Source: Lujinxingiaceae bacterium (GTDB taxonomy: Bacteria; Myxococcota_A; Bradymonadia; Bradymonadales; Bradymonadaceae). From it: a DNA stretch of 62,288 nt. This document shows positions 1-62,288 of the stretch, in pieces; within the stretch, counting starts at the first letter, position 1; each line of letters opens with the position of its first letter. The DNA is taken from NCBI GenBank assembly GCA_013697635.1, contig JACCWM010000020.1, forward strand, positions 1-62,288, in the 5' to 3' direction. The position numbers and the translations under genes are program-made. The notes under the pieces are model-generated. The model saw nothing but the letters and a program-made list of their open reading frames with translations. It was not told the origin of the DNA and ran no database searches.

Positions 1-68
1 GTCGGTCAACTTGCGTCTCGCGCTTCAGCGTTCAGCGCTCCAGCACCCCAGCGCCCCCCGAGCCTCGA

Positions 69-2798
69 TCAGTCCAGAAAGGACTCGTCTTCGAGACCGG
101 CCAGCGTAAAGGGCCACTTGCCCAGCATCAACCCCGCGATGTGGTAGGTCTTCTCGGGCGTAATCGCCTGAAAGGCCCGCACGCGCTGCCACAGCTCAGA
201 AAAAGCCAGACTCTCGGGGCCTGCGGCCAGAGCATCGCGTCGATCGACGGCTTCAAAGTTGTTCTTGCCCAACCACACAAAAGTGCCGGGCAGGGCCTCG
301 AGGTGGCGCCGGTCGCCCGTGAGGTGGTAGGCAAAAATCTCGGTGATGCCCTGATTGTAGAGATAGCCGCCGGTGACCTGGCCGGCGATGGCGTCGGCCT
401 GGGCAGCGAAGTGGCCGCCGAGCTCGGCGTCTTGGGCCACCTGGCCATAGTACCAGAGCGCAAAGATGCGGTTGTTGAAGTGGGTGAAACCCTGGCCTTC
501 GATGAAGCCACCACGTAGCTCGTGGGCTCTGGCGAGCATGGCCTCGTCGCCTAGCACTTGATAAAAGCGGGCAAGGCCCAGGCTGTCGGTTGCCTCGTAG
601 TTCCAGTGCAGGGTGTGAAAGCCGGCGATCTCTTTCATGACGTCGAGCAGGCGCAGATTACCCGTCAGGCCGTAGAGCACCACCGAGCCGTGGGTCACGG
701 TGCCGCGCGAGGTGACGTAGTCGCCCCAGTGCTGGCCGCTGTGGCGTGAGACGCCACCGACGCGCGGACGCCCAAAGTTGTCGTTGATGCCAAGGCCCGT
801 CGTGCCGCCGGTGCCGGGCATCTCGAGGTGGGCCGTGTCGATCTCGGCCGTATGGCGCGTGAGCGCTTCGGCGAACTTCAAGAGCTTGCGGTCGCCGCGG
901 CGAAGGGCCTGCACGTAGAGGACGTGGTCGAGCTGGCCATCGTTGTTGATCCAGCCCGAATAGCCGCGGCTCATCCAGCCCTCGCGGCGCTCGCCCCAGT
1001 TGCGCACGTGAAACCAGTTGTACTCCATGAGCAAGTCGCCGTAGTCGATCAGGCCGTACCAGCCGTAGGCGATCTGGTTTCGCATCAACCACTCGAGCAT
1101 CAGGTCTTGGGCGCCCTCGATGCGCGGAAAACGCTCGGGCTGATAGGGCGCGATCGGTCCGAGCGCCTGGGTCTCGGCGTAGTATTGCGGCGAGCACAGC
1201 ACGTACAAGGGCTCATTGAGCATGCCGACCAGACGCTCGCCAGCGGCTGCGCTGGGCGCCGCCTTGGCAAACGAGAAGGCCATCTCGTGGGTCAGGGCGC
1301 GCCCATAAGCGTAGCCGATATCCTGGTCGACACCCTCATAGCGCCAGCCCTCGCCGGGGCGCAAATTCTCGTAGGCCTTCTGCTCGGAGTGGCGGCGCAG
1401 ATCGAGCACCTTGTCGCCGCGGTTTGGCCACAGCCAGACGTTGAGGCTTCGGGCGTCGGCGTCGACCTCGAGCTCCTTGGGATGGCGCTGCCAGAAATCG
1501 CGCAGCGCCGCGGTGACCGAGCCGCCCGGCGCGCTGCCCGCACCGATATAGCCGCGCGGCGAGTCGCCCTGGCCGAGCGGCTCAGTGGCGTTGGGGCCGT
1601 GGCGATCGATGCTGTAGGCGATGCGCGAGAGGGCGTAGCGCGGCGCGTCGTGAAAGCGCTTGGCCGGGCCGACCGCGAGCAGCGAGACGGACTCACCGGC
1701 GCCGAGCGCGCCGGTGGCGGCGCCGGGGGTTTGGGCCGCCGGGCGCGCCGGTGCCTCGGGCTCGACGGCCAGCGGGTCGGCGCCCTGGCCGCCGATGTCA
1801 AAGCTCAATGCCGACTCGCCAGCGAGCGGGATATCAAGCCCGATGCGCCGAATCGTCTCCGTCTTGACGTCGCCGTCGTAGATCAAGGTGTGGTGCACAT
1901 GAACGTAGGGCTGGCCGGCGTGAAAGGTCAGTCGCACGATGTAGGGAAAGCGCGCCGCGCTCGTGCCCTGCCCGCCTTGCACGCCGAGCGTGCCGGTGAG
2001 CTTGATCACGGCGCGAAGCTCGTTTTCAAGCTCGACCTCGGCCTGGTAATCCGCGCCGGCCTTGGCCGAGAGCTCGACCAGATCGCCGGCAGGGGCATCA
2101 CGAAGCCAGTTCTCCTCGTCGTGGCCCTCAGGCACGGCCTTGAGCAGATCAACGCGCATGTCGCCGCCCTCGAGCCCGGTGACCACCTGCTCGCCGACCT
2201 TGACGCCGGCGAAGAGCGCGAAGCTCTGCTTGGAGATCTCGACCGTGGCCTGACCGGTGTCGACGACGATCGCATCGGCGCGCTGCTCGAGTTTGAGGCG
2301 AGCGGAGGCCGCGAGCGGTGGCGCCGTACTCTTGACCAGCTTGAAGTGGCGCGTGGTCGAGCCGGTAAACTGCGTTTGAAAATCGAGCAGGACCCACTGC
2401 ACTGAGCCCTCGGGCCAGCTCCAGCGCGCCGTGATCGTGGCCTGCATCGCGATGGCGCGATCCTGGTCATCGACCAGGCGCAGCCCCGCCAGCCCGCTCG
2501 CAGGCAGCACGTCGCGCCCAAAAGGTATGCCGCCGGTGACGTGGCGGCGACCGCTGATACCGGAGGCCTCCTCGACACTAAAGGCCACGAGCACCTCGTC
2601 GTAGGGGTACGGACCTGCAGGCGTTGACGTGTCATCGCCCTGGACGTCGTCCGAGGGCGCCGTGGTGTCGGCACCGACCTGGGCAGCATCAGCGGAGGCG
2701 TCCGCGTTGTTGCTTGCCGCGTCGCCCGTGCAGCCCATCGCCAGCGCGACGAGCACGATCACCAGCCCCCAACCCCCACGAACTCTCGATTCTCGCAT
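69..2798 (-). CDS. PcRGLX/YetA-like exported lipoprotein (possible polysaccharide lyase)
   Basis: A 909-residue lipoprotein. The N-terminus has a basic stretch, a hydrophobic segment and lipobox ALAMGC, followed by an Asn/Asp/Ala linker. At about residues 65-150 the pattern GGIPFGRDVL, then W-S-WPEGSVQWVLLDF, matches the N-terminal barrel domain of the PcRGLX/YetA family as I know it. That family includes fungal exo-rhamnogalacturonan lyase (PL26). The C-terminal half is rich in Trp, Tyr and His, as in a helical toroid (RHSGQHWGDY, GWYGLIDYGD). A GGAG ribosome site precedes the ATG. Expected location is the outer membrane or surface, acting on a glycan; the substrate is inferred only. It stands alone, with no transporter or other CAZyme gene nearby. 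Confidence 0.65.
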   Translation of the reverse strand: MRESRVRGGWGLVIVLVALAMGCTGDAASNNADASADAAQVGADTTAPSDDVQGDDTSTPAGPYPYDEVLVAFSVEEASGISGRRHVTGGIPFGRDVLPASGLAGLRLVDDQDRAIAMQATITARWSWPEGSVQWVLLDFQTQFTGSTTRHFKLVKSTAPPLAASARLKLEQRADAIVVDTGQATVEISKQSFALFAGVKVGEQVVTGLEGGDMRVDLLKAVPEGHDEENWLRDAPAGDLVELSAKAGADYQAEVELENELRAVIKLTGTLGVQGGQGTSAARFPYIVRLTFHAGQPYVHVHHTLIYDGDVKTETIRRIGLDIPLAGESALSFDIGGQGADPLAVEPEAPARPAAQTPGAATGALGAGESVSLLAVGPAKRFHDAPRYALSRIAYSIDRHGPNATEPLGQGDSPRGYIGAGSAPGGSVTAALRDFWQRHPKELEVDADARSLNVWLWPNRGDKVLDLRRHSEQKAYENLRPGEGWRYEGVDQDIGYAYGRALTHEMAFSFAKAAPSAAAGERLVGMLNEPLYVLCSPQYYAETQALGPIAPYQPERFPRIEGAQDLMLEWLMRNQIAYGWYGLIDYGDLLMEYNWFHVRNWGERREGWMSRGYSGWINNDGQLDHVLYVQALRRGDRKLLKFAEALTRHTAEIDTAHLEMPGTGGTTGLGINDNFGRPRVGGVSRHSGQHWGDYVTSRGTVTHGSVVLYGLTGNLRLLDVMKEIAGFHTLHWNYEATDSLGLARFYQVLGDEAMLARAHELRGGFIEGQGFTHFNNRIFALWYYGQVAQDAELGGHFAAQADAIAGQVTGGYLYNQGITEIFAYHLTGDRRHLEALPGTFVWLGKNNFEAVDRRDALAAGPESLAFSELWQRVRAFQAITPEKTYHIAGLMLGKWPFTLAGLEDESFLD

Positions 2799-2914
2799 GA
2801 CTCCAACCTCGTTTCGTTTTGCTTCCCTATATCAAGCCATTGAACTCTCTGCTACGGTGCCTGCTTGGAGCGATTCATGCTCCATCTTTGCATTTTGCTT
2901 ACCACGAGGAAATA

Positions 2915-3166
2915 ATGAAAAATCTGTATCGTATTTCGAGCCTCTCCTTCGCGCTGATGATGATCTTTTCGCTGGGCTGCGGCACCGTCAAAGTCACCAA
3001 CGACGACGACACCCGCTCCGGCCAGCATGCCTTGACCGCCGAGCAGTGTGAAGAGTCCTGCAAGGCCGACTTCCACGAGTGCAAAGACTCTCCCGACAAG
3101 GGCGGCGGCCCCGGCGCCAGCGCCTGTGCGCATGAGAAGAATTCTTGCGAGAAGAAGTGCAAGTGA
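2915..3166 (+). CDS. Small Cys-rich lipoprotein
   Basis: An 83-residue protein. Start ATG 2915 is chosen because GAGGAAATA lies just upstream and the result is a clean lipoprotein signal (MKNLYRISS, hydrophobic core, lipobox SLGC). The longer upstream in-frame start would bury this signal. The mature part has four Cys spaced CEESC...HEC...C and ends in ACAHEKNSCEKKCK, suggesting disulfides in a small exported domain. It is divergent from the large lipoprotein at 69-2798 and convergent with the HTTM gene, with a hairpin between them. No function recognised. Confidence 0.75.
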   Translation: MKNLYRISSLSFALMMIFSLGCGTVKVTNDDDTRSGQHALTAEQCEESCKADFHECKDSPDKGGGPGASACAHEKNSCEKKCK

Positions 3167-3184
3167 TCAACGCTTGACCCCGCT

Positions 3185-3215
3185 GGCTACACGGGTTTTT
3201 AAAACCCGTGTAGCC
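3185..3215. terminator. Near-perfect palindromic hairpin between convergent genes
   Basis: GGCTACACGGGTTTT and its exact complement are separated by one T, giving a 15-bp stem whose upper part is T/A-rich. Each strand therefore reads a GC stem followed by a T or A run. It lies between the stop of the small lipoprotein (3166) and the stop of the HTTM-DCC gene (3220), so a bidirectional terminator is the likely role. Confidence 0.7.
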
Positions 3216-3219
3216 GGCC

Positions 3220-4503
3220 TCAGGCTTGTAGGTCAAAGCGGCGCCGAAGCTCGACGGGCATCATCGGACAGGCCTCGGCCGGCTGCTCAAAGACGCGCCT
3301 TCGAATGCGTGCTACGCCGTCGTAGAGCCCGTCACGCACACCGCGCGGCAGGCACGCCCCAACAAACGCTAACACGCGCCAGAGCCCACCGAGGCGCTCG
3401 AGCACATAGAGCACGGCATCGGAGCGCACGAGCAACTCCTGGCGCTCGGTGATCACGACGATGCTGTCGGGCAGCTCGCCCGGGCCGGCGCTGACACCCT
3501 GACGTCGCTGCTCGAAGGCCACGCTTTGCAGCGGCGCAAAGCGAAAAGCGTGGCCGGGGCCGGCGTCTTCGGCCAACAAGAAGCGCACCCAGCGCTGGCA
3601 AAGGCCGCAGCCGCCGTCGTAAAACACATGATCGACGGCCTTGGGGCGAAGCTTGCCAATCCAGGCCGGATTAAACGTGAGCAGGTGGATCATGAGCATG
3701 CCCACGCTCAAATCAGCGAAGGTGACCGTCGCAATGATGCCCACGTGAAGCCCGACCAGGCCCAGCCACAGCCAGGGGCGAAGCCTGCCGATTAGGGCCA
3801 GGGGTAGCGCCAAGAGCTCGATGCCCAGCGTCGACCAGGTCAGGGCCTGCAAGACCACCTCGGGCAGCCCCAACAACCACTCACGAAGCGGGGTGATGCG
3901 CGCCAGCGGGCTCTCGAGCACGCGGGCGATCGCCGAGCCATCGAGCCAGGAGGGACTGATCAACTTGGCATAGCCGCTGTACGAGTAGCCCGCAGCCATC
4001 ACGAGCCAGGCCGTGGCAAAGAACGAGCGCGGCAGCCGCCAATTGCCCGAGGGATTGAGCCGCCCGCGAGCGCTCCAGGCGCCGTAGGCAATTCCGGGAA
4101 TCGCCGCGTGCACGAGCAGCATCCAGCCGACAAAGGCCAGGCTCGGGTTGCTGATCAGCGGATTGCGGCCAAACAAACACGCCCAGACGTACCAGATGAG
4201 CACCGCCATGAGGCGATCGCGCACACCGGCGGCAAACGCCAGGCTGGCCACCGCACCGGCGACCACCATCAGTGTGGCAAACCAGGGCGGATCGAATGCG
4301 CTCAGCACGTTCGGAAAAGCAAAGGCCAGCGGGCTCATCGCCGCATCGGGCAGCACACCGGCGCTCGAAAAGAGCTCGCCGGCCCAGGGCACAAGGTGGA
4401 CAAAGTGCACGCACAGATACAGGCCGAAGACCGCGCGTATTATGCTGTACTGGCCGCCCGTCCAGCCGTGCTCGAAGAGGGTCTTACGCATCGGAGTCTT
4501 CAT
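3220..4503 (-). CDS. HTTM membrane domain fused to DCC (DUF393) thiol-oxidoreductase-like domain
   Basis: A 427-residue protein. The first 280 residues or so hold several hydrophobic helices typical of the HTTM family (bacterial relatives of vitamin K-dependent gamma-carboxylase). The C-terminus has the DCC-family start VFYDGGCGLCQRWV, whose CGLC resembles a thioredoxin-like active site, and continues for about 120 residues. ATG 4503 forms a 4-bp ATGA overlap with the stop of the upstream gene, so translational coupling is likely; a GTG at 4509 is an alternative. HTTM-DCC fusions are known in bacteria, but their substrate is not. Third gene of a minus-strand operon. Confidence 0.8.
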   Translation of the reverse strand: MKTPMRKTLFEHGWTGGQYSIIRAVFGLYLCVHFVHLVPWAGELFSSAGVLPDAAMSPLAFAFPNVLSAFDPPWFATLMVVAGAVASLAFAAGVRDRLMAVLIWYVWACLFGRNPLISNPSLAFVGWMLLVHAAIPGIAYGAWSARGRLNPSGNWRLPRSFFATAWLVMAAGYSYSGYAKLISPSWLDGSAIARVLESPLARITPLREWLLGLPEVVLQALTWSTLGIELLALPLALIGRLRPWLWLGLVGLHVGIIATVTFADLSVGMLMIHLLTFNPAWIGKLRPKAVDHVFYDGGCGLCQRWVRFLLAEDAGPGHAFRFAPLQSVAFEQRRQGVSAGPGELPDSIVVITERQELLVRSDAVLYVLERLGGLWRVLAFVGACLPRGVRDGLYDGVARIRRRVFEQPAEACPMMPVELRRRFDLQA

Positions 4504-4997
4504 GGGCACACCATCTCGATGAGTGTTGGCAAATCGCCAGGCTTGTGGCCGGCGCGCGGCACGTAGCGCACGCGCACGTTGCCGGCCACCGTTTGTGGGT
4601 CAATGCCGAGCTCAACCAGCACCGGCGAGTCGTTGCACATGGCGAACGCCGACGCGGCGTCGAACATCGGGCGCGTCTTCTCGTCGGTGTACAAGACCGG
4701 GCCAAAGGCCAGGATCGCGCCGTAGACGTTGCGCCGATTGTAGGGGCCGCGAAGGCCAGTATAGATTTGCGGGGTCAGCGCCAGGCTCTGTGAGTGCCCA
4801 TCGACGCTCTCCCACTCCAAGAAGAACGCCGTCGAATACGTCTCCAAACCCTTTGCAACCGAAAAGACCTTGGGCGCCGGGGAGGCAACGCTCGCTGCCG
4901 CTGCTCCTTGCAGGGGTGCAATGCCGAGTAACGCGGCGATCATCTGGGTCAGGCCCAGCACGAGCAGGGCAAACGCGCGGGCATCGACGCTATTCAT
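4500..4997 (-). CDS. Small exported protein of unknown function
   Basis: A 165-residue protein. Start ATG 4997 overlaps the stop of the sterol desaturase gene by 8 bp (ATGAATAG), and the product then begins with a signal-like hydrophobic segment (about residues 8-35, ending Ala-rich). The mature part has one Cys near the middle and one next to the end (EMVCP). The longer frame reading back to 5168 lies antisense-in-frame inside the desaturase gene and is not credible. Middle gene of a tightly overlapping three-gene operon, so it probably works with the desaturase and the HTTM-DCC protein. No family recognised. Confidence 0.7.
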   Translation of the reverse strand: MNSVDARAFALLVLGLTQMIAALLGIAPLQGAAAASVASPAPKVFSVAKGLETYSTAFFLEWESVDGHSQSLALTPQIYTGLRGPYNRRNVYGAILAFGPVLYTDEKTRPMFDAASAFAMCNDSPVLVELGIDPQTVAGNVRVRYVPRAGHKPGDLPTLIEMVCP

Positions 4998-5736
4998 TGA
5001 CCAGCTCCGTTGGCTTCTTCTGCACGTCGCGGCCCACGAGCATATCGAGAATCTGAAGCTCCTCGTCGGGCTCGAAGCCACAGGCGTCTCGCCACTCCCG
5101 CGGATTGTCGAAGGTGCCAAAGAGGATGTCCCAAAGCGGCAGGTCGCCATAGTTAGAGCGGTGCACACCGCGCTGATGGTGCACGCAGTGGCTCTCCGGG
5201 CGCTGTACGATGTAGCCCAACCAGTGCGGGGTCTTCACGTTCCAGTGATAGAAGAACTCGGCGACGCCGCTTATGAGCATCGCGCCGGCGGCAGCCTCCG
5301 GGCTCAAACCAACCAGCAGATAGACCACGATGCTCGAGATCAGCGCATTGGCGATCATCTCGGTCGGGCTTTTGTAAAAGGAGGTGATCACCTCGAGGCG
5401 CTGGGCGCTGTGGTGAAACTGATGCAGCCAGTTCCAAAGAAACTGCGACGAGTGGCGCGCCCGGTGCCACCAGTAATAGACGAAGGTGAGCACCAGATAG
5501 CCGACGATCGCGCCCGCGGTTGGTCCAATCGCATCGAGCGACCACGGCCGGCTCTCGATCATCCAGCCGTCCCAGGCCACACCGGCGACGTAGACCGCGG
5601 CGATCTGCAGCGCGTTGAACACGATCGCGCGCCCCCACCAGCCGGCCACATCGGGCCAGGCGCGAGCAGGTTGGACCAGCTCCACGCCGATCATGATGAT
5701 GCCTGCGAGGATGACGACGATGATCAAAGGGCTCAT
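4990..5736 (-). CDS. Sterol desaturase / fatty acid hydroxylase family protein
   Basis: A 248-residue integral membrane protein with the histidine boxes of the family: HRARH, HQFHH, and a distal HHQRGVH with a further His before it. In this family they bind a di-iron centre that hydroxylates or desaturates lipids. Start ATG 5736 (MSPLIIVV) gives a first transmembrane helix at once; the upstream extension is polar and lacks a ribosome site. First gene of the operon with 4500-4997 and 3220-4503. Hydroxylation of a hopanoid, sterol or alkyl lipid is possible; the substrate cannot be read from the sequence. Confidence 0.85.
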   Translation of the reverse strand: MSPLIIVVILAGIIMIGVELVQPARAWPDVAGWWGRAIVFNALQIAAVYVAGVAWDGWMIESRPWSLDAIGPTAGAIVGYLVLTFVYYWWHRARHSSQFLWNWLHQFHHSAQRLEVITSFYKSPTEMIANALISSIVVYLLVGLSPEAAAGAMLISGVAEFFYHWNVKTPHWLGYIVQRPESHCVHHQRGVHRSNYGDLPLWDILFGTFDNPREWRDACGFEPDEELQILDMLVGRDVQKKPTELVNE

Positions 5737-6114
5737 GGCAAATCTCGCTTTCTGGTTGAGGTCGAGCGGAGCGCCGCGAACTGTCGCGACGTCCCACGCC
5801 ATGGCCTATCGCAACCATCGTGCCAGACTCACAAAAACCCACTTAACCCTGCAAAGACAAGCACTTGTCTGACACACAAGCATCCAAGAGATGTGTTCAA
5901 CGCGACAGCGATGTACATGAAGCGTACAGCGCGACGTGCACATAATGCACAACCCGTTTTACCTTTTGATCGCAGTTTTTTCCTTTCCTTTTCGGGGCAC
6001 GTGAACAGTTTCGCGTCGCGCTTGTCGAGCAGAAATCCCCTGGCCGCTGTGAAATGGTCGGCATGCGCTGTGTACGCGAACATCCATGCCCACCGCCCAA
6101 AGAGGAGCCATACC
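5737..6114. other. Divergent intergenic region upstream of the desaturase operon and the catalase gene
   Basis: No gene seen in 378 bp. It holds two small inverted repeats: CTTGT at 5864-5868 with ACAAG at 5876-5880, and GTGCA-cataa-TGCAC at 5936-5950. Either could be an operator for a peroxide or metal regulator acting on the catalase gene, but neither is a recognised consensus. The catalase ribosome site AGAGGAG is at 6101-6107. Confidence 0.4.
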
Positions 6115-7587
6115 ATGGCAGACAACCGCAAGAATCCGTTGCTCACGACTGCTGATGGGATTCCCATCGCCGACACCGAGAACGCCATGAGCGCCGGCCC
6201 CCGTGGCCCGCTGCTGATGCAGGATGTAAACCTGATCGAGCAGATCCAGCGCTTCAACCGCGAGCGCGTCCCTGAGCGCGTCGTTCATGCAAACGGCAGC
6301 GGCGCCTATGGCACCTTCACCGTGACCCACGACATCTCCAGATACACGCGCGCGGCCGTGTTCTCCAAGGTCGGCAAGAAGACCGAGACGGTCGTGCGCT
6401 TCTCGACCGTGGCCGGAGAACGCGGCGCGGCTGATGCCGAGCGCGATCCGCGCGGCTTTGCGATGAAGTTTTATACCGAGGAGGGAAACTGGGATCTGGT
6501 CTGCAACAACACCCCGATCTTCTTTGTGCGCGACCCCTACAAGTTCCAGATGTTCATCCACTCCCAAAAGCGCCACCCCGAGACCAACCTGCGTGACCCG
6601 AACATGCAGTGGGATTTTTGGAGCCTGTGCCCGGAGAGCCTGCACCAGGTCACCTTTCTCTTTGGCGACCGCGGCCTGCCCAAGACCTACCGCCATATGA
6701 ACGGCTACAGCAGCCACACCTACTCGCTCACCACCGCCGAGGAGCGCGTCTGGTGCAAGTTTCACTTCCGAACTCAGCAGGGCCACGAGCACCTGGTCAA
6801 TCAGGCCGCCTGCAACGTGATCGCACGGGATCGCGAGAGCCACCAGCGCGACCTGATCGAGGCAATTCGCGCCCAAGACTTTCCCAAATGGACGGCTTTC
6901 ATCCAGGTCATGACCCAGGAGCAGGCCCAGAAGTTTCGCTGGAACCCCTTCGATCTAACCAAGGTCTGGCCTCACGCGGAGTTTCCCCTGATCGAGGTCG
7001 GCGAGCTCGAGCTCAACCGTAATGTCTCGAACTATCACCACGAGGTCGAGCAGGCGGCCTTCAATCCCAACTCGATGCCGCCCGGTATCGGGCCGAGCTT
7101 TGACAAGATGCTTCAGGCTCGCCTGATGAGCTACCAGGACGCCCACCTCTATCGCATCGGCGTCAACTACCGCGACCTCCCGGTCAATCGGCCGACGGTC
7201 CCGGTCAACAACTACATGCGCGATGGACAGTTCGGCGGCACGATCGACCAGGGCACGGGCTTTCCGAATTACTATCCAAACAGCGTCGAGGGCTCCCCGC
7301 GCCCCGACACATCCTACCGCGAGCCGGCCTGGCCGCTGGGCGATGTCAGCGGCGATCGCTACGACTCCACAACGGGTCACGACGACTATACTCAGGCCGG
7401 CAACCTCTTTCGTCTGATGGGCGACGAGGAGAAGACGCGCCTGGCCAACAACATTGCCGAGTCTTTGGGGGAGTGCCACGATCACATCATCGACCGCCAG
7501 CTTCGCCACTTCTACAAGGCCGATCAAGACTACGGCCAGCGCACCAGCAAGGCTCTGGGCCGCAAACCGCTCGAAAACGTCGATTGA
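6115..7587 (+). CDS. katA: Small-subunit haem catalase
   Basis: A 490-residue cytoplasmic catalase that dismutates hydrogen peroxide; the length is normal for the small-subunit type. The active-site signature is FNRERVPERVVHANG with catalytic His58. The distal Asn motif is VCNNTPIFFVRD. The proximal haem ligand is Tyr340 in RLMSYQDAH. The family usually has Phe where this protein has Met two residues before that Ser-Tyr. Start ATG 6115 follows AGAGGAG and begins MADNRKNPLLTT, a typical catalase N-terminus; the open frame extends upstream without support. Monocistronic. Confidence 0.97.
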   Translation: MADNRKNPLLTTADGIPIADTENAMSAGPRGPLLMQDVNLIEQIQRFNRERVPERVVHANGSGAYGTFTVTHDISRYTRAAVFSKVGKKTETVVRFSTVAGERGAADAERDPRGFAMKFYTEEGNWDLVCNNTPIFFVRDPYKFQMFIHSQKRHPETNLRDPNMQWDFWSLCPESLHQVTFLFGDRGLPKTYRHMNGYSSHTYSLTTAEERVWCKFHFRTQQGHEHLVNQAACNVIARDRESHQRDLIEAIRAQDFPKWTAFIQVMTQEQAQKFRWNPFDLTKVWPHAEFPLIEVGELELNRNVSNYHHEVEQAAFNPNSMPPGIGPSFDKMLQARLMSYQDAHLYRIGVNYRDLPVNRPTVPVNNYMRDGQFGGTIDQGTGFPNYYPNSVEGSPRPDTSYREPAWPLGDVSGDRYDSTTGHDDYTQAGNLFRLMGDEEKTRLANNIAESLGECHDHIIDRQLRHFYKADQDYGQRTSKALGRKPLENVD

Positions 7588-7665
7588 TTCTGGCCTGCTC
7601 CATTGAAAGAGGACGTTTTGACGCTGGCCTTCTCCACGGCAGGCCCCGGTGCTAGACTGGCCGCT

Positions 7666-10221
7666 ATGAAAAGTGCGCCCGAGCTAACCTGCCGATCTCT
7701 CGCCCTGCTCTTGGGCCTCATGACACTTGTGCTCGCCACTCCACTGGCGGCCCAAACCATTGCATCCCAGAGCACCTCCACGCCCTTTGCGGGCGTACGC
7801 GTGGTCGAGGGGCGCACATCGGGACCCGCGACGAGCTTCTCGGCAGCCTACATCTCGCTTTGCAATGACTATGTCCACGTTGACGCCTCCAGCCCCGAAA
7901 GCCTTCGAACCTCCGGCAACTGGGCCCAGTCCGTCGGTGCACAGCTCGCCGTCAACGGGGACTTTTATGCTTTTGCGAACAACACCTCCCACGTCTACGG
8001 CGACGCCGTGGGCTCAGGCACGCGCTGGCCAAGCATTCGTACGGGCCACGATGACGCTTACGCTTCATCGTGGTTCTACATGGATTATGGCTGGATCGCG
8101 TTTGGCAATGGTTGGGTAGAGTACAGCAACTCCAAGCACGTCAAGCGAAACCCTCAAATCTACGGCGCGACCGAGGGCTATCGCCCCACGTCGCCGTCGA
8201 CGAACTTGCCGGCTGGAACCCTCGCACTTGTCAGCGGATTTCCCCAACTTGTGATCGAGGGCAAGGCCCACAGCTGCCCATCTCCCACAACGACCAACTG
8301 TTTTCCAGATCGAGGAGACATGCAGAGCCGGCATCCCCGAACGGCCATGGGTTTGTCGCGCGATCGCAAGACCTTCATCCTGGTAGCCGTCGATGGGCGC
8401 ACCACGGGTAATTCGGGCATGTATGGCACCGAGCTCGCCAAGCTCATGCACGATCTGGGCGCCTGGACCGCATTCAACCTCGATGGCGGCGGCTCGACCC
8501 AGATGTGGTTGCAGGGGCGCGGCACGATCAACACGCCCTCGGATGGCTCGCCGCGCTCAGTGCTCAATAGTTGGGGGATCTTTGCCGGATCTGGCAGTGG
8601 TAAAGGTCGCGTACCGGGCTCTTGCGATCAGATCATCGACGAGGTGTTGCACCAGTCCCACATCTACGAGACGGGCACCACCAGCGACATCGACGGCGAC
8701 GGGCGCGCTGATGTCTGTGGACGAGGACCCGAAGGCATCGAGTGTGCGCTGAGCCAGGGCAACGGGTTTGGCACGACCATTGCCGGTCCCACACTTCGTG
8801 ATAGCTCGGGCTGGGCAGACCCCACCAACTATTCCACGATTCGCATGGGCGACATCAATGGTGATGGACGGGCCGACATCTGCGCGCGCGCCAACGCCCG
8901 GGTTAACTGCTGGCTCTCCGATGGCACGGGCTTTCCCACGCGTATCGACGGCCCTGCCCTCTCGAACGCCGAAGGCTTTGACGATCTCAAGTATTTCAGC
9001 ACGCTTCGTATCGCTGACTTCAACGGTGACGGCATGGACGATGTATGCGTGCGCACAGCCGACGACTTTCGCTGCTATCCCTCCACGGGCACGGGTTTTA
9101 GCCCGGCCGTGATCGGACCGCCGCTCTCCGATGCCTCGGGTTGGGGCACACCGGACAATTATGGAAGCATCCGCATGGCCGATATCAACGGTGACGGCCG
9201 CGCCGACGTATGCGCGCGCGCCAACGCCGGCGTGCGATGTTGGCTCTCGAATGGAAACGGCTTCCCAACGCGCATCGATGGCCCAACCTGGAGTAACGCC
9301 CTGGGATGGAACGATATCAAGCATTGGAGCACGATTCGCATGGGCGATATCAACGCCGACGGCCGCGCCGACATCTGCGGGCGAGGACCGGACGGCATGA
9401 TCTGTCATCTGTCGCAGGGCAACTCTTTTGGGCCGGCGATCGTCGGGCCAGCGCTCTCCGACGCCGACGGCTGGGGCGATTACGACAACTACTCGACCAT
9501 TCGGCTCGCGGACGTCGACGGCGACGGGACGCTCGATTTGTGTGGACGTGCCAACGCCGGTATGCGGTGCTGGCTGTGGGACGGCGAAAAGTTCGGTCGC
9601 CGCATCACGGGGGGGTTGGCCGACGACACCGGCTGGAACCGCGAACGCTTCTACCGCACAATCCAGTTTGCCGACGTCAACGACGATGGGCGCGCCGACC
9701 TCTGCGCCCGCGCCTCGGCGGGTTGGATGTGCTGGCTCTCCGACGGAAATGGTTTTCCCACGCGCATCGATGGCCCGCCCTGGTCAGACGCGTCGGGCTG
9801 GGGCGAGGCCAAATACTATGCCACCATCCGAAGCGGCGGGCCACGCCGGCAGGCGGATCCTGGCGAGCAGCCCGGCGAAGACGTGGCAGTGAGCGACGAC
9901 GTGGCGGTGGGCGGCGATGTGGCGGTGGGCGAAGACGTGGCTGCGGCCCAAGACGTTGGGCTCGTGGCCGATGTCGCGCCCCTGAATCCTTCAGATACAA
10001 GCCTGCCACATGATGCGTCACTTGCCGACGCAGGCTCTGACGCGCCGCCTTCAGGTGCTGAAGTGGAAACTACGAATCAGACATCGGCCTCAGCCTCGAG
10101 CTGCACTTGCACTCTCTCGCCATCACCGCATCCTGCGGCCCCGCTCGCACTTGCGGCTCTCGGCTTGTGCGTCGGCGTCATTCGCCGTGCGCAAGCGAGA
10201 CTTTTTAAGGCCGGCGCATAA
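7666..10221 (+). CDS. Exported phosphodiester glycosidase (NAGPA) domain protein with seven FG-GAP/VCBS repeats
   Basis: An 851-residue exported protein. Start ATG 7666 gives a normal signal peptide (MKSAPELTCRS, hydrophobic core, PLAAQ). Residues 40-320 form a phosphodiester glycosidase domain with VAVDGRTTGNSGMYG and the hallmark FNLDGGGSTQMW, ending in NSWGIFA. Seven Ca-binding-type repeats follow, each with D-x-(D/N)-x-DGRAD and a CWLSDGNGFPTRIDGP-like segment. Next comes a D-V-A-V repeat linker, then CTCTLSPSPHP, a hydrophobic helix and a basic end, which resembles the MYXO-CTERM sorting tail. A surface enzyme on a phosphodiester-linked glycan is likely; the real substrate is unknown. 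Confidence 0.85.
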   Translation: MKSAPELTCRSLALLLGLMTLVLATPLAAQTIASQSTSTPFAGVRVVEGRTSGPATSFSAAYISLCNDYVHVDASSPESLRTSGNWAQSVGAQLAVNGDFYAFANNTSHVYGDAVGSGTRWPSIRTGHDDAYASSWFYMDYGWIAFGNGWVEYSNSKHVKRNPQIYGATEGYRPTSPSTNLPAGTLALVSGFPQLVIEGKAHSCPSPTTTNCFPDRGDMQSRHPRTAMGLSRDRKTFILVAVDGRTTGNSGMYGTELAKLMHDLGAWTAFNLDGGGSTQMWLQGRGTINTPSDGSPRSVLNSWGIFAGSGSGKGRVPGSCDQIIDEVLHQSHIYETGTTSDIDGDGRADVCGRGPEGIECALSQGNGFGTTIAGPTLRDSSGWADPTNYSTIRMGDINGDGRADICARANARVNCWLSDGTGFPTRIDGPALSNAEGFDDLKYFSTLRIADFNGDGMDDVCVRTADDFRCYPSTGTGFSPAVIGPPLSDASGWGTPDNYGSIRMADINGDGRADVCARANAGVRCWLSNGNGFPTRIDGPTWSNALGWNDIKHWSTIRMGDINADGRADICGRGPDGMICHLSQGNSFGPAIVGPALSDADGWGDYDNYSTIRLADVDGDGTLDLCGRANAGMRCWLWDGEKFGRRITGGLADDTGWNRERFYRTIQFADVNDDGRADLCARASAGWMCWLSDGNGFPTRIDGPPWSDASGWGEAKYYATIRSGGPRRQADPGEQPGEDVAVSDDVAVGGDVAVGEDVAAAQDVGLVADVAPLNPSDTSLPHDASLADAGSDAPPSGAEVETTNQTSASASSCTCTLSPSPHPAAPLALAALGLCVGVIRRAQARLFKAGA
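8686..9840 (+). repeat. Seven tandem 165-nt units inside the FG-GAP region
   Basis: The codon beginning the Asp motif recurs at 8686, 8851, 9016, 9181, 9346, 9511 and 9673. The spacing is five times exactly 165 nt and then once 162 nt, that is 55-residue units with a 54-residue last unit. The units are similar but not identical at DNA level. Confidence 0.9.
9880..9966 (+). repeat. Short D-V-A-V coding repeat linker
   Basis: Repeats of about 21 nt encode DVAVSDD, DVAVGGD, DVAVGED and DVAAAQD. This acidic low-complexity linker joins the last FG-GAP unit to the C-terminal membrane tail. Confidence 0.7.
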
Positions 10222-10684
10222 ACACGGCTTGGCTGTCGTAGCCTGCGGCCGCGCCGGCGACTTCAAAGCCCATCCGCTCCCAAAACATTTGCGCGCCCTG
10301 CACGGCAACGAGGGTCAACTCCTCAAAGCCCTGCTCGCGGGCTGAGTTCAAGAGCACATCGAAGAGCTGTCTGGCAATGCCCCGGCCACCATAGGCCGGA
10401 TCGAGCGCCAGATCGTGGATGTGCACCACCTCGCGCGTGGCGGGCAGCGCGCTCAACTCGACGCCCAGGCCCGGCGAGGAGTGGCGATCCCAGGGATGGG
10501 CTATTGCGTAGCCCACGGTCATGGAGTCAACGCGCGCCACGAAGCATAGCGCTGGCGCCAGGCGAAACTTCGCCGCGAGTACGGCGATCGGCTCAGCGAG
10601 TTCTTCGCTGTAAGCGAGGTACTCGATGCGCTCGACGTCGCTGAGGTCGGCTTCGGTCATCGGTTGAACGCTTGCAACTAGCAT
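10205..10684 (-). CDS. GNAT-family N-acetyltransferase
   Basis: A 159-residue protein with the GNAT fold pattern. Beta strand VVHIHDLALDP is followed by the acetyl-CoA loop YGGRGIARQLFD (Q/R-x-x-G-x-G/A form), and the C-terminal motif FWERMGFEVAG precedes the end. Length is typical. Its 3' end overlaps the end of the NAGPA gene by 17 bp on the opposite strand. The acceptor may be a small molecule or a protein N-terminus; the sequence does not decide. Confidence 0.9.
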   Translation of the reverse strand: MLVASVQPMTEADLSDVERIEYLAYSEELAEPIAVLAAKFRLAPALCFVARVDSMTVGYAIAHPWDRHSSPGLGVELSALPATREVVHIHDLALDPAYGGRGIARQLFDVLLNSAREQGFEELTLVAVQGAQMFWERMGFEVAGAAAGYDSQAVFMRRP

Positions 10685-10701
10685 GGCACCACTTGCTCTG
10701 G

Positions 10702-11634
10702 TTAGCGTTTGAGCCCCTGATACACGCGGCGCGTGGCCATGACGCCAGCAAGCACGATGGCGCCAGCGAGAATGCCAGCAACCCCGTCGAGCGCGATCGG
10801 TATGAGAAATTCGAGCACGCCGCCGATTCCACCAATCGCGGCGCTGCTGACAGCCAGCTCATGAATCAGCGCGTAGACCGCCGGCACGCCGTGGGTGAGA
10901 ATACCGCCGCCGACGAGAAACATCGCGGCTGTGCCGACGATCGAGAGGCCCTTCATCATCACAGGCATCGCGATCAAGAGCGCGTGGCCAATGGGCCGCT
11001 GAATGCCGGACTTTTCACTGAGGTAGAGCCCGACGTCATCGAGCTTGACGATCGCTGCGACGAGTCCATAAACGCCCACGGTCATCAATACGGCGATCGT
11101 TACGAGTACGGCGACCTGTTTACCAAAGGGTGCGGCTGCGACCGTGCCCAATGAGATCGTGATGATTTCAGCCGACAGGATGAAATCGGTGCGAATCGCC
11201 CCCTTCACCTTGGCTTGCTCGAAAGCGACCATGTCCACCTTCGGGTCGCTCAGCGCGCCGACGAGCTCGGCGTGATGGGCATCGTCCTCGTGCTTGGTGT
11301 GCAGGAGCTTATGCGCAATCTTCTCAAAGCCCTCGTAGCAGAGAAATGCACCCCCGAGCATAAGCAGCGGAATGATAGCCCAGGGGATCAAGGCGCTGAT
11401 CGCCAGCGCAGCCGGCACGAGGATCACCTTGTTGACGGCCGAACCCTTGGCCACGGCCCAGACCACGGGCAGCTCACGCTCGGCGCGCACGCCCGTGACC
11501 TGCTCGGCGTTGAGCGCCAGGTCGTCGCCGAGCACCCCGGCGGTCTTCTTGGCGGCCACCTTGGTCATGATCGCCACATCATCGAGAATGATGGCAATGT
11601 CATCGATCAAGGTGAGCAAACTGGTTCCGGCCAT
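10702..11634 (-). CDS. DUF808 (YedI-like) inner membrane protein
   Basis: A 310-residue membrane protein. It begins MAGTSLLTLIDDIAIILDDVA, then KKTAGVLGDDLALNAEQV, a signature of the DUF808/YedI family, and has about six hydrophobic helices. Start ATG 11634 is preceded by GGAAG; a further upstream ATG at 11667 adds a short hydrophobic stretch without support. The family is conserved in proteobacteria but its function is unknown. It lies 17 bp downstream of the GNAT start on the same strand, so the two may be co-transcribed with this gene first. Confidence 0.88.
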   Translation of the reverse strand: MAGTSLLTLIDDIAIILDDVAIMTKVAAKKTAGVLGDDLALNAEQVTGVRAERELPVVWAVAKGSAVNKVILVPAALAISALIPWAIIPLLMLGGAFLCYEGFEKIAHKLLHTKHEDDAHHAELVGALSDPKVDMVAFEQAKVKGAIRTDFILSAEIITISLGTVAAAPFGKQVAVLVTIAVLMTVGVYGLVAAIVKLDDVGLYLSEKSGIQRPIGHALLIAMPVMMKGLSIVGTAAMFLVGGGILTHGVPAVYALIHELAVSSAAIGGIGGVLEFLIPIALDGVAGILAGAIVLAGVMATRRVYQGLKR

Positions 11635-11800
11635 GGCGATGACTTCCAACAGAAAGGATGAGCACAAAGCTGACCCGTACGTCTTAGACGCAACAAGTTA
11701 GCCAAACGAAGGTGCGTCCTTGGCCGGGCCACAAAGGTAGCCGGTATGGGGGCGATTGGTGCGATCATGCAAGGATTTGAGACGAAAAACAAGTCGCAAA

Positions 11801-11833
11801 AAAGCCGGCCATCTTGTGAGATGGCCGGCTTTT
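11801..11833 (-). terminator. Rho-independent terminator of ssrA
   Basis: A perfect 14-bp stem (AAAGCCGGCCATCT with its complement) closes a TGTG loop. On the minus strand it is followed by a run of T. It starts 8 nt beyond the tmRNA 3' end. Confidence 0.92.
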
Positions 11834-11840
11834 CTTTGGA

Positions 11841-12229
11841 TGGAGGCGGCGGGAATCGAACCCGCGTCCGCAAACCTTCCGCTGAACGCTTCTACGTGTG
11901 TAGACCGTGATTAGTGTTTAGACTCCCTTCCTCGCTGTCCACGGACAGGCCACGATTGGAGAGTGCTCTTCTTAATGTCGCCGGAGGTCGAAGTACGAAG
12001 GGCCTCAAGCCAAGCCTACTGTGTGTCGCCATAGAAAGCCCATAGGCAAAGCTCAATATGACGGGGTTCGCAAGGAACCATCTGCCGCTCGTGCTACTTT
12101 ATGCAGCCAGAGCAAGCTCAACGTTATCGTTGGCAATTATAGCATTCCTAGTGGTTATTACGGAGTCACCAGAACACCTCCGACACGCCACATCCGCTTC
12201 CGTGCCCACGTCGAAGCCTTTGCGCCCCC
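11841..12229 (-). ncRNA. ssrA: Transfer-messenger RNA (tmRNA)
   Basis: About 389 nt. On the minus strand the 5' end is GGGGGCGCAAAGGCTTCGAC and the 3' end is a T-arm, GGGTTCGATTCCC, then CGCCTCCA. The first seven bases pair with CGCCTCC with one G-U pair. CCA is not encoded, so it must be added after transcription. The internal reading frame encodes tag ANDNVELALAA and TAA. It rescues stalled ribosomes together with SmpB, whose gene lies immediately upstream on the same strand. Confidence 0.96.
12099..12134 (-). other. tmRNA tag-peptide reading frame
   Basis: Resume codon GCC is followed by ten codons and TAA, giving ANDNVELALAA. The C-terminal LALAA is the usual protease-recognised end (ClpXP and others). 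Confidence 0.93.
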
Positions 12230-12287
12230 GTACGGGTGAAACGAATTGCCTTACACCCCCTTCAGCAAGGGATGGAAGATGAATCCA

Positions 12288-12317
12288 GGAATATGAACCT
12301 TCCTGTGTAAGAGTCAA
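12288..12317 (-). promoter_or_regulatory. Candidate sigma-70 promoter for ssrA
   Basis: On the minus strand TTGACT is followed after 18 nt by TATTCC. It would start transcription about 50 nt before the mature tmRNA 5' end, which fits RNase P processing. The -10 box is weak. Confidence 0.35.
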
Positions 12318-12343
12318 GCAGATCAACGGCCCAATGGGCACTA

Positions 12344-12817
12344 TTATTTCCGACGCACGCTGGCGTGCTCGCGGGCCATTTCGCGAGCGTGGTCGCGCTT
12401 GCGGCTGACCTCGCGCTTGTCGAAGAGCTTCTTGCCCCGACAAAGCCCGATCACGCATTTGACGTGACTGCCCTTGAAGTACAAAGCCAGCGGGATCAAG
12501 GTGTTGCCGGCCAGATCGACCTTGTTGCGAAGCCGCTTGAGCTCGCGCTTGTGCAGCAAGAGCTTTCGCGGGCGCTCCGGCTCATGGTTCTCATGGGTGC
12601 CGTGCGAGTAGGCGCTGATGTGGGCGTTGATCAGGTAGAGTTCGTTGCCTACAAAGCGGGCATACGCGTCATTGAGCTGGATCTTGCCCTCACGCAAACT
12701 CTTGACCTCGGTACCCAACAAGACCATGCCGGCCTCGTACTCCTCGTCGACGAAGTAATTGTGGTAGGCCTTTCGGTTTCGCGTGATCGATTTGATGATG
12801 GGGGGCGTATCGCTCAT
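12344..12817 (-). CDS. smpB: SsrA-binding protein SmpB
   Basis: A 157-residue tmRNA partner. Family motifs visible are NRKAYHNYFVDEEYEAGMVL, LGTEVKSLREGKIQLNDAY, ERPRKLLLHKREL, and the C-terminal KKLFDKRE with a basic tail. Start ATG 12817 (MSDTPP) gives the normal length; an upstream TTG-type extension adds nine odd residues. It lies about 115 bp upstream of ssrA on the same strand, so the protein and its RNA are neighbours. Confidence 0.97.
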   Translation of the reverse strand: MSDTPPIIKSITRNRKAYHNYFVDEEYEAGMVLLGTEVKSLREGKIQLNDAYARFVGNELYLINAHISAYSHGTHENHEPERPRKLLLHKRELKRLRNKVDLAGNTLIPLALYFKGSHVKCVIGLCRGKKLFDKREVSRKRDHAREMAREHASVRRK

Positions 12818-12905
12818 GGCTTCCACTCTCCGGTGGCAAACATCCATTCATGGTGGTCGGCGCTACTATACCAACCCCTGGGTGCCGAGGGCTATTTCAG
12901 CGACG

Positions 12906-12944
12906 AAAAAAGCCGCGTCCCGCTTTGTGCGTGCGGGGCGCGGC
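12906..12944 (-). terminator. Rho-independent terminator after the acidic protein gene
   Basis: A GC-rich stem, GCCGCGTCCCGC with GCGGGGCGCGGC (one mismatch), is followed on the minus strand by a run of T. It lies about 30 bp beyond the stop at 12976. Confidence 0.85.
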
Positions 12945-12975
12945 TGATCGCGTGGTCGAGCATTTTGAGGCGCGC

Positions 12976-13464
12976 TCAGGCCTGACGGGCAGCCTGATTG
13001 CAGGCCAGACGCTTGGTGCCCGACTCGAAGAGCACCTCGACCTTGCTCGGCGACAAGAGCTGAATCACAAAGCCCACGCCAAAGCGCGGGTGATCGACAA
13101 TGTCATTCTCGGTGAGCGCGGCATGGATGTCATAGGGACGGGCCAGTGAGACGTCGGACTTCTTGTTGAGCTTCTTCCAGGCCTTGGACTGGCCATCTGG
13201 CGAGACCAGCTCGGCATCGCTGATAATGCCTTCGATGATGCTGGAGGCTTTTCGCCGCTGAGCCACCATCATGCGCTTGGGATTGGCGCGCACAGCACCT
13301 TCGAAGTGCGTGTCGACCAGGGTTGTCTCTTGCTTCTCTTCGGGAAACTCCGACTCCTCTTCGAAGTCGTCGATCTCGATGTCTCCATCGAGTTCGGCCT
13401 CGAAATTATCGTCGAGGTCAGCCTCGAAGGCGTCGTCGAAATCGTCTTCTATATCGTTCGTCAT
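12976..13464 (-). CDS. Acidic protein with C-terminal HPxFGxGxV domain, unknown function
   Basis: A 162-residue protein. The first 50 residues are almost all Asp/Glu with Phe and Ala. The middle is basic (RMMVAQRRKASS). The end holds DIVDHPRFGVGFV, then KVEVLFESGTKRL, a small SH3/Tudor-like beta module found at the C-terminus of various bacterial proteins, including some UvrD helicases (family knowledge). Start ATG 13464 follows TGAGGACTCA. The longer frame to 13755 reads through the neighbour's end and is rejected. An intracellular nucleic-acid or polymerase contact is possible but unproven. Confidence 0.82.
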   Translation of the reverse strand: MTNDIEDDFDDAFEADLDDNFEAELDGDIEIDDFEEESEFPEEKQETTLVDTHFEGAVRANPKRMMVAQRRKASSIIEGIISDAELVSPDGQSKAWKKLNKKSDVSLARPYDIHAALTENDIVDHPRFGVGFVIQLLSPSKVEVLFESGTKRLACNQAARQA

Positions 13465-13588
13465 TGAGTCCTCAGGTTCAAAGAATGTCCGCGTAGGTCC
13501 GGAATTTCTTGCGCGCCGTATATCAAACGCGCGTTTGCATAAGTCAAGGACAATTGACGCCGAATAATCGTTGTCAACCTCGATGACG

Positions 13589-14722
13589 CTACTCGCCTGC
13601 GGGCTGCTCGCCGGCCTCACCGACGACGGGCTCCTCGCCCGGCTCAGCACCGTCGTCTTGAGCAGGCTCAGCGGCGTCTTTGGCGCCGGCGCCGCTCTTC
13701 TCAACAGCCGCCTTGCGGGCCTCCTCGTGGAAGCGATACGCCAGTTCCAGAACACTGGCCACCGGAACGGCGGCGACCAGTGTAAATTTGGCGCGCACGA
13801 AGTCCTCGCTCACGATGCCCACCTCCGGCGAGCCGAGCTTGCTCAAGTCGGCGCCCTCGGGAAAGCCGCCGACCTGGATGACGACGCGCCCGATCTCTGG
13901 GCCCAGGGTGCGACTGGCCAGCTGACGGGCTTGCGCGTGATCCTGCTCTTTGCCCGGCATCAAACGCCGATCGATCTCCTGGTCGACGACGATCAGCACG
14001 GCATCGCGCTCGGTGTCGTAGCGCCCGGCGGCGACCAGGCCGGGCTTGATATCGGCCTCGAAGCGCGCGATCGCCGCCTCGTGAAAGGCCTCCTTGCGCA
14101 GATTGGCGGCGCGCTGGGTGGCCTCCTGGCGAATGGTGGAGAGCGTGCGCATGGCGATGACCTTCTCGAGTTCTTCGGCCGCCTTGAGCTTCTCGCCACG
14201 CTCGAGCATCTTCTCGGCGCGCTCCTTGTAGAAGTCGACGAGCAAGGTGTTCAAGCGTGTGCTGCGCGGATTACGCTCCAGGCCCTTTTGAGCGACCTCT
14301 TCGAACTTCTCGGGCTGCTCCTTGACGTCGATCTTCTCGGCCCAGCGCCGGTACAGCTCATTGAACTGCTCGCTCATCAATTGGCGATGTGGGCGATCTT
14401 GAACGGCGATCTGGGCGGCGTCTTGATCGAAGCCCAGATCCTTCCACAGCGCAAAGAGCGCTTCTTCGGCCTTGGCGTGATCGTCGCGCAGCAGGTGTAC
14501 GTCGACCATCAAACGGCGCGCCTCGACCATGCTGGGATCGGCCTTGAGCGCCTCGCTCAGGCGCGTCTCGGCCAGATCGGCGTTTTGGGCCGCAAGGGCT
14601 GCGCGGCCTTCGCGCAACTTGTCTTTGGGCGCCTCTTTGCAACCGATGGCCAATGCCAGAATGATCGTCATCCATGCGATGCACAAAGATCTGTGCCATG
14701 GGATGCGCGTGGTCAGGTGCAT
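13589..14722 (-). CDS. TPR-type exported lipoprotein
   Basis: A 377-residue protein. It has a basic N-terminus, a hydrophobic segment and lipobox LAIGC (Cys28). The body is helical with TPR character: LREGRAALAAQNADLAETRL, then ALKADPSMVEARRLM. The middle is charged and helical, and the C-terminus is acidic, Ala- and Pro-rich. An AGGAG site lies 8 nt before ATG 14722. Probably membrane-anchored in the periplasm; partners are unknown. Confidence 0.8.
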   Translation of the reverse strand: MHLTTRIPWHRSLCIAWMTIILALAIGCKEAPKDKLREGRAALAAQNADLAETRLSEALKADPSMVEARRLMVDVHLLRDDHAKAEEALFALWKDLGFDQDAAQIAVQDRPHRQLMSEQFNELYRRWAEKIDVKEQPEKFEEVAQKGLERNPRSTRLNTLLVDFYKERAEKMLERGEKLKAAEELEKVIAMRTLSTIRQEATQRAANLRKEAFHEAAIARFEADIKPGLVAAGRYDTERDAVLIVVDQEIDRRLMPGKEQDHAQARQLASRTLGPEIGRVVIQVGGFPEGADLSKLGSPEVGIVSEDFVRAKFTLVAAVPVASVLELAYRFHEEARKAAVEKSGAGAKDAAEPAQDDGAEPGEEPVVGEAGEQPAGE

Positions 14723-15204
14723 TTATCGAACTCCTTTTGGGATTTGTCTCATCGGTGATCTTCGGCGCTTGAGCGTCGTGATCGGCATTCGCGCCGCGCA
14801 GGCGACGGCTCAACCTTTTATATAGTGGCAATCGCCCCCGTGCAAGTTACTGATCTGGCTTGGAGGTTGGCGTCTGGCTCGCTTCGAGGGCCACAGTGAT
14901 CAACCCAAACACGGCGCGCGCACAGAAATTTCCGCCCCCACTCGCCCGTTGACATCGACGCCGCCGGTGGCTACCTTGTCCCTTGTCTGACCGGGTCTCA
15001 CCTGCGCGGCACGTACTAAGTACGCGCACACGGCGCCAGGTGGGCCGAACATCCTCCCTCCCTTCGTACCGCCCGCTCAAGGCGACAGGCGATGCTTGTG
15101 TGTATTTCAAAGCCGCCGTGACCATGCGACTTTTGCGGTTAGCTCAATAGAATTCGCACGGTTTTCGCCCATTCATATCCATCACGTTTTGAGGGTTAAG
15201 TCAT
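14723..15204. other. Divergent intergenic region upstream of ffh, with structured GC-rich segment
   Basis: No convincing gene in 482 bp. A TTGACA box at 14949-14954 is followed after 17 nt by TACCTT (weak -10) and could drive ffh. A nested inverted repeat at 14999-15042 (outer CACCTG/CAGGTG, inner 8-bp stem around TAA at 15009-15027) could fold as RNA on either strand. A 92-codon frame on the minus strand has no ribosome site or family. Confidence 0.4.
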
Positions 15205-16893
15205 ATGGCTATGTTCGATGTTGTTGCGAAAGGATTTCGTGACGTTCGAATGCGTTTCGAGGGCAAGAGGGAGATCACCGAAGAGAATATCGACGAGGCT
15301 CTCAAAGACATCCGCATGAGCATGCTCGAGGCGGACGTCAATTTTCGAATCGCCAAGAACTTCATCACGCGCGTCAAAGAAAAGGCATTGGGCGAGGTCG
15401 TTCGCGTCAAGGCCAAGGGCAAGGATGGCAAGGTCGAGGTCAGCCCCGGCGATCACTTCATCCGCATCTGCCATGACGAGCTGGAAAACCTCATGGGCCC
15501 GGTCGACACCAGCGTCGTCTTTGCCAACCCGCGCATCGGACCGACCAAGATCATGATGGTCGGCCTTCAGGGCTCGGGTAAGACGACCACGACCGCCAAG
15601 CTCGCCAAGTACCTGATCGATCGCCACGGCAAGAAGCCTCTGCTCGTGGGCGCCGACGTCTACCGCCCGGCCGCCATCGAGCAGCTTCGCGTACTCGGCC
15701 AAAAGCTCAACATTCCGGTGCATGCCGTCGAGGGCGGCGATCCGATCGCGGTCTGTCGCGATGCGCTGGCGATAGCCGAGGCCCAGGGTCTCGACGTGAT
15801 CATCTTCGATACGGCCGGGCGCCTGGCCGTTGACGATGTCTTGATGGACGAGCTCGAGCAGATCGTGCAGGCGACCAAGCCGGAGAACATCTTTCTGGTC
15901 GCCGACGCCATGATCGGCCAGGACGCCGTCAACACGGCCAAAGAGTTCAACAGCCGCCTGGAGATCGACGGCTTCATCATGACCAAGCTCGACGGCGATG
16001 CGCGCGGCGGCGCCGCGCTCTCGATCAAAGAGGTCACTGGCAAGCCGATCAAGTTCATCGGCGTCGGCGAGAAGCTCGACGATCTCGAGGAGTTTCGCCC
16101 CGAGGGCCTGGCCAACCGCATCCTGGGTTTTGGCGACGTCATGGGCCTGATGAACAAGTTCGAGCGCTCGCTCACCGAGGAGGACGCCCAGAAAGCCGAG
16201 ACCGACGCGATGCGCATGCTCTCGGGCGAGTTCGACTTCAACGACTTTTACAATCAGCTCGAGCAGATCTCGAAGTTGGGCTCGATGAGCGAGTTGCTCG
16301 AGATGATGCCCTTCTTTGGTGGCGGCCTGCCCCAGGGCGTGAGCATTGACGACTCCGAGTTGGGCAAGATCCGCGCGATCATCCAGTCGATGACGCTCAA
16401 GGAGCGCACCCAACCCGATTACCTCACCCGCCAGCCCGGCCGTGTGCGGCGTATCGCCAAGGGCTCGGGCACGGCCCAGGAGAAGGTTGAGCAGGTCATC
16501 CAGCAGTTCAACATGATGCGCGGCATGATGCAGCAGTTCGGCTCGATGGGCGGCGGCGGCATGCTGGGCAAGATCCCCGGCTTCAAGCAGCTCAACCAGC
16601 TTCGCCAGCTCAAGGACATGGACATCGGTTCGTTGTTCCAAGATATGATGGGCGGCGGCGGCGGCGGTGGCGGTGGCGGGCTCGGCGGCATGTTGAGCGG
16701 TATGGGCGGCCCCGGCGGCGGCATGGGTGGCCTGCCCGGCTTCGGCGGACCACAGCTTCCTCCCGGCTACTCACCGCCTGGCGGCAAGATGGTCGCCTCA
16801 GGCAAGAGCACCAAGTCCAAGTCGATGACGACCGATAAGCGCAAACGCAAGCGCAAGGCCGTCAAGCAGGCCCGCAAGACCAACAAAAAGTAG
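15205..16893 (+). CDS. ffh: Signal recognition particle protein Ffh with extended Gly-rich/basic tail
   Basis: A 562-residue GTPase that binds SRP RNA and signal peptides and delivers ribosomes to FtsY at the inner membrane. The N domain spans residues 1-95. The G domain shows GLQGSGKTTTTAKLAK near 118, DTAGR near 203, TKLDGDARGG near 258 and GVGEKLDDLEEF near 283. The Met-rich M domain spans about 325-470. Bacterial Ffh usually ends near 450; this one continues with a run of ten Gly, Gly/Met/Pro sequence and a Lys/Arg-rich end. Start ATG 15205. Followed after 5 bp by the Yip1-like gene. Confidence 0.97.
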   Translation: MAMFDVVAKGFRDVRMRFEGKREITEENIDEALKDIRMSMLEADVNFRIAKNFITRVKEKALGEVVRVKAKGKDGKVEVSPGDHFIRICHDELENLMGPVDTSVVFANPRIGPTKIMMVGLQGSGKTTTTAKLAKYLIDRHGKKPLLVGADVYRPAAIEQLRVLGQKLNIPVHAVEGGDPIAVCRDALAIAEAQGLDVIIFDTAGRLAVDDVLMDELEQIVQATKPENIFLVADAMIGQDAVNTAKEFNSRLEIDGFIMTKLDGDARGGAALSIKEVTGKPIKFIGVGEKLDDLEEFRPEGLANRILGFGDVMGLMNKFERSLTEEDAQKAETDAMRMLSGEFDFNDFYNQLEQISKLGSMSELLEMMPFFGGGLPQGVSIDDSELGKIRAIIQSMTLKERTQPDYLTRQPGRVRRIAKGSGTAQEKVEQVIQQFNMMRGMMQQFGSMGGGGMLGKIPGFKQLNQLRQLKDMDIGSLFQDMMGGGGGGGGGGLGGMLSGMGGPGGGMGGLPGFGGPQLPPGYSPPGGKMVASGKSTKSKSMTTDKRKRKRKAVKQARKTNKK

Positions 16894-16898
16894 GCGTC

Positions 16899-17639
16899 GT
16901 GACTACCATCGACCGATTCTGCGCGCATCACTTGGCCGCTCCGGCCATCGCGATCTGCACCGAGTGCGACCAGGACATCTGTGCGCCCTGCCACGGCATG
17001 GATTTGCGCGGCTTTGCCATGTGCACGCCCTGTCGCGCCCAGTACGCGCCGCCGGAGATCTTCTGGGAGATGGCCGAGTGGCGCTGGACGTTTGTGGGCT
17101 TCGTGCGCACGCTGATCGACGTGATCTGCGCGCCGCGAAGCTTCTTTACGCGGACCGGACCCAGCGCGGATTGGGCGCCTGCCGCGGTCTTTGGCGGGAT
17201 TTGCATGGGCGTGGGGATGTTCTTCTCCACGCTGCATCAATACACCTTCCGCCCCGAGTTCATGACCACCTTGCAGGGCTACGCCGATAAGTTCGACATC
17301 ACGTTGGAAACGGCGCGCCTGTATGTCTTCGCCTCGATCCCGCTGGCCGCCTTCGTCAGCATGCTCATGCACGTTTTTCTGCTCTTCTCGGCGCTCAAGA
17401 TCTTTGGCGCCAACGCCACCCTACCCCAGACGATCCGTATCGTCGGTTATGCGGCCGCAGCCTACCTCTTCTTGCTCATTCCACCGATCGGCACCTTTGG
17501 TATCGGCCACTTCCTGATGATCATCTGGCTCTTCAACCTCGAGGTCAACGCCGTGCGCTGGTTCTACAACCTGGGGTTTTGGAAATCGATGGGCGTGGTT
17601 TTGATCCCCTTCATGTTCATCTTGATGCTGGGCAGCTGA
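16899..17639 (+). CDS. Yip1-like membrane protein with N-terminal zinc-binding (B-box-like) domain
   Basis: A 246-residue protein starting with GTG, 5 bp after the ffh stop. Residues 7-45 have paired Cys/His (CAHH, CTECDQDICAPCHG, CTPC), as in a B-box or double zinc finger. About five hydrophobic helices follow, with a Yip1-domain layout (PRSFFTR at the membrane entry). This architecture is seen in several Myxococcota proteins. Coupling to ffh hints at a membrane-trafficking role, but that is only positional. Confidence 0.8.
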   Translation: MTTIDRFCAHHLAAPAIAICTECDQDICAPCHGMDLRGFAMCTPCRAQYAPPEIFWEMAEWRWTFVGFVRTLIDVICAPRSFFTRTGPSADWAPAAVFGGICMGVGMFFSTLHQYTFRPEFMTTLQGYADKFDITLETARLYVFASIPLAAFVSMLMHVFLLFSALKIFGANATLPQTIRIVGYAAAAYLFLLIPPIGTFGIGHFLMIIWLFNLEVNAVRWFYNLGFWKSMGVVLIPFMFILMLGS

Positions 17640-17645
17640 AACTGC

Positions 17646-18848
17646 TCAGGCCATGGCGGCAATGAAGGTGATGTAGCGGCCTTCGACCATCGCGGCAGGA
17701 TAAGGATGATCGGGCGACTGTGTGCCGTGGTAGACCACCGAGAGCGGGCGTGCGCTGCGCGCCGTGCAGATGGCAAAGACGCGCTCGAGCTCAGGCAGGC
17801 CGATCGCTTTGCTGCACGATCCCACGCAGAGCAGGCCGCCTGGCGAGAGAACGCGCAGCGCCTCGATGCAGTTTGATTCGTAGAGCTTGAGCGCTTTTTT
17901 GACGTCGTGCACGCTGGGCGCGAGCTTGGGCGGATCGAGCACGACGATGTCAAAGCGCAGGCCCCGGTCAAAGGCTGAGCGCAGGTAATTGTCGACCTTG
18001 CTTTGCACGGCTTCAACCTGTTCGAGCCCGTTGAGGGCGGCGTTGTGGCGAAGCGTTTCGAGCGCAGGGGCCGAACTGTCGACGCAGACCACAGCCTCGG
18101 CGCCGTGAGCGGCCGCGAGCAGGCCAAAGCCGCCGGTGTAGCTGAAGGCGTCGAGCACGCGCCGGCCGGCGGCGTTCTCGGCCACCCAGCGCCGGTGGAT
18201 GCGCATGTCGGCAAAATGTCCGGTCTTCTGGAAATTTGCTGTGGAGAGCTCAAACACCAGTCCGTTTTCTTTGAACAGGGTCGCCTCGGGCGCGTTGGGC
18301 GTGCGCCAGCCACCCTGGAGCTCGAAGCCCTCGAGGCGCGCGATGCTGATGGGCGCGTCGGCCTCCAAGATCGCCAGCCCATCGACGTCGGCAAATACCA
18401 TCTCGAGCGCCTCGACCAGCGCCTGGCGCCGTCGAACCATCGGCATGGTCGTGAGCTGCATGACGACCAGGTTATCGAACACATCGACGATCAGGCCCGG
18501 CAAACCGTCGCCTTCGCTGTTGATCAGACGAAAACCCGTGGTCATTTTTGAAGGCAGCGCGAGCAGCGTACGGCGCGCGCGCGCTTCGCCCAGGCGCGCG
18601 GCCAAAAACGCCGCGTCGAACAGGCCGTCGAAGTCCTCAGGGCAGCGAAGCACGCGAACGCGGATCTGGCTGTTCGGCGAGTAGAGTCCAAAAGCCAGCG
18701 GCGATCCGTCGTGATCGAGCACGCGCACCAGATCGTCCTGGTCGCTGACACCCTCGACGCGATCGATCGCGCCGGAAAATATCCAGGGATGGCCCGAGAG
18801 GACAGGGCGCGATTTGTTTTGTTTGAGGGTGATGCTGGGCTTGGTCAT
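17646..18848 (-). CDS. rlmI: Class I SAM-dependent 23S rRNA cytosine methyltransferase, RlmI type
   Basis: A 400-residue protein with an N-terminal PUA-like domain (GHPWIFSGAIDRVEG, residues 17-32). The central RlmI signature is FQKTGHFADMR, where RlmI usually has KTGYYLDQR. The SAM-binding motif is VLDAFSYTGGFGLLAA, the catalytic-type loop is LDPPKLAPS, and a late Cys motif VGSCSKAI is present. The family makes 5-methylcytosine in 23S rRNA. Start ATG 18848 (MTKPSITLKQ) is the standard N-terminus. Convergent with the Yip1-like gene, with only 6 bp between stops. Confidence 0.88.
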   Translation of the reverse strand: MTKPSITLKQNKSRPVLSGHPWIFSGAIDRVEGVSDQDDLVRVLDHDGSPLAFGLYSPNSQIRVRVLRCPEDFDGLFDAAFLAARLGEARARRTLLALPSKMTTGFRLINSEGDGLPGLIVDVFDNLVVMQLTTMPMVRRRQALVEALEMVFADVDGLAILEADAPISIARLEGFELQGGWRTPNAPEATLFKENGLVFELSTANFQKTGHFADMRIHRRWVAENAAGRRVLDAFSYTGGFGLLAAAHGAEAVVCVDSSAPALETLRHNAALNGLEQVEAVQSKVDNYLRSAFDRGLRFDIVVLDPPKLAPSVHDVKKALKLYESNCIEALRVLSPGGLLCVGSCSKAIGLPELERVFAICTARSARPLSVVYHGTQSPDHPYPAAMVEGRYITFIAAMA

Positions 18849-18865
18849 CGGCAGGTCCAAACACG

Positions 18866-18896
18866 ACAAGCCCGCTGCGATGAACAGCGGGCTTGT
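18866..18896 (-). terminator. Rho-independent terminator of rplM-rpsI
   Basis: A 12-bp perfect stem (ACAAGCCCGCTG with its complement) and a 7-nt loop lie 24 bp past the rpsI stop. On the minus strand it ends in a T-containing tail. Confidence 0.85.
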
Positions 18897-18919
18897 TGTT
18901 ACAGATCGATCGGATCCGA

Positions 18920-19315
18920 TTAGCGCTTGGAGAACTGGAAGCGGGCGCGGGCGCCGCGCTGACCGTACTTCTTGCGCTCTTTGATGCGTGCATCGCGGGT
19001 CAGAAAGCCCGTCTTCTTGAGGCCGGGGCGCAGCTCAGGATCGAACAGCGTTAGGGCGCGAGCGATGCCGAGCTTGACGGCATCGGCCTGGCCGCTCTTG
19101 CCGCCGCCGCGCACGGTGCAGTAGACGTCGAAGCGTGCTGCCGTCTCGGTCTGCAGCAGAGGTTGGCGCAAGATCATCATCAGGGTGTCACGCTGAAAAT
19201 ACGCGTCGGCATCCTGCTTGTTGACGGTGATGGTGCCGTTGCCCGGGCGCAAAAAGACGCGCGCGCTGGCGCTCTTGCGACGACCGATTGCATGAAACTG
19301 TTCCGCTTTAGCCAT
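18920..19315 (-). CDS. rpsI: 30S ribosomal protein S9
   Basis: A 131-residue protein with S9 signatures: [36 protein letters not shown], and the C-terminal [14 protein letters not shown] that reaches the ribosomal P site. Start ATG 19315 ([11 protein letters not shown]). It lies 49 bp downstream of rplM, the classical bacterial pair. Confidence 0.98.
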
Positions 19316-19364
19316 GAGGGTAGCTCTCCGTTCGTACCTTTTAAATCGTCTATTCGTAGGTGTT

Positions 19365-19793
19365 TTACAGTTCGAGCAGCTTGGGCTGCTGAGCCTCGTG
19401 CGGGTGCTCGGGGCCAGCATAGACCTTGAGCTTGGTGATCATGGCGCGTCCGAGCTTGGTCTTGGGCAACATGCCTTGGATGGCAGTCTCCATGATCGCC
19501 TCGGGCTTGAGCGCGAGCAGCTTGCCGGCCGTGATCGACTTCAGGCCACCGGGAAAACCGGAGTGGCGGTGGTAGGTCTTCTTGTTCAACTTGTCGCCCG
19601 TAAAGACCACGTCCTTGGCGTTGATACAGATGACAAAGTCACCGGTGTCGACGTGCGGCGTGTAGATGGGCTTGTGCTTACCCCGAAGGATAGTGGCGAT
19701 CTGGGCAGCCGCGCGGCCAACCGTCTGACCCTTGAGGTCGACGACGAACCATTCACGACTGACTTCTTCTTTCTTGGCGCTAAAGGTCTTCAT
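19365..19793 (-). CDS. rplM: 50S ribosomal protein L13
   Basis: A 142-residue protein of normal length. Signatures are [35 protein letters not shown] and [12 protein letters not shown]. First gene of the rplM-rpsI operon, preceded by a good sigma-70 promoter. Confidence 0.98.
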
Positions 19794-19931
19794 AGCAATT
19801 CCACCGGATGGTCTCTCACGCTTGATGCGCCGAAGACCAGGTTATCTCGTGTTTCGTGATGAAAAACTCGTTATCTCAGGGGCTTTCTTTGCCCGCCTCA
19901 CGTCTGATTTGACGTAAAACGAAGGGGGCTT

Positions 19932-19960
19932 GATATAGCCTCTGCAAATCGACGTGTCAA
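19932..19960 (-). promoter_or_regulatory. Sigma-70 promoter of rplM-rpsI
   Basis: On the minus strand a perfect TTGACA is followed after 17 nt by TATATC. It lies about 140 bp before rplM, leaving room for an untranslated leader. Confidence 0.75.
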
Positions 19961-20051
19961 ACAGTTTTGCATGCGTCGGCTTGCAACGCGATCCTGCAGA
20001 GCGGCTTCGCCATCGGATCAAACAGGCGAGCCGGTCAGTGATTCCCTCCAC

Positions 20052-20861
20052 TCAACTGCGATGGCGCTCGAGGAACTTGCGCGCCTCGTCGGCCAGATCG
20101 GAGTTGGGATGGACCTCGACCAGATCTTCGAGTGCCGTGATCGCTTTGTCGACCTCGCCGAGCTCGAGATAGGCGCGACCGAGCAAAAAGAGCGCCTGAG
20201 GGTCAAGGCCGACGCCACTATAGTGGGTGAGCAAATAGGTGAGACGCCCGGCGGCCGCGCGCGCGTTGTCGCGTTTGAGATAGAACGATGCCACGTAGAA
20301 TTCGTGATCGGCCATGCGCCGTCGCACCTCGCCAAGCTTGCGGTTGGCGTCGGCGGCGTACTCGGATTCGGGAAAGTGTCGCAGGAACTGGCGAAGCTCA
20401 CGCGCCGCGTCACGCGCGCGGGTAAGATCCTTCTCGTAGGAGGGCGGGATCAACCACCAGTCACCGGGCATCTGCTCGTAGAAGCCCAGCGCGATGCGGT
20501 AGTAGGCGTAGACGACCTGATCATGATTGGGGTGCAGTTGCACGAAGCTTCGGTACTGCTCGATCGCGGTCGCGTATTGCTCCTGAGCGTAGTAGGCGTC
20601 GCCGATGCGCAGCTCGGCAAGCGCGGCGTACTGGCTGTACGGAAATTGGTTTCGCACCGTGTTGTAGCGGCGCACGGCCTCGATGTAGTCTTTTCTGGCC
20701 AGCGACTGCTCGGCGCGCCCATAGGCCGCTTCCACCTGATCGCTGTAGGTGGCGCCGGTTGCCTCGGCCGAGGTCGTGGCGCACCCGGGCACAGACAGGC
20801 CCAGCGAAAGAATCAGCCCAAGGGGCGCAAGGGGGCGAAGAAAGTTGTTTTTGTGCTTCAT
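20052..20861 (-). CDS. bamD: Outer membrane assembly lipoprotein BamD
   Basis: A 269-residue lipoprotein with signal and lipobox VPGC, then TPR-like helical repeats (AYGRAEQSLARKDYIEAV, AELRIGDAYYAQEQYATAIEQY). The BamD segment YYRIALGFYEQ is present, followed by a DLTRARDAARELRQFLRHFPES-type stretch. BamD belongs to the Bam complex that folds beta-barrels into the outer membrane, so it confirms a Gram-negative envelope. Start ATG 20861 (MKHKNN) gives the lipoprotein signal; longer frames do not. Confidence 0.92.
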   Translation of the reverse strand: MKHKNNFLRPLAPLGLILSLGLSVPGCATTSAEATGATYSDQVEAAYGRAEQSLARKDYIEAVRRYNTVRNQFPYSQYAALAELRIGDAYYAQEQYATAIEQYRSFVQLHPNHDQVVYAYYRIALGFYEQMPGDWWLIPPSYEKDLTRARDAARELRQFLRHFPESEYAADANRKLGEVRRRMADHEFYVASFYLKRDNARAAAGRLTYLLTHYSGVGLDPQALFLLGRAYLELGEVDKAITALEDLVEVHPNSDLADEARKFLERHRS

Positions 20862-21127
20862 GAATTGGCTCGTAGAGTGTCCGACTGCTCGCGCCGGGGA
20901 CCATAGTGCTCGCACAGCTAACAGTAAATAGCCGCTTTTTCATTTCCACCATATACCGAGCATGGCCTGCAAAATGCATGGTGTTGGCCCCTGTCGGCCC
21001 TCTCCGCCACGTCGTATAGGCGACTTTGGTGTGATCTGCGAGTAAGGATTGGCCACAGGTGGAGCAAGATTACACCATAGATGACAGCAATGTCCTGCAA
21101 AACCATCTTCGCCCCAAAAGAGTATCC

Positions 21128-21982
21128 ATGGACCGTGTGATTTTGACAGCCGTGGGGGCCCTCATCGCAATTGTTTCGTTGCTCGCGGCCTGTTCGAGCC
21201 TGGGCATGGCCTGCGAATTCGACTCGGATTGCGGCAACGGTAATCTTTGCGTCGAATTCACCTGCACCAACACCTGTGCCACGGATCTCGACTGCCAGAG
21301 CGTACAGGGCTGCCAGGCTTTCTTGCGCAAGGGCGAATCGGACCCTGTGCACGTATGCATGCCCGAGGACGTCTACAACAATGATCCAGGCCAGTGCGCA
21401 GATGCCGCGCAGTGTCAGGCGCTGATGGCCGATCCGGCTGCTATCTGCGGGATAAATCGTCGCTGTGTCGTGCCGATCCCCGAAGACGACCGCCCCGTGC
21501 ATGCCATTTATATCCGTGATCTGAGCTCGAGCACCGACGACGTCCTGGGCACCATGCTCGCTGCGGTCTTCGTGCGCGACACGGAGGGCAACGTGGTCGG
21601 CTTTGCAGACACCCTGGCCTTTGTGCCAGCTGACCAGAGCGAGCAGCCAGGCCATCTCGACGGCTCACCACCCAAACTCGACGAGTCGGGCCAGTGTGTC
21701 GCCGGTGAGGAGCCGGTGTTGAGCGCGTTGGGTGGGTTGGGCGGCCATTATGTCATCGGCTTTGTCGACAACCGCGGCGCAGGTCTGCAGCTCGAGCAGG
21801 GCTGGAAGGTGGTAGTCATTGCCTGGGGCCCAAACTGTGGTGAGGAGCGCGATCCGCCCAATGAATACGAGGTCTCGCTGTGCGTCTCAGCTTCCGATGA
21901 AGTGCTCGATTTCGACGCGCATTGCCACGCGCTCAACGGTCGATCATCGGGCTATTCAGAATTTTTGGTGACATTGAATTGA
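21128..21982 (+). CDS. Cys-rich lipoprotein, member 1 of a local group of three
   Basis: A 284-residue protein. Start ATG 21128 (MDRVIL) yields a hydrophobic signal with lipobox LLAAC. The mature N-terminus has a disulfide-type module (CEFDSDCGNGNLCVEFTC, then CATDLDCQSVQGC), like Dickkopf/EGF-type Cys-rich segments common in Myxococcota lipoproteins. After a linker, a beta-rich domain begins VHAIYIRDLSS. It shares its architecture with the next gene. No enzymatic motif seen. Confidence 0.8.
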   Translation: MDRVILTAVGALIAIVSLLAACSSLGMACEFDSDCGNGNLCVEFTCTNTCATDLDCQSVQGCQAFLRKGESDPVHVCMPEDVYNNDPGQCADAAQCQALMADPAAICGINRRCVVPIPEDDRPVHAIYIRDLSSSTDDVLGTMLAAVFVRDTEGNVVGFADTLAFVPADQSEQPGHLDGSPPKLDESGQCVAGEEPVLSALGGLGGHYVIGFVDNRGAGLQLEQGWKVVVIAWGPNCGEERDPPNEYEVSLCVSASDEVLDFDAHCHALNGRSSGYSEFLVTLN

Positions 21983-22226
21983 TCCTCGTGTATATATGCG
22001 CCAATGCAACCTTTGACAGTTTTGCACAGACTCTTGAAGATTGTGGGCAGTTCAGCTAGAAGAGCTGAAGTGTCCCTGAGAGAAAATTTTTTCAGTGTTG
22101 TTGATTAATGATGTAATGGACTGGCGTGAAGTTTGCACTCTTGGCTCACCAGGTACGTGGACGGATTTATCAACTCGTAATTTCGTAATGGCCCAAAAAG
22201 ATTAACCCAATCGAAAGGAAGTAATC
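21983..22226 (+). promoter_or_regulatory. AT-richer leader/promoter region of the second lipoprotein gene
   Basis: This 244-bp gap is clearly poorer in GC than its surroundings. TTGACA near 22014 is followed after 17 nt by GAAGAT, a weak -10. The ribosome site AAAGGAAG lies just before ATG 22227. Confidence 0.35.
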
Positions 22227-23162
22227 ATGAATGTGAAACGTAAATTGGCTGGTGCTCTACTGCTCGTCCTTGGCAGCGCGGGATTGCTCGTCGCCTGTGG
22301 TCCCGTCACCGGCGAGACCTGTACCTTCGACGCCGACTGTCAAGAAGGCGAAGTCTGTTATCTGACGGTTTGCGCGGCGCTTTGCGAGACCGACGATGAC
22401 TGCGAGTTTGAGGGCGACCTGTGCCTCAACCGTGAGAACGAAGAGTCCGTCGGCAAGGTCTGCCAGACGCCGGCGACCAGCAACAACGACAACAACCCTC
22501 AAGGTTGCACGACCAACGAGCAGTGCCAGGCGGCATTGAACGATAGTGATGCATTTTGCTCCGATGGCGAGTGCATCGGTGGCGGCGATCCCCCGCCGAC
22601 CTTCTACACCATCGAGATCCGCGACAGCTCCCCTGTCTCGCGTTGCGCGGATGTCAGCCATGGCTACAAGACGCCGGGCGCGAAGGTCATGTACGCTCGC
22701 CTTGAAAACGGCACCAGCGGCGCCGTGCTCGCCTACGCCTCGGCTGCTGGCGAAGCGATCAAGGATGACGTCGAGCAGTTCCGCGATTGGAGCGGCGTGT
22801 TCGACGGCTCTCCGCCGACCCTGGGCGCTGACAATTGTGTCGTGGAGGCTCCCTTCACGCGTGCCAATGGCACCAGCGTCAACACGGGCTTTCGCGACGA
22901 CTCGGCCGTTGTCCTTGGTTGCGGCGGCTCGGTTTTCCTGACCTTCAAGACCGGCGGTACGCGCATCCCCCTTGAGACCAGCCACGCCGTCAAGGTTGGC
23001 GAGTATGGCAAGTCCTGCAATGCTGCATACGGCGATGACTTCTACGACATCTACCTGTGCGGCGCTCTCGGTGAGGATGTCATCACCAATGCAACGTGCA
23101 CCCACAAGCTCAACACCGCTTCGCTCACGGGCATTGGCACGGTTGCCGTTTCGCTTCCGTAA
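22227..23162 (+). CDS. Cys-rich lipoprotein, member 2 of a local group of three
   Basis: A 311-residue protein with signal and lipobox LLVAC. The Cys module CTFDADCQEGEVCYLTVC is followed by CETDDDCEFEGDLC, an Asn/Asp linker and a second Cys pair (CTTNEQC). The beta-rich C-terminal domain begins YTIEIRDSSP, matching the position and pattern of YIRDLSS in member 1. A good ribosome site (GGAAG) lies 8 nt before ATG. Likely surface-exposed; function unknown. Confidence 0.85.
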   Translation: MNVKRKLAGALLLVLGSAGLLVACGPVTGETCTFDADCQEGEVCYLTVCAALCETDDDCEFEGDLCLNRENEESVGKVCQTPATSNNDNNPQGCTTNEQCQAALNDSDAFCSDGECIGGGDPPPTFYTIEIRDSSPVSRCADVSHGYKTPGAKVMYARLENGTSGAVLAYASAAGEAIKDDVEQFRDWSGVFDGSPPTLGADNCVVEAPFTRANGTSVNTGFRDDSAVVLGCGGSVFLTFKTGGTRIPLETSHAVKVGEYGKSCNAAYGDDFYDIYLCGALGEDVITNATCTHKLNTASLTGIGTVAVSLP

Positions 23163-23218
23163 CGCAATTGCAACTTGAGTGAAGCTGCAAGGCTTCGCTC
23201 GATGAGCAGGTCATAATG

Positions 23219-23254
23219 ATGCCGCCTTCCGCAACTGCGGGAGGCGGCATTTTT
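23219..23254 (+). terminator. Rho-independent terminator after the second lipoprotein gene
   Basis: ATGCCGCCTTCCGC pairs with GCGGGAGGCGGCAT around a short loop and is followed by TTTTTC. The third lipoprotein frame begins directly after it. Confidence 0.85.
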
Positions 23255-23255
23255 C

Positions 23256-23501
23256 ATGGACACGCCAGAGATGATCAGCAGGCTCTCAAAGTTCTTGTTT
23301 GGCGCCGCCCTGGTGGCCACTTGTGTTGTAAGCACAGGCTGCAGTGGTGATGACAAGTGCGGCAATGACTTCGACTGCGAGTCCGATCAGGTCTGCGAGC
23401 CCGATGGTTGCATGCGCGCCTGTGCCACCCATCAGGAGTGCTCAGCGCCCACGCTGTGTCGTGCGCGCCAGGTCGAAGACGGCAAGGCGTGTCGCAGCTA
23501 G
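23256..23501 (+). CDS. Short Cys-rich lipoprotein, member 3 (truncated form)
   Basis: An 81-residue protein with signal and lipobox VSTGC, then one Cys module (CGNDFDCESDQVCEPDGC, CATHQECSAPTLC) like those of the two upstream genes. The C-terminal beta domain is absent, so it could be a shortened paralogue. The ATG sits 1-2 nt after a terminator T-run with no close ribosome site; GGGAGG in the terminator stem lies 13 nt upstream. ATG 23271 is another possible start. Expression is uncertain. Confidence 0.6.
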   Translation: MDTPEMISRLSKFLFGAALVATCVVSTGCSGDDKCGNDFDCESDQVCEPDGCMRACATHQECSAPTLCRARQVEDGKACRS

Positions 23502-23589
23502 GAGTTTGGGCCGAGCTCTCAATTGGCGCGGCCTGTCTGATCGCGGCGTGTGGCCCGATCGCGACCTTGAAAGAAATCGCATTTGCGGC

Positions 23590-25506
23590 TCAATCGCCGT
23601 CGAAGCGGCGTCTAACAAGCGCCTCGAGGCGCTCAAGCGCCGTTTTGGTCGAGAGCGTGGCCTCGCGGCGGACTTTGCGCAGCCCGCGCACGACGGTGAC
23701 GAGATCGAGGGCATTTCGATAGCGCCGGTCGAGCTTGTTGTCGAGGTAAAGCTGGCGGGCGAGGAAGCGGCGCACCTTGCCGCTGCGGGTCTTGGGGATC
23801 GAGCGAGGCGAGAGGGCGATGAGTACGTCGGGCTCGAGGTCGAGATGTCGCTTGAGCAGTGCACGCAGCGGGACCTCGACCTCGGCGCTGTCGACGCCTG
23901 ATTGGGTCTCGTAGGCGATCACGAGTGCCGCGCCAGCGAGCGCAACTTTGAGCTTTTGATGTTGGTGAGGAATGTCGAAGATCGTCGCCGTTCCCGAGCG
24001 CACACCATCGACCGAGTTGACGAAGAGCTCGACCTCATCGGGAAAGATCTGGCGGCCGGAGGCCGTGATGATCGCCTCGCAGCGACGGCCGACGAAGAAC
24101 AGATTGCCATCGGCCAGGTAGCCGACATCACCGGTGTAGAGCCAGCCGTCGATCAGTCGGGTCAAGCCCTGACGTGAATCTTCGGCGTTGATCGTGGCCT
24201 GTACATAGCCGGCCATGACGTTTGCACCGCGCAGCACGATCTCGCCGCAGACGCGCTCGGCCATGGCTTGGCCGGTGTCGTCGCGGATCTGCACCTCAAT
24301 GCCTTCGACAGGCCGGCCGATCGAGACGCAGTGCATGCGCTCGGCTGGCGAGGGCGCGCCCTCGGGGGGCAACGGACGAGCGACGGCGTCGCGCTCGAGC
24401 ACAGCGCGGTTGATGCCGTCGATGATCAGGGGTTTTTGTGGCTCGCAGATCGAGACCGCCAGCGTCGCCTCGGAGAGTCCGTAGACGGGCACAAAGACAT
24501 TGTCGCGCAGGCCGTAGGGCCGAAAACGCCGGGCAAAGGCCTCCATGTGTTGGGCGCGTACCGGCTCCGATCCGTTCATCGCGATGCGCCAGCGCGAGAG
24601 ATCGAGCCCCTCAAGATCGGACTCTTTGCAGCGACGCACACCGTAGTGGTAGGCAAAATTGGGCGCCAGGGTGAGCGAGCCGCGGTGATTGGAGAGCGCC
24701 CAAAACCAGTCCGCCGGGTGCTTGAGAAAGCGCTCAGGCTCCATGAGCACGACATCGACGCCCCAGTAAATCGAAAAAAAGACGACTGCGACCAAGCCCA
24801 TGATGTTGTCGAGCGGCAGCCATGAGACGACGACATCCTCGGAGTTGACGGCGAGCATCGCGCCGACCGCGTCCACGTTCTCCAAGATGTTGCGATGAGT
24901 GAGCATCACGCCGCGCCGCGCCGTGGTCGTGCCCGAAGTGAGCTGAATGTAGGCGACATCGTTGGCGCCAGGGCGAAGCGCCTCGAGCGTGGGCGATGCC
25001 GGTGCGCGCTCGAGCAGCGTCGGCAGGTCGGTGACCAGGTGAAAGACGCTGCTCGGAATGGTCTTTGGGCGAAGGGCGGCGTCCACGCTCGACGAAAAGA
25101 GCACGGCATGGGCGTCAAGACGCCTGGAGAGGCGAGCCCAGCGTGCAGCCACCGAGATGACATTTCCGGCCGTCTCGGCGCGTGGCATCGGCAATGGAAT
25201 CGGCAATACGCCGATCGCCATGGCGCCAAAGAGGCTGGTGAGAAATTCGAAGCTTGTGCGCTGGGACAAGAACAAACGATCGCCGGCCACCAGGCCGCTG
25301 TCGCGAAGCGCCGCGCCAACGCGCAACGCGCCCTCGAGCACCTGCGCGTAGGAGCGAAACTCCTGGCCGCCTCGCTCGTCGAGCATGTACATGCCACGCG
25401 TGGGTTGCGCGCGCGCGGTATGCTCGAACATCGCAAAGAGGCTGTGGTGGCCGGGTTCGGGCCGCCTGCCAGACGTTTTCTTGAGCAGTGTCTGATCGAC
25501 CAGCAT
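23590..25506 (-). CDS. Stand-alone fatty acyl-AMP ligase (FAAL-like, AMP-binding)
   Basis: A 638-residue adenylating enzyme. The P-loop region near 187-200 is YIQLTSGTTTARRGV, lacking the usual Gly-x-Pro-Lys-Gly. FAAL-like motifs follow: WLPLDNIMGL, MNGSEPVRAQHMEAF, VPVYGLSEATLAVS, and late GWLYTGDVGYLADGNLFFVGR and PKTRSGKVRR. FAALs activate fatty acids as acyl-AMP and hand them to acyl carrier proteins. No carrier, ketosynthase or NRPS gene is adjacent, so the acceptor must be elsewhere. Convergent with the short lipoprotein gene. Confidence 0.85.
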   Translation of the reverse strand: MLVDQTLLKKTSGRRPEPGHHSLFAMFEHTARAQPTRGMYMLDERGGQEFRSYAQVLEGALRVGAALRDSGLVAGDRLFLSQRTSFEFLTSLFGAMAIGVLPIPLPMPRAETAGNVISVAARWARLSRRLDAHAVLFSSSVDAALRPKTIPSSVFHLVTDLPTLLERAPASPTLEALRPGANDVAYIQLTSGTTTARRGVMLTHRNILENVDAVGAMLAVNSEDVVVSWLPLDNIMGLVAVVFFSIYWGVDVVLMEPERFLKHPADWFWALSNHRGSLTLAPNFAYHYGVRRCKESDLEGLDLSRWRIAMNGSEPVRAQHMEAFARRFRPYGLRDNVFVPVYGLSEATLAVSICEPQKPLIIDGINRAVLERDAVARPLPPEGAPSPAERMHCVSIGRPVEGIEVQIRDDTGQAMAERVCGEIVLRGANVMAGYVQATINAEDSRQGLTRLIDGWLYTGDVGYLADGNLFFVGRRCEAIITASGRQIFPDEVELFVNSVDGVRSGTATIFDIPHQHQKLKVALAGAALVIAYETQSGVDSAEVEVPLRALLKRHLDLEPDVLIALSPRSIPKTRSGKVRRFLARQLYLDNKLDRRYRNALDLVTVVRGLRKVRREATLSTKTALERLEALVRRRFDGD

Positions 25507-25820
25507 GTTCTATCGCCAATAAACCGCGCTTCGAGCCCATGGCCGCCAGAGCGTGGGACGAAGAGTTGTGGGTGCGCGCTTGGACTCTGCGTGATACTTC
25601 GACGTTTGCTCTTTGTAACACGTGACCTGCAGCTTCGCCATCCAAGTTGAAAGCACAATTTAAGCAGTGAAATTCCTGCCTGGGTGGTTATACTCAGGGA
25701 CCATGGACGGGGATTTTGATGAGCCGGGAACACTTCGCCGCCGTGGTGTGGTTGTAGATGAGAATGCAGCTCAACCGGTTCGCCGTCAGGCACTTTTGAG
25801 AACACACGCAAGGAGCGATC
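25507..25820 (+). other. Intergenic region with candidate promoter for the small membrane protein
   Basis: No gene supported in 314 bp. A TATACT box at 25689-25694 may be a -10 element, but no good -35 stands 17 nt before it. AAGGAG precedes ATG 25821. Confidence 0.35.
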
Positions 25821-26165
25821 ATGTCCGCCATCTTATTTGCGATCATCGGTTTTTTTGTTCAAGCACTGGCCCTGAAGGTAGCGCTGGGCGTTTTGGGCCA
25901 GCCTTCGGCACAAAACAAGTATTCGACTGCGCTGAGCGTCGCGGCCTTGTTGAACTTTTCCGGTCTTTTGCTGGGCTTTGTGCCCTTCTTTGGCTGGTTC
26001 ATCTACGCGATCTTGTGGTTGGCCGTGGTGATGGGCGTCTACCACATCGGCTTCGTACGCGGCCTGGCTGTGGCCGTCTTGCAGATCGTCGTCAAGATCG
26101 CGATCGGGCTGATCCTCTCGATCTTCGGGCTGAAGTTGAGCGGCATGTCCGTTTTCGGAATGTGA
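25821..26165 (+). CDS. Small integral membrane protein
   Basis: A 114-residue, very hydrophobic protein with three or four helices and few charged residues. A strong AAGGAG lies 7 nt before the ATG. No recognised family; the helix layout resembles small DUF-type inner membrane proteins. It ends just before a long inverted repeat shared with the convergent GAF gene. Confidence 0.75.
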   Translation: MSAILFAIIGFFVQALALKVALGVLGQPSAQNKYSTALSVAALLNFSGLLLGFVPFFGWFIYAILWLAVVMGVYHIGFVRGLAVAVLQIVVKIAIGLILSIFGLKLSGMSVFGM

Positions 26166-26181
26166 TCGAGCGGGTATTCTA

Positions 26182-26244
26182 GCCAAGAAACGCAATGCGG
26201 GCCCCGAGCAGAATTGCCTCGGGGCCCGCATTGCGTTTCTTGGC
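26182..26244. terminator. Perfect 27-bp inverted repeat between convergent genes
   Basis: Arms at 26182-26208 and 26218-26244 are exact complements (outer part GCCAAGAAACGCAATGCG) around a 9-nt loop. It lies between the stops at 26165 (+) and 26277 (-). There is no T-run directly after the stem on either strand. The stem is much longer than a usual terminator, but a bidirectional terminator is the simplest reading. Confidence 0.7.
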
Positions 26245-26276
26245 CGGCTTGTCTTGGCCGGCTTGGCGGATCAAGC

Positions 26277-27410
26277 TCAGTCGATCTTCTCGCGGCTCAT
26301 GATCACGTCGTTGACGTATTGGGCGAGCTGGCGACCGATGTAGGAGAGCGCGCTCATCTCGTTGCTCGAGAAGTTGCTGTTGGCCTTCTTGTTGATCAGC
26401 TCGATCGCCCCATAGACGCGCCCCTCGTGTTGGATGGGCGCGCAAAGCAGGGCGCGCGTCTCGTAGCCGAGGGCCTCGGAGATCTCCTTGTAGAAGCGCG
26501 GATCACGCTCCGCATCGCTGATCGCCAGGCTGACACCTTCGCGCGCGCAAAAGCCGACAAGGCCCTTACCCATCGGCACACGAAAGTCCATGATCTCCTC
26601 GGCCTTGGGGCCGCGGGCGGTGGCAAAATAGAGTTCGCGGCCGTTGACGTCGGCAAAGAGGATTGAGCCGCTCTCGGCGCCGACCTTGTTGACGGCCATG
26701 TCCATCACGAAGTTGATCACGTCCTCCATGGCCATGCTCCCCTCGTGGATGTCCTGAATCTCCAGAAAGACATCCTCGATCAAGCTCTCGGAGACTTTTT
26801 CCTCGACTCGGCCAATGTTGGCGGCGTTGCGCTCGTCGGTCTTCTGACGGGTCTCCTTGAGCACGCGCGCTTTGGGCTCCTCACTGCGCAGGGCCTTTTG
26901 TGTTGACGAGCCGATGCGCAGGCGACCGGAGTCGACGGCCCACTCCTCGGGCGCAGATTGTTCGTGCACAACGGGTTGGGCTGCGACGACCGGTTGAGCG
27001 ACCGGTTGGGCAACCGGCGCAGGTGGCTCAGGTTGGGCGACCGGCGCAGGTGGCTCAGGCTGTGGTTCCAACTCCTGCACGACGGCCACGGGCGTTTCGC
27101 GAACGAGCGCCTCGGTGCGAATCGTCGCAAACTCGGTGGCATCCTCGGGCGATTGCGGGTCAGGGGTTGGTGCTGCGGTTTCGGGATCAGCGATCTCGCG
27201 CAGGACAAAGACGCGCCGGCTGGTGGCGTCGGTGACGTGGATACTGTTGTCGCTCTTGATGTCGCACATCACGTTGCGCACGATGTCGGGCCCCTCGCCA
27301 ATCCGCTCCAGACCGGATTTGAGAGCCATCATCCAGTTGCCGGCTTCAACGGTGATGGTGACATCAAAACCATCGGTGTCCGTTGCAGGAATAAAGACTT
27401 CGTAATGCAT
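26277..27410 (-). CDS. GAF-domain protein with N-terminal beta domain
   Basis: A 377-residue soluble protein. The N-terminus (residues 1-75, MHYEVFIPATDTDGF) is a small beta-rich domain. A Pro/Ala/Gln/Glu linker with short repeats (PPAPVAQPE) follows. The C-terminus from about 205 is a GAF domain (FADVNGRELYFATARGP, VGFCAREGVSLAISDAERDPRF, GRVYGAIELINKKA). Start ATG 27410 follows GGAGGCGTTG. No output domain is fused, so it probably acts as a cytoplasmic sensor or adaptor. Followers of the same architecture occur in related deltaproteobacteria as I recall, but no role is established. Confidence 0.82.
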   Translation of the reverse strand: MHYEVFIPATDTDGFDVTITVEAGNWMMALKSGLERIGEGPDIVRNVMCDIKSDNSIHVTDATSRRVFVLREIADPETAAPTPDPQSPEDATEFATIRTEALVRETPVAVVQELEPQPEPPAPVAQPEPPAPVAQPVAQPVVAAQPVVHEQSAPEEWAVDSGRLRIGSSTQKALRSEEPKARVLKETRQKTDERNAANIGRVEEKVSESLIEDVFLEIQDIHEGSMAMEDVINFVMDMAVNKVGAESGSILFADVNGRELYFATARGPKAEEIMDFRVPMGKGLVGFCAREGVSLAISDAERDPRFYKEISEALGYETRALLCAPIQHEGRVYGAIELINKKANSNFSSNEMSALSYIGRQLAQYVNDVIMSREKID

Positions 27411-27452
27411 CAACGCCTCCTTTGAGGACTGCGAATCGGTATTTGGAATCAT

Positions 27453-27767
27453 TTAGCGCGGTTGACGAACGCCACAGGTGCCGCCCTTGCATCCACCTTC
27501 TTCGCTTCCGCAGCCCTCATCTTCCTCGACGCCATCGACGAAGTAGCCCAGCTCGAGCACGGTGCGGGCGTCCATCCAGCGCGCACTGGGCGCGTCGGCC
27601 AACAGGACGTGCTCGCAGTGCAGACAAATGTCGATAAACTCGCCATCGGCATCGAGATCGCGGGCAGTCAGCACCGCGCGCTTGCAGGTTGGGCAATCGA
27701 CGACCAGAAAGGACCCAAACTCGAGCTCGTTGCGCTCTTCAGCTTCATGGAGCGGATTTGCGGACAT
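27453..27767 (-). CDS. Small zinc-ribbon protein
   Basis: A 104-residue protein with CPTC near residue 25 and CLHC near 48, a zinc-ribbon spacing. It then has a short acidic stretch and a Gly/Cys C-terminus (CGSEEGGCKGGTCG). Start ATG 27767 gives MSANPLHEAEE; the upstream frame is hydrophobic and unlike coding sequence. It lies 42 bp upstream of the GAF gene on the same strand, so an operon is likely. Confidence 0.65.
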   Translation of the reverse strand: MSANPLHEAEERNELEFGSFLVVDCPTCKRAVLTARDLDADGEFIDICLHCEHVLLADAPSARWMDARTVLELGYFVDGVEEDEGCGSEEGGCKGGTCGVRQPR

Positions 27768-27955
27768 GGACAAGACCTGGTTTGCAAAAAATGGGGGACA
27801 GGCAAACGCAAGGCAGATCCACGCTTGCCAAAACACAAGCCGGTGCGTTGCGTGCCAGGCGCTAACATAAACTGGATAAACGGGCTTCGGCAAGTCCCAT
27901 TGGCCCTGCCAGGCGCGATTGCCCAAGGATTGAGCGCAGGCCTTCTCGGCACGGC

Positions 27956-28396
27956 TCAGTTGGCCGTGTGCTCCATGCCCAGCTTGCGTGCGGCGAGGAT
28001 GAGCATGTCGTCGACTTCGGCGCTAAAGCCCGGGTCATCGACGAGCGCCTCTTTGAGGGTATCGGCAACACGGCGGCGTTCGACGGCATCGAGCATGTCA
28101 CCAAATTTCTGGTCGACGATGATTTCGACGACTGATTCGCGCACTTCAGTGGGCGTCATGGAGTAGTCGTCGGTGAGCAAGCTTTGAGCGACCATGAGCA
28201 GTTTCGCTTCGATTTGGGCCTGTTCACCGGATTCGGTCGGCACGGCTTCGATGTCGGGTAAACATTCGAGGTCGATCTTGGTGGCGCAACTGTGGGGGCT
28301 TGTGGACGCTTTGGCCTCCTGATGAGCATCTTGCATGCGCTCGAGAAGGTTATCGGAGATCTCGGTGATGTTGGGGGGGTTGTTGCCAATCTTCAT
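27956..28396 (-). CDS. Helical protein of unknown function
   Basis: A 146-residue, acidic, mostly helical protein without signal or membrane segment. It starts MKIGNNPPNITEISDNLLERM, with a central TPTEVRESVVEIIVDQKFGDML and the end MLILAARKLGMEH. A GAGG site lies upstream; GTG 28402 is an alternative start with better spacing. It is on the same strand as the TPR and small helical genes upstream, with a 170-bp gap. No family recognised. Confidence 0.65.
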   Translation of the reverse strand: MKIGNNPPNITEISDNLLERMQDAHQEAKASTSPHSCATKIDLECLPDIEAVPTESGEQAQIEAKLLMVAQSLLTDDYSMTPTEVRESVVEIIVDQKFGDMLDAVERRRVADTLKEALVDDPGFSAEVDDMLILAARKLGMEHTAN

Positions 28397-28566
28397 GAAC
28401 ACTCAAGCCTCAAAGAGGAGCCGGGGTATCGGGTCTGGATTGGCGCAGCCGGATCCTGAAAAGACTACACGGGTCGGGGCGCGCCGGGACGTGGGCGACG
28501 TGTAGGCACACGATAGAGTTTCACGGGCCAGACGCAAGTCGAAAAATAGGAGCATGAGGGTTGTGT

Positions 28567-29031
28567 TCAAGCGCTCGTTTGCTCGATCGGCATTTGCGGC
28601 ACGACGAGCGCTGGGGGTATTTGTTTTGGGTCGAGGCCTTCGAAGCTCTCGCGCAGACTGTCGACAAAGGGCGTCCATGGATCGTCGTCACTTAGTTCGT
28701 CGTCGAGCTTGTCGAGCTCTTTGAAGCCGCGTTGAGTGCGACCTCCGAGAAAGCAGGCCTCACAAAAGTAGATGCGGGCCACGATCTCGTCGGGAAAGCG
28801 GCGCATGACGCGTGCCAGATGCTGGAGCGCCTCGCTTGTGCGCCCCGAGGCGCACAAGATCGCGCCCTGCAGCGCGGGAGCAAGGGGGTGATTTGGACAG
28901 TGGGCAATGGCCTCCTCGCAGGCGGCGATGGCCTGCTCGAAGTGTCCGTAGCCAAGCAGCAGGTAGGCGCGCTTGAGCGCTGCCTGGGCGCAGGCCAGGT
29001 GCGCGGCGTCGTGATCTGTCGAAGCATTCAT
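28567..29031 (-). CDS. TPR protein, chaperone-sized
   Basis: A 154-residue protein with about three TPR helices pairs (AALKRAYLLLGYGHFEQAIAA, LAPALQGAILCASGRTSEAL) and a FCEACFLGGRTQRGFKEL segment. The size and layout resemble small TPR chaperones or type III secretion accessory TPR proteins, which is a family-level impression only. ATG 29031 is preceded by GGAGACGACG; ATG 29043 lies 1 bp after the upstream stop. Co-transcribed with 29045-29455. Confidence 0.75.
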   Translation of the reverse strand: MNASTDHDAAHLACAQAALKRAYLLLGYGHFEQAIAACEEAIAHCPNHPLAPALQGAILCASGRTSEALQHLARVMRRFPDEIVARIYFCEACFLGGRTQRGFKELDKLDDELSDDDPWTPFVDSLRESFEGLDPKQIPPALVVPQMPIEQTSA

Positions 29032-29044
29032 CGTCGTCTCCATA

Positions 29045-29455
29045 TCAGACGTGCATGTTGTTGATCGCCGCTTTGGCGGTGTCATGGCGCACTTTCATCA
29101 GGTTGGACATCGTGGAGAAGCGCCGGTTATCGGACTGCACGGCCTCTTGCAGCTGCATGTACTGCAGGTTGAAGACCTGGTTCTCACGCTGCATGGCCCA
29201 CATCTTGTCCATTTGATCGCCAGGAGCACCCATGTTCTGTGGGCTCGCGCTTCGCAGCTCGCGCAATCCACCGACGGCGGCCTGGATGAGCTGGCCGCCC
29301 GGCACGAGAGGCGCAACGACGGCCGCCGCCGTCAGGGCGCCGTCGGCCACGCGCCCCATGAACTGACTGAATCTTCCCGGCTCAGCGGCTTTGCCGGCAG
29401 CTGAAGCGTCGACTGCCGTGTTTGGGCTGCGGCCCACATTGCCAATGTTGTTCAT
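29045..29455 (-). CDS. Small helical protein, possibly secreted or membrane-inserting
   Basis: A 136-residue protein with no signal peptide. The N-terminal 25 residues are Asn/Ser/Ala/Gly-rich and flexible. Residues 30-65 are a Gly/Ala hydrophobic stretch (ALTAAAVVAPLVPGG). Residues 80-136 are a Met/Gln-rich helix (MWAMQRENQVFNLQYMQLQ) ending in a basic amphipathic segment (NLMKVRHDTAKAAI). This layout recalls type III secretion rod or translocon-like proteins, but no family match can be claimed. GGAG site 6 nt before ATG. Paired with the TPR gene downstream. Confidence 0.7.
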   Translation of the reverse strand: MNNIGNVGRSPNTAVDASAAGKAAEPGRFSQFMGRVADGALTAAAVVAPLVPGGQLIQAAVGGLRELRSASPQNMGAPGDQMDKMWAMQRENQVFNLQYMQLQEAVQSDNRRFSTMSNLMKVRHDTAKAAINNMHV

Positions 29456-29796
29456 CGCATTCTCCGTAGGATGGAAACCTCGAGAGCCATGGGACCAGGT
29501 GTCGAATGGCCCTGATATGTTTTCGGCAAATCCGTGGGTTTTGTTGCGTACTATTTTGTTTTTTTTGATCCGAAGAACACTTCGCGTGTTTTTTAACGGC
29601 GTTGGAGTCCACGCTGAGAATAGGCGCTGGTCGACTGACTTGTTGCCACGAGCGCGCTTACGTATAGTGGAGCTTAGGGCGCGCTGGAATGCGATCGGGT
29701 CGCAGCCCGTTGTTTCAGGCGACCAAAGCTGTGCAACCTGTACCAGGGGTCGACTCGCCCTAGATTTTGATCAAGCGTGCAATGCTGAGGGATGTG
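29456..29796. other. Divergent intergenic region of the unknown cluster
   Basis: A 341-bp gap with no gene seen. Positions 29511-29600 are AT-rich with long T runs, and AACAC-ttcgc-GTGTT followed by T at about 29576-29596 forms a small hairpin. It probably holds the promoters for both divergent operons; I could not fix -35/-10 boxes. Confidence 0.4.
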
Positions 29797-30288
29797 ATGG
29801 GAATCAACCGCATGAAGATCCAAGCCAAGTCTCTCGATCTGGAGCTCTCCGGTGATCGCACGTATGTGGTCGAGGCTTATCAGGCCATACGTGGGGTGAT
29901 CATGGATCGCTTCGAGCTGACCCTTGGCGGCGGCGCCCAGGGCGAGGGCAGCGATGCCGACGCCGATGCGCCTGCTCGCCATAAGACCCAACCCCTTCAT
30001 CGGGTGGAGACGGCGGTCAACCTGCCCGAGAAGACTGTGGAGATGCCGACCAATCATATCCATGTCGTGGTCACCGGCGAGATTTACAGCAACATCTCGG
30101 TGATCGAGCGTGAGCAACTCGAAAAGAGCGTGCTGTCGCGCGTGCTCGACGCCCAGCATCTCGAGCGCATCTACATCGACCGCGCCGACCGTGATCAACT
30201 CAATGCGGTATTGCCGGTGGGCAAGGTGCTCTGGCGAGAGCTGACGACGGCCGGCCAGGCCGCGATTCGAGGCAGTGAGGGTACATGA
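29797..30288 (+). CDS. Unknown protein coupled to the beta-propeller gene
   Basis: A 163-residue soluble protein. It starts MGINRMKIQAKSLDLELSG, has an Asp/Ala/Gly linker near residue 50, and a conserved-looking alpha/beta end (HIHVVVTGEIYSNISVIE, RIYIDRADRDQLNAVLP). ATG 29797 has GAGGG upstream. Its stop overlaps the next start as ATGA, so the two are translated together and probably form a complex. No family recognised. Confidence 0.7.
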   Translation: MGINRMKIQAKSLDLELSGDRTYVVEAYQAIRGVIMDRFELTLGGGAQGEGSDADADAPARHKTQPLHRVETAVNLPEKTVEMPTNHIHVVVTGEIYSNISVIEREQLEKSVLSRVLDAQHLERIYIDRADRDQLNAVLPVGKVLWRELTTAGQAAIRGSEGT

Positions 30289-32696
30289 CCTCCGTGGAGA
30301 TCATCGTCGGACACAGTTGGAAGGAGGACGTTCGCTTCTTGAGCGATGCGCGTCTGTACCGCCCGATTGAATCCTCGGTCAATCTCATCGAAATCCGAGA
30401 CATCATCGACATCGTCGTCGATGGCAACAACATCACCTCGAATATCGCTGAGGAGAGCATCTTCGGCGTGTTTGGTGAGCTGCTCGACGCGCTCTATCGT
30501 CTGGTCAACGGTCAGAGCCAAAAGGCGATCATCGAGTTTCATTGCGAGCCCTGGGAGCTTGTGCTCGTGCCTCAGGGACGTGATTTGCTGGTATCGGTCT
30601 ACAGCGTCGACCGCCACCACCGCGTGGTGGCCGACAACATGGCGATCGGCGCCGAGGCCTTTGTCGAGGCGGTCACCGAAGCGGCCGAGACGATGCTCAC
30701 CGACTTGTTTCGCATCTCGGAGCGTTTCTCCGCAGACAGCTTCGTTCGCCGGTTCAGCTCCCAGTTGGCCCAGCTCAAACGCCAGCGCTCGATGCTCTTT
30801 GCGCCGGCGGCCAAGGGGCATGGCCAGGGTCATGGCGAGCGCGCGGCGAGCACCTCTTGCGGCAGTGGCTTGACGCTTGGTTACGCATTTGATGGCGACT
30901 GGCCCCACCTGTCGGGCTATTGCGGTGAACACGTCTTCGACCTGCACACGCTGCTTTTTCCTGGCACGGTCGAGGCCGAAGTCGATGGCCGAAGCGTCAC
31001 CTTGACCAGGGTCTACCCCTACCTGTGCGTGGTGAGCATGTTGGGCCGGGCGCGCGAATTGCTCAATTTTCTCGAGGTCAAAGAGGAGGTCTTCGACTGC
31101 GTCGAGGCCATGCCTTATGGCCACTTCGACGTCTATGGCAGGGGCAATCTGTGGAGCATTCACATCGAGAGTGATCAGGCCTGCGACGCGGCGCTCGATG
31201 TCGATGCCCACCCCCACGATTGCCTGGACAGTTTGTTGACGCTCGCGGAGCTCTTCGTCAAGGACTTGCTCAATCTCAATGCCCATCTCGAGCTCAACCA
31301 GCGTCTGGTTGACCTCGACGAGGAGGTGCGCAATCTGCGCGGCTGGCAGCAAGAGCTTTGTGGCAACAATTTGTACCTCGATAAGCCCGAGGACTATCTA
31401 CGCCGTCAGGGCCATCTCGAGCCCCGCGTGCATACGGGTGCGGTCAAGCCGAGCTTTGCCTGGCCTCTGGCATCGGTGCGCGCGCTTTTTCCGCGCATCG
31501 CCTGGCAGTACGAGGCCAATCAGATCGAGTTCGAACACATCGTCACGGCCGAGGACACGTTGATCGTGGCCAGCGTGCAGGCATTGGTCAGTGTGGAGCG
31601 CGCTACGGGCATCGCGCGCTGGAGTCACACCTGGGCGCCCGATTCCGAGCAGGCCGCGCGCTTTGCGATGGCCGGTGACTTTGCCGTCGTTGCCGAGAGC
31701 GGCCGTGGTCTTCGCCTGATCGACTGGCGCAACGGCCAAGAGCAGGCCGCCAGTGCCACGCTGACGCGCTGGTCAGGCTTGTTGGGCGCTGCGCATTTTG
31801 CCGCAGAAGGCGTGGTCGTCGTCGCCGATTTGAGCGGGCGCATCGTGGGCATCGCCAGCGAGGACGCCCGCTCGCTTTGGGAGCACACCACCGGCGGCGG
31901 CCGCTTCAGCAGCATCGCCATCTGCGGGCCGCTCGTCAGCGTCATCTCGACGGAGAGTTATGTCTCGACGCTCAACCCGGTGACGGGCGAAATCTTGTGG
32001 AAGGTCCGCCTGGGCGGCCTGCCCGACGTGGCGCCGCAGTACCATCAGGGGCGTCTGTACTGCTTTACCCACGATCTTCACCATCGCACCGTGACCGTGC
32101 ACGCCTTTTATCCGTTTACGGGTCGCTCGGTCTGGCAGATGCGCCTGGCCGGCGCGGTCGTCGGGCGTCCATGCTTCATGGACCAATGGTTGGTCCTACC
32201 GATGGAGCGCCATGGGCGGATCGTGATCGAAGGAATCGATATCGAGGCCAACCATCCCCATAGCAATTGGCAACTCGAGGTATCGAGCGCCGGCCTCTAC
32301 CAACCCACCGCGATCCAGCACGTCCACATCGATGGGGAGTCGCACGGCGTGGTCAAGACCGACCGTGCGGAGTTGACCTGCTTTCGACTGCGTGATGGCT
32401 TCGTGCGCTGGCAAATCATGCCGGCCACTGAGACGCTGCTTCTCTATGGCAATCTGCCGCTGATCCTGATCGATGACACCGTGCTCGTGGTCAACGACAG
32501 CCTCGATTTGCACGCGCTGGACACCGGTCAGCTCTTACACAGCTTCTATCCGGTCGAGGCCCCCGAGTTCGTCAGCGCGTCCGGTGGCCTCTCGATCGTG
32601 GTCGGCGAGCAAGGGGCGCACCTCGACGACGTCGACACCCTGACCGGGCTGACCTTGGGCCACTTCCTGGCGTTGGTCTCGCGCCAGGGCGGATGA
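30285..32696 (+). CDS. Large protein with novel N-terminal domain and C-terminal PQQ-like beta-propeller
   Basis: An 803-residue protein without signal peptide or membrane helix. The first 350 residues are an unfamiliar alpha/beta region (VEIIVGHSWKEDVRFL, IIEFHCEPWELVLVPQGRDLLVSVYSVD), followed by a coiled segment around 345-365. From about residue 400 there are propeller blades of PQQ/quinoprotein type (LVSVERATGIARWSH, LNPVTGEILWKVRLGG, FYPFTGRSVWQMRLAG, LHALDTGQLLHSFYP). Such propellers usually bind proteins, and here the location looks cytoplasmic. Start overlaps the upstream stop by 4 bp. Convergent with a metallophosphoesterase. Confidence 0.8.
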   Translation: MTSVEIIVGHSWKEDVRFLSDARLYRPIESSVNLIEIRDIIDIVVDGNNITSNIAEESIFGVFGELLDALYRLVNGQSQKAIIEFHCEPWELVLVPQGRDLLVSVYSVDRHHRVVADNMAIGAEAFVEAVTEAAETMLTDLFRISERFSADSFVRRFSSQLAQLKRQRSMLFAPAAKGHGQGHGERAASTSCGSGLTLGYAFDGDWPHLSGYCGEHVFDLHTLLFPGTVEAEVDGRSVTLTRVYPYLCVVSMLGRARELLNFLEVKEEVFDCVEAMPYGHFDVYGRGNLWSIHIESDQACDAALDVDAHPHDCLDSLLTLAELFVKDLLNLNAHLELNQRLVDLDEEVRNLRGWQQELCGNNLYLDKPEDYLRRQGHLEPRVHTGAVKPSFAWPLASVRALFPRIAWQYEANQIEFEHIVTAEDTLIVASVQALVSVERATGIARWSHTWAPDSEQAARFAMAGDFAVVAESGRGLRLIDWRNGQEQAASATLTRWSGLLGAAHFAAEGVVVVADLSGRIVGIASEDARSLWEHTTGGGRFSSIAICGPLVSVISTESYVSTLNPVTGEILWKVRLGGLPDVAPQYHQGRLYCFTHDLHHRTVTVHAFYPFTGRSVWQMRLAGAVVGRPCFMDQWLVLPMERHGRIVIEGIDIEANHPHSNWQLEVSSAGLYQPTAIQHVHIDGESHGVVKTDRAELTCFRLRDGFVRWQIMPATETLLLYGNLPLILIDDTVLVVNDSLDLHALDTGQLLHSFYPVEAPEFVSASGGLSIVVGEQGAHLDDVDTLTGLTLGHFLALVSRQGG

Positions 32697-32714
32697 GCAG
32701 GCTGTAAACCGGGC

Positions 32715-33455
32715 TTAGATGCCGAAGAACAATCGCTTGGCAAAGTCACTGGAGAGATCGGACTCGAAGATCTTACGGGCCGCGTTTCGAATGTCGTAGT
32801 CGAGGCGGTTGTAGGTGAACATCTTCTCTTCGGGCTGGAAGATGCCGTAGCAGGCGCGGTTGTCGTTGTCGCGGGGCTGTCCGACGCTGCCCACGGTGAC
32901 GATGTATTTCTTGTCGTCTTCGAACTTGAGCACCGGGCCGACGAGCTCGACGGCGCCCTGCTCGGGATGCAAGCTAAAGGACTTGGTCAGATGCGAGTGC
33001 CCGATGAAGGTGATGTGCTGCAGGGTGTCCCAGTGTTGGATGAGCTGGGTTGCCTGATGCAGGTTGAAGACGTACTCGAAGTCCTCGAGGTTGACCGGAG
33101 AGCCGTGACAGAAGGTGACATGCTCCCAGTCGTGGCGATAGGGCAGCGTGCGAAGCCAATCGTGGTGCTCTTCGCGAAGCTGGCCGGCATGCCAGTCCAG
33201 CGCGTTTCGGGCCGCGTCGTAGTAGAAAGCATAGTTCATGCGACCACAAACCGCGGCGTCATGGTTGCCCAAAATAGTGGTGTGGGCAACCTCGCGAACG
33301 ATATCACAGCAGGCATTGGGGTCGGCACCGTAGCCAACGACATCGCCCAGACAGACGAACATGTCGATCGCGGGCTCGAGTTTGTTGTAGGCCTCGACCA
33401 CCGGTGTGAGGGCTTCGAGGTTGGCGTGAACGTCGCTGAATATTCCGATGTGCAT
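32715..33455 (-). CDS. Calcineurin-like metallophosphoesterase (YfcE/MJ0936-like)
   Basis: A 246-residue cytoplasmic phosphoesterase with the metal motifs in order: FSDVHANLEAL, CLGDVVGYGADPNAC, LGNHDAAV, FCHGSP and FIGHSHL. The size and GD-VGYG motif fit the family of small bacterial phosphodiesterases. The substrate is unknown. Stops 18 bp from the propeller gene on the other strand. Confidence 0.92.
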   Translation of the reverse strand: MHIGIFSDVHANLEALTPVVEAYNKLEPAIDMFVCLGDVVGYGADPNACCDIVREVAHTTILGNHDAAVCGRMNYAFYYDAARNALDWHAGQLREEHHDWLRTLPYRHDWEHVTFCHGSPVNLEDFEYVFNLHQATQLIQHWDTLQHITFIGHSHLTKSFSLHPEQGAVELVGPVLKFEDDKKYIVTVGSVGQPRDNDNRACYGIFQPEEKMFTYNRLDYDIRNAARKIFESDLSSDFAKRLFFGI

Positions 33456-33568
33456 TGAAAGCCCAGGAGTCGAGGGCGCGCCGTCAGGGTTTTGGTTGAA
33501 GTCAACTTGAACCCACTATGGCGCTGGTTTAACCGATTGTAAACTCAAACGAAGACTGCCCCGGTCGG

Positions 33569-36283
33569 TTAGTTGCCGTGGGGTTGAAGCTGGGTTCGGG
33601 CGACACGTGCCGCTTCGCGCAGCGGCTTGCTGCGATCGCGAGAGAGCTCGGTGAGCGTTCCGGGTCGGGCGTGCTCGAGATAGGTCAACAGGATAATCAG
33701 GCTGTCACCTCCATTGTCTCGCTTGATCGCGCGGGTCAGAGGCGCCATCAAACGCTCGCCGTAGCGTGCCAGGGCCTGGGCTAGCTGCTGCTTGTTGCCC
33801 TGGCGAGCGGGATCGATGAGCGCTTCGAGCAGCACCGGGATGGCCGTGGTGCTGCGAAGGGCGACCAGCGCGCGCGCGGCGATGTAGGTGGCGCTGGGGC
33901 CGCTGGTCTCAACGCAGCGAACCAACTCGGTTTCTAAACCGTCGGCCTTGGTTTCAAAGAATTTGGCCAGGGCGGCGATCTCGGTGGCGTTCATGGTCTC
34001 GGAGGCCTCGAGTACGGCGGAGGTCGCCGCCGAACCGAAGCGCTCGATTAAAACTTGTGCGGCCTCCAGGCGGCCGTTTCCGTCCTCGAGCATCAGCTCG
34101 AGGTCTTCTCGGGGCATGGTCGCCATGTCATCGAAGGCATCGATGAGCGCCGAATCGGGCAGAAAATAGGTGACACCGGTGCTCTCGGACTTGCGGGCGA
34201 CGACGAGTTCATCGAAATCGACCGCGTCAGCCATCGCCTGGAACTGGCCCGCGTCGAGTTCGACTTCGTCGTCGTCTTCAACGGCCTCGGAGATCTCGCC
34301 TGCGTCGATGTTCTCCTGGTGCTCTTGAGCGCGCTTGAGGCTGATCTCGGCGAGCTCGATGACGCTGGGGTCGGGGGAGATGCCCACGAGGCTCGCGAGC
34401 TCGAGCAGCGCGTCCCAGTTCTCCCACTGCTGAATCGGATCGAGATCGTTGGAGCGGATGCCGACGGTGACTTCGGCGAAGTTCGCGATCAAACGCTCAG
34501 CGAGCGTGCGTGAGTCGGACGCGAGGCCTTCTTCCAGGGCAACGCTTTGAAGCGCCATGTTGATGAAGATGCCCCACTCGATCGCCTGTTGGACGACGCG
34601 CCTCTGGATGGCGCGAAAGTCCATGATGGGAAAGCAGCGAATGCCGATCAAGTAGTCGTAGATATCGCCAAGCGACCAGTAGCCGACGATTCCGGCGGCG
34701 AGCTTGGCCTGAGAGGCCTTGGTGGCCTGGGCAAAGCTGTCCTTGTCGAAGTTGTGGCGCATCGTGCCCAGGCGCTCGAAGTCGTCGGCAACGTAGGTAC
34801 GCGAGGCCGTCGAGAAGGCTGTGGCGTCGACTTTGTTGGTGGTCAGATAGCGCTCGGCGCGCTCGCGCGCCCAGGCGATGTTTTCCGCCAGTGGCAAGGC
34901 CAGCTCAAAGGCCGCGGCCAAACCGCCGCTGTCGCCGTAGATGGCGATGCGAGCGCGCTGCTCGCTTGCAAGCTTGTCGAGCACGAGTTGGTCTTGCTTG
35001 TAATTGACGTTGATCGGCCAGGCGATCGACTCGATGGCTTGCTCTTTGGCGTCGACGGCGGCCAAGACCAGGGCGAGCATGGGAAAGGAGTCAACCTCGC
35101 GGTACTGGATGAAGACGCGGCGCGCGGCGCCGACGAATTGCTCGGCGCGCGCGTTGGGCAGTCGCCAGATTCCGAGCACGAGATCGCCGGCCGGGTCGAG
35201 GGCGTAGTGGCGCCCCGCCGATATTTTGGGGTCAAAGGTGGCAGGCACCTGGTCGTAGTCGATTTCGGTGACGCGGACCTGGGTGGGCTTGCTCGATTTG
35301 GAGGCTCGCAGCAAACCTGTGGTGATTTGCGTGGCTTCAGCGGCGAAGTCTTCCTCGTCGTCGGCGAGCCGGTCGGCGGGCTCGTCAATCTCTTCGATGT
35401 CGTAGTCATCGACTTCCTCGACGAGCCTCTCGCTCGCCAGCGGGGCGCGCACGACCTCAATGAACTGGTCGTCGGTGACGACCTGGGTGCTCTCGACGGG
35501 CTCGTCGTGTCCGCCCTGGGAGAGGCGCAGTTGAGCTTGTTCGGCGCTGAGTTTCTGGAAATCGAGTTCGCGGCGCTGCTCCTCGAGCTGCTCGCGCAGC
35601 GCATGAAGGGTCGCACGCTCGGCGGCGACGCCCTCGAGGGCCTCGTCGAGGCGCGCGCTCTCACGCTCGAGGCGTGTGGAGACTTCGTCGAGTTGCTCGC
35701 GGGTGATGCCGATGTTGTGGCGCTCCTGCTCGAGTTGGCGGCGTTGCTCGTCGAGACGCGCCTGAGCCTCGCGGTTGCGGGCCTCATGCTCGCCGGCGTC
35801 GGCGGCCTGGCCGGGCGCGGCGCCGATGGTCGTGGCCTCCTCGGGCTGCGCAGGCTCGATGCGTGGGGGATTGGCCTCCAGGGCTTCGAGCTGGGCGAAG
35901 GTAAAGACCGTGTGAAAGCCTGCCAGGTAGCTGGGCAAGAGCTCGCGCTCACGGGCGAGCTCTTCGAGCAGCTCACTACGTCGCTTGAACTCCTCGTGGC
36001 GAAGCTCCTCGGGGATGAGCAGCACATAGAGACGCAGCGCCTCGTTGTGATAGCGCAGCGGGATCGCCAATTTGTAGACCTGATCGGAGAAGGGGCAAGC
36101 CACGTGATTGAGCGTGCCGGCGAGCAGCGCTTCGCGCAACTCAGGATTTTGCGTCGCGTTGACGCACGTGTACACGTTGGCCGGAAAGACCGGCCCGCTG
36201 GCGCTGCTGATCAGCACGGACGTTTGCGCCGTACGGCCCAGATGGCCCACGTAGGGCTGCTCGATCCCCATTGTCAAATCCAT
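33569..36283 (-). CDS. Very large protein: degenerate CpXC-like domain, coiled coil and HEAT-like C-terminus
   Basis: A 904-residue soluble protein. Residues 1-120 match the pattern of the CpXC domain (PELREALLAGTLNHVACP, then IPLRYHNEALRLYVLLIP), but the usual zinc CxxC pairs are reduced to single Cys. About 150-270 is a Glu/Arg coiled coil, about 275-330 is acidic, about 350-530 is alpha/beta, and the last 150 residues look like HEAT-type helices (AARALVALRSTTAIPVLLEAL). Start ATG 36283 follows CGAGGAATTTC. Function unknown; a scaffold is the best guess. Confidence 0.75.
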   Translation of the reverse strand: MDLTMGIEQPYVGHLGRTAQTSVLISSASGPVFPANVYTCVNATQNPELREALLAGTLNHVACPFSDQVYKLAIPLRYHNEALRLYVLLIPEELRHEEFKRRSELLEELARERELLPSYLAGFHTVFTFAQLEALEANPPRIEPAQPEEATTIGAAPGQAADAGEHEARNREAQARLDEQRRQLEQERHNIGITREQLDEVSTRLERESARLDEALEGVAAERATLHALREQLEEQRRELDFQKLSAEQAQLRLSQGGHDEPVESTQVVTDDQFIEVVRAPLASERLVEEVDDYDIEEIDEPADRLADDEEDFAAEATQITTGLLRASKSSKPTQVRVTEIDYDQVPATFDPKISAGRHYALDPAGDLVLGIWRLPNARAEQFVGAARRVFIQYREVDSFPMLALVLAAVDAKEQAIESIAWPINVNYKQDQLVLDKLASEQRARIAIYGDSGGLAAAFELALPLAENIAWARERAERYLTTNKVDATAFSTASRTYVADDFERLGTMRHNFDKDSFAQATKASQAKLAAGIVGYWSLGDIYDYLIGIRCFPIMDFRAIQRRVVQQAIEWGIFINMALQSVALEEGLASDSRTLAERLIANFAEVTVGIRSNDLDPIQQWENWDALLELASLVGISPDPSVIELAEISLKRAQEHQENIDAGEISEAVEDDDEVELDAGQFQAMADAVDFDELVVARKSESTGVTYFLPDSALIDAFDDMATMPREDLELMLEDGNGRLEAAQVLIERFGSAATSAVLEASETMNATEIAALAKFFETKADGLETELVRCVETSGPSATYIAARALVALRSTTAIPVLLEALIDPARQGNKQQLAQALARYGERLMAPLTRAIKRDNGGDSLIILLTYLEHARPGTLTELSRDRSKPLREAARVARTQLQPHGN

Positions 36284-36693
36284 GAAATTCCTCGAGTGCA
36301 TGTTGAAACCCGAAGCCGTAGCGTCGATGTTTACTGTCCATACCACGGGGTATTTAGGAGCATCAAGATGTAAGCCGCTATTAAAGAGAGCAGGGATGCT
36401 GAAAATGCGGGCATTTAGCCGACTCTGCCCCCTGCTCTTTGAGCATTGCCGAGGGCGACGCAATCAGAATTTTGATGCGCTGGCGCCCAACAAGGGCCGG
36501 TTGCGGGCCATGCATGAGACGGCGGCGATTTATTTGAACCCATGATCGCGCTTTCAAAACGTGGCTGACACGACGATCGCGGCTAAAAAGATCACAAAAA
36601 GATCAAGGCGTGGATCGGTGTTTGCAATTTATCCTCGTTGACGATGGCCGCAGCCGGGCCATGGTCGCCAGTGTCTCACGGTCGAGGTCGAAA
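36284..36693. other. Divergent intergenic region
   Basis: A 410-bp gap. The open frame on the plus strand continues into it from the next gene but lacks a ribosome site or signal. Apart from a near-repeat of AAAAAGATCA around 36586-36606, I see no structure. Confidence 0.4.
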
Positions 36694-37872
36694 ATGTCTT
36701 ACACCCTCATCAATCTGCTCATGCAAGCCCTCTTGACGATGCACCTGATTTTCCCAGGGCTCTCGGGGCTTTTGGGCGCGGAGTTAGCCGATAATCGCAG
36801 CCAATACATGGCGACGATGAGCGAGCGCGGCGATCTGGTGGGGGAGTTGCGCAGTTTGGAGCAGCGTTATCAAAAATTCGTCACGGACATCGAAAAACTG
36901 AAGCGAAGCGGCCAGGACGGGCTCAAGACACGCCGTGATTTGGAGAATCTGCTTCGCCAAAGCCGCCAGATCTCCGACGAGCTCGACGAATTGCAGCAGC
37001 GCATTCGTAAGGTGGACGGGCGCCTCGACGGGCAGCGCACCCGCTTGGTCGGTGAGCTCGACAGCGAGCTTCGCCGCCTGGAGCGCTCGCTGGCCAAGGC
37101 CACGCCGCAGGAGCGCTCGCAGGCTGTCGCACAGCTCAACGCCCTGCGTGCCGAGCGTCAGCAGTACACGGCGCCGATGCCGGCGCTGCCCGATCACGGG
37201 CGGCTGCGCCAGGCGCTGGCCATGGCCGACGAGTTCGGCCAGGCGCATCCGGCCGAGATGCTGGCTGCGGCCGACGAGCTCGAAGACAGCGAAGATCAGG
37301 TGCGCCGCCGGCTTGCCGCCGTGGAGGTGCGCATCGGCGAGCTTCAGGCCGCCCGCAGGCTTTCACGACGCGCCCAGAGCTTTCGGCGCGAGGAGAGCTT
37401 TTTCGAGGAGGGCGACCGCAGTCGTTTGATTGCCCGCTACCAGCGCGACACACGGGTCGTCGTCAACGAGCATGACGGCCAGTCCAAGGCGGGCCAAAAC
37501 AATGCCTCCAGCGATTTTGACGGCGACACACCCTATGCACCTTCACCGCCGTTGAGCGAAGGTGTTGCTGAGGCCGAGCGTGGCAACGATGACAGCGATA
37601 TGGTCGTCGGCGCGCCCGAGCCCGGGCAATACTTCGAGCCGGAGGTGGGCCCCACTGCAACGCCAAGCTACGAAGATCGTCGCGAACGTGTGGTTTTTGA
37701 GAGCAGCGTCGATCCGTCTCGCTCGGTCGAGGTCGCCGGCTTCGGTGAGGCCGGTCTCGACCGCAGCCTACAAGACCTCGAGCAGGAGCGCCGCCGCCTG
37801 GAGAAACAGGCCAGCGAGCTTCGAAGCCGCGCAAACACGCTTCGACAAAACGCGCGCGAGGCCCTCAAGTAA
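36694..37872 (+). CDS. Exported or membrane-anchored coiled-coil protein
   Basis: A 392-residue protein. Start ATG 36694 follows GAGG by 7 nt and begins MSYTLINLLMQALLTMHLIF, one hydrophobic helix that may anchor it. Residues 35-220 are a long coiled coil (RSLEQRYQKFVTDIEKLKR, LRQSRQISDELDELQQRI). The middle is acidic and Pro/Ser-rich, and the end is a second coiled coil (LEQERRRLEKQASELRSRA). A structural envelope role is likely but unproven. GTG 36610 would give a longer, less plausible N-terminus. Confidence 0.7.
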   Translation: MSYTLINLLMQALLTMHLIFPGLSGLLGAELADNRSQYMATMSERGDLVGELRSLEQRYQKFVTDIEKLKRSGQDGLKTRRDLENLLRQSRQISDELDELQQRIRKVDGRLDGQRTRLVGELDSELRRLERSLAKATPQERSQAVAQLNALRAERQQYTAPMPALPDHGRLRQALAMADEFGQAHPAEMLAAADELEDSEDQVRRRLAAVEVRIGELQAARRLSRRAQSFRREESFFEEGDRSRLIARYQRDTRVVVNEHDGQSKAGQNNASSDFDGDTPYAPSPPLSEGVAEAERGNDDSDMVVGAPEPGQYFEPEVGPTATPSYEDRRERVVFESSVDPSRSVEVAGFGEAGLDRSLQDLEQERRRLEKQASELRSRANTLRQNAREALK

Positions 37873-38052
37873 AGCGTCGATCCCAAGCAACGCATCGGCC
37901 GGCTGTTGGTGGCCTCGCGCCGCCCAGGCCAAGGCAAGTTGGCTAGAATTTGTAGATTGCTTTGTCGGGCATGCGTTCCTATATTCGGGGCGCGCGGCGT
38001 GGGTCGAATTTGGGCCTGCGCGCCTTACCCAACATCAAGTGGAGTGGAAACG

Positions 38053-38643
38053 ATGTCTGACAAGCTCAAGCCAAGCGGCGAAGAAGAGCAATACTTCCAA
38101 AAAGAAGAGCGGGAAGCTCGCGAGCGGTTGCGCCAGGAGCAGCAGCTCGCCGCGATCCGTCTCCAAGAACGTAAGGGAATCGCCGAGGCGCTGCATACCA
38201 ACGACGAGATCGCCAACGAAGCGATGAGCCTGGGCTTTGACGCGGATACGGCGCCGGTGCTGCCCTTCGTGCCGATCATTCAGGTGGCATGGGCCGATGG
38301 CAATGTGAGCAACGCCGAGAACCGCAAGGTGCTCGAACTGGCTGGCCAGTACGGCCTGGCCGAGGGCTCGCCGGCCCACAATTTTCTTAAGCTTTTGATC
38401 TCGGAGCGCCCATCGGCTGCATTTTTTGCCCGCGTCACCACGCTGATGCAGCGCATCGTCAAGGATAATCCCGACGATTCGATCAACAGCAACCTGCTCG
38501 ACCTCTGCGTTGCTGTCGCTCAGGCGTCCGGCGGTTTTTTCGGATTGACCAACCCGATCGGCAAAGAGGAGCGCGCGTTGCTCCAAGAGTTCGCCGCGGC
38601 CTTCTCGGTCGACCGCATTGAGATGCCCTCGCTAGACGAGTAG
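38053..38643 (+). CDS. TerB-like helical protein
   Basis: A 196-residue soluble protein. The first 50 residues are a charged helix (EEREARERLRQEQQLAAI). Residues 70-185 have the TerB-like pattern VAWADGNVSNAENRKVLELAGQYGL and NPIGKEERALLQEFAAAF. TerB-like domains occur in stress and signalling proteins, often metal-binding, but ligand residues are not clear here. On the same strand 180 bp after the coiled-coil gene. Confidence 0.78.
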   Translation: MSDKLKPSGEEEQYFQKEEREARERLRQEQQLAAIRLQERKGIAEALHTNDEIANEAMSLGFDADTAPVLPFVPIIQVAWADGNVSNAENRKVLELAGQYGLAEGSPAHNFLKLLISERPSAAFFARVTTLMQRIVKDNPDDSINSNLLDLCVAVAQASGGFFGLTNPIGKEERALLQEFAAAFSVDRIEMPSLDE

Positions 38644-38682
38644 AGTTGCCTTTCGCCCGCTGCGACGTTTGGGAAGGTGCTT

Positions 38683-40407
38683 TCAGAAGTCGCCGTCGAT
38701 TGCGAAGAAGAGATGGTCATTGTTGGCCCAGAGACCGCCGAGGCTGAGACGCTCGGCGGGATCTGGGCCGCCAAAGAGTGCCACGCCCACGGTGGCGCGC
38801 AGCCAGCTCTGCCAGCGCTTGGAGAGTGCGCCGCTGCTCAGCCAGTCGCGGTTTGAGATGTTGTAGAGCCCGCCAAGCTGTAGTTCCACGTTATCCAGCA
38901 TGGGGACAGACCACATCAAGGCGCCGGCCAGGCCGTAGAGGCCATCGCCTATCAAGGCGAGCTTGGCGTCTTCGGGTCCGCGATCGCTCTCGGAGACGAA
39001 GGCGCGGTTGATCGCGCAGTCGCGGGCGAAAGGATGCAGCCAGAAGCCCTCAACGGTGAGCGCCAGCGCATCGTTGTCGTCGAGGCGCTCGTAGGAGAGC
39101 CCGAGCGCGGAGAAGACGCTGGCGCGCCGGGTGGCCTCAAAGCCCGAGGTGTAAAGCGTACGCGACGGCGAGAAGGCGATGTCGGCACGAACGCCGATCG
39201 GACCCATGTAGCGGGCGAGATCGACGAGCAGCGTTGTGCGCCTGCGGTATTCCGAGAAGAAGATCTCCTCGCCGTCTGCGCGCTTGGCGCTGATGCGGTT
39301 GGAGATGCCAAGCGCGCTAGGATTTCGCCGTACAAAGCCCATGAAGTCGAAGTCTTCGAGCACCTGTGCGTCGGTGACCACGAGCGCGAGCAGCTCGCGC
39401 ATGTCCTCGTCTACATAGATCCAGGGCGTGCGATCCCAGCCGTAGAAGATGCCAAGTCCGAGATCTGTGTTCGCAGCGGTCGTCGTCGCACGCAGCCCGG
39501 CACTGGCGTTTCGAGGGGTATCGGAGGGCACGCGCGTGGCGAGCAACAGGGGTTGCACGTCGCCGTGCAGGCTGGGGTCGATCACGCGCTGCAAGAGGGT
39601 GAGGATGCCCATCTGCTCGGAGAGCATGGTGTTCTGGCTCGAGGCCAGGGCCGTATCGCGGCCAAAGACGGTGACGCGATTGGGTACGAAGAAAGGCACG
39701 ATCAGCGCGCTCAGCGACCAACCGTCTGCGGCATAGCTGGCCGACGCCGTAAGCTGGGGCATGAGCGCGCCGGTGGCCGCAGCGCCCCCGCTCGCGCCCA
39801 TGTCGGTGGGGTTGATGACGTCGCCCGGGCGCAGCAGGTCGGTGCTGCCCCAGGGCGTGCGCATATTACCGATCGCGAGGCTCCAGCGGCCCGGACGGTG
39901 CAGCAAATAGGCCTCGTCAAGGCGCGCCTCGTAGTGGGTTCGCACATCCGTGGCATTGATCAACAGGTCGGTTTGCGCGGGGTTCTCGCGCCCGCCCAGC
40001 CAATGCGTAAAACGCCCGCTGACCACCGCGCGCGTGCGCAGCGAGAGGTCGAATTCGAGGCGCAGGCTGAGCTCGTTGGTCAGCTCGACGATGTCCTCCT
40101 CGGGGCCGTTGAAGGCGGTATCCACAAAGAGCGCGATGGCATAGCTGCCCAGAAATCGTGCGCTGGTGAAGCTTGGCGCCTCGAAGGCGACGGGCTCGGC
40201 GCTGTGAGGGCGCTGAGGGATGTCCTCGGAGGCGGGGTTTTCGGGGTCGAAGATCGTTTCGCCGCCCTGCTCTTTCGCATCGGGCTCGGCGGGCGCGTCG
40301 TAGGCGGGGTTTTCGGGATCGAAGATCGTCTCTTGGGCTGCGACGAATGTGGCGCTAAGGGCCACACCAGCCGCGATGAGCAGAGGCGCGAGGACGACTA
40401 TTCGCAT
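38683..40407 (-). CDS. Outer-membrane beta-barrel protein (DUF1302-like)
   Basis: A 574-residue exported protein with a signal peptide ending FVAAQ. A mature N-terminal repeat IFDPENPA occurs twice, about 27 residues apart. Then come alternating beta strands with aromatic and charged residues up to the final FFAIDGDF, where the terminal Phe is typical of BamA-folded barrels. The strand pattern recalls DUF1302/alginate-export-like barrels. It lies 10 bp downstream of the LolA-like gene, a known pairing that normally also includes an RND/MMPL transporter, which is missing here. Confidence 0.8.
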   Translation of the reverse strand: MRIVVLAPLLIAAGVALSATFVAAQETIFDPENPAYDAPAEPDAKEQGGETIFDPENPASEDIPQRPHSAEPVAFEAPSFTSARFLGSYAIALFVDTAFNGPEEDIVELTNELSLRLEFDLSLRTRAVVSGRFTHWLGGRENPAQTDLLINATDVRTHYEARLDEAYLLHRPGRWSLAIGNMRTPWGSTDLLRPGDVINPTDMGASGGAAATGALMPQLTASASYAADGWSLSALIVPFFVPNRVTVFGRDTALASSQNTMLSEQMGILTLLQRVIDPSLHGDVQPLLLATRVPSDTPRNASAGLRATTTAANTDLGLGIFYGWDRTPWIYVDEDMRELLALVVTDAQVLEDFDFMGFVRRNPSALGISNRISAKRADGEEIFFSEYRRRTTLLVDLARYMGPIGVRADIAFSPSRTLYTSGFEATRRASVFSALGLSYERLDDNDALALTVEGFWLHPFARDCAINRAFVSESDRGPEDAKLALIGDGLYGLAGALMWSVPMLDNVELQLGGLYNISNRDWLSSGALSKRWQSWLRATVGVALFGGPDPAERLSLGGLWANNDHLFFAIDGDF

Positions 40408-40417
40408 GGAAACTTCT

Positions 40418-41203
40418 CTATTTTCCGAGTTGCTCGCGGGAGAAAAGCGAGTCGGGCAGGTCAGCCTTGGTGTCGAGCGCGTCGACGATGATTGTGGTAT
40501 AGCCTCCCTTCTCCGAGCGCAAGGTCATCTGACGCGCAAAGGTCGCGCCGCTCTCGGTCTTGTCGAGCTTCTCCATGAACAAGGTCTTGTCGAGCTCGCC
40601 GCCCTTGCCAAAAAAGCGCACGCGAAGCGGGATATGGTCGTCTTTTCGCACGTAGAGCACGAGCTTGGCATAATCGCTCTGGGCGGCATTCTTGGGCGTG
40701 GCCTCGATCACGTAGACCGGCGTGCTCCCGATCGTCTCATCCTTGAGGCGCTTGTAGTTGCTGTCCTTGATGTCGCGCGTTTCGAGATCGGCGTAGGTGA
40801 AGTGCGTTCCCAAAAATGCGCCGCGCTTCTGACTGCCTTCGACGCGGCGGGTGACCTTGAAGGCCGGCACGTACATCCAGACGTCGTCTTCTTTGTCCTT
40901 GTTCTCGACGAACAAGAAGGACTGCCCGCGCACCTCCGGCGGGTGCGTCAGGGTCGCAAGCGAGCGGCCGGCCTGCTCGCCACTCTTGCTCTTGACGTCA
41001 AGCTTGCGCTCGCGTCGCTCGCCGGCGCGATCGTAGACGATCAGGGTCATCTGCGCATGGCCGGATTGAAAGCCCATCGTGTCGGCCTCGAGCGCCTTGT
41101 CCACGATCTGTTGGCCCGTCAGCTCCTCGGCGCTGGCCACCGAGGAGATGGCGAAGAGGGCGAGGGTGACGATGAGCAACACAGCTTGGGGCAATCGGCG
41201 CAT
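40418..41203 (-). CDS. Outer membrane lipoprotein-sorting (LolA-like) periplasmic protein
   Basis: A 261-residue protein with a signal peptide (SVASA). Family motifs include LTGQQIVDKALEAD, the W-MYVPAFKVTRRV segment, FLGTHFTYADLE and IPLRVRFFGKGGEL, as in the LolA-like outer membrane lipoprotein-sorting family (PF17131 type). These proteins carry lipids or lipoproteins across the periplasm, commonly with an RND pump. First gene of the pair with the barrel protein; lies 61 bp after cysE on the same strand. Confidence 0.88.
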   Translation of the reverse strand: MRRLPQAVLLIVTLALFAISSVASAEELTGQQIVDKALEADTMGFQSGHAQMTLIVYDRAGERRERKLDVKSKSGEQAGRSLATLTHPPEVRGQSFLFVENKDKEDDVWMYVPAFKVTRRVEGSQKRGAFLGTHFTYADLETRDIKDSNYKRLKDETIGSTPVYVIEATPKNAAQSDYAKLVLYVRKDDHIPLRVRFFGKGGELDKTLFMEKLDKTESGATFARQMTLRSEKGGYTTIIVDALDTKADLPDSLFSREQLGK

Positions 41204-41264
41204 GACGTATCTCCGTGAGGGTCGGACAATTCAGGGGCATCATTTAAGCATCGGCGCGCGACGA

Positions 41265-42155
41265 TCAACGGGCGCTGTGGCTCTTGGACTTGGCCTTTTT
41301 GGTGGCGGGCTTGGCCGAGGCGATGCCACGCTCTTTGACGTCGGCGTCGTCTTTTTGTTCGTAAACGCGCAAAAATTCTTGTTCGAGCTCGTCTTGGAGT
41401 TCGTGGCGCTGGAGCTTTTCGGCGAGCTCCTCGGGGCTAAGCTCGACGATCGACTCGAGCGTGTGCAGGCGACTCGAGAGCCGCTCGATGTGGCCGAGCA
41501 GGTCCTTGACGATGCGCTGGAGTGGATCGGGCAGCGCGGCATGCTCGAGATTGGGCGCGCCCAGGGCGACAGCCGGGTCGGTGGAGACGACGCGACCAGG
41601 AATGCCGACGACGGTGGCAAGCTCGACGACGTCTTTGATCACGACCGAGCCGCTGCCGATGCGTGCGCCATCGCCGATGCTGACTGCGCCCAGGATGCAG
41701 GCGTTGGAGCCCACGGTCACGCCCTTGCCCAGCGTGGGATGGCGTTTGGCACGCTGCAAGGTCGTGCCGCCAAGGACCACGCCTTTGTAGATCAGGCAGT
41801 CATCGCCGACGACGGCCGTCTCGCCGATCACCACGCCCATGCCGTGATCGATGAAGACGCGCCGGCCGATCACCGCGCCGGGATGGATCTCGATGCCTGT
41901 GATGTGGCGGCTGTAGTGGCTGAGCATGCGGGCCAGAAGGTGGCGCTCGTTGAGCCACAGCTCGTGGGCGATGCGATGCAGCCACAGCGCGTGCAGACCG
42001 GGATAGGTGGTGATGACCTCGGCCAGCGTTCGCGCAGCCGGATCGCCTCGGCGCACGGCCTCGATGTCCTCGAGGGCGTCGTCGACAAAGCCTCGCTTGC
42101 CCGAGCGCTGGGCGGTGGGAGGGGTGAGCTCAATGTGTTTTCGAGTGTCCGTCAT
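41265..42155 (-). CDS. cysE: Serine O-acetyltransferase
   Basis: A 296-residue enzyme that makes O-acetylserine from serine and acetyl-CoA, the first step to cysteine. It has the left-handed beta-helix hexapeptides (IHPGAVIGRRVFIDHGMGVVIG, GKGVTVGSNACILGAV, ARIGSGSVV) and catalytic-type His in FIDHGMG. A C-terminal helical, charged tail after residue 245 is longer than the usual feedback tail. ATG 42155 (MTDTRK) is preferred over the upstream TTG. It lies 24 bp after cysK, its pathway partner. Confidence 0.94.
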   Translation of the reverse strand: MTDTRKHIELTPPTAQRSGKRGFVDDALEDIEAVRRGDPAARTLAEVITTYPGLHALWLHRIAHELWLNERHLLARMLSHYSRHITGIEIHPGAVIGRRVFIDHGMGVVIGETAVVGDDCLIYKGVVLGGTTLQRAKRHPTLGKGVTVGSNACILGAVSIGDGARIGSGSVVIKDVVELATVVGIPGRVVSTDPAVALGAPNLEHAALPDPLQRIVKDLLGHIERLSSRLHTLESIVELSPEELAEKLQRHELQDELEQEFLRVYEQKDDADVKERGIASAKPATKKAKSKSHSAR

Positions 42156-42179
42156 CAACTTCTCTTTGGCTTCGATCTA

Positions 42180-43106
42180 CTAGCATTCCCGAAACAACGG
42201 CGTGGACAAATATCTTTCGCCGGTGTCGCACAAGGTCGTGACGATGCGTTTGCCGTGGAACTCGGGACGGTGGCCGATCTTGATGGCGCCGACGACGTTG
42301 GCGCCGGCGCTGATCCCCACGAGAATGCCCTCTTCGCGCGCCAGGCGGCGCGCCATGTCGAAAGCCTCGTCGTCGGTGACGGTGATGATGTCGTCGATCA
42401 GCGACATGTCGAGCACGTCGGGGATGAATCCGGCGCCGACGCCCTGGATCTTGTGGGGTCCCGGGGCGCCGCCGGAGATCACGGGACTGCCGGCAGGCTC
42501 GATGATGATCGCCTTGAAGTTGGGGTTCTTCTCTTTGAGCACGCGAGCGACGCCGGTGATCGTGCCGCCGGTGCCCACGCCGGTGACGATCGCGTCGATG
42601 CGCCCGTCGGTGTCCTCCCACAGCTCGAGGGCGGTGGTCTGCGCGTGGATGGCGGGGTTGGCCGGGTTTTGAAACTGCTGGAGCATCAGGGCGTTTTCTT
42701 GCTGGCTGACGATCTGGCGGGCGTGCTCGACGGCGCCCTGCATGCCCAACGCACCGGGGGTCAGGATCAGTTGAGCGCCAAGCGCTTTGAGCAGCGTGCG
42801 CCGCTCGAGGCTCATGGTATCGGGCATGGTCAAGATCAGCTTGTAGCCCTTGGCGGCGCAGACAAAGGCCAGCGCGATGCCGGTGTTGCCGCTGGTCGGC
42901 TCGACGATCACGGTGGTGGCGTCGAGGATGCCGCGGGCCTCGGCGTCAGCGATCATCGCTGCGCCGATGCGATCTTTGACGCTACCCAGCGGGTTGAAAT
43001 ACTCGGCCTTGCCCAAGATCTCGGCCGGGCAATCGCCGACGACGCGGTTGAGGCGAATGAGCGGCGTTCGCCCGACCAGATCGACGATGCTGTCGTAAAT
43101 CGGCAT
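42180..43106 (-). CDS. cysK: Cysteine synthase A
   Basis: A 308-residue PLP enzyme converting O-acetylserine and sulfide to cysteine. Pattern: PLIRLNRV, the PLP-Lys motif [11 protein letters not shown], substrate loop [23 protein letters not shown] for phosphate binding, and a C-terminal GISAGANV and LCDTGERY. Normal length. Middle gene of the HCY-MTHFR, cysK, cysE run with 5-bp and 24-bp spacings. Confidence 0.97.
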
Positions 43107-43111
43107 TGATT

Positions 43112-45052
43112 TTACTCCTGGTCAGATGGCGTGGAGCCGTAGCCGTCGATGCACTCGAGCACCTCGAGGGCCGCCTCGTAGCGGCCAAAGGGTGGCATGA
43201 TGTAGGAGCCGACGACGCGGTCTTTGACGGCGTCGAGCGTCTCCTGGGCGATCTGCACGCCCTCGCGGCGCGCGCCGCTGGCACCCTTGGCGAGCTGCAT
43301 GCGCCGGCGAATTTCCTCGGGAACGGCCATACCTGGCACCTCGTTGTGGAGGAACTCGGCGTTTCGATAGCTGGCCAGCGGCAACAGTCCGACGAGCACG
43401 GGCATGTCGAGGTGCTCGGTGTCGCGAAGGAAGCGATCGAGCACGTCGGGGTCGTAGACGGGCTGGGTCATGACGAACTGTGCGCCGGCGGTCTTTTTTG
43501 CCTCGAGGCGGCGAAGCTCGCGCTCATAGTCGCGGGCGGCCGGCTCGGCGCCGCAGGCGCAAAAGAAGCGGGTGACGTCGCCCACGGGCTTGCCGGCCGG
43601 GTCGATGCCACGGTTGAAGCCCTGGATCATGCGCAACATGCCGATGCTGTCGAGATCGAAGACCGCCGTAGCGTGCGGATAGTCACCGACCTTGGGTGGA
43701 TCTCCGGTGACGACGACCAGGTTATGAAGACCGAGCAGGTGAAAGGCCAGCACGTCGGATTGCAGGCCGAGCAGGTTTCGGTCTCGCCCGCAAAGATGCA
43801 AGATCACCTCGGTGCCGAGCTCGCGGGCCATCAGCCCGCCCAGTGCCCAGTTGGCCATACGCACCGAGGCGCGCGGGCCGTCGGCGATGTTGATGACGTC
43901 GACGCCTCCCGCTCGCAGCATACGCGCGGCCTCGATCGCGCGGCTCGGGTCGAGACCGGCCGGCGGGTTGACCTCGACGCTGACGACGAATGAATCCGGC
44001 GAGAGCGCTGTGGCCGTGCCGGGCGCGGCTTTGACGCGCTCCTTGTAGACGCGCATGATCTTCGAGGAGAGAGCGCTGCGATCGTAGGCCGGGATCTCGG
44101 TCGAGCTGTCGGCGTCGGGCACGATGACGCGCACCTCGTTGGACTGCTCGACGTGGATGCGTCCGCCGCCCATCATGCGCGCGGCCGCAGCAATCTGGCG
44201 CACATGCTCGGGGCCGGTGCCACAGCAGCCGCCAACGATGGCGCAGCCGGCCTGGAAAAAGCGGCGCGCGTAGACGCCGAAGTACTCCGGGGTGGCCATA
44301 TAGACCAGGCGCTCGTCGACCTTTCTGGGGTAGCCGGCGTTGGGCTGGGCGATCACCGGCGCCCCGCATCCGATCATCTCGAGGATCACGTCGTAGATGA
44401 CGTTGGGGCCTTCCATGCAGTTGGCGCCCACGACGTCGGCGCCCCATTGTTTGAGCAGCAGCGCGACGCGCTCGGGGCTGGCCCCGTCGCCGGTCTTGTG
44501 CTCGGTGTCAAAGGACATCTGAGCCACGATCGGCAGCCGGCAGACCTCGCGCACCGCGGCGATCGCGATCTTGATCTCGGAGAGCTGGCGAAAGGTCTCC
44601 AGCGCGATCACATCGGCTCCGGAATCGGCCAAAAGCGTCGCCTGTTCACAAAACGCGTCGTGGATGTCGCGAAGTTCCTCATCGGTGAGCATCGTCGGCG
44701 TCAGACCGGTGGGCCCGATCGAGCCGGCCACGAAGTGGTCGTCGCCGGCCGCCTCGCGGGCCAGGCGCACGCCGGCGGTGACGATGTCGCGCAGCCGGTC
44801 CTCGAGGCCGTGGCGGCGAAGCTTGATGCGATTCGAGGAGAAGGTGTTGGTCGTAATGACGTTGGCTCCGGCCGCGGCGTACTCGGCGTGCACGCTGGCC
44901 ACCAGGTCGGGGTTGGAGATGTTCGCGTCGTCAAAACTCTTGTTGATGTAGATACCGCGCTCGTAAAGCTGGGTGCCTACGGCTCCATCAAAGACGATCG
45001 GTCCCTTTCTTACAGCATCGAGAAACGATTGGCGCATCTGGGTTTGACTCAT
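43112..45052 (-). CDS. Bifunctional homocysteine S-methyltransferase / methylenetetrahydrofolate reductase
   Basis: A 646-residue fusion. Residues 1-300 are a homocysteine-binding domain with the zinc Cys motifs GANCMEGP and VGGCCGTGP. Residues 345-625 are a flavin-dependent MTHFR barrel ([43 protein letters not shown]). This two-domain form (YitJ-like) makes methyl-THF and methylates homocysteine without the cobalamin domain of MetH. First gene of the sulfur run; a small hairpin (CCGCCTTG/CAAGGCGG at 45098-45120) lies in its leader. Confidence 0.93.
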
Positions 45053-45204
45053 GTGGCTGGGCTGGGTTAGTCACGAACTTCAGCGCGGGCGCTGTGACCG
45101 CCTTGGATCTTACAAGGCGGCTTTCGCCCTGCACATCCATATCGGTGGCCCTGCCAGAATGCAATGATCCAGGTCATCTTCCACCAAGACGGGAAACGGC
45201 TACA

Positions 45205-45567
45205 ATGAAAGTCGAGTTGACCAAGCAGTTTAGCTTCGAATCCGCCCACAGCCTGCCCCACGTGCCTGCGGGCCACAAGTGCAGTCGGCTGCACGGGCAT
45301 TCGTTTCGCATCACCGTCGAGGTCAGCGGCGAGATCGATGAGGCGATGGGTTGGCTGATCGATTATGCCGCGATCAAGGAGGCCTTTGAGCCTCTGCATG
45401 CCGCGCTCGATCACCGCTATCTCAACGAGATCGAAGGGCTGGAAAATCCCACCTCGGAGATTCTCTCGCGCTGGATCTGGGTGCGGCTCAAGCCTGCCCT
45501 GCCCTTGCTGAGCGCGATCACGGTGCACGAGACCTGTACGTCGGGTTGTGTGTACCGCGGGGAGTAA
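45205..45567 (+). CDS. queD: 6-carboxytetrahydropterin synthase / 6-pyruvoyl-tetrahydropterin synthase family
   Basis: A 120-residue enzyme of the queuosine/pterin branch. Zinc His are in SAHSLP and LHGHSF; the catalytic Cys lies in [25 protein letters not shown] and the LDHRYLNEI segment match QueD, as does the final [10 protein letters not shown]. Divergent from the HCY-MTHFR gene. No queC, queE or queF is adjacent, so the QueD call rests on sequence only; a pterin role is the alternative. Confidence 0.9.
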
Positions 45568-45590
45568 ACTCCCTGGCGAGTTTGTCGTTT

Positions 45591-45618
45591 ATTCAGGGGA
45601 GGCCATTCAGGGGAGGCC
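45591..45618. repeat. Perfect 14-bp tandem duplication
   Basis: ATTCAGGGGAGGCC occurs twice in a row. The second copy contains the stop codon of the minus-strand gene ending at 45607. Confidence 0.9.
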
Positions 45619-46173
45619 ATCGGTAGCGCGCGGCGTGGCGAAAAATTTGCGCTCGGCGCGTAGCTGACTGCCGTGCTCGGTGAAGCCGTCTTCGAGTTGG
45701 GCCAGCAGCAAACTCTTGGGGCCGTCGAGCTCAAGCTGCTCGCGCGGCTCGGGCGCGCCGAGTTCGGTGGCGAGTTGGTGGACAAGCTCCTCGCGGCGCG
45801 CGCTCATCAACAGGGCGACCGCGGCGACGAGCGAGCAGGTGCCGATACTAAAGGCCAGCGTGATGCTCATCGAGGCCGCCGAGGCGGTCAGGGCAAAGAC
45901 GATGCAGGCGAGCGTGATCAGCGCGGCAACGACGCCGCCGGCCAGACGCGACTGCACGCCGCGAAGCGCGGTGTCGGAGCCCACGACCATGGGCAGGTAG
46001 TGGCGACTGGCGGGCATGTCACGGCGATGGCTGCGACGCTTTTTTCGCCGCGAGGGCAACGTGTCGCGTGTCTCTCTCCATCGTCGGGTACGTGTACGGC
46101 GCATAGAATTGGGATCGTCTTTGTCGGTGGTCGTCGACAGGGCATAGATTATGGGGGACATGTCCGAGAACAT
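45607..46173 (-). CDS. Membrane protein of unknown function
   Basis: A 188-residue protein. The N-terminus is very basic (RRTRTRRWRETRD, RRKKRRSHRR). Two adjacent hydrophobic helices span about 80-125, followed by a helical cytoplasmic-type end (REELVHQLATELGAP). There is no strong ribosome site; starts at 46161 and further down are possible. No family recognised. Confidence 0.55.
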   Translation of the reverse strand: MFSDMSPIIYALSTTTDKDDPNSMRRTRTRRWRETRDTLPSRRKKRRSHRRDMPASRHYLPMVVGSDTALRGVQSRLAGGVVAALITLACIVFALTASAASMSITLAFSIGTCSLVAAVALLMSARREELVHQLATELGAPEPREQLELDGPKSLLLAQLEDGFTEHGSQLRAERKFFATPRATDGLP

Positions 46174-46484
46174 GATCTACCGTCGAGGTTACCAGACGAG
46201 GCCTTGCGCTTCAAAATTCAGCGCCAGGGCCGCCGTGCGGAGAGAAGTAAGGGGTGCACAAAGAAGGCTTGCACCCAGGCCAAGTCAAACCTAAACACCT
46301 GATTTTGCATAACAATCCGGCCGACAAGGCACCTGAGAGCGGGCCGCCGCCCACGCCGGCCTGCTGTGGCATTATGGGTTGACAAGTGGCACATGGACTT
46401 GTAGAAGAAGCGTCCCTTTTCGAGGCGAACTTGCTTGAGGGGGGATGATTCAGTTTGTGACCAGCACGAGAAGTTGGATTAATC
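46174..46484 (+). other. Leader and promoter region of the tRNA pair
   Basis: No protein gene seen in 311 bp; it contains the promoter at 46379-46407 and a leader of about 70 nt before tRNA-Lys. Confidence 0.6.
46379..46407 (+). promoter_or_regulatory. Sigma-70 promoter of the tRNA-Lys/tRNA-Glu operon
   Basis: A perfect TTGACA is followed after exactly 17 nt by TAGAAG. It lies about 80 nt upstream of tRNA-Lys. Confidence 0.75.
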
Positions 46485-46557
46485 GGGCCGTTAGCTCAGT
46501 TGGTAGAGCAGCAGACTTTTAATCTGCGGGTCGAGGGTTCGGGTCCCTCACGGCTCA
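46485..46557 (+). tRNA. tRNA-Lys (anticodon TTT)
   Basis: 73 nt. The acceptor stem GGGCCGT pairs with ACGGCTC (one G-U). D-loop AGCTCAGTTGGTAGAGC, anticodon loop CTTTTAA, T-arm with GGTTCGGGTCC. Discriminator A; CCA is not encoded. Confidence 0.97.
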
Positions 46558-46560
46558 TGT

Positions 46561-46635
46561 GTCCCCGTCGTCTAGCCAGGTCCAGGACATCGGCCTTTCA
46601 CGCCGACGACACGGGTTCAAATCCCGTCGGGGACA
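46561..46635 (+). tRNA. tRNA-Glu (anticodon TTC)
   Basis: 75 nt, 3 bp after tRNA-Lys. The acceptor stem GTCCCCG pairs with CGGGGAC. Anticodon loop CTTTCAC in the stem CGGC/GCCG. T-arm GGGTTCAAATCCC. Discriminator A; CCA is not encoded. Confidence 0.97.
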
Positions 46636-46640
46636 CTTAC

Positions 46641-46680
46641 AAAAGAGGCGACCTCATCAAATGATGAGGTCGCCTCTTTT
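46641..46680 (+). terminator. Rho-independent terminator of the tRNA operon
   Basis: Perfect 18-bp stem (AAAAGAGGCGACCTCATC and its complement) around a 4-nt loop, ending in TTTT. It begins 5 nt after tRNA-Glu. Confidence 0.93.
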
Positions 46681-46782
46681 GTTATTTCGCCTCGCGCGTG
46701 GCGCTCTCTTCTGCCGGCTGGGCGAGCTGCTCGATCTCCGACCAGGTCGTCGAGCACTCGTGTAGCTTGCTCCAGGGTCTCG

Positions 46783-47685
46783 TCAAGTGGTTGGGCTGAG
46801 CAGCGGACAATCCGGTGGCGCCGCAAAGCGAATCGCATGGCCGACGACCTGCGCCCGCAGTGTTTGCTCACAGATCGGCTCGCCGTCGAGATTGACGGCA
46901 AACAGCTCGGCACTGTCGATCTCGATCCAGGGCGCTTGATGGTAGCTGACGAACTCACCCTCGCTCGAGAGGTCACGCAGGTCTTGGATCAAGCCGGCGA
47001 CGTCTTGCAGCTCAAAGCGATGCACGACGAAGACGTCGAGCAGCCCGTCGTCGAGCAAGGCATTGGGTGCGACGAGCTTGCCGCCGCCGGCGAGCCGGCC
47101 GTTGGCGATGCAGGGAACAACGGCGATCACGGGCTCGCAGAAGGCGTCCATGGAGACGGCGACGCGCTTGGGCTGGAAGTTGAGCGCCATCGCGGCGGCC
47201 ATCAGAGCGTACGCTGCGCCGCCGAAGGCGGCCTTGAGCTCGGCCGGAGTGTTGGCGGTGACTTCGGCGCCAAAGCCAATGGAGGCGACATTGAGGCAGT
47301 AGCGCTCGTTGATCTGTAAAACGTCGATCGGCCGTGGTGGAGACTTTGCGGCGATCATCAAGGCCGCAAAGAGCGAGGCGGGAACAGCGCAGGCCGTTGC
47401 GAAGTCGTTGGCTGTGCCCAGGGGCAAGACACCGAGGATCGGGCGCTGGGCGTCGTCGAGCTGCATCAAGGCGTTGACAACCTCGTTGAGCGTGCCGTCG
47501 CCACCGGCGGCGACGAGGCGTTGGACGCCAGCGGCGGCGGCTTCCTGTGTATAGCGCAGGGTATCGCCATCCTCCCAGAGGACACGCACTTCGATCACGA
47601 CCCCCTGTTCGCGCGCGAGCGCCACAGCCTCGCGCACGTCGTCGCGATCGCAGGACTTTCCGTTGAGCAACAATCGCAGATGCAT
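46783..47685 (-). CDS. Diacylglycerol kinase-family lipid kinase (YegS-like)
   Basis: A 300-residue enzyme. Nucleotide-binding motif AAGGDGTLNEVVNAL, then GVLPLGTANDFA, and the C-terminal ANGRLAGGGKLVAPNALLDDGLLDV, all typical of the YegS/DagK catalytic family. It phosphorylates a lipid (diacylglycerol, phosphatidylglycerol or a sphingoid base); the acceptor is not evident. Start ATG 47685 follows GGAGAGAGCC; the longer frame to 47829 is not supported. Divergent from the pseudokinase gene. Confidence 0.92.
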   Translation of the reverse strand: MHLRLLLNGKSCDRDDVREAVALAREQGVVIEVRVLWEDGDTLRYTQEAAAAGVQRLVAAGGDGTLNEVVNALMQLDDAQRPILGVLPLGTANDFATACAVPASLFAALMIAAKSPPRPIDVLQINERYCLNVASIGFGAEVTANTPAELKAAFGGAAYALMAAAMALNFQPKRVAVSMDAFCEPVIAVVPCIANGRLAGGGKLVAPNALLDDGLLDVFVVHRFELQDVAGLIQDLRDLSSEGEFVSYHQAPWIEIDSAELFAVNLDGEPICEQTLRAQVVGHAIRFAAPPDCPLLSPTT

Positions 47686-47840
47686 GGCTCTCTCCTCAGG
47701 AGGGTATGGTGCTCTTGAAAATGTACCGACGAGACGGCGGCGGGCAAATTCCATCTGGCTTGTGACACATACAACAGTGTGGAAGACTATGCTCACTTTT
47801 GAGTGCATGTTTTGCGAGAACTTTTGCACAGGGTACGACG

Positions 47841-50027
47841 ATGATTTGTGCGCGATGTGGAGCCCTGGTCAACGATCAGGTGACGTTTTGCAGTGATTGT
47901 GGATCCAATCCGGTGCTCGAGGGTCGCTACCGGCTCGAAGAGATCGTCGGCCAAAGTGCCACCAGCGCCACGTACCGGGCGACCGATGTCATCGACGGGC
48001 TGGTGGTCACGGTCAAGGCGATGACCGCCAACAGTGAGCACGCCCAGGGGGCGCGCTCGCGTTTCTTGCGCGAGGCGCGCTCGTTGCGCCAGCTTCGCCA
48101 TGGCGGCATTGCCGCCCACGTGAACAGCTTTGCGGTCGAGCGGGGCACCGAGCCCACATTTTATATTGTCGAAGAGTTCGTGCAGGGCCAAAGCCTGGCC
48201 GAGGAGCTTGCCGGCCATCACTACGCCGAGCTCGAGGCGTTGATCATGGCGCGTGAGCTGCTGCGCATCGCGGCCTATCTGCACGGCTTGCATCCGGCGC
48301 TCGTTCACGGGGCGATCGAGCCGGCCAATGTCATGCGCCGGCGCAGCGACCATGGATTCATGCTCATCGATTTCGAGTGTGTGCGCGCCGCGCTTTTAGG
48401 GCCGGGGCGCCGCCTGCAGTCGGCCTTCATCGCGCCCGAGCAGCTTCGCGGTGAGCCGGCTGGCGAGGCCAGCGACGTGTTTGGGATCGGAGCGACGGCC
48501 CTGGCGCTGATCCATGGCGGCGCGCTGGGGCGCGATGACCGGATGAACCTGGACTGGCGAGGCCGTGTCAACCTCTCGGCGCCAGCGAGCGCGCTGATCG
48601 CGCGCATGGTCGCCGATGAGCCTGGCGAGCGAATCAGCGCGCGCGCCGCTGTGCTCGAGCTCGATGCCCTGCTTGGCGAGCGCCCACTCGGTCCGCCGCG
48701 AAAGCGCCACCCCTCGCTGCTGCCGGACTACGCGCGCGTGCCAGCCAAGGCCAACAACGCGGCCTTGTTTGTGATGATCGGTGTCATGGGCCTCGCGGTG
48801 CTGATCGGCGGGGTCTTGGCCATGTCGACGACCGACTCCGAGAATCCCGTGGAAGATGTCGTTGATTTTCACGCGGCGCAACGCATTAATTTCTTGCGCC
48901 TATGCGTGGTCGATAAACAAATGCCGGCCTGCAACTCGCTGGGGTGGCTGCATGCTCAGGGGCTCGGTGGTTTGGCCAGCAGCGAGTCGGCCGCAACCTA
49001 TTATGAGATGGCGTGCGAAGGCGGCGATGCCCAAGGCTGTCACTACCTCGGCCACCACAAAATGGCGGCGCCAGAGCTCGATTATGCCAGCGCACGCCTG
49101 CTGTTCGACAGGTCGTGCCAGGGACATTTCGTCGACGGCTGTGTGAGTTTGGCTTGGCTCTATGAGAGCGGCCTGGGTGGAGCCGTCGATGTCCAGCGTG
49201 CGCGTGAGATGTACGAGAGCGCCTGCGAGCGCCATCAGACCAGAGCCTGCACCAACCTGGGCTGGATGTACGCCCAGGGCATCGGCGGCTCGCCCGATCT
49301 CGACAAAGGCCTGCGGCTGCTTCAAAAAGCCTGTCAGGCCGACGACGCCTCGGCCTGCTACCGCGTCGGCTGGCTGTATGCTCAGGTCAGGGACGACATC
49401 ACCCAGGATCTGGATTTTACGCGGCGTATGTACCAGAAGGCCTGCTCAGGCGGCGATCTGGAGGCTTGCACCGCGCAGGGCTGGCTGCTCGAAAATGGCA
49501 TGGGCGGCGCCCAAGACGTGGCCCAGGCCTTGAGCCTCTATGAGCGCGCTTGCAACGGGCTGCAGATGACCGGCTGCAGCAATCTCGGCTGGTTTTATGC
49601 CGCCGGCAAACACGTCGCGCGCGACCTAAGTCGCGGCATTGCCCTGCTCGAGCAATCCTGCAATGGCAATTACATGAGCGCCTGCAATAACCTGGGCTGG
49701 ATCTACTCCCAGAGCGAATGGATCGAACACAACTTTGCCCGTGCCCACGCCTGGTTCGAGCGCGGCTGCGCCGGTGAAGACTTGTCATCGTGCACGAGCC
49801 TGGGATGGCTCTACACCAACGGTCATGGCGTCGCGATCGATTTCGTGCGCGCCAGGACGCTCTTCGAGCCGGCCTGCGCGTCCAACATCATGCCGGCCTG
49901 CATGAATCTCGGCTGGCTCTACGGCGGTGGTCACGGCGTCGAGCTCGACGCCGCCCGCTCGACTGGCTACTATCAGCGAGCTTGTGCAGGCGGCGAGGAG
50001 CGCGCCTGCGTGGCGCTGCAAAAGTGA
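47841..50027 (+). CDS. Zinc-ribbon membrane pseudokinase with ten disulfide-type Sel1 repeats
   Basis: A 728-residue protein. Residues 1-20 are a zinc ribbon (CARCG...CSDCG). Residues 30-280 are a Ser/Thr kinase fold with a degenerate glycine loop, Lys kept in VTVKAM, HGAIEPAN in place of HRDxKPxN (catalytic Asp lost) and DFE in place of DFG. One membrane helix follows near 320-340. Then come ten Sel1-like repeats of about 36 residues (CTNLGWMYAQGIGG type), each with Cys pairs spaced C-x7-C as in Helicobacter Hcp proteins. This predicts a cytoplasmic pseudokinase and a periplasmic, disulfide-stapled repeat domain. Confidence 0.88.
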   Translation: MICARCGALVNDQVTFCSDCGSNPVLEGRYRLEEIVGQSATSATYRATDVIDGLVVTVKAMTANSEHAQGARSRFLREARSLRQLRHGGIAAHVNSFAVERGTEPTFYIVEEFVQGQSLAEELAGHHYAELEALIMARELLRIAAYLHGLHPALVHGAIEPANVMRRRSDHGFMLIDFECVRAALLGPGRRLQSAFIAPEQLRGEPAGEASDVFGIGATALALIHGGALGRDDRMNLDWRGRVNLSAPASALIARMVADEPGERISARAAVLELDALLGERPLGPPRKRHPSLLPDYARVPAKANNAALFVMIGVMGLAVLIGGVLAMSTTDSENPVEDVVDFHAAQRINFLRLCVVDKQMPACNSLGWLHAQGLGGLASSESAATYYEMACEGGDAQGCHYLGHHKMAAPELDYASARLLFDRSCQGHFVDGCVSLAWLYESGLGGAVDVQRAREMYESACERHQTRACTNLGWMYAQGIGGSPDLDKGLRLLQKACQADDASACYRVGWLYAQVRDDITQDLDFTRRMYQKACSGGDLEACTAQGWLLENGMGGAQDVAQALSLYERACNGLQMTGCSNLGWFYAAGKHVARDLSRGIALLEQSCNGNYMSACNNLGWIYSQSEWIEHNFARAHAWFERGCAGEDLSSCTSLGWLYTNGHGVAIDFVRARTLFEPACASNIMPACMNLGWLYGGGHGVELDAARSTGYYQRACAGGEERACVALQK

Positions 50028-50059
50028 TCGCGGGGGCGTGACTGCATTTATTGCAGTGC

Positions 50060-51433
50060 TCACGCTTGGTCGAGCACGTCTTGCTCGCGGTATTGCTTGA
50101 GCTTGTAGTAGAGCTTGCGCTCAGAAATCCCCAAGATCTGCGCGGCGTCACGGGCGTTTCCAACGGCCTGATAGGTGCGCAAGATCGCCTCGCGTTCGAG
50201 CTCCTCGAGGGTCATTCCAGGCACGCGCAGCTCCCGGTTTTTGGGCATGGTATCTTCGCGCACCACGGCCGGCAGCGCTCGAGGCGTAATGCGCGCAGCC
50301 GAGCGCATGGTCATGGCCCGGCGCGCAAGGTTGGCAAGCTCGCGCACATTGCCGGGCCACTGGTGGCGCAGCAGCGAGCGGATCACGTCCGGGTCGGTCG
50401 TGCGAGGCGCGCAGCCCTCCTCGCTCGCCCACAGACGCACGAAATGATCCCACAAAAGTGCGATGTCCTGGCCGCGCTCGCGAAGCGGCGGCAACTCGAT
50501 GCCGAGCACGTTGAGCCGGTAGAAGAGATCCGCTCGGAAGTGGCCGCGGCCGGCCTGCAGATCGGAGTTGGTCGCGGCGAGCAGGCGCACGTCGGCCGTG
50601 ATCGATTGCGAGGAGCCGACACGCTCGAAGCTTCGCTCCTGGAGCACACGCAGCAGCTTGACCTGCATGGCTTGGGGCAGCTCGCCTATCTCGTCGAGAA
50701 AGAGCGTTCCGCCGTGGGCCAGCTCAAAGCGGCCCTTGCGCAGGCTGGTGGCCCCTGTAAAGGCGCCCTTTTCATGGCCGAAGAGCTCGGCCTCAAGCAG
50801 GTTTTCAGGGATCGCGCCACAGTTGATCGCGATGAAGGGGGCATCGCGCCGCGGCGAGAAGCGGTGGATCGCCTGGGCGACGACCTCCTTGCCCGTGCCG
50901 CTCTCTCCGCTGATGAGAATGGAGGCATTGGAAGGCGCCGAAGCGGCGATCAGGCGGCAAACCTCCATCATCGGCACACACTCGCCGATGATATCGAGCT
51001 GGTCGATGCGCCCGTGTGGCTGCGGCGAATCGTTGCTTCGTCGAAGCTCTTGCTCGACGATGCGCACCAGATCGTCGGCGGCGATCTCGGCGTCCACGAC
51101 CGTGTCGACGCTCCATCGCACAGCCTGGCGAAGGGCGGCCGGTGTGTATTGCTCGACGAGCATGAGGCGGACCATGCGCTCGCGTGACAGATCGCGACAG
51201 AGCTCGCCGGCGTTGGGTACCTCGAGCAGGCTGTGATCGAAGATCACGACCTGGGGCGAGAGGCGCTCGAGGCATGATTCAACCTGATCGAACGCCGCCA
51301 TGGTGATCGCTATCTGTGCGTGCCCTGCGAGTTTGGCGTACAGGAGCCTGCCCCCATGAGGCGAGGCCACGAGCAGCGCCCGCAGTTTGCCCGACCAGGG
51401 TCTGACGTGTGGCTCGAATTCGTCGCAACCCAT
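50060..51433 (-). CDS. Sigma-54-dependent transcriptional activator with degenerate receiver
   Basis: A 457-residue regulator. The N-terminal receiver-like domain keeps the central Asp (VVIFDHSLL) but lacks the N-terminal acidic pair and the Lys-Pro motif, so phosphorylation is doubtful. The AAA+ domain has GESGTGKE, the sigma-54 contact loop GAFTGA, LFLDEIGELP and an arginine-finger region (FRADLFYRLNV). The Fis-type helix-turn-helix is at the end (NARDAAQILGISERKLYYKLK). Start ATG 51433. Convergent with the pseudokinase; followed upstream by a receiver gene. Confidence 0.93.
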   Translation of the reverse strand: MGCDEFEPHVRPWSGKLRALLVASPHGGRLLYAKLAGHAQIAITMAAFDQVESCLERLSPQVVIFDHSLLEVPNAGELCRDLSRERMVRLMLVEQYTPAALRQAVRWSVDTVVDAEIAADDLVRIVEQELRRSNDSPQPHGRIDQLDIIGECVPMMEVCRLIAASAPSNASILISGESGTGKEVVAQAIHRFSPRRDAPFIAINCGAIPENLLEAELFGHEKGAFTGATSLRKGRFELAHGGTLFLDEIGELPQAMQVKLLRVLQERSFERVGSSQSITADVRLLAATNSDLQAGRGHFRADLFYRLNVLGIELPPLRERGQDIALLWDHFVRLWASEEGCAPRTTDPDVIRSLLRHQWPGNVRELANLARRAMTMRSAARITPRALPAVVREDTMPKNRELRVPGMTLEELEREAILRTYQAVGNARDAAQILGISERKLYYKLKQYREQDVLDQA

Positions 51434-51575
51434 AGCGCACCAGGGACAAGGAAGAGGACAAAGCGCCACAGAGCCATCGAGCTGGCCGAGGCCGGCTTCG
51501 CGAAGCTCGCCACGACGATCGCCGCTGACCGGTCAACTTGCAACCACGATCACCCGAACCACAGCTCGGTTTACA

Positions 51576-52124
51576 TTACAACACAAGCGGCAAAGGGGCC
51601 GGAAACGGTGGCGAGTCCGGGTTGGATCGCACGCGCACGATCGCCTGACAGGCGATCTCGTGCAATTTCATGACGTCAAAAGGCTTGGCGACGAAGACCG
51701 TATCCTGAAGCCGTGTGACGCGCGCCCAGATCAGCGGATCGGTGCAGGCCGAGACGACGACGATCGGCAGACGGTGGCCGGCATAGCGCAGGCCCTCGAC
51801 CACGCCCAGCGCATCGATGCCGGGCATGCGCAGATCGGAGAGCAAGATGTCCGGTCCCCAGCCACGCTGATCGGCGCAGAGCAGGGGCTCGAGGATCGTG
51901 CACAGCTCGGAGCCATCGCTGACCCCGTGGACTTCGAATCCGGCATAGTTAAACCAGGAGACGATGCTCTCGAGGATCGGCGCCTCGTCCTCGGCGACGA
52001 CGATGCGTGGGGCGCGCCCGAGCAGGCGCGTCAGCCAGCGGTTCCAGGAGCGCACGATCGTGATCTCATTGGCGATGTCCCAGGGCTGGGACGAAAGTTG
52101 TGGTGCTTCGTCTTGATCAAGCAT
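51576..52124 (-). CDS. Stand-alone response regulator receiver with N-terminal extension
   Basis: A 182-residue protein. A 40-residue extension precedes a complete receiver: acidic pocket VVAEDEAP, phospho-acceptor LLSDLRMPG, conserved Ser in VVSACTD and Lys in FVAKPFD. There is no output domain. An excellent AAGGAGGTCTGAG precedes ATG 52124. Upstream of and on the same strand as the sigma-54 activator, and divergent from the histidine kinase gene, so it may connect the two. Confidence 0.9.
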   Translation of the reverse strand: MLDQDEAPQLSSQPWDIANEITIVRSWNRWLTRLLGRAPRIVVAEDEAPILESIVSWFNYAGFEVHGVSDGSELCTILEPLLCADQRGWGPDILLSDLRMPGIDALGVVEGLRYAGHRLPIVVVSACTDPLIWARVTRLQDTVFVAKPFDVMKLHEIACQAIVRVRSNPDSPPFPAPLPLVL

Positions 52125-52433
52125 CTCAGACCTCCTTGAATTGACGAATGACAACGCTGTACAAATGACAGCCTGAAAAAGTGTTCTTCAAGGGTTGTGC
52201 CATCGCCGTGTGCGCTTAGCGATCGAGGCCAAGGAGCAGCACCTGCACTGCAAGAGTTGCGCAATTGGAGATGCTGTCGAGGATTTGCTGCAATAACTGC
52301 AGTGCCATCTCACGGCTGAGCTCGACCGCGAGCACAATGCCGGCGGCAGGCAGAAGGCTTGATCGCGGCGGCATCCTTCTTGCTCTTATAAGTGCGATGG
52401 CCTTGGACGCGAGGCGGTGATTGGAGAGCTGTG
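52125..52433. other. Divergent regulatory region between receiver and histidine kinase genes
   Basis: 309 bp without a gene. CTGCA-ATAAC-TGCAG at 52288-52302 is an inverted repeat also present, with another spacer, at 50042-50056. No clear -35/-10 or -24/-12 boxes were found. Confidence 0.45.
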
Positions 52434-53807
52434 ATGATAGATGAACTAGAGCGCATGATGATCGAGAGTGAAGCTTATTGCGAGGGTCTCGATGACCGCT
52501 CCGAAGAGCTCAGTGAGCGCTCGGCGGAGGACGCCCAGATCCGCTTTTATCGGGCGATGGCTCAGACGGGCATTCAATACGAGAAGTTGCTCCCGGAGCT
52601 TGCTCGGGCGGTGGCCGACGTGATGTTCGATGCCTGCCTGGTCTACCGGGTGGTCGACGACGGGCCGGCGATCGAACTTGCGGGCGTCTACCACCCCAAT
52701 GCCCATGCGCTGAGCACTCTGGAGCGCACCTACGATGCCCATGAGCTGCGCGTGGGTGAGGGGATCGTCGGCGGGGTGATCGCCACCCAGCAGCCGTATT
52801 TTCGGGAGCGTTGGAGCCGCGCAGAGATCGAGCGCGAGGCCCAGGCCCCCTTTGTGAGCATGGTCCTGGCGCTGAAGGTGCACGGCTTGATCGTGGTCCC
52901 GCTGGTGACCAGCGAGGGCCAGGTGCTGGGGGCGATCGCCGTGATGCGTCACACGACGACGGCCTCGTTTCTGGCGCGCGATCTGGCGCTGGCGCAGTGG
53001 ATCGCCTCGCACGCGGCGATGCAGCTCGACACGGCCCGGCTGTACCAGAACCTGAGGGCGACCAATGCTCGCCTCGATCAGGCGCTCAAAGCGCGCGACG
53101 TGTTCATCTCGATGGCGGCCCATGAGCTTCGCACGCCGCTGACGGCGATGAAGCTGCAGGTTCACATGCTCATGCACCAGAGCGACGATGCCCACGATTC
53201 CCAGAGCGGCAAGCCCAATCCTCTGGCTGGCGGTCTGGGCTCGATCAACACCCAGATCGACCGGCTCAACCGGCTGGTCTCTCAGCTGCTCGACGTCTCG
53301 GTGATGGACAGCGGTGGCCTGGCGCCCGAGCTTGCCCTCACGGATCTGGGCCTGGTGGTGCGCGAGGTGGCCCGGCGCTTCGCGCTCGAGCTCAACCGCG
53401 CCAATTGTGCGCTGCGCCTGCACCTGGAGACCACGCAAATCGGGCACTGGGACCGCGACCGCATTGATCAGGTGGTCACCAATTTGCTTTCCAACGCGAT
53501 CAAATACGGCGCGGGCAAACCGATCGAGATCGAGGTCAGCGCCGCAGGCGCCATGGCGCGCCTCACCGTGCGCGATCATGGCATGGGCATCGACGAGGCC
53601 AACAGGGAGCGCATCTTTGAGCGCTTCGAGCGCCTGGTCTCACGCCGCCAGGTGAGCGGGTTGGGTCTGGGTCTTTGGATCGTGCGCCGCATCGTCGAAA
53701 TGCATGATGGCACGATCACGCTCACCAGCGCCCCCGGAGAAGGCTCGAGCTTTGCCGTCGAGTTACCACGCAGCGGTCCAACCCAGGAGCGAAACGATGA
53801 ACATTGA
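52434..53807 (+). CDS. GAF-domain histidine kinase
   Basis: A 457-residue soluble kinase. Residues 40-205 are a GAF sensor domain. The H box AAHELRTPLTAMK is near 236. ATP-binding motifs are TNLLSNAIKYG (N box), DHGMGID (G1) and GLGLGLWIVRRIV (G2). There are no membrane helices, so it senses an internal signal or partner. ATG 52434 follows GGAGAG. Overlaps the next receiver gene by 11 bp. Confidence 0.93.
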   Translation: MIDELERMMIESEAYCEGLDDRSEELSERSAEDAQIRFYRAMAQTGIQYEKLLPELARAVADVMFDACLVYRVVDDGPAIELAGVYHPNAHALSTLERTYDAHELRVGEGIVGGVIATQQPYFRERWSRAEIEREAQAPFVSMVLALKVHGLIVVPLVTSEGQVLGAIAVMRHTTTASFLARDLALAQWIASHAAMQLDTARLYQNLRATNARLDQALKARDVFISMAAHELRTPLTAMKLQVHMLMHQSDDAHDSQSGKPNPLAGGLGSINTQIDRLNRLVSQLLDVSVMDSGGLAPELALTDLGLVVREVARRFALELNRANCALRLHLETTQIGHWDRDRIDQVVTNLLSNAIKYGAGKPIEIEVSAAGAMARLTVRDHGMGIDEANRERIFERFERLVSRRQVSGLGLGLWIVRRIVEMHDGTITLTSAPGEGSSFAVELPRSGPTQERNDEH

Positions 53808-54183
53808 TCTCAAGATTGGAAAAGACGTCTTGCTCGTCGAGGATGACCGGGAGACGCTCGAAGCCATGAGCACGCTGCTCCAGTACTACGGCTATTCGCT
53901 TGCCACGGCCGAAAACGGCCAGCAGGCCCTGGACTATCTGCGCGCTTGCCAGGCGCTGCCGCAGGTGATCTTGTTGGACATGACGATGCCGGTGATGGAC
54001 GGGCGCGAGTTTCTCACGATCCAGTGCCGTGACCAGGAGCTGCGCGCGGTGCCCGTGGTCACGATCTCGGCCATCCACAATTGCTACGGGCTGATCGAGG
54101 AGTATGGCGTGGCCCATTGTTTGAACAAGCCCGTCGATCTGGCGCGCCTCTTCGAGTTGCTGGCGCGCTATTGTGACGCCTGA
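53797..54183 (+). CDS. Single-domain response regulator
   Basis: A 128-residue receiver with VEDDRETLEAM, phospho-acceptor ILLDMTMPVMDG, VVTISAIHN and LNKPVD, all key residues present. Starts 11 bp inside the end of the histidine kinase gene, so the pair is translationally coupled and this is the likely direct target. No output domain, so it presumably acts by protein contact or phosphotransfer. Confidence 0.95.
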   Translation: MNIDLKIGKDVLLVEDDRETLEAMSTLLQYYGYSLATAENGQQALDYLRACQALPQVILLDMTMPVMDGREFLTIQCRDQELRAVPVVTISAIHNCYGLIEEYGVAHCLNKPVDLARLFELLARYCDA

Positions 54184-54187
54184 GCCG

Positions 54188-55861
54188 TCAGATGACGGTC
54201 TCGATCTGGTAGCGGTAGCCCTGCTCGGTCAAGAAGAGCTGGCGCTTGTTGGAGTACTCCTGCTCGGTCGTGTCGCGCGTGACGATGCTGTAGAAATGAG
54301 CCTCGTTGCACTCCTTTTTGGGGCGCAGGATGCGGCCCAGGCGCTGGGCCTCTTCCTGGCGGCTGCCAAAGGTGCCCGAGACCTGGATGGCGACGTTGGC
54401 ATCGGGCAAGTCGACGGCGAAGTTGGCCACTTTGCTGACGACGAGCACGGGCACCTCACCGCGGCGAAACTTCTCGTAGAGCACCTCGCGCTCGGCCTGG
54501 GGGGTGCGCCCGGTGATGATCGGCGCCTGAACCAAAGCGGCGATCTCGTCGAGCTGATCGAGATACTGGCCGATCACCAAAACCTGGTCGTTTTTGTGGG
54601 TCTCCAAAAGCCGGGTCAAGACCTCGAGCTTTCGCGGATTGGTCGCGGCGACGCGGTACTTCTGGCGCTGCTCGGAGAGCGCGTATTCCAGGCGCAGATC
54701 CTCGTCGGCAAAGGGCACGCGAATCTCGGAGCAGGTGGCCGTGGCAATAAAGCCCTGTTTCTCGAGCACGCGCCAGGGCACGTCGTATTTCTTGGGCCCG
54801 ATCAGGCTGAAGACCTCCTCCTCTTTGCCGTCCTCGCGCACCAGGGTGGCGGTGAGGCCCAGGCGGCGCCGGCTCTGCAGGTTGGCCACGGCGCGAAAGA
54901 CCGGCGCCGGCAAAAGGTGGACCTCGTCGTAGATGATCAGGCCCCAGGCGCCGCGGTTGAAGACGTCGAAGTGTACGAACTCCGAGTTCTTGTTCTTGCG
55001 GTAGGTCAAGATCTGATAGGTCGTGATCGTGATCGGCTTGATCTCCTTTCGCTCGCCGGAGTACTCGCCGATCATGTCGGGATCGATGTCGGTCTTGTCG
55101 ATGATCTCGTCTCGCCACTGGCGAAGCGCGGTGATGTTGGTCGTCAAGATCAGGGTGTGGCTCTTGACCACGTCCATCGTGCCGATGGCGACGATCGTCT
55201 TGCCCGCGCCGCAGGGCAGCACGATCGTGCCGCTGCCGCCCTGGGTCGTGCCGCCGGCCCAAAACGCGCCGACGGCCTCTTTTTGATACTCACGCAGCCC
55301 AAACTCTTTGCCGCCAAGGGTCGGGTTGCGGACCGCGATCTCAAGCGGCGCGCCGGGCACGTAGCCGGCCAGATCTTCGACTGGAAAGCCCACGCGAATG
55401 AGCGCATGCTTGATGAAGCCGCGTTGCTCGCGGTCGACGCGAAAGCGCCTGGGGCCGACGCGCTCGAGCAAATAGCGCTGGACCTGGCGCTGGCGAGCGA
55501 CCTCCTCGAGCAAGGCCTCGTCCTCGGAGACCAGGTAGAGTACGTCGTCCTCGGCCACAAGCTTGAGTCGGCCGTAGCGCGAGACGAAGTCGTCGATGTC
55601 GACGAGCAGATTCGATGGCAGCGCGTATTTGGTGTAGGCTTCGAGCTGAGCCTTGATCTGCTCGGGGGTATGACCCAAAGCTGCGGCGTTCCAAAGCGAG
55701 AGCGGTGTGACGCGGTAGGTGTGAATGTGTTCGGGAGACTTGACCAGCTCGGCAAAGATCGACAAGGCGTCACGCGCCTCCTCGAACTTCTCGCTGGCCG
55801 TCTCCAACAAGATGGTGCGATCGGACTGGACGATCAGGGGATTGCTCGGGTTGTACGACAT
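54188..55861 (-). CDS. XPB/Ssl2-type SF2 DNA helicase
   Basis: A 557-residue helicase. An N-terminal helicase-associated region (residues 1-170) precedes the SF2 motifs: VLPCGAGKTIVAIG (Walker A), YDEVHLLPA (Walker B), LGLTATLVRED (motif III with the RED element), VSKVANFAVDLPDA and QRLGRILRPK (motif VI). Bacterial XPB proteins open DNA around damage, often with a Bax1 nuclease; none is adjacent. ATG 55861 is preferred to the TTG one codon upstream. Convergent with the receiver gene (4-bp gap). Confidence 0.94.
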   Translation of the reverse strand: MSYNPSNPLIVQSDRTILLETASEKFEEARDALSIFAELVKSPEHIHTYRVTPLSLWNAAALGHTPEQIKAQLEAYTKYALPSNLLVDIDDFVSRYGRLKLVAEDDVLYLVSEDEALLEEVARQRQVQRYLLERVGPRRFRVDREQRGFIKHALIRVGFPVEDLAGYVPGAPLEIAVRNPTLGGKEFGLREYQKEAVGAFWAGGTTQGGSGTIVLPCGAGKTIVAIGTMDVVKSHTLILTTNITALRQWRDEIIDKTDIDPDMIGEYSGERKEIKPITITTYQILTYRKNKNSEFVHFDVFNRGAWGLIIYDEVHLLPAPVFRAVANLQSRRRLGLTATLVREDGKEEEVFSLIGPKKYDVPWRVLEKQGFIATATCSEIRVPFADEDLRLEYALSEQRQKYRVAATNPRKLEVLTRLLETHKNDQVLVIGQYLDQLDEIAALVQAPIITGRTPQAEREVLYEKFRRGEVPVLVVSKVANFAVDLPDANVAIQVSGTFGSRQEEAQRLGRILRPKKECNEAHFYSIVTRDTTEQEYSNKRQLFLTEQGYRYQIETVI

Positions 55862-56082
55862 CAAGAAAACCCTTCAAAGTTGTGGATGCTGCAAGTACCA
55901 CGCGCCTGCGGTTGGCCCGTTGGGTGTTCAGCGTGTACCGGGAAATAACCCCTCGGTGTCACGCCTTAACTTTCCAGTGAGAGTATAGCATTGCGTTATT
56001 GATGAAATCAGCAGGCAGGTTCGACGCGACCCCAAGATGCCCACACACGGGCCAAACTACGAAGCCAAGACGAGACAGCGCG

Positions 56083-56886
56083 ATGATCAATCCTTTGAAG
56101 ACCGTCGAAATCAACACTTTCATATTTCGACACCCAAAAGTTCCGCGCAATCTGGAGAACTTTCAAATTGCCCAGATCAGCGACGTCCATCTGGGTCGCT
56201 GGGTCAAGCCGCGTCATATGCGCCAGATCGTGGAGTTCGTCAATTTTCAGGAGCCGCAATTGGTCGCGCTGACCGGGGACTACGTCGGATACAGCAGCCG
56301 CGATATCTTGCCTTGCGTCGAAACTTTGAGTGGGTTGCGCCATCCTACCTACGCCGTGTTGGGAAACCATGACCACTGGACCAGTACAGAGCAGTCGGTC
56401 AACGCCTTTCGCGAACTTAAGATTCCGGTTCTGAGCAATGAGTCGGTGCCCTTCTCCTACGGCCAGGGCATGATCGATCTGGTGGGCGTCGACGATCACG
56501 TCACCAAAAAGTCCGACATTGAGGCGGCCTTTGGCAACGTGGGCGGCGAGAACTTTTGTTTGACGCTCAATCACGTGCCGTCGATCGCCCCGCAGTTGGC
56601 AGTGCGCGGCGCGGACTTGATTTTGAGTGGCCACACCCATGGCTTTCAATTCAACATCCCAGGTGTCACCCATCGCATCGCCCGCAAGTTCGGCACCGAA
56701 TTCTACGCGGGCGCCTATCGCATCGACAACAGCTATCTGTACATCAACCGCGGATTGGGCTCGGCCTCCTGGCCCTGGCGCATCCGGGCGATGCCCGAGC
56801 TGAGCTTTTTCCGCCTGGAATACGGCGAGATTCCTCGCCTCGAGCTGGCCGAGACCAAATACCTCAACATCAAGCATCGCGAGTAG
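56083..56886 (+). CDS. YkuE-like metallophosphoesterase
   Basis: A 267-residue phosphoesterase with motifs ISDVHLGRW, LTGDYVGYSS, VLGNHDHWTS, LNHVPS and ILSGHTHGFQ, the pattern of the YkuE/UDP-diacylglucosamine-type group. No membrane helix is visible. ATG 56083 (MINPLKTVEI) is chosen by family-like start; ATG 55999 would add a polar stretch. Its 3' end overlaps the next gene by 17 bp on the other strand. Confidence 0.9.
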   Translation: MINPLKTVEINTFIFRHPKVPRNLENFQIAQISDVHLGRWVKPRHMRQIVEFVNFQEPQLVALTGDYVGYSSRDILPCVETLSGLRHPTYAVLGNHDHWTSTEQSVNAFRELKIPVLSNESVPFSYGQGMIDLVGVDDHVTKKSDIEAAFGNVGGENFCLTLNHVPSIAPQLAVRGADLILSGHTHGFQFNIPGVTHRIARKFGTEFYAGAYRIDNSYLYINRGLGSASWPWRIRAMPELSFFRLEYGEIPRLELAETKYLNIKHRE

Positions 56887-57349
56887 CCTCGCCAACGATC
56901 AGCGACGCTTGGCCCGTGGCCACGAGCTCTCCTGCGACCACGGCGCGCGCTTCCAACCGCCAGTGCGCGCCCTGCGCGCTGGAAACGGCGTTCTCGGGGA
57001 TGCACACGAAGATCGGCAGGGTCAGCCGCGTTTGGCCGGCCATGCGCTTGTCGTGCGCGATCTCGACCGCGTGCACATAGTGCGTGCGCTGCTCGCCAGG
57101 ATCGCCAAGATCGCCGCTCACGTCGCCGATCACACCGTCGAGCGCTATCGCCACGTAATCGATCCGGTGTACGCCCGCCTCGGCCAGCCCCAGGTGCACC
57201 TGTGCCCGCAAATACTCGCCGGGCACGCCCTCTTGCTTGTCATCGATCTCCACCCACAATCTGGCTTCGCCACCGGCTTGCTCATTCCAGGGCTCCTCGC
57301 TCGTGGGCAAAAACCGCATCGACTCGCTGAGCTTGATCTTGGCCACCAT
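56870..57349 (-). CDS. Beta-rich protein of unknown function
   Basis: A 159-residue soluble protein with strand-like segments (KIKLSESMRFLP, ARLWVEIDDKQ, THYVHAVEIAHDKRM, AHWRLEARAVVAG). The pattern of paired strands recalls an arrestin/Spo0M-like sandwich, but this is an impression only. Start ATG 57349 follows GGAGGCAAC. The frame to 57421 has no site. Confidence 0.65.
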   Translation of the reverse strand: MVAKIKLSESMRFLPTSEEPWNEQAGGEARLWVEIDDKQEGVPGEYLRAQVHLGLAEAGVHRIDYVAIALDGVIGDVSGDLGDPGEQRTHYVHAVEIAHDKRMAGQTRLTLPIFVCIPENAVSSAQGAHWRLEARAVVAGELVATGQASLIVGEATRDA

Positions 57350-57438
57350 GTTGCCTCCGTTCGCGCATGCACCCAAGCCATTTGGGCCAACCATCATGAG
57401 CCGCTTTACGCCTGGATTCAAGCCCTAATCTGGCCCTC

Positions 57439-57999
57439 TCACGGCTCGCAGTAGTGATCGCCCGTGGGGCGAATCGCGCCGCAGCGCAGCGTCTGGGGGC
57501 ACGCGTAGGTGTGCAGGTGGTCGTGGTCGGGGTGCTCGAGCAGGCAGTAGAAGATGCATGTCAGCGGGCCGTTGCCTGGAGGCACCGTGCAAAACGCTCG
57601 GCTTCGCGGCGGAACCTCACCAGGGCACAGCTCGCCGGGCTGATAGCAGTCCTGGGTGCAATAGCCACTTGTCGCGCCCTGCTCGAGATAAAAACAGTAG
57701 AATTCCGGGCCACACGCGCGCTCAGAATCGCACGGATCGCCAAAGAGGCCGGCCACAGCGGCGTCGGCGTCGGCGTGGACGTCGGCGTCGGCAGCGGTGT
57801 CTTCGTCGGCCGGCCTGGCGTCCGTGGAGCTGTCTGGAGGCGACGCCGAGTCACCGGCCGGCGCGTCGGGCGTCTCCTGGTTCAGATCGTGGCCGGCGTC
57901 GACGATCGTGTCGGTTGGCGCAGGCGGCGTGTGTGCCGGACTGCAGCCGAGCACGAACAGCAGCGAGGTCATGGCGAGCAGTAGAGTCGATGGTTTCAT
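57439..57999 (-). CDS. Cys-rich lipoprotein with Asp/Ala linker
   Basis: A 186-residue protein. Signal with lipobox FVLGC, then a 60-residue Asp/Ala/Pro/Ser linker. From about residue 85 a disulfide-type domain with twelve or so Cys follows (DPCDSERACGPEFYCFY, CTQDCYQPGELC) and a His-rich patch (HPDHDHLHTY) that might bind metal. Same strand as, and just downstream of, the MbnH/MbnP pair with a 62-bp gap. Confidence 0.78.
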   Translation of the reverse strand: MKPSTLLLAMTSLLFVLGCSPAHTPPAPTDTIVDAGHDLNQETPDAPAGDSASPPDSSTDARPADEDTAADADVHADADAAVAGLFGDPCDSERACGPEFYCFYLEQGATSGYCTQDCYQPGELCPGEVPPRSRAFCTVPPGNGPLTCIFYCLLEHPDHDHLHTYACPQTLRCGAIRPTGDHYCEP

Positions 58000-58061
58000 C
58001 GTCTCAAAGCTAATTGCGCTGCGCCTGGCGACCAGAAATGCGCTATTTCGTTAACGTTTCG

Positions 58062-59234
58062 TCAAAACGGCGAGGCAAAACGAGGGGTGCTCACAAACTC
58101 TTCGTCGCTCAGGGCTTCGAGAAAGTTGAGCACGTCCGCTTTTTCCTGGTCGCTGAGGCTAAAGCCTACCAGAAACGCGCTCTTCAACGGGCTGCGGCTG
58201 CCATCGCCGGCATAGGGCCCGCTCGCCAGCGTGCGGCCGCCGACGGCGTAGTGATCGAGCACCTCGCTCAAGCTCGCGATGCTGCCATCGTGCATGTAGG
58301 GGGCGGTCAGCGCGATGTTTCGAAGCGTCGGAGCCTTGAAGCGGCCCATGTCTTCGGCGCGCCCGCTAAACTCGTGGATGCCCGTGTTGTCGGCAGGATA
58401 GGCGCCCAGAAAGTCGTAGTTGTACAGCCCGGTGTTGTGAAAGCTCATCTCGGCCAAGACCTGGCCCTGGTGGTCGACCGAGTCGCTGAAGTTAAAGCCA
58501 CCGTGGCAGTGAAAACACTCGAGGCGCTCGGAGAAAAACAGCTCCATGCCGCGAGCGGCCGATTCTGAGAGCGCCTCGGGTGGGTCGGCATAGATGGCGC
58601 GGTCAAAGGCCGAGTTGCCCGAGATCAACGTTCGCTGAAAGGCGCCCAGCGCCCGCACGAGGTTGGCCAGGTTGACCGGATCTTCGCCCGCAGACGGCGG
58701 ATAGGCGCGCGCAAACATCGCCGGGTAATCGGGCGCGGCGCGAAGCCTGGCGAATAGCTCGTCTTCTTTGCCCGCCAGGCCGAGCTCGACCGGCGTCTCC
58801 CCAAACATCGGCAGCAACGCCTGCGCCTCGAGACCGCCGATCAGCGGGTTGGCCCAGTTGAACGCCGCGTTGTAGGCGACGTTGGTCAGGCTCATCGCGC
58901 CTCGTGGATGCACCTCGCCAGTCGAGCCCTCGGAGCGCGCCAGCCCATCGGTGAAGGCCAACTCCTGTCTGTGGCAGCTCGCGCACGAAAAACTCTGGTT
59001 GGCCGACATGCGCGTATCGTAAAAGAGGTGGCGGCCGAGCTCGACGGCCGCCTCGCTCATCGGGCTGTCCGCCGGCACGTTGGGCACGGGAAAGCCCGCC
59101 GGCAGCTTCCATACATACGGCTCGGGCTCGCTCGCCGGCTCGCCCTCTGTGCAGCCCGTCGCGGTGGTGAGCACTAAAAGCGCGATGAGCGTGCTAGCGG
59201 CGGCGAAAAAAGCGCTGCGTCGTCGACGATTCAT
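58062..59234 (-). CDS. MbnH-like di-haem cytochrome c peroxidase family lipoprotein
   Basis: A 390-residue protein. Signal with lipobox ATGC (Cys28). Two c-type haem sites: CASCH at 84-88 and CFHCH at 240-244, with the Met/His ligand regions of the MauG/CcpA fold (TLRNIALTAPYMHDGS). Its partner upstream is an MbnP-type protein with a 41-bp overlap, which is the known metallo-mystery pair arrangement. In characterised pairs MbnH oxidises a Trp of MbnP to kynurenine. Here the lipid anchor would place it on a membrane facing the periplasm. Confidence 0.88.
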   Translation of the reverse strand: MNRRRRSAFFAAASTLIALLVLTTATGCTEGEPASEPEPYVWKLPAGFPVPNVPADSPMSEAAVELGRHLFYDTRMSANQSFSCASCHRQELAFTDGLARSEGSTGEVHPRGAMSLTNVAYNAAFNWANPLIGGLEAQALLPMFGETPVELGLAGKEDELFARLRAAPDYPAMFARAYPPSAGEDPVNLANLVRALGAFQRTLISGNSAFDRAIYADPPEALSESAARGMELFFSERLECFHCHGGFNFSDSVDHQGQVLAEMSFHNTGLYNYDFLGAYPADNTGIHEFSGRAEDMGRFKAPTLRNIALTAPYMHDGSIASLSEVLDHYAVGGRTLASGPYAGDGSRSPLKSAFLVGFSLSDQEKADVLNFLEALSDEEFVSTPRFASPF

Positions 59235-60072
59235 CCCCCTCCCCTGTCACTACCCCTGGCACCAAGCCCAAATTCTCGTAGATACGCGTGCAATCGGGAT
59301 CGTTTGCGTCCGACATGCAGCCCTGAGCCGTGCCCTCGCTAAAAGTATCGAGATCGACGCCCGCGAGCAGCTCGGCCAAATCAGCGACGATCACGTCCTC
59401 GCGCACATCGAAGCGCTCGAGTGTAACCTGGGCGCGATTGGGGTGGCGGCATTGGCTGACGCGCTGGCTCCCCGAGCCCTCGCAGCCGGTGCTTCCCAGA
59501 TGAATGCGATAGCCCGGCAGCGCCGGGCTTGCCGCGTCGATGCGCAAGAACTTGTAGCCGGCGTTCCAACCCCAAAACATCGCGCTCAGGTTGAGCGGCG
59601 AGTCTGCCGTCGAGGCGTCGGCGTGATTGAGGGCGAAGGGCACGCCCAGCGTAAACTGCACGCCGCGATAATCGCCCGCCGGCGCGCGCCCCCGAACGAC
59701 CCGGTTCGTGTCCGTGGTGCCGTTGGCGCACGGCCCGCTGCGATCTTCGAAGTCGAGCAGCGCCACGCCGCTGCGCTGCCACTTGCCGTCGTCTTCCAGG
59801 GTCACAGCAACCAGCTCGCCGCCGAGGCCGATCAAGTGAACGTCGTGCACGTAGAGGCGAAAATCCGAGGGGGTCAAGCTCGAGGCGCTCGCCCCCAGAC
59901 CATCAAAAGTGCGCCCGCACACAAAGGGCTCGGCGCCCACGCGGGCCTCGAATTGCAGCGCAAACAGTTCGCCGTCATCGACCGAGCCTGCGCCGCACGC
60001 GCTCGCAAGCAGCGCGGCGAGCACAGGGCCCAGCCATCGATTTGTCGCATGGGTGCAAGCGTGTGGCGGCAT
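59194..60072 (-). CDS. MbnP-like copper-binding four-Cys-motif lipoprotein
   Basis: A 292-residue protein. Lipobox LASAC, then a beta-sandwich of the metallo-mystery pair family: FRLYVHDVHLIG, MFWGWNAGYKFLRIDA with the Trp candidate for kynurenine formation, HLGSTGCEGSG, QCRHPNRAQVTLERFD. Eight or more Cys in the mature part agree with the four-Cys motif family. ATG 60072 gives the lipoprotein signal. Overlaps the MbnH gene by 41 bp, so the two are coupled. Copper binding is inferred from the family. Confidence 0.87.
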   Translation of the reverse strand: MPPHACTHATNRWLGPVLAALLASACGAGSVDDGELFALQFEARVGAEPFVCGRTFDGLGASASSLTPSDFRLYVHDVHLIGLGGELVAVTLEDDGKWQRSGVALLDFEDRSGPCANGTTDTNRVVRGRAPAGDYRGVQFTLGVPFALNHADASTADSPLNLSAMFWGWNAGYKFLRIDAASPALPGYRIHLGSTGCEGSGSQRVSQCRHPNRAQVTLERFDVREDVIVADLAELLAGVDLDTFSEGTAQGCMSDANDPDCTRIYENLGLVPGVVTGEGDESSTTQRFFRRR

Positions 60073-60151
60073 CAATCAGCCTCATCAGCAATCGTCATCG
60101 TGGTGCATCGTACAAGAATGGTCGGCCGGTTGCGAAGACAACAATGCGCGC

Positions 60152-62071
60152 CTACTGACCTTCCTCGCGCAGGCGCTCCTCGAGCAGGTCGCGGGCCAAA
60201 TCCATAAAATCGCGCTCGGTGACGATGCCCACGAGCTTGCCCTCGTTGACCACAGGCAAGCACGAGATGCGACGCTCGCGCAGCAGCGCGATCGCGTCGA
60301 CGGTGCGCGTCTGTGGCGAGATCACCACCAGCTCGCGCTGCATGATCTGGCCCACCGGCACCGAGTCCTTGTCCTGGAATTTGCCGTTGGCGAGCAGCCG
60401 AAGCAGGGTGCGGTGGGTGACGAGGCCGACGAGGCGGTGCTCGTTGTCTTCGACGGGCACGTGGCGCAGGTGCTGCCAGTCCATCACGCAGGCGACCAGA
60501 TCGATCAGCTCGTCCTCGTTGACTGTAAATAGATCGGTGGTCATGTACTGCTCGACGCGCAGATAGTTGTCCCTCCAACTGGTGCGCTCGAGGCTGGTGG
60601 CCAGCGGCCAGGTGTGCACGGGCTGGTTATCGACCTGGCGGCGCGCCGTGGCCGAGGTCAAGACGCTGAGCTTCTCCGGCAGGCTCGCCGCGCCCTTCAT
60701 GCCGCCAAAGGACTGCAACAACCAGCTGGCGCCGGTCTGGCGGCTGGTGACGCGCTCCTCGATGACGCCCATGTAGCGATCGACATCGGAGGAGTCGATG
60801 TCCCGATCGCGCAAGCCCTGGCGGGCCAGGGGAAGCAGCGATTGCAAGGTGAGCTCGCGCACGGTCAGGCTCGAGCCGTCAAAGGCCGTCACCGGCGCCT
60901 CGAGCCCCAGGCGCGCCGCCGCATAGAAGTTGTGGCGCGCGACATCGAAGTCCATCACCCGGGTGATGTCGCCGTACTCCTCGGCAACGCCGCTCATCAA
61001 CCCGAACCAAAACGCCGCGTTGGCCATCTCGTCGATCGGCGTTGGGCCGGCGGGAAACACCCGGTTTTCGATGCGCAGATGCGGCACACCGTCGAGGATG
61101 CCGTAGCACGGCCGGTTCCAGCGATAGACCGTGCCATTGTGCAAACACAAGGCCTTGAGCGAGGGGATGCGCCCGGCATCGAGCGCCTCAAAAGGATCTT
61201 CGTCGAGCTGGGTCGCGAACAGCAGCCGAAAGCGCGAGATGTCCTCGCGAAAGATCTCGAGCACGGAGTTATCGACCCAGCGGTTGCCAAACATCACGCG
61301 CGGATTGAGCTCGCGCATGTGATGGGTCGAGGCGCGCGTGTCCACCGACTGCTCGAGCAGCGGAATGCGCGTCTCGTGCCACAGACGCTTTCCAAACAGC
61401 AGCGGTGAGTTCGACGCCACGGCCATCACCGGCGCAGCGATCGCCTGGGCGATGTTGTACAGGCGCGAGAACTCGTTGGGCGCGACCTGAAAATGGACCT
61501 GGAAGCTGGTGTTGCACGACTCGAGCATCACCGAGTCGTGCTTGACGATGAACTCGTCTGCGCCCTGGATGTAGAACTCGTAGTCGCCCCCTCGCAGCCG
61601 CGTCATCGCATCGTTGAGCGCACGGTAGCGAGCGATAGGCGTCATGTTGTCCAACCCGAGATCGGACTTCTGCAGCGTGGGCAAGATCCCCGTGAGCACC
61701 ACCGACCCACCGTGCTCCCTGGCCGCCTCGCGCGCGCGCTGCGTAAATTCCGCGACCTCGCGCTCCATCTCCCGAAGGCAGCAACCCCCAAACACCTTGG
61801 GCTCGAGATTGAACTCCAGATTGAAGATCCCAAGTTCGGTCGTGAAGTGCGCATCGTCAAGCGTCTCGAGCACCTTGAGCGCCAGCGGCGCCGGCCGAAA
61901 GGCCCCGTCCACCAAAAACAGCTCCTGCTCAGCCCCAATGCGCCGGATACCCGTCTCAAACACGTCGTTGTCGAGCATGTACTCCATGGCACGCACGTCG
62001 CGCAGCAGCCGCTTCATAAACTGGCGCAACTCCTCGCCCTCCGCCTGGCCATTCACGTCATGTTCGCCCAT
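60152..62071 (-). CDS. GCS2-family glutamate-cysteine ligase-like domain fused to two CBS domains
   Basis: A 639-residue protein. The first 500 residues are a carboxylate-amine ligase of the GCS2 type (RRIGAEQELFLVDG, HFTTELGIFNLEFNLEP, SFQVHFQVAPNEF, FGNRWVDNSVLEIF, LRIENRVFPAGPTPIDEMAN). The last 130 are paired CBS modules (VEQYMTTDLFTVNEDE, LRHVPVEDNEHRLVGLVT, VVISPQTRTVDA, SCLPVVNEGKLVGIVTERD), usually adenine-nucleotide sensors. Likely makes gamma-glutamylcysteine or a related amide under energy control. GGAG lies 7 nt before ATG. Confidence 0.9.
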   Translation of the reverse strand: MGEHDVNGQAEGEELRQFMKRLLRDVRAMEYMLDNDVFETGIRRIGAEQELFLVDGAFRPAPLALKVLETLDDAHFTTELGIFNLEFNLEPKVFGGCCLREMEREVAEFTQRAREAAREHGGSVVLTGILPTLQKSDLGLDNMTPIARYRALNDAMTRLRGGDYEFYIQGADEFIVKHDSVMLESCNTSFQVHFQVAPNEFSRLYNIAQAIAAPVMAVASNSPLLFGKRLWHETRIPLLEQSVDTRASTHHMRELNPRVMFGNRWVDNSVLEIFREDISRFRLLFATQLDEDPFEALDAGRIPSLKALCLHNGTVYRWNRPCYGILDGVPHLRIENRVFPAGPTPIDEMANAAFWFGLMSGVAEEYGDITRVMDFDVARHNFYAAARLGLEAPVTAFDGSSLTVRELTLQSLLPLARQGLRDRDIDSSDVDRYMGVIEERVTSRQTGASWLLQSFGGMKGAASLPEKLSVLTSATARRQVDNQPVHTWPLATSLERTSWRDNYLRVEQYMTTDLFTVNEDELIDLVACVMDWQHLRHVPVEDNEHRLVGLVTHRTLLRLLANGKFQDKDSVPVGQIMQRELVVISPQTRTVDAIALLRERRISCLPVVNEGKLVGIVTERDFMDLARDLLEERLREEGQ

Positions 62072-62288
62072 TTACTGCTCCATGTTATGACCTCGCCAAT
62101 TCACGGACAAAAACATGAGCACCAAAGTGTTTTGGACCACGGCGAGCCGGAAGGCGACGATCGCCGTAGGCTCCGCCTCCTCGTCGGCTGGCGCCGCCTC
62201 GCTCGGCTTCACCTACGGCTGTTGTAAGCAGCGCAAGCCTTTTTTTTATCCTTTTTTGGGGGCCCTTCGGACGCACGAAACCTGTCAA
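62072..62288. other. Window edge without supported gene
   Basis: Contains runs of T and C near 62239-62265 and a GC-rich inverted-like stretch before it. The frame running off the minus strand has no ribosome site or recognisable domain. Confidence 0.4.

Follow-up and report, generated by a model that had tools for sequence, protein, structure and literature searches.

A predicted receptor-type pseudokinase with a Cys-paired Sel1 array in a Lujinxingiaceae bacterium

The gene at positions 47841..50027 (+) of the 62,288-nucleotide window, that is the whole stretch of DNA analysed, codes for a protein of 728 residues composed, from N to C terminus, of a four-Cys zinc ribbon, a protein kinase domain, one membrane helix and a Sel1 array of the Hcp type. 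We propose that it is a single-pass receptor-type pseudokinase, with a Sel1 superhelix outside and a non-catalytic kinase fold inside that would act on an active kinase, and we consider this reading somewhat probable. The frame of 728 codons is uninterrupted, its ATG start matches the MICAxC start of the relatives, and GC3 is near 0.79 in the kinase half and the Sel1 half alike. Pattern scanning detected no sigma-70-like promoter or terminator near the gene end. The gene combines existing parts in a new manner and is not a new kind of system. A sequence-only reading had proposed a membrane pseudokinase with extracytoplasmic, Hcp-like Sel1 repeats. The motifs, Pfam matches, charge bias, AlphaFold model and structure comparison bear this out, the pseudokinase status being assigned by sequence.

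The N-terminal zinc ribbon (residues 1-22; 47847..47900, +) scores under the Pfam cut-off. Nevertheless, its Cys residues 3, 6, 17 and 20 are invariant in the alignment and shared with seven relatives, in agreement with the ribbon initially put forward. The protein kinase domain follows at residues 25-280 approximately (47913..48680, +). It matches the Pkinase family of Pfam over residues 30-270 with an E value of 7e-20 and 71.9 bits, compared with a curated cut-off of 31.7. In the AlphaFold model, pLDDT values are >90 for most of the domain, which superimposes on PknB with a Z score of 29 and an rmsd of 2.1 over 249 residues.

Alignment to related kinases, which keep HRDIKPxN and DFG, showed that this domain is degenerate. 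The catalytic loop reads HGAIEPAN instead of HRDxKPxN (48306..48329, +; stretch VHGAIEPANVM), with the catalytic Asp replaced by Ala158 and the Lys by Glu160, and Asn163 retained. The DFG motif has become DFE within the stretch LIDFE (48369..48377, +), in which the metal-binding Asp177 is retained, and the beta3 Lys59 (VTVK59; 48015..48017, +) is also present. The HGAIEPAN loop without its catalytic Asp, the DFE motif and the retained Lys had been recognized initially and are correct in the ORF and the alignment. That account nevertheless missed several other losses. Two of the three glycines of the Gly-rich loop are replaced (GQSATS in place of GxGxxG; 47949..47966, +), the Arg of the HRD motif is gone (HRD to HGA), as is the Lys of the catalytic loop, and the activation/P+1 segment (48405..48431, +) reads GRRLQSAFI where relatives have GSTxAGTxGYM. 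In total, K59, the alphaC residue E78, N163, D177, the APE motif, D212 and R264 are retained. Pseudokinases are defined by the loss of the beta3 Lys, the HRD Asp or the DFG Asp (PMC12599244), and by this definition the replacement of the HRD Asp by Ala158 places the protein among them. The kinase half is thus predicted to be fully inactive, although the retained Lys, Asn and Asp residues might perhaps allow nucleotide binding, and perhaps a weak or altered activity.

Of the 69 columns that are near-invariant in 13 relatives of the clade, the protein retains 43 (62%), whereas in a leave-one-out control every relative retained 82-100%. The losses affect 12 of the 22 active-site columns, a set picked by hand, and 14 of the 47 others, a mild enrichment that is not significant (Fisher p 0.06).

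A single transmembrane helix, in N-in/C-out orientation, is predicted at residues 308-327 (48762..48821, +), with a Kyte-Doolittle peak of 2.6. It is preceded by six Lys/Arg and two Asp/Glu residues and followed by two Lys/Arg and six Asp/Glu residues. AlphaFold models a helix at 307-328, although at low confidence, and the pLDDT values of the linker and of the transmembrane segment are low. Thus, one membrane helix separates the kinase from the repeats, as in single-pass receptors, with low pLDDT at that place. The Cys residues are segregated as well, since the 22 located after the helix are all paired, and those before it are the four of the zinc ribbon and a free C180. Based on the charge bias across the helix, read with the positive-inside rule, and on the segregation of the Cys residues, the kinase is most likely inside and the array outside.

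The Sel1 array, predicted to be extracytoplasmic, spans residues 353-724, with Pfam Sel1 matches in nine stretches (E 9e-41, above the curated cut-off). Its 11 Cys pairs extend from Cys355 to Cys723 (48903..50009, +), and the period is mostly 36 residues. Ten pairs are exactly C-x7-C, compared with a mean of 1.2 and a maximum of 7 in 2000 residue shuffles. Structure comparison of the C-terminal half, for which pLDDT values are mostly 60-87, retrieved Sel1 proteins, and HcpC (1ouv) aligned to the array with the same C-x7-C step; HcpC was matched by Foldseek with an E value of 3.5e-11. No PASTA repeats were found in the Pfam scan of the protein, the Sel1 repeats being there instead. The membrane helix described initially is therefore backed by the hydropathy peak, the charge bias and the low-confidence model, and structure prediction yielded the kinase fold, the helix and the Sel1 half together. 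The Hcp-like Cys spacing likewise holds, but the count of ten Sel1 units needs to be replaced by 11 Cys pairs, ten of which are C-x7-C. The presence of disulfides in the array and its periplasmic location are deduced from these features, and by analogy a sensor function is plausible. A Trp residue directly follows LG in 8 of the 9 scored Sel1 units. This is rare elsewhere, as the 40 other Cys-Sel1 proteins that we collected have it in 21 of their 484 units. Among Sel1 proteins of another kind, L004 (G000:C153; 928 residues) and L237 (G014:C73; 962 residues) combine a caspase-like half with a stretch rich in Cys and an extended Cys-Sel1 array, and both are probably exported. The caspase-like half of L004 matches Peptidase_C14 (E 7e-11); that of L237 is similar by eye, with no Pfam match.

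The nearest kinase domains are those of zinc-ribbon kinases of sister genomes and of L003 in the same genome, all of which have kept the catalytic Asp. In a quick tree with SH-aLRT support, the protein falls inside a clade of 14 rows (SH-aLRT 97), whose other members have intact catalytic motifs. As its kinase domain nests among intact zinc-ribbon kinases of its own family, the catalytic loss is, judging from the tree, derived and not ancestral. Its end branch is 1.66 long, versus about 0.2-0.7 for the others, as expected after release from catalysis. We found no full-length orthologues in 58 relatives (whole protein, E 1e-80) or in 379 genomes of the phylum (E 1e-55), where the four matches were to Sel1 only, and a word scan of GTDB r220 contigs retrieved none. 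Nor did a search for kinases like L231, one of the Sel1-fused kinases described below, yield a match at E 1e-70 in 189 genomes of the phylum, a sample that apparently did not include G024, from which L231 comes.

We searched the class with only the Sel1 half as query and then looked for kinase domains in the open frames, which revealed five further genes for proteins with a kinase, a membrane helix and a Cys-Sel1 array. Two adjoin each other at locus L229 (G025:C365:19000-26000), one is found at L234 (G031), and G024 contains L230 and L231, both of which have a ribbon-like Cys4 stretch at the N terminus. The Lys, the HRD/HKD Asp and the DFG/DYG Asp are intact in all five kinases. Thus, among the proteins of this layout that we found, only that of 47841-50027 has lost the catalytic Asp. 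In the kinase tree, the five fused rows are spread over separate lineages, the starred branches requiring no fewer than four label changes, and the receptor layout therefore seems to be the product of several independent fusions within the class. By sequence, this is a receptor-kinase design that recurs, and the protein described here is its presumed dead version. The two kinase domains of L229 are 69% identical and their genes are side by side, probably as a result of a tandem duplication. In addition, L044 (G017:C18) harbours an intact kinase, a membrane helix and a few helical repeats with paired Cys residues; these repeats cannot clearly be assigned to Sel1 and possibly represent a related input domain.

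Kinases of this sort are abundant in the family. A search of the genome to which the window belongs with the kinase model collected 83 entries, including overlapping loci and fragments, and 76 of them have all three canonical residues. These are incomplete in the protein of 47841-50027, in L087, L115 and L117, and three further entries are fragments. L087, L115 and L117 have degraded canonical residues (HGE/KLK, HRD/GFG and FRD/GCG) and a predicted membrane helix each.

The protein might also be explained by a vestigial kinase, the Sel1 array doing the work as an anchored, Hcp-like binder and the kinase half being a decaying anchor with no part in signalling. The lack of orthologues among the 58 relatives and the 379 phylum genomes is consistent with this explanation, as are the long branch, the low retention of near-invariant columns, the non-significant enrichment of losses in the active site and the stand-alone Cys-Sel1 proteins encoded in the same genome. 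Nevertheless, the kinase has an uninterrupted frame and a fold that is modelled at high confidence, and the protein has kept APE, D212 and R264 as well as the zinc ribbon, which makes mere decay rather unlikely in our view. Conversely, the domain might be an altered enzyme that binds ATP via K59, N163 and D177 and functions as a weak kinase or another transferase, catalysing AMPylation like SelO or glutamylation like SidJ. Retention of these residues and of E78 fits with this hypothesis, and repurposed or weakly active pseudokinases have been described (PMC12599244, PMC4718504), including HER3 and CASK, which retain weak activity (PMC4718504). However, the catalytic base, the catalytic-loop Lys, two glycines of the Gly-rich loop and the P+1 segment are lost, and the SelO and SidJ families were not matched in Pfam or NCBIfam scans. 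We thus regard an altered enzyme as unlikely.

The sequence-only reading had also linked the protein with the adjacent sigma-54 activator and two-component genes. The genetic environment does not support such a signalling unit, which we deem very unlikely. Gene proximity is the argument for it, but the gene for the sigma-54 activator (AAA+, Fis-type HTH; 50060..51469, -) is on the opposite strand and convergent, and those for a GAF histidine kinase (52392-53807, +) and a response regulator (53704-54183, +) form a separate transcription unit (52392..54183) starting about 2.4 kb downstream. No operon is thus shared with any of them, the sigma-54 gene not being co-transcribed with that of the pseudokinase, and no operon partner or linked partner kinase was found in the neighbourhood. 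On the other side, the divergent neighbour codes for a YegS-like diacylglycerol/lipid kinase (46783..47829, -), with a true start probably near 47685. Farther away, a 964-residue ORF (33569-36463, -) has a CpXC domain as its only recognized feature. Lastly, as the assembly is a draft of 213 contigs, an error in sequencing or assembly, or the joining of two genes into a chimera, might be invoked. This is hardly credible, as every motif change is an in-frame substitution, five other genes share the layout and GC3 is even along the gene.

In the receptor-type pseudokinase that we favour, the disulfide-stiffened Sel1 superhelix would bind a protein, a peptide or an envelope ligand outside the cell; Sel1 superhelices of known structure are thought to be scaffolds for protein or peptide interactions (PMC3851747). 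Ligand binding would alter the dimerization or the conformation of the pseudokinase, whose fold would serve as a binding module or an allosteric switch that activates or sequesters an active Ser/Thr kinase, signalling by contact and not by phosphotransfer. In the simplest case, it would pair with that kinase, like HER3, a non-catalytic receptor kinase that pairs with EGFR or HER2 (PMC4718504); a kinase-dead EFR likewise acts on BAK1 in a non-catalytic way (PMC11259431). L003, which apart from this protein is the sole representative of the kinase clade that we found in the genome, would be the first candidate for the active partner. The probable origin of the protein is the fusion of a zinc-ribbon Ser/Thr kinase of this family with a Sel1 array of the Hcp type, catalysis being lost at some point. 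More tentatively, it is conceivable that it is a dedicated non-catalytic co-receptor controlling an active kinase, in Bradymonadia-type bacteria that would time and again use disulfide-locked Sel1 superhelices as the basis of receptor kinases. By analogy, it would then be a bacterial counterpart of HER3 or of plant receptor pseudokinases. Bacterial pseudokinases are largely unstudied (PMC12599244), and our literature search found no description of bacterial kinase-Sel1 fusions. The pseudokinase and its counterparts of like domain order, in which the catalytic residues are intact, represent a natural pair with which to ask whether dead receptor kinases serve as allosteric partners in bacteria. 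Different kinase lineages have apparently been joined to Cys-paired Sel1 arrays more than once, which suggests an input domain for kinases that we did not see described in the literature consulted.

The described families of bacterial pseudokinases, EssB/YukC, ActPs1-3, GLW, CP1, DYD and DLHK (PMC12599244), share with this protein a kinase fold with degraded motifs, and several are membrane-anchored. The protein differs from them in that it retains the Lys and the DFG Asp and has lost the HRD Asp. The motifs of the GLW, DYD and DLHK families are different when compared by eye, and CP1 has COG3899 and, unlike our protein, no transmembrane segment. That review (PMC12599244) makes no mention of a Sel1, zinc-ribbon or myxococcal pseudokinase family. 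The zinc-ribbon kinases of the same clade (L003, L032-L040, L051-L053) are 31-38% identical to it over the ribbon and kinase in the alignment, but they have intact HRDIKPxN and DFG motifs, other or no C-terminal domains, and no Sel1 array. The proteins of L229, L230, L231 and L234 have the same layout, with a ribbon-like stretch in two of them, but intact catalytic residues and kinases of other lineages. With the receptor Ser/Thr kinases of the PknB/PASTA type, the closeness in fold to PknB extends to a cytoplasmic kinase, one membrane helix and extracytoplasmic repeats; however, the latter are Cys-paired Sel1 units in place of PASTA, a zinc ribbon is present at the N terminus, and the catalytic Asp and the P+1 segment are lost. 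HcpB and HcpC of Helicobacter harbour similar 36-residue Sel1 repeats with C-x7-C pairs, and inter-repeat disulfides have been described for Hcp proteins (PMC3851747). Nevertheless, those are free, secreted proteins, whereas the array described here is joined to a membrane kinase, and a Trp follows LG in most of its units.
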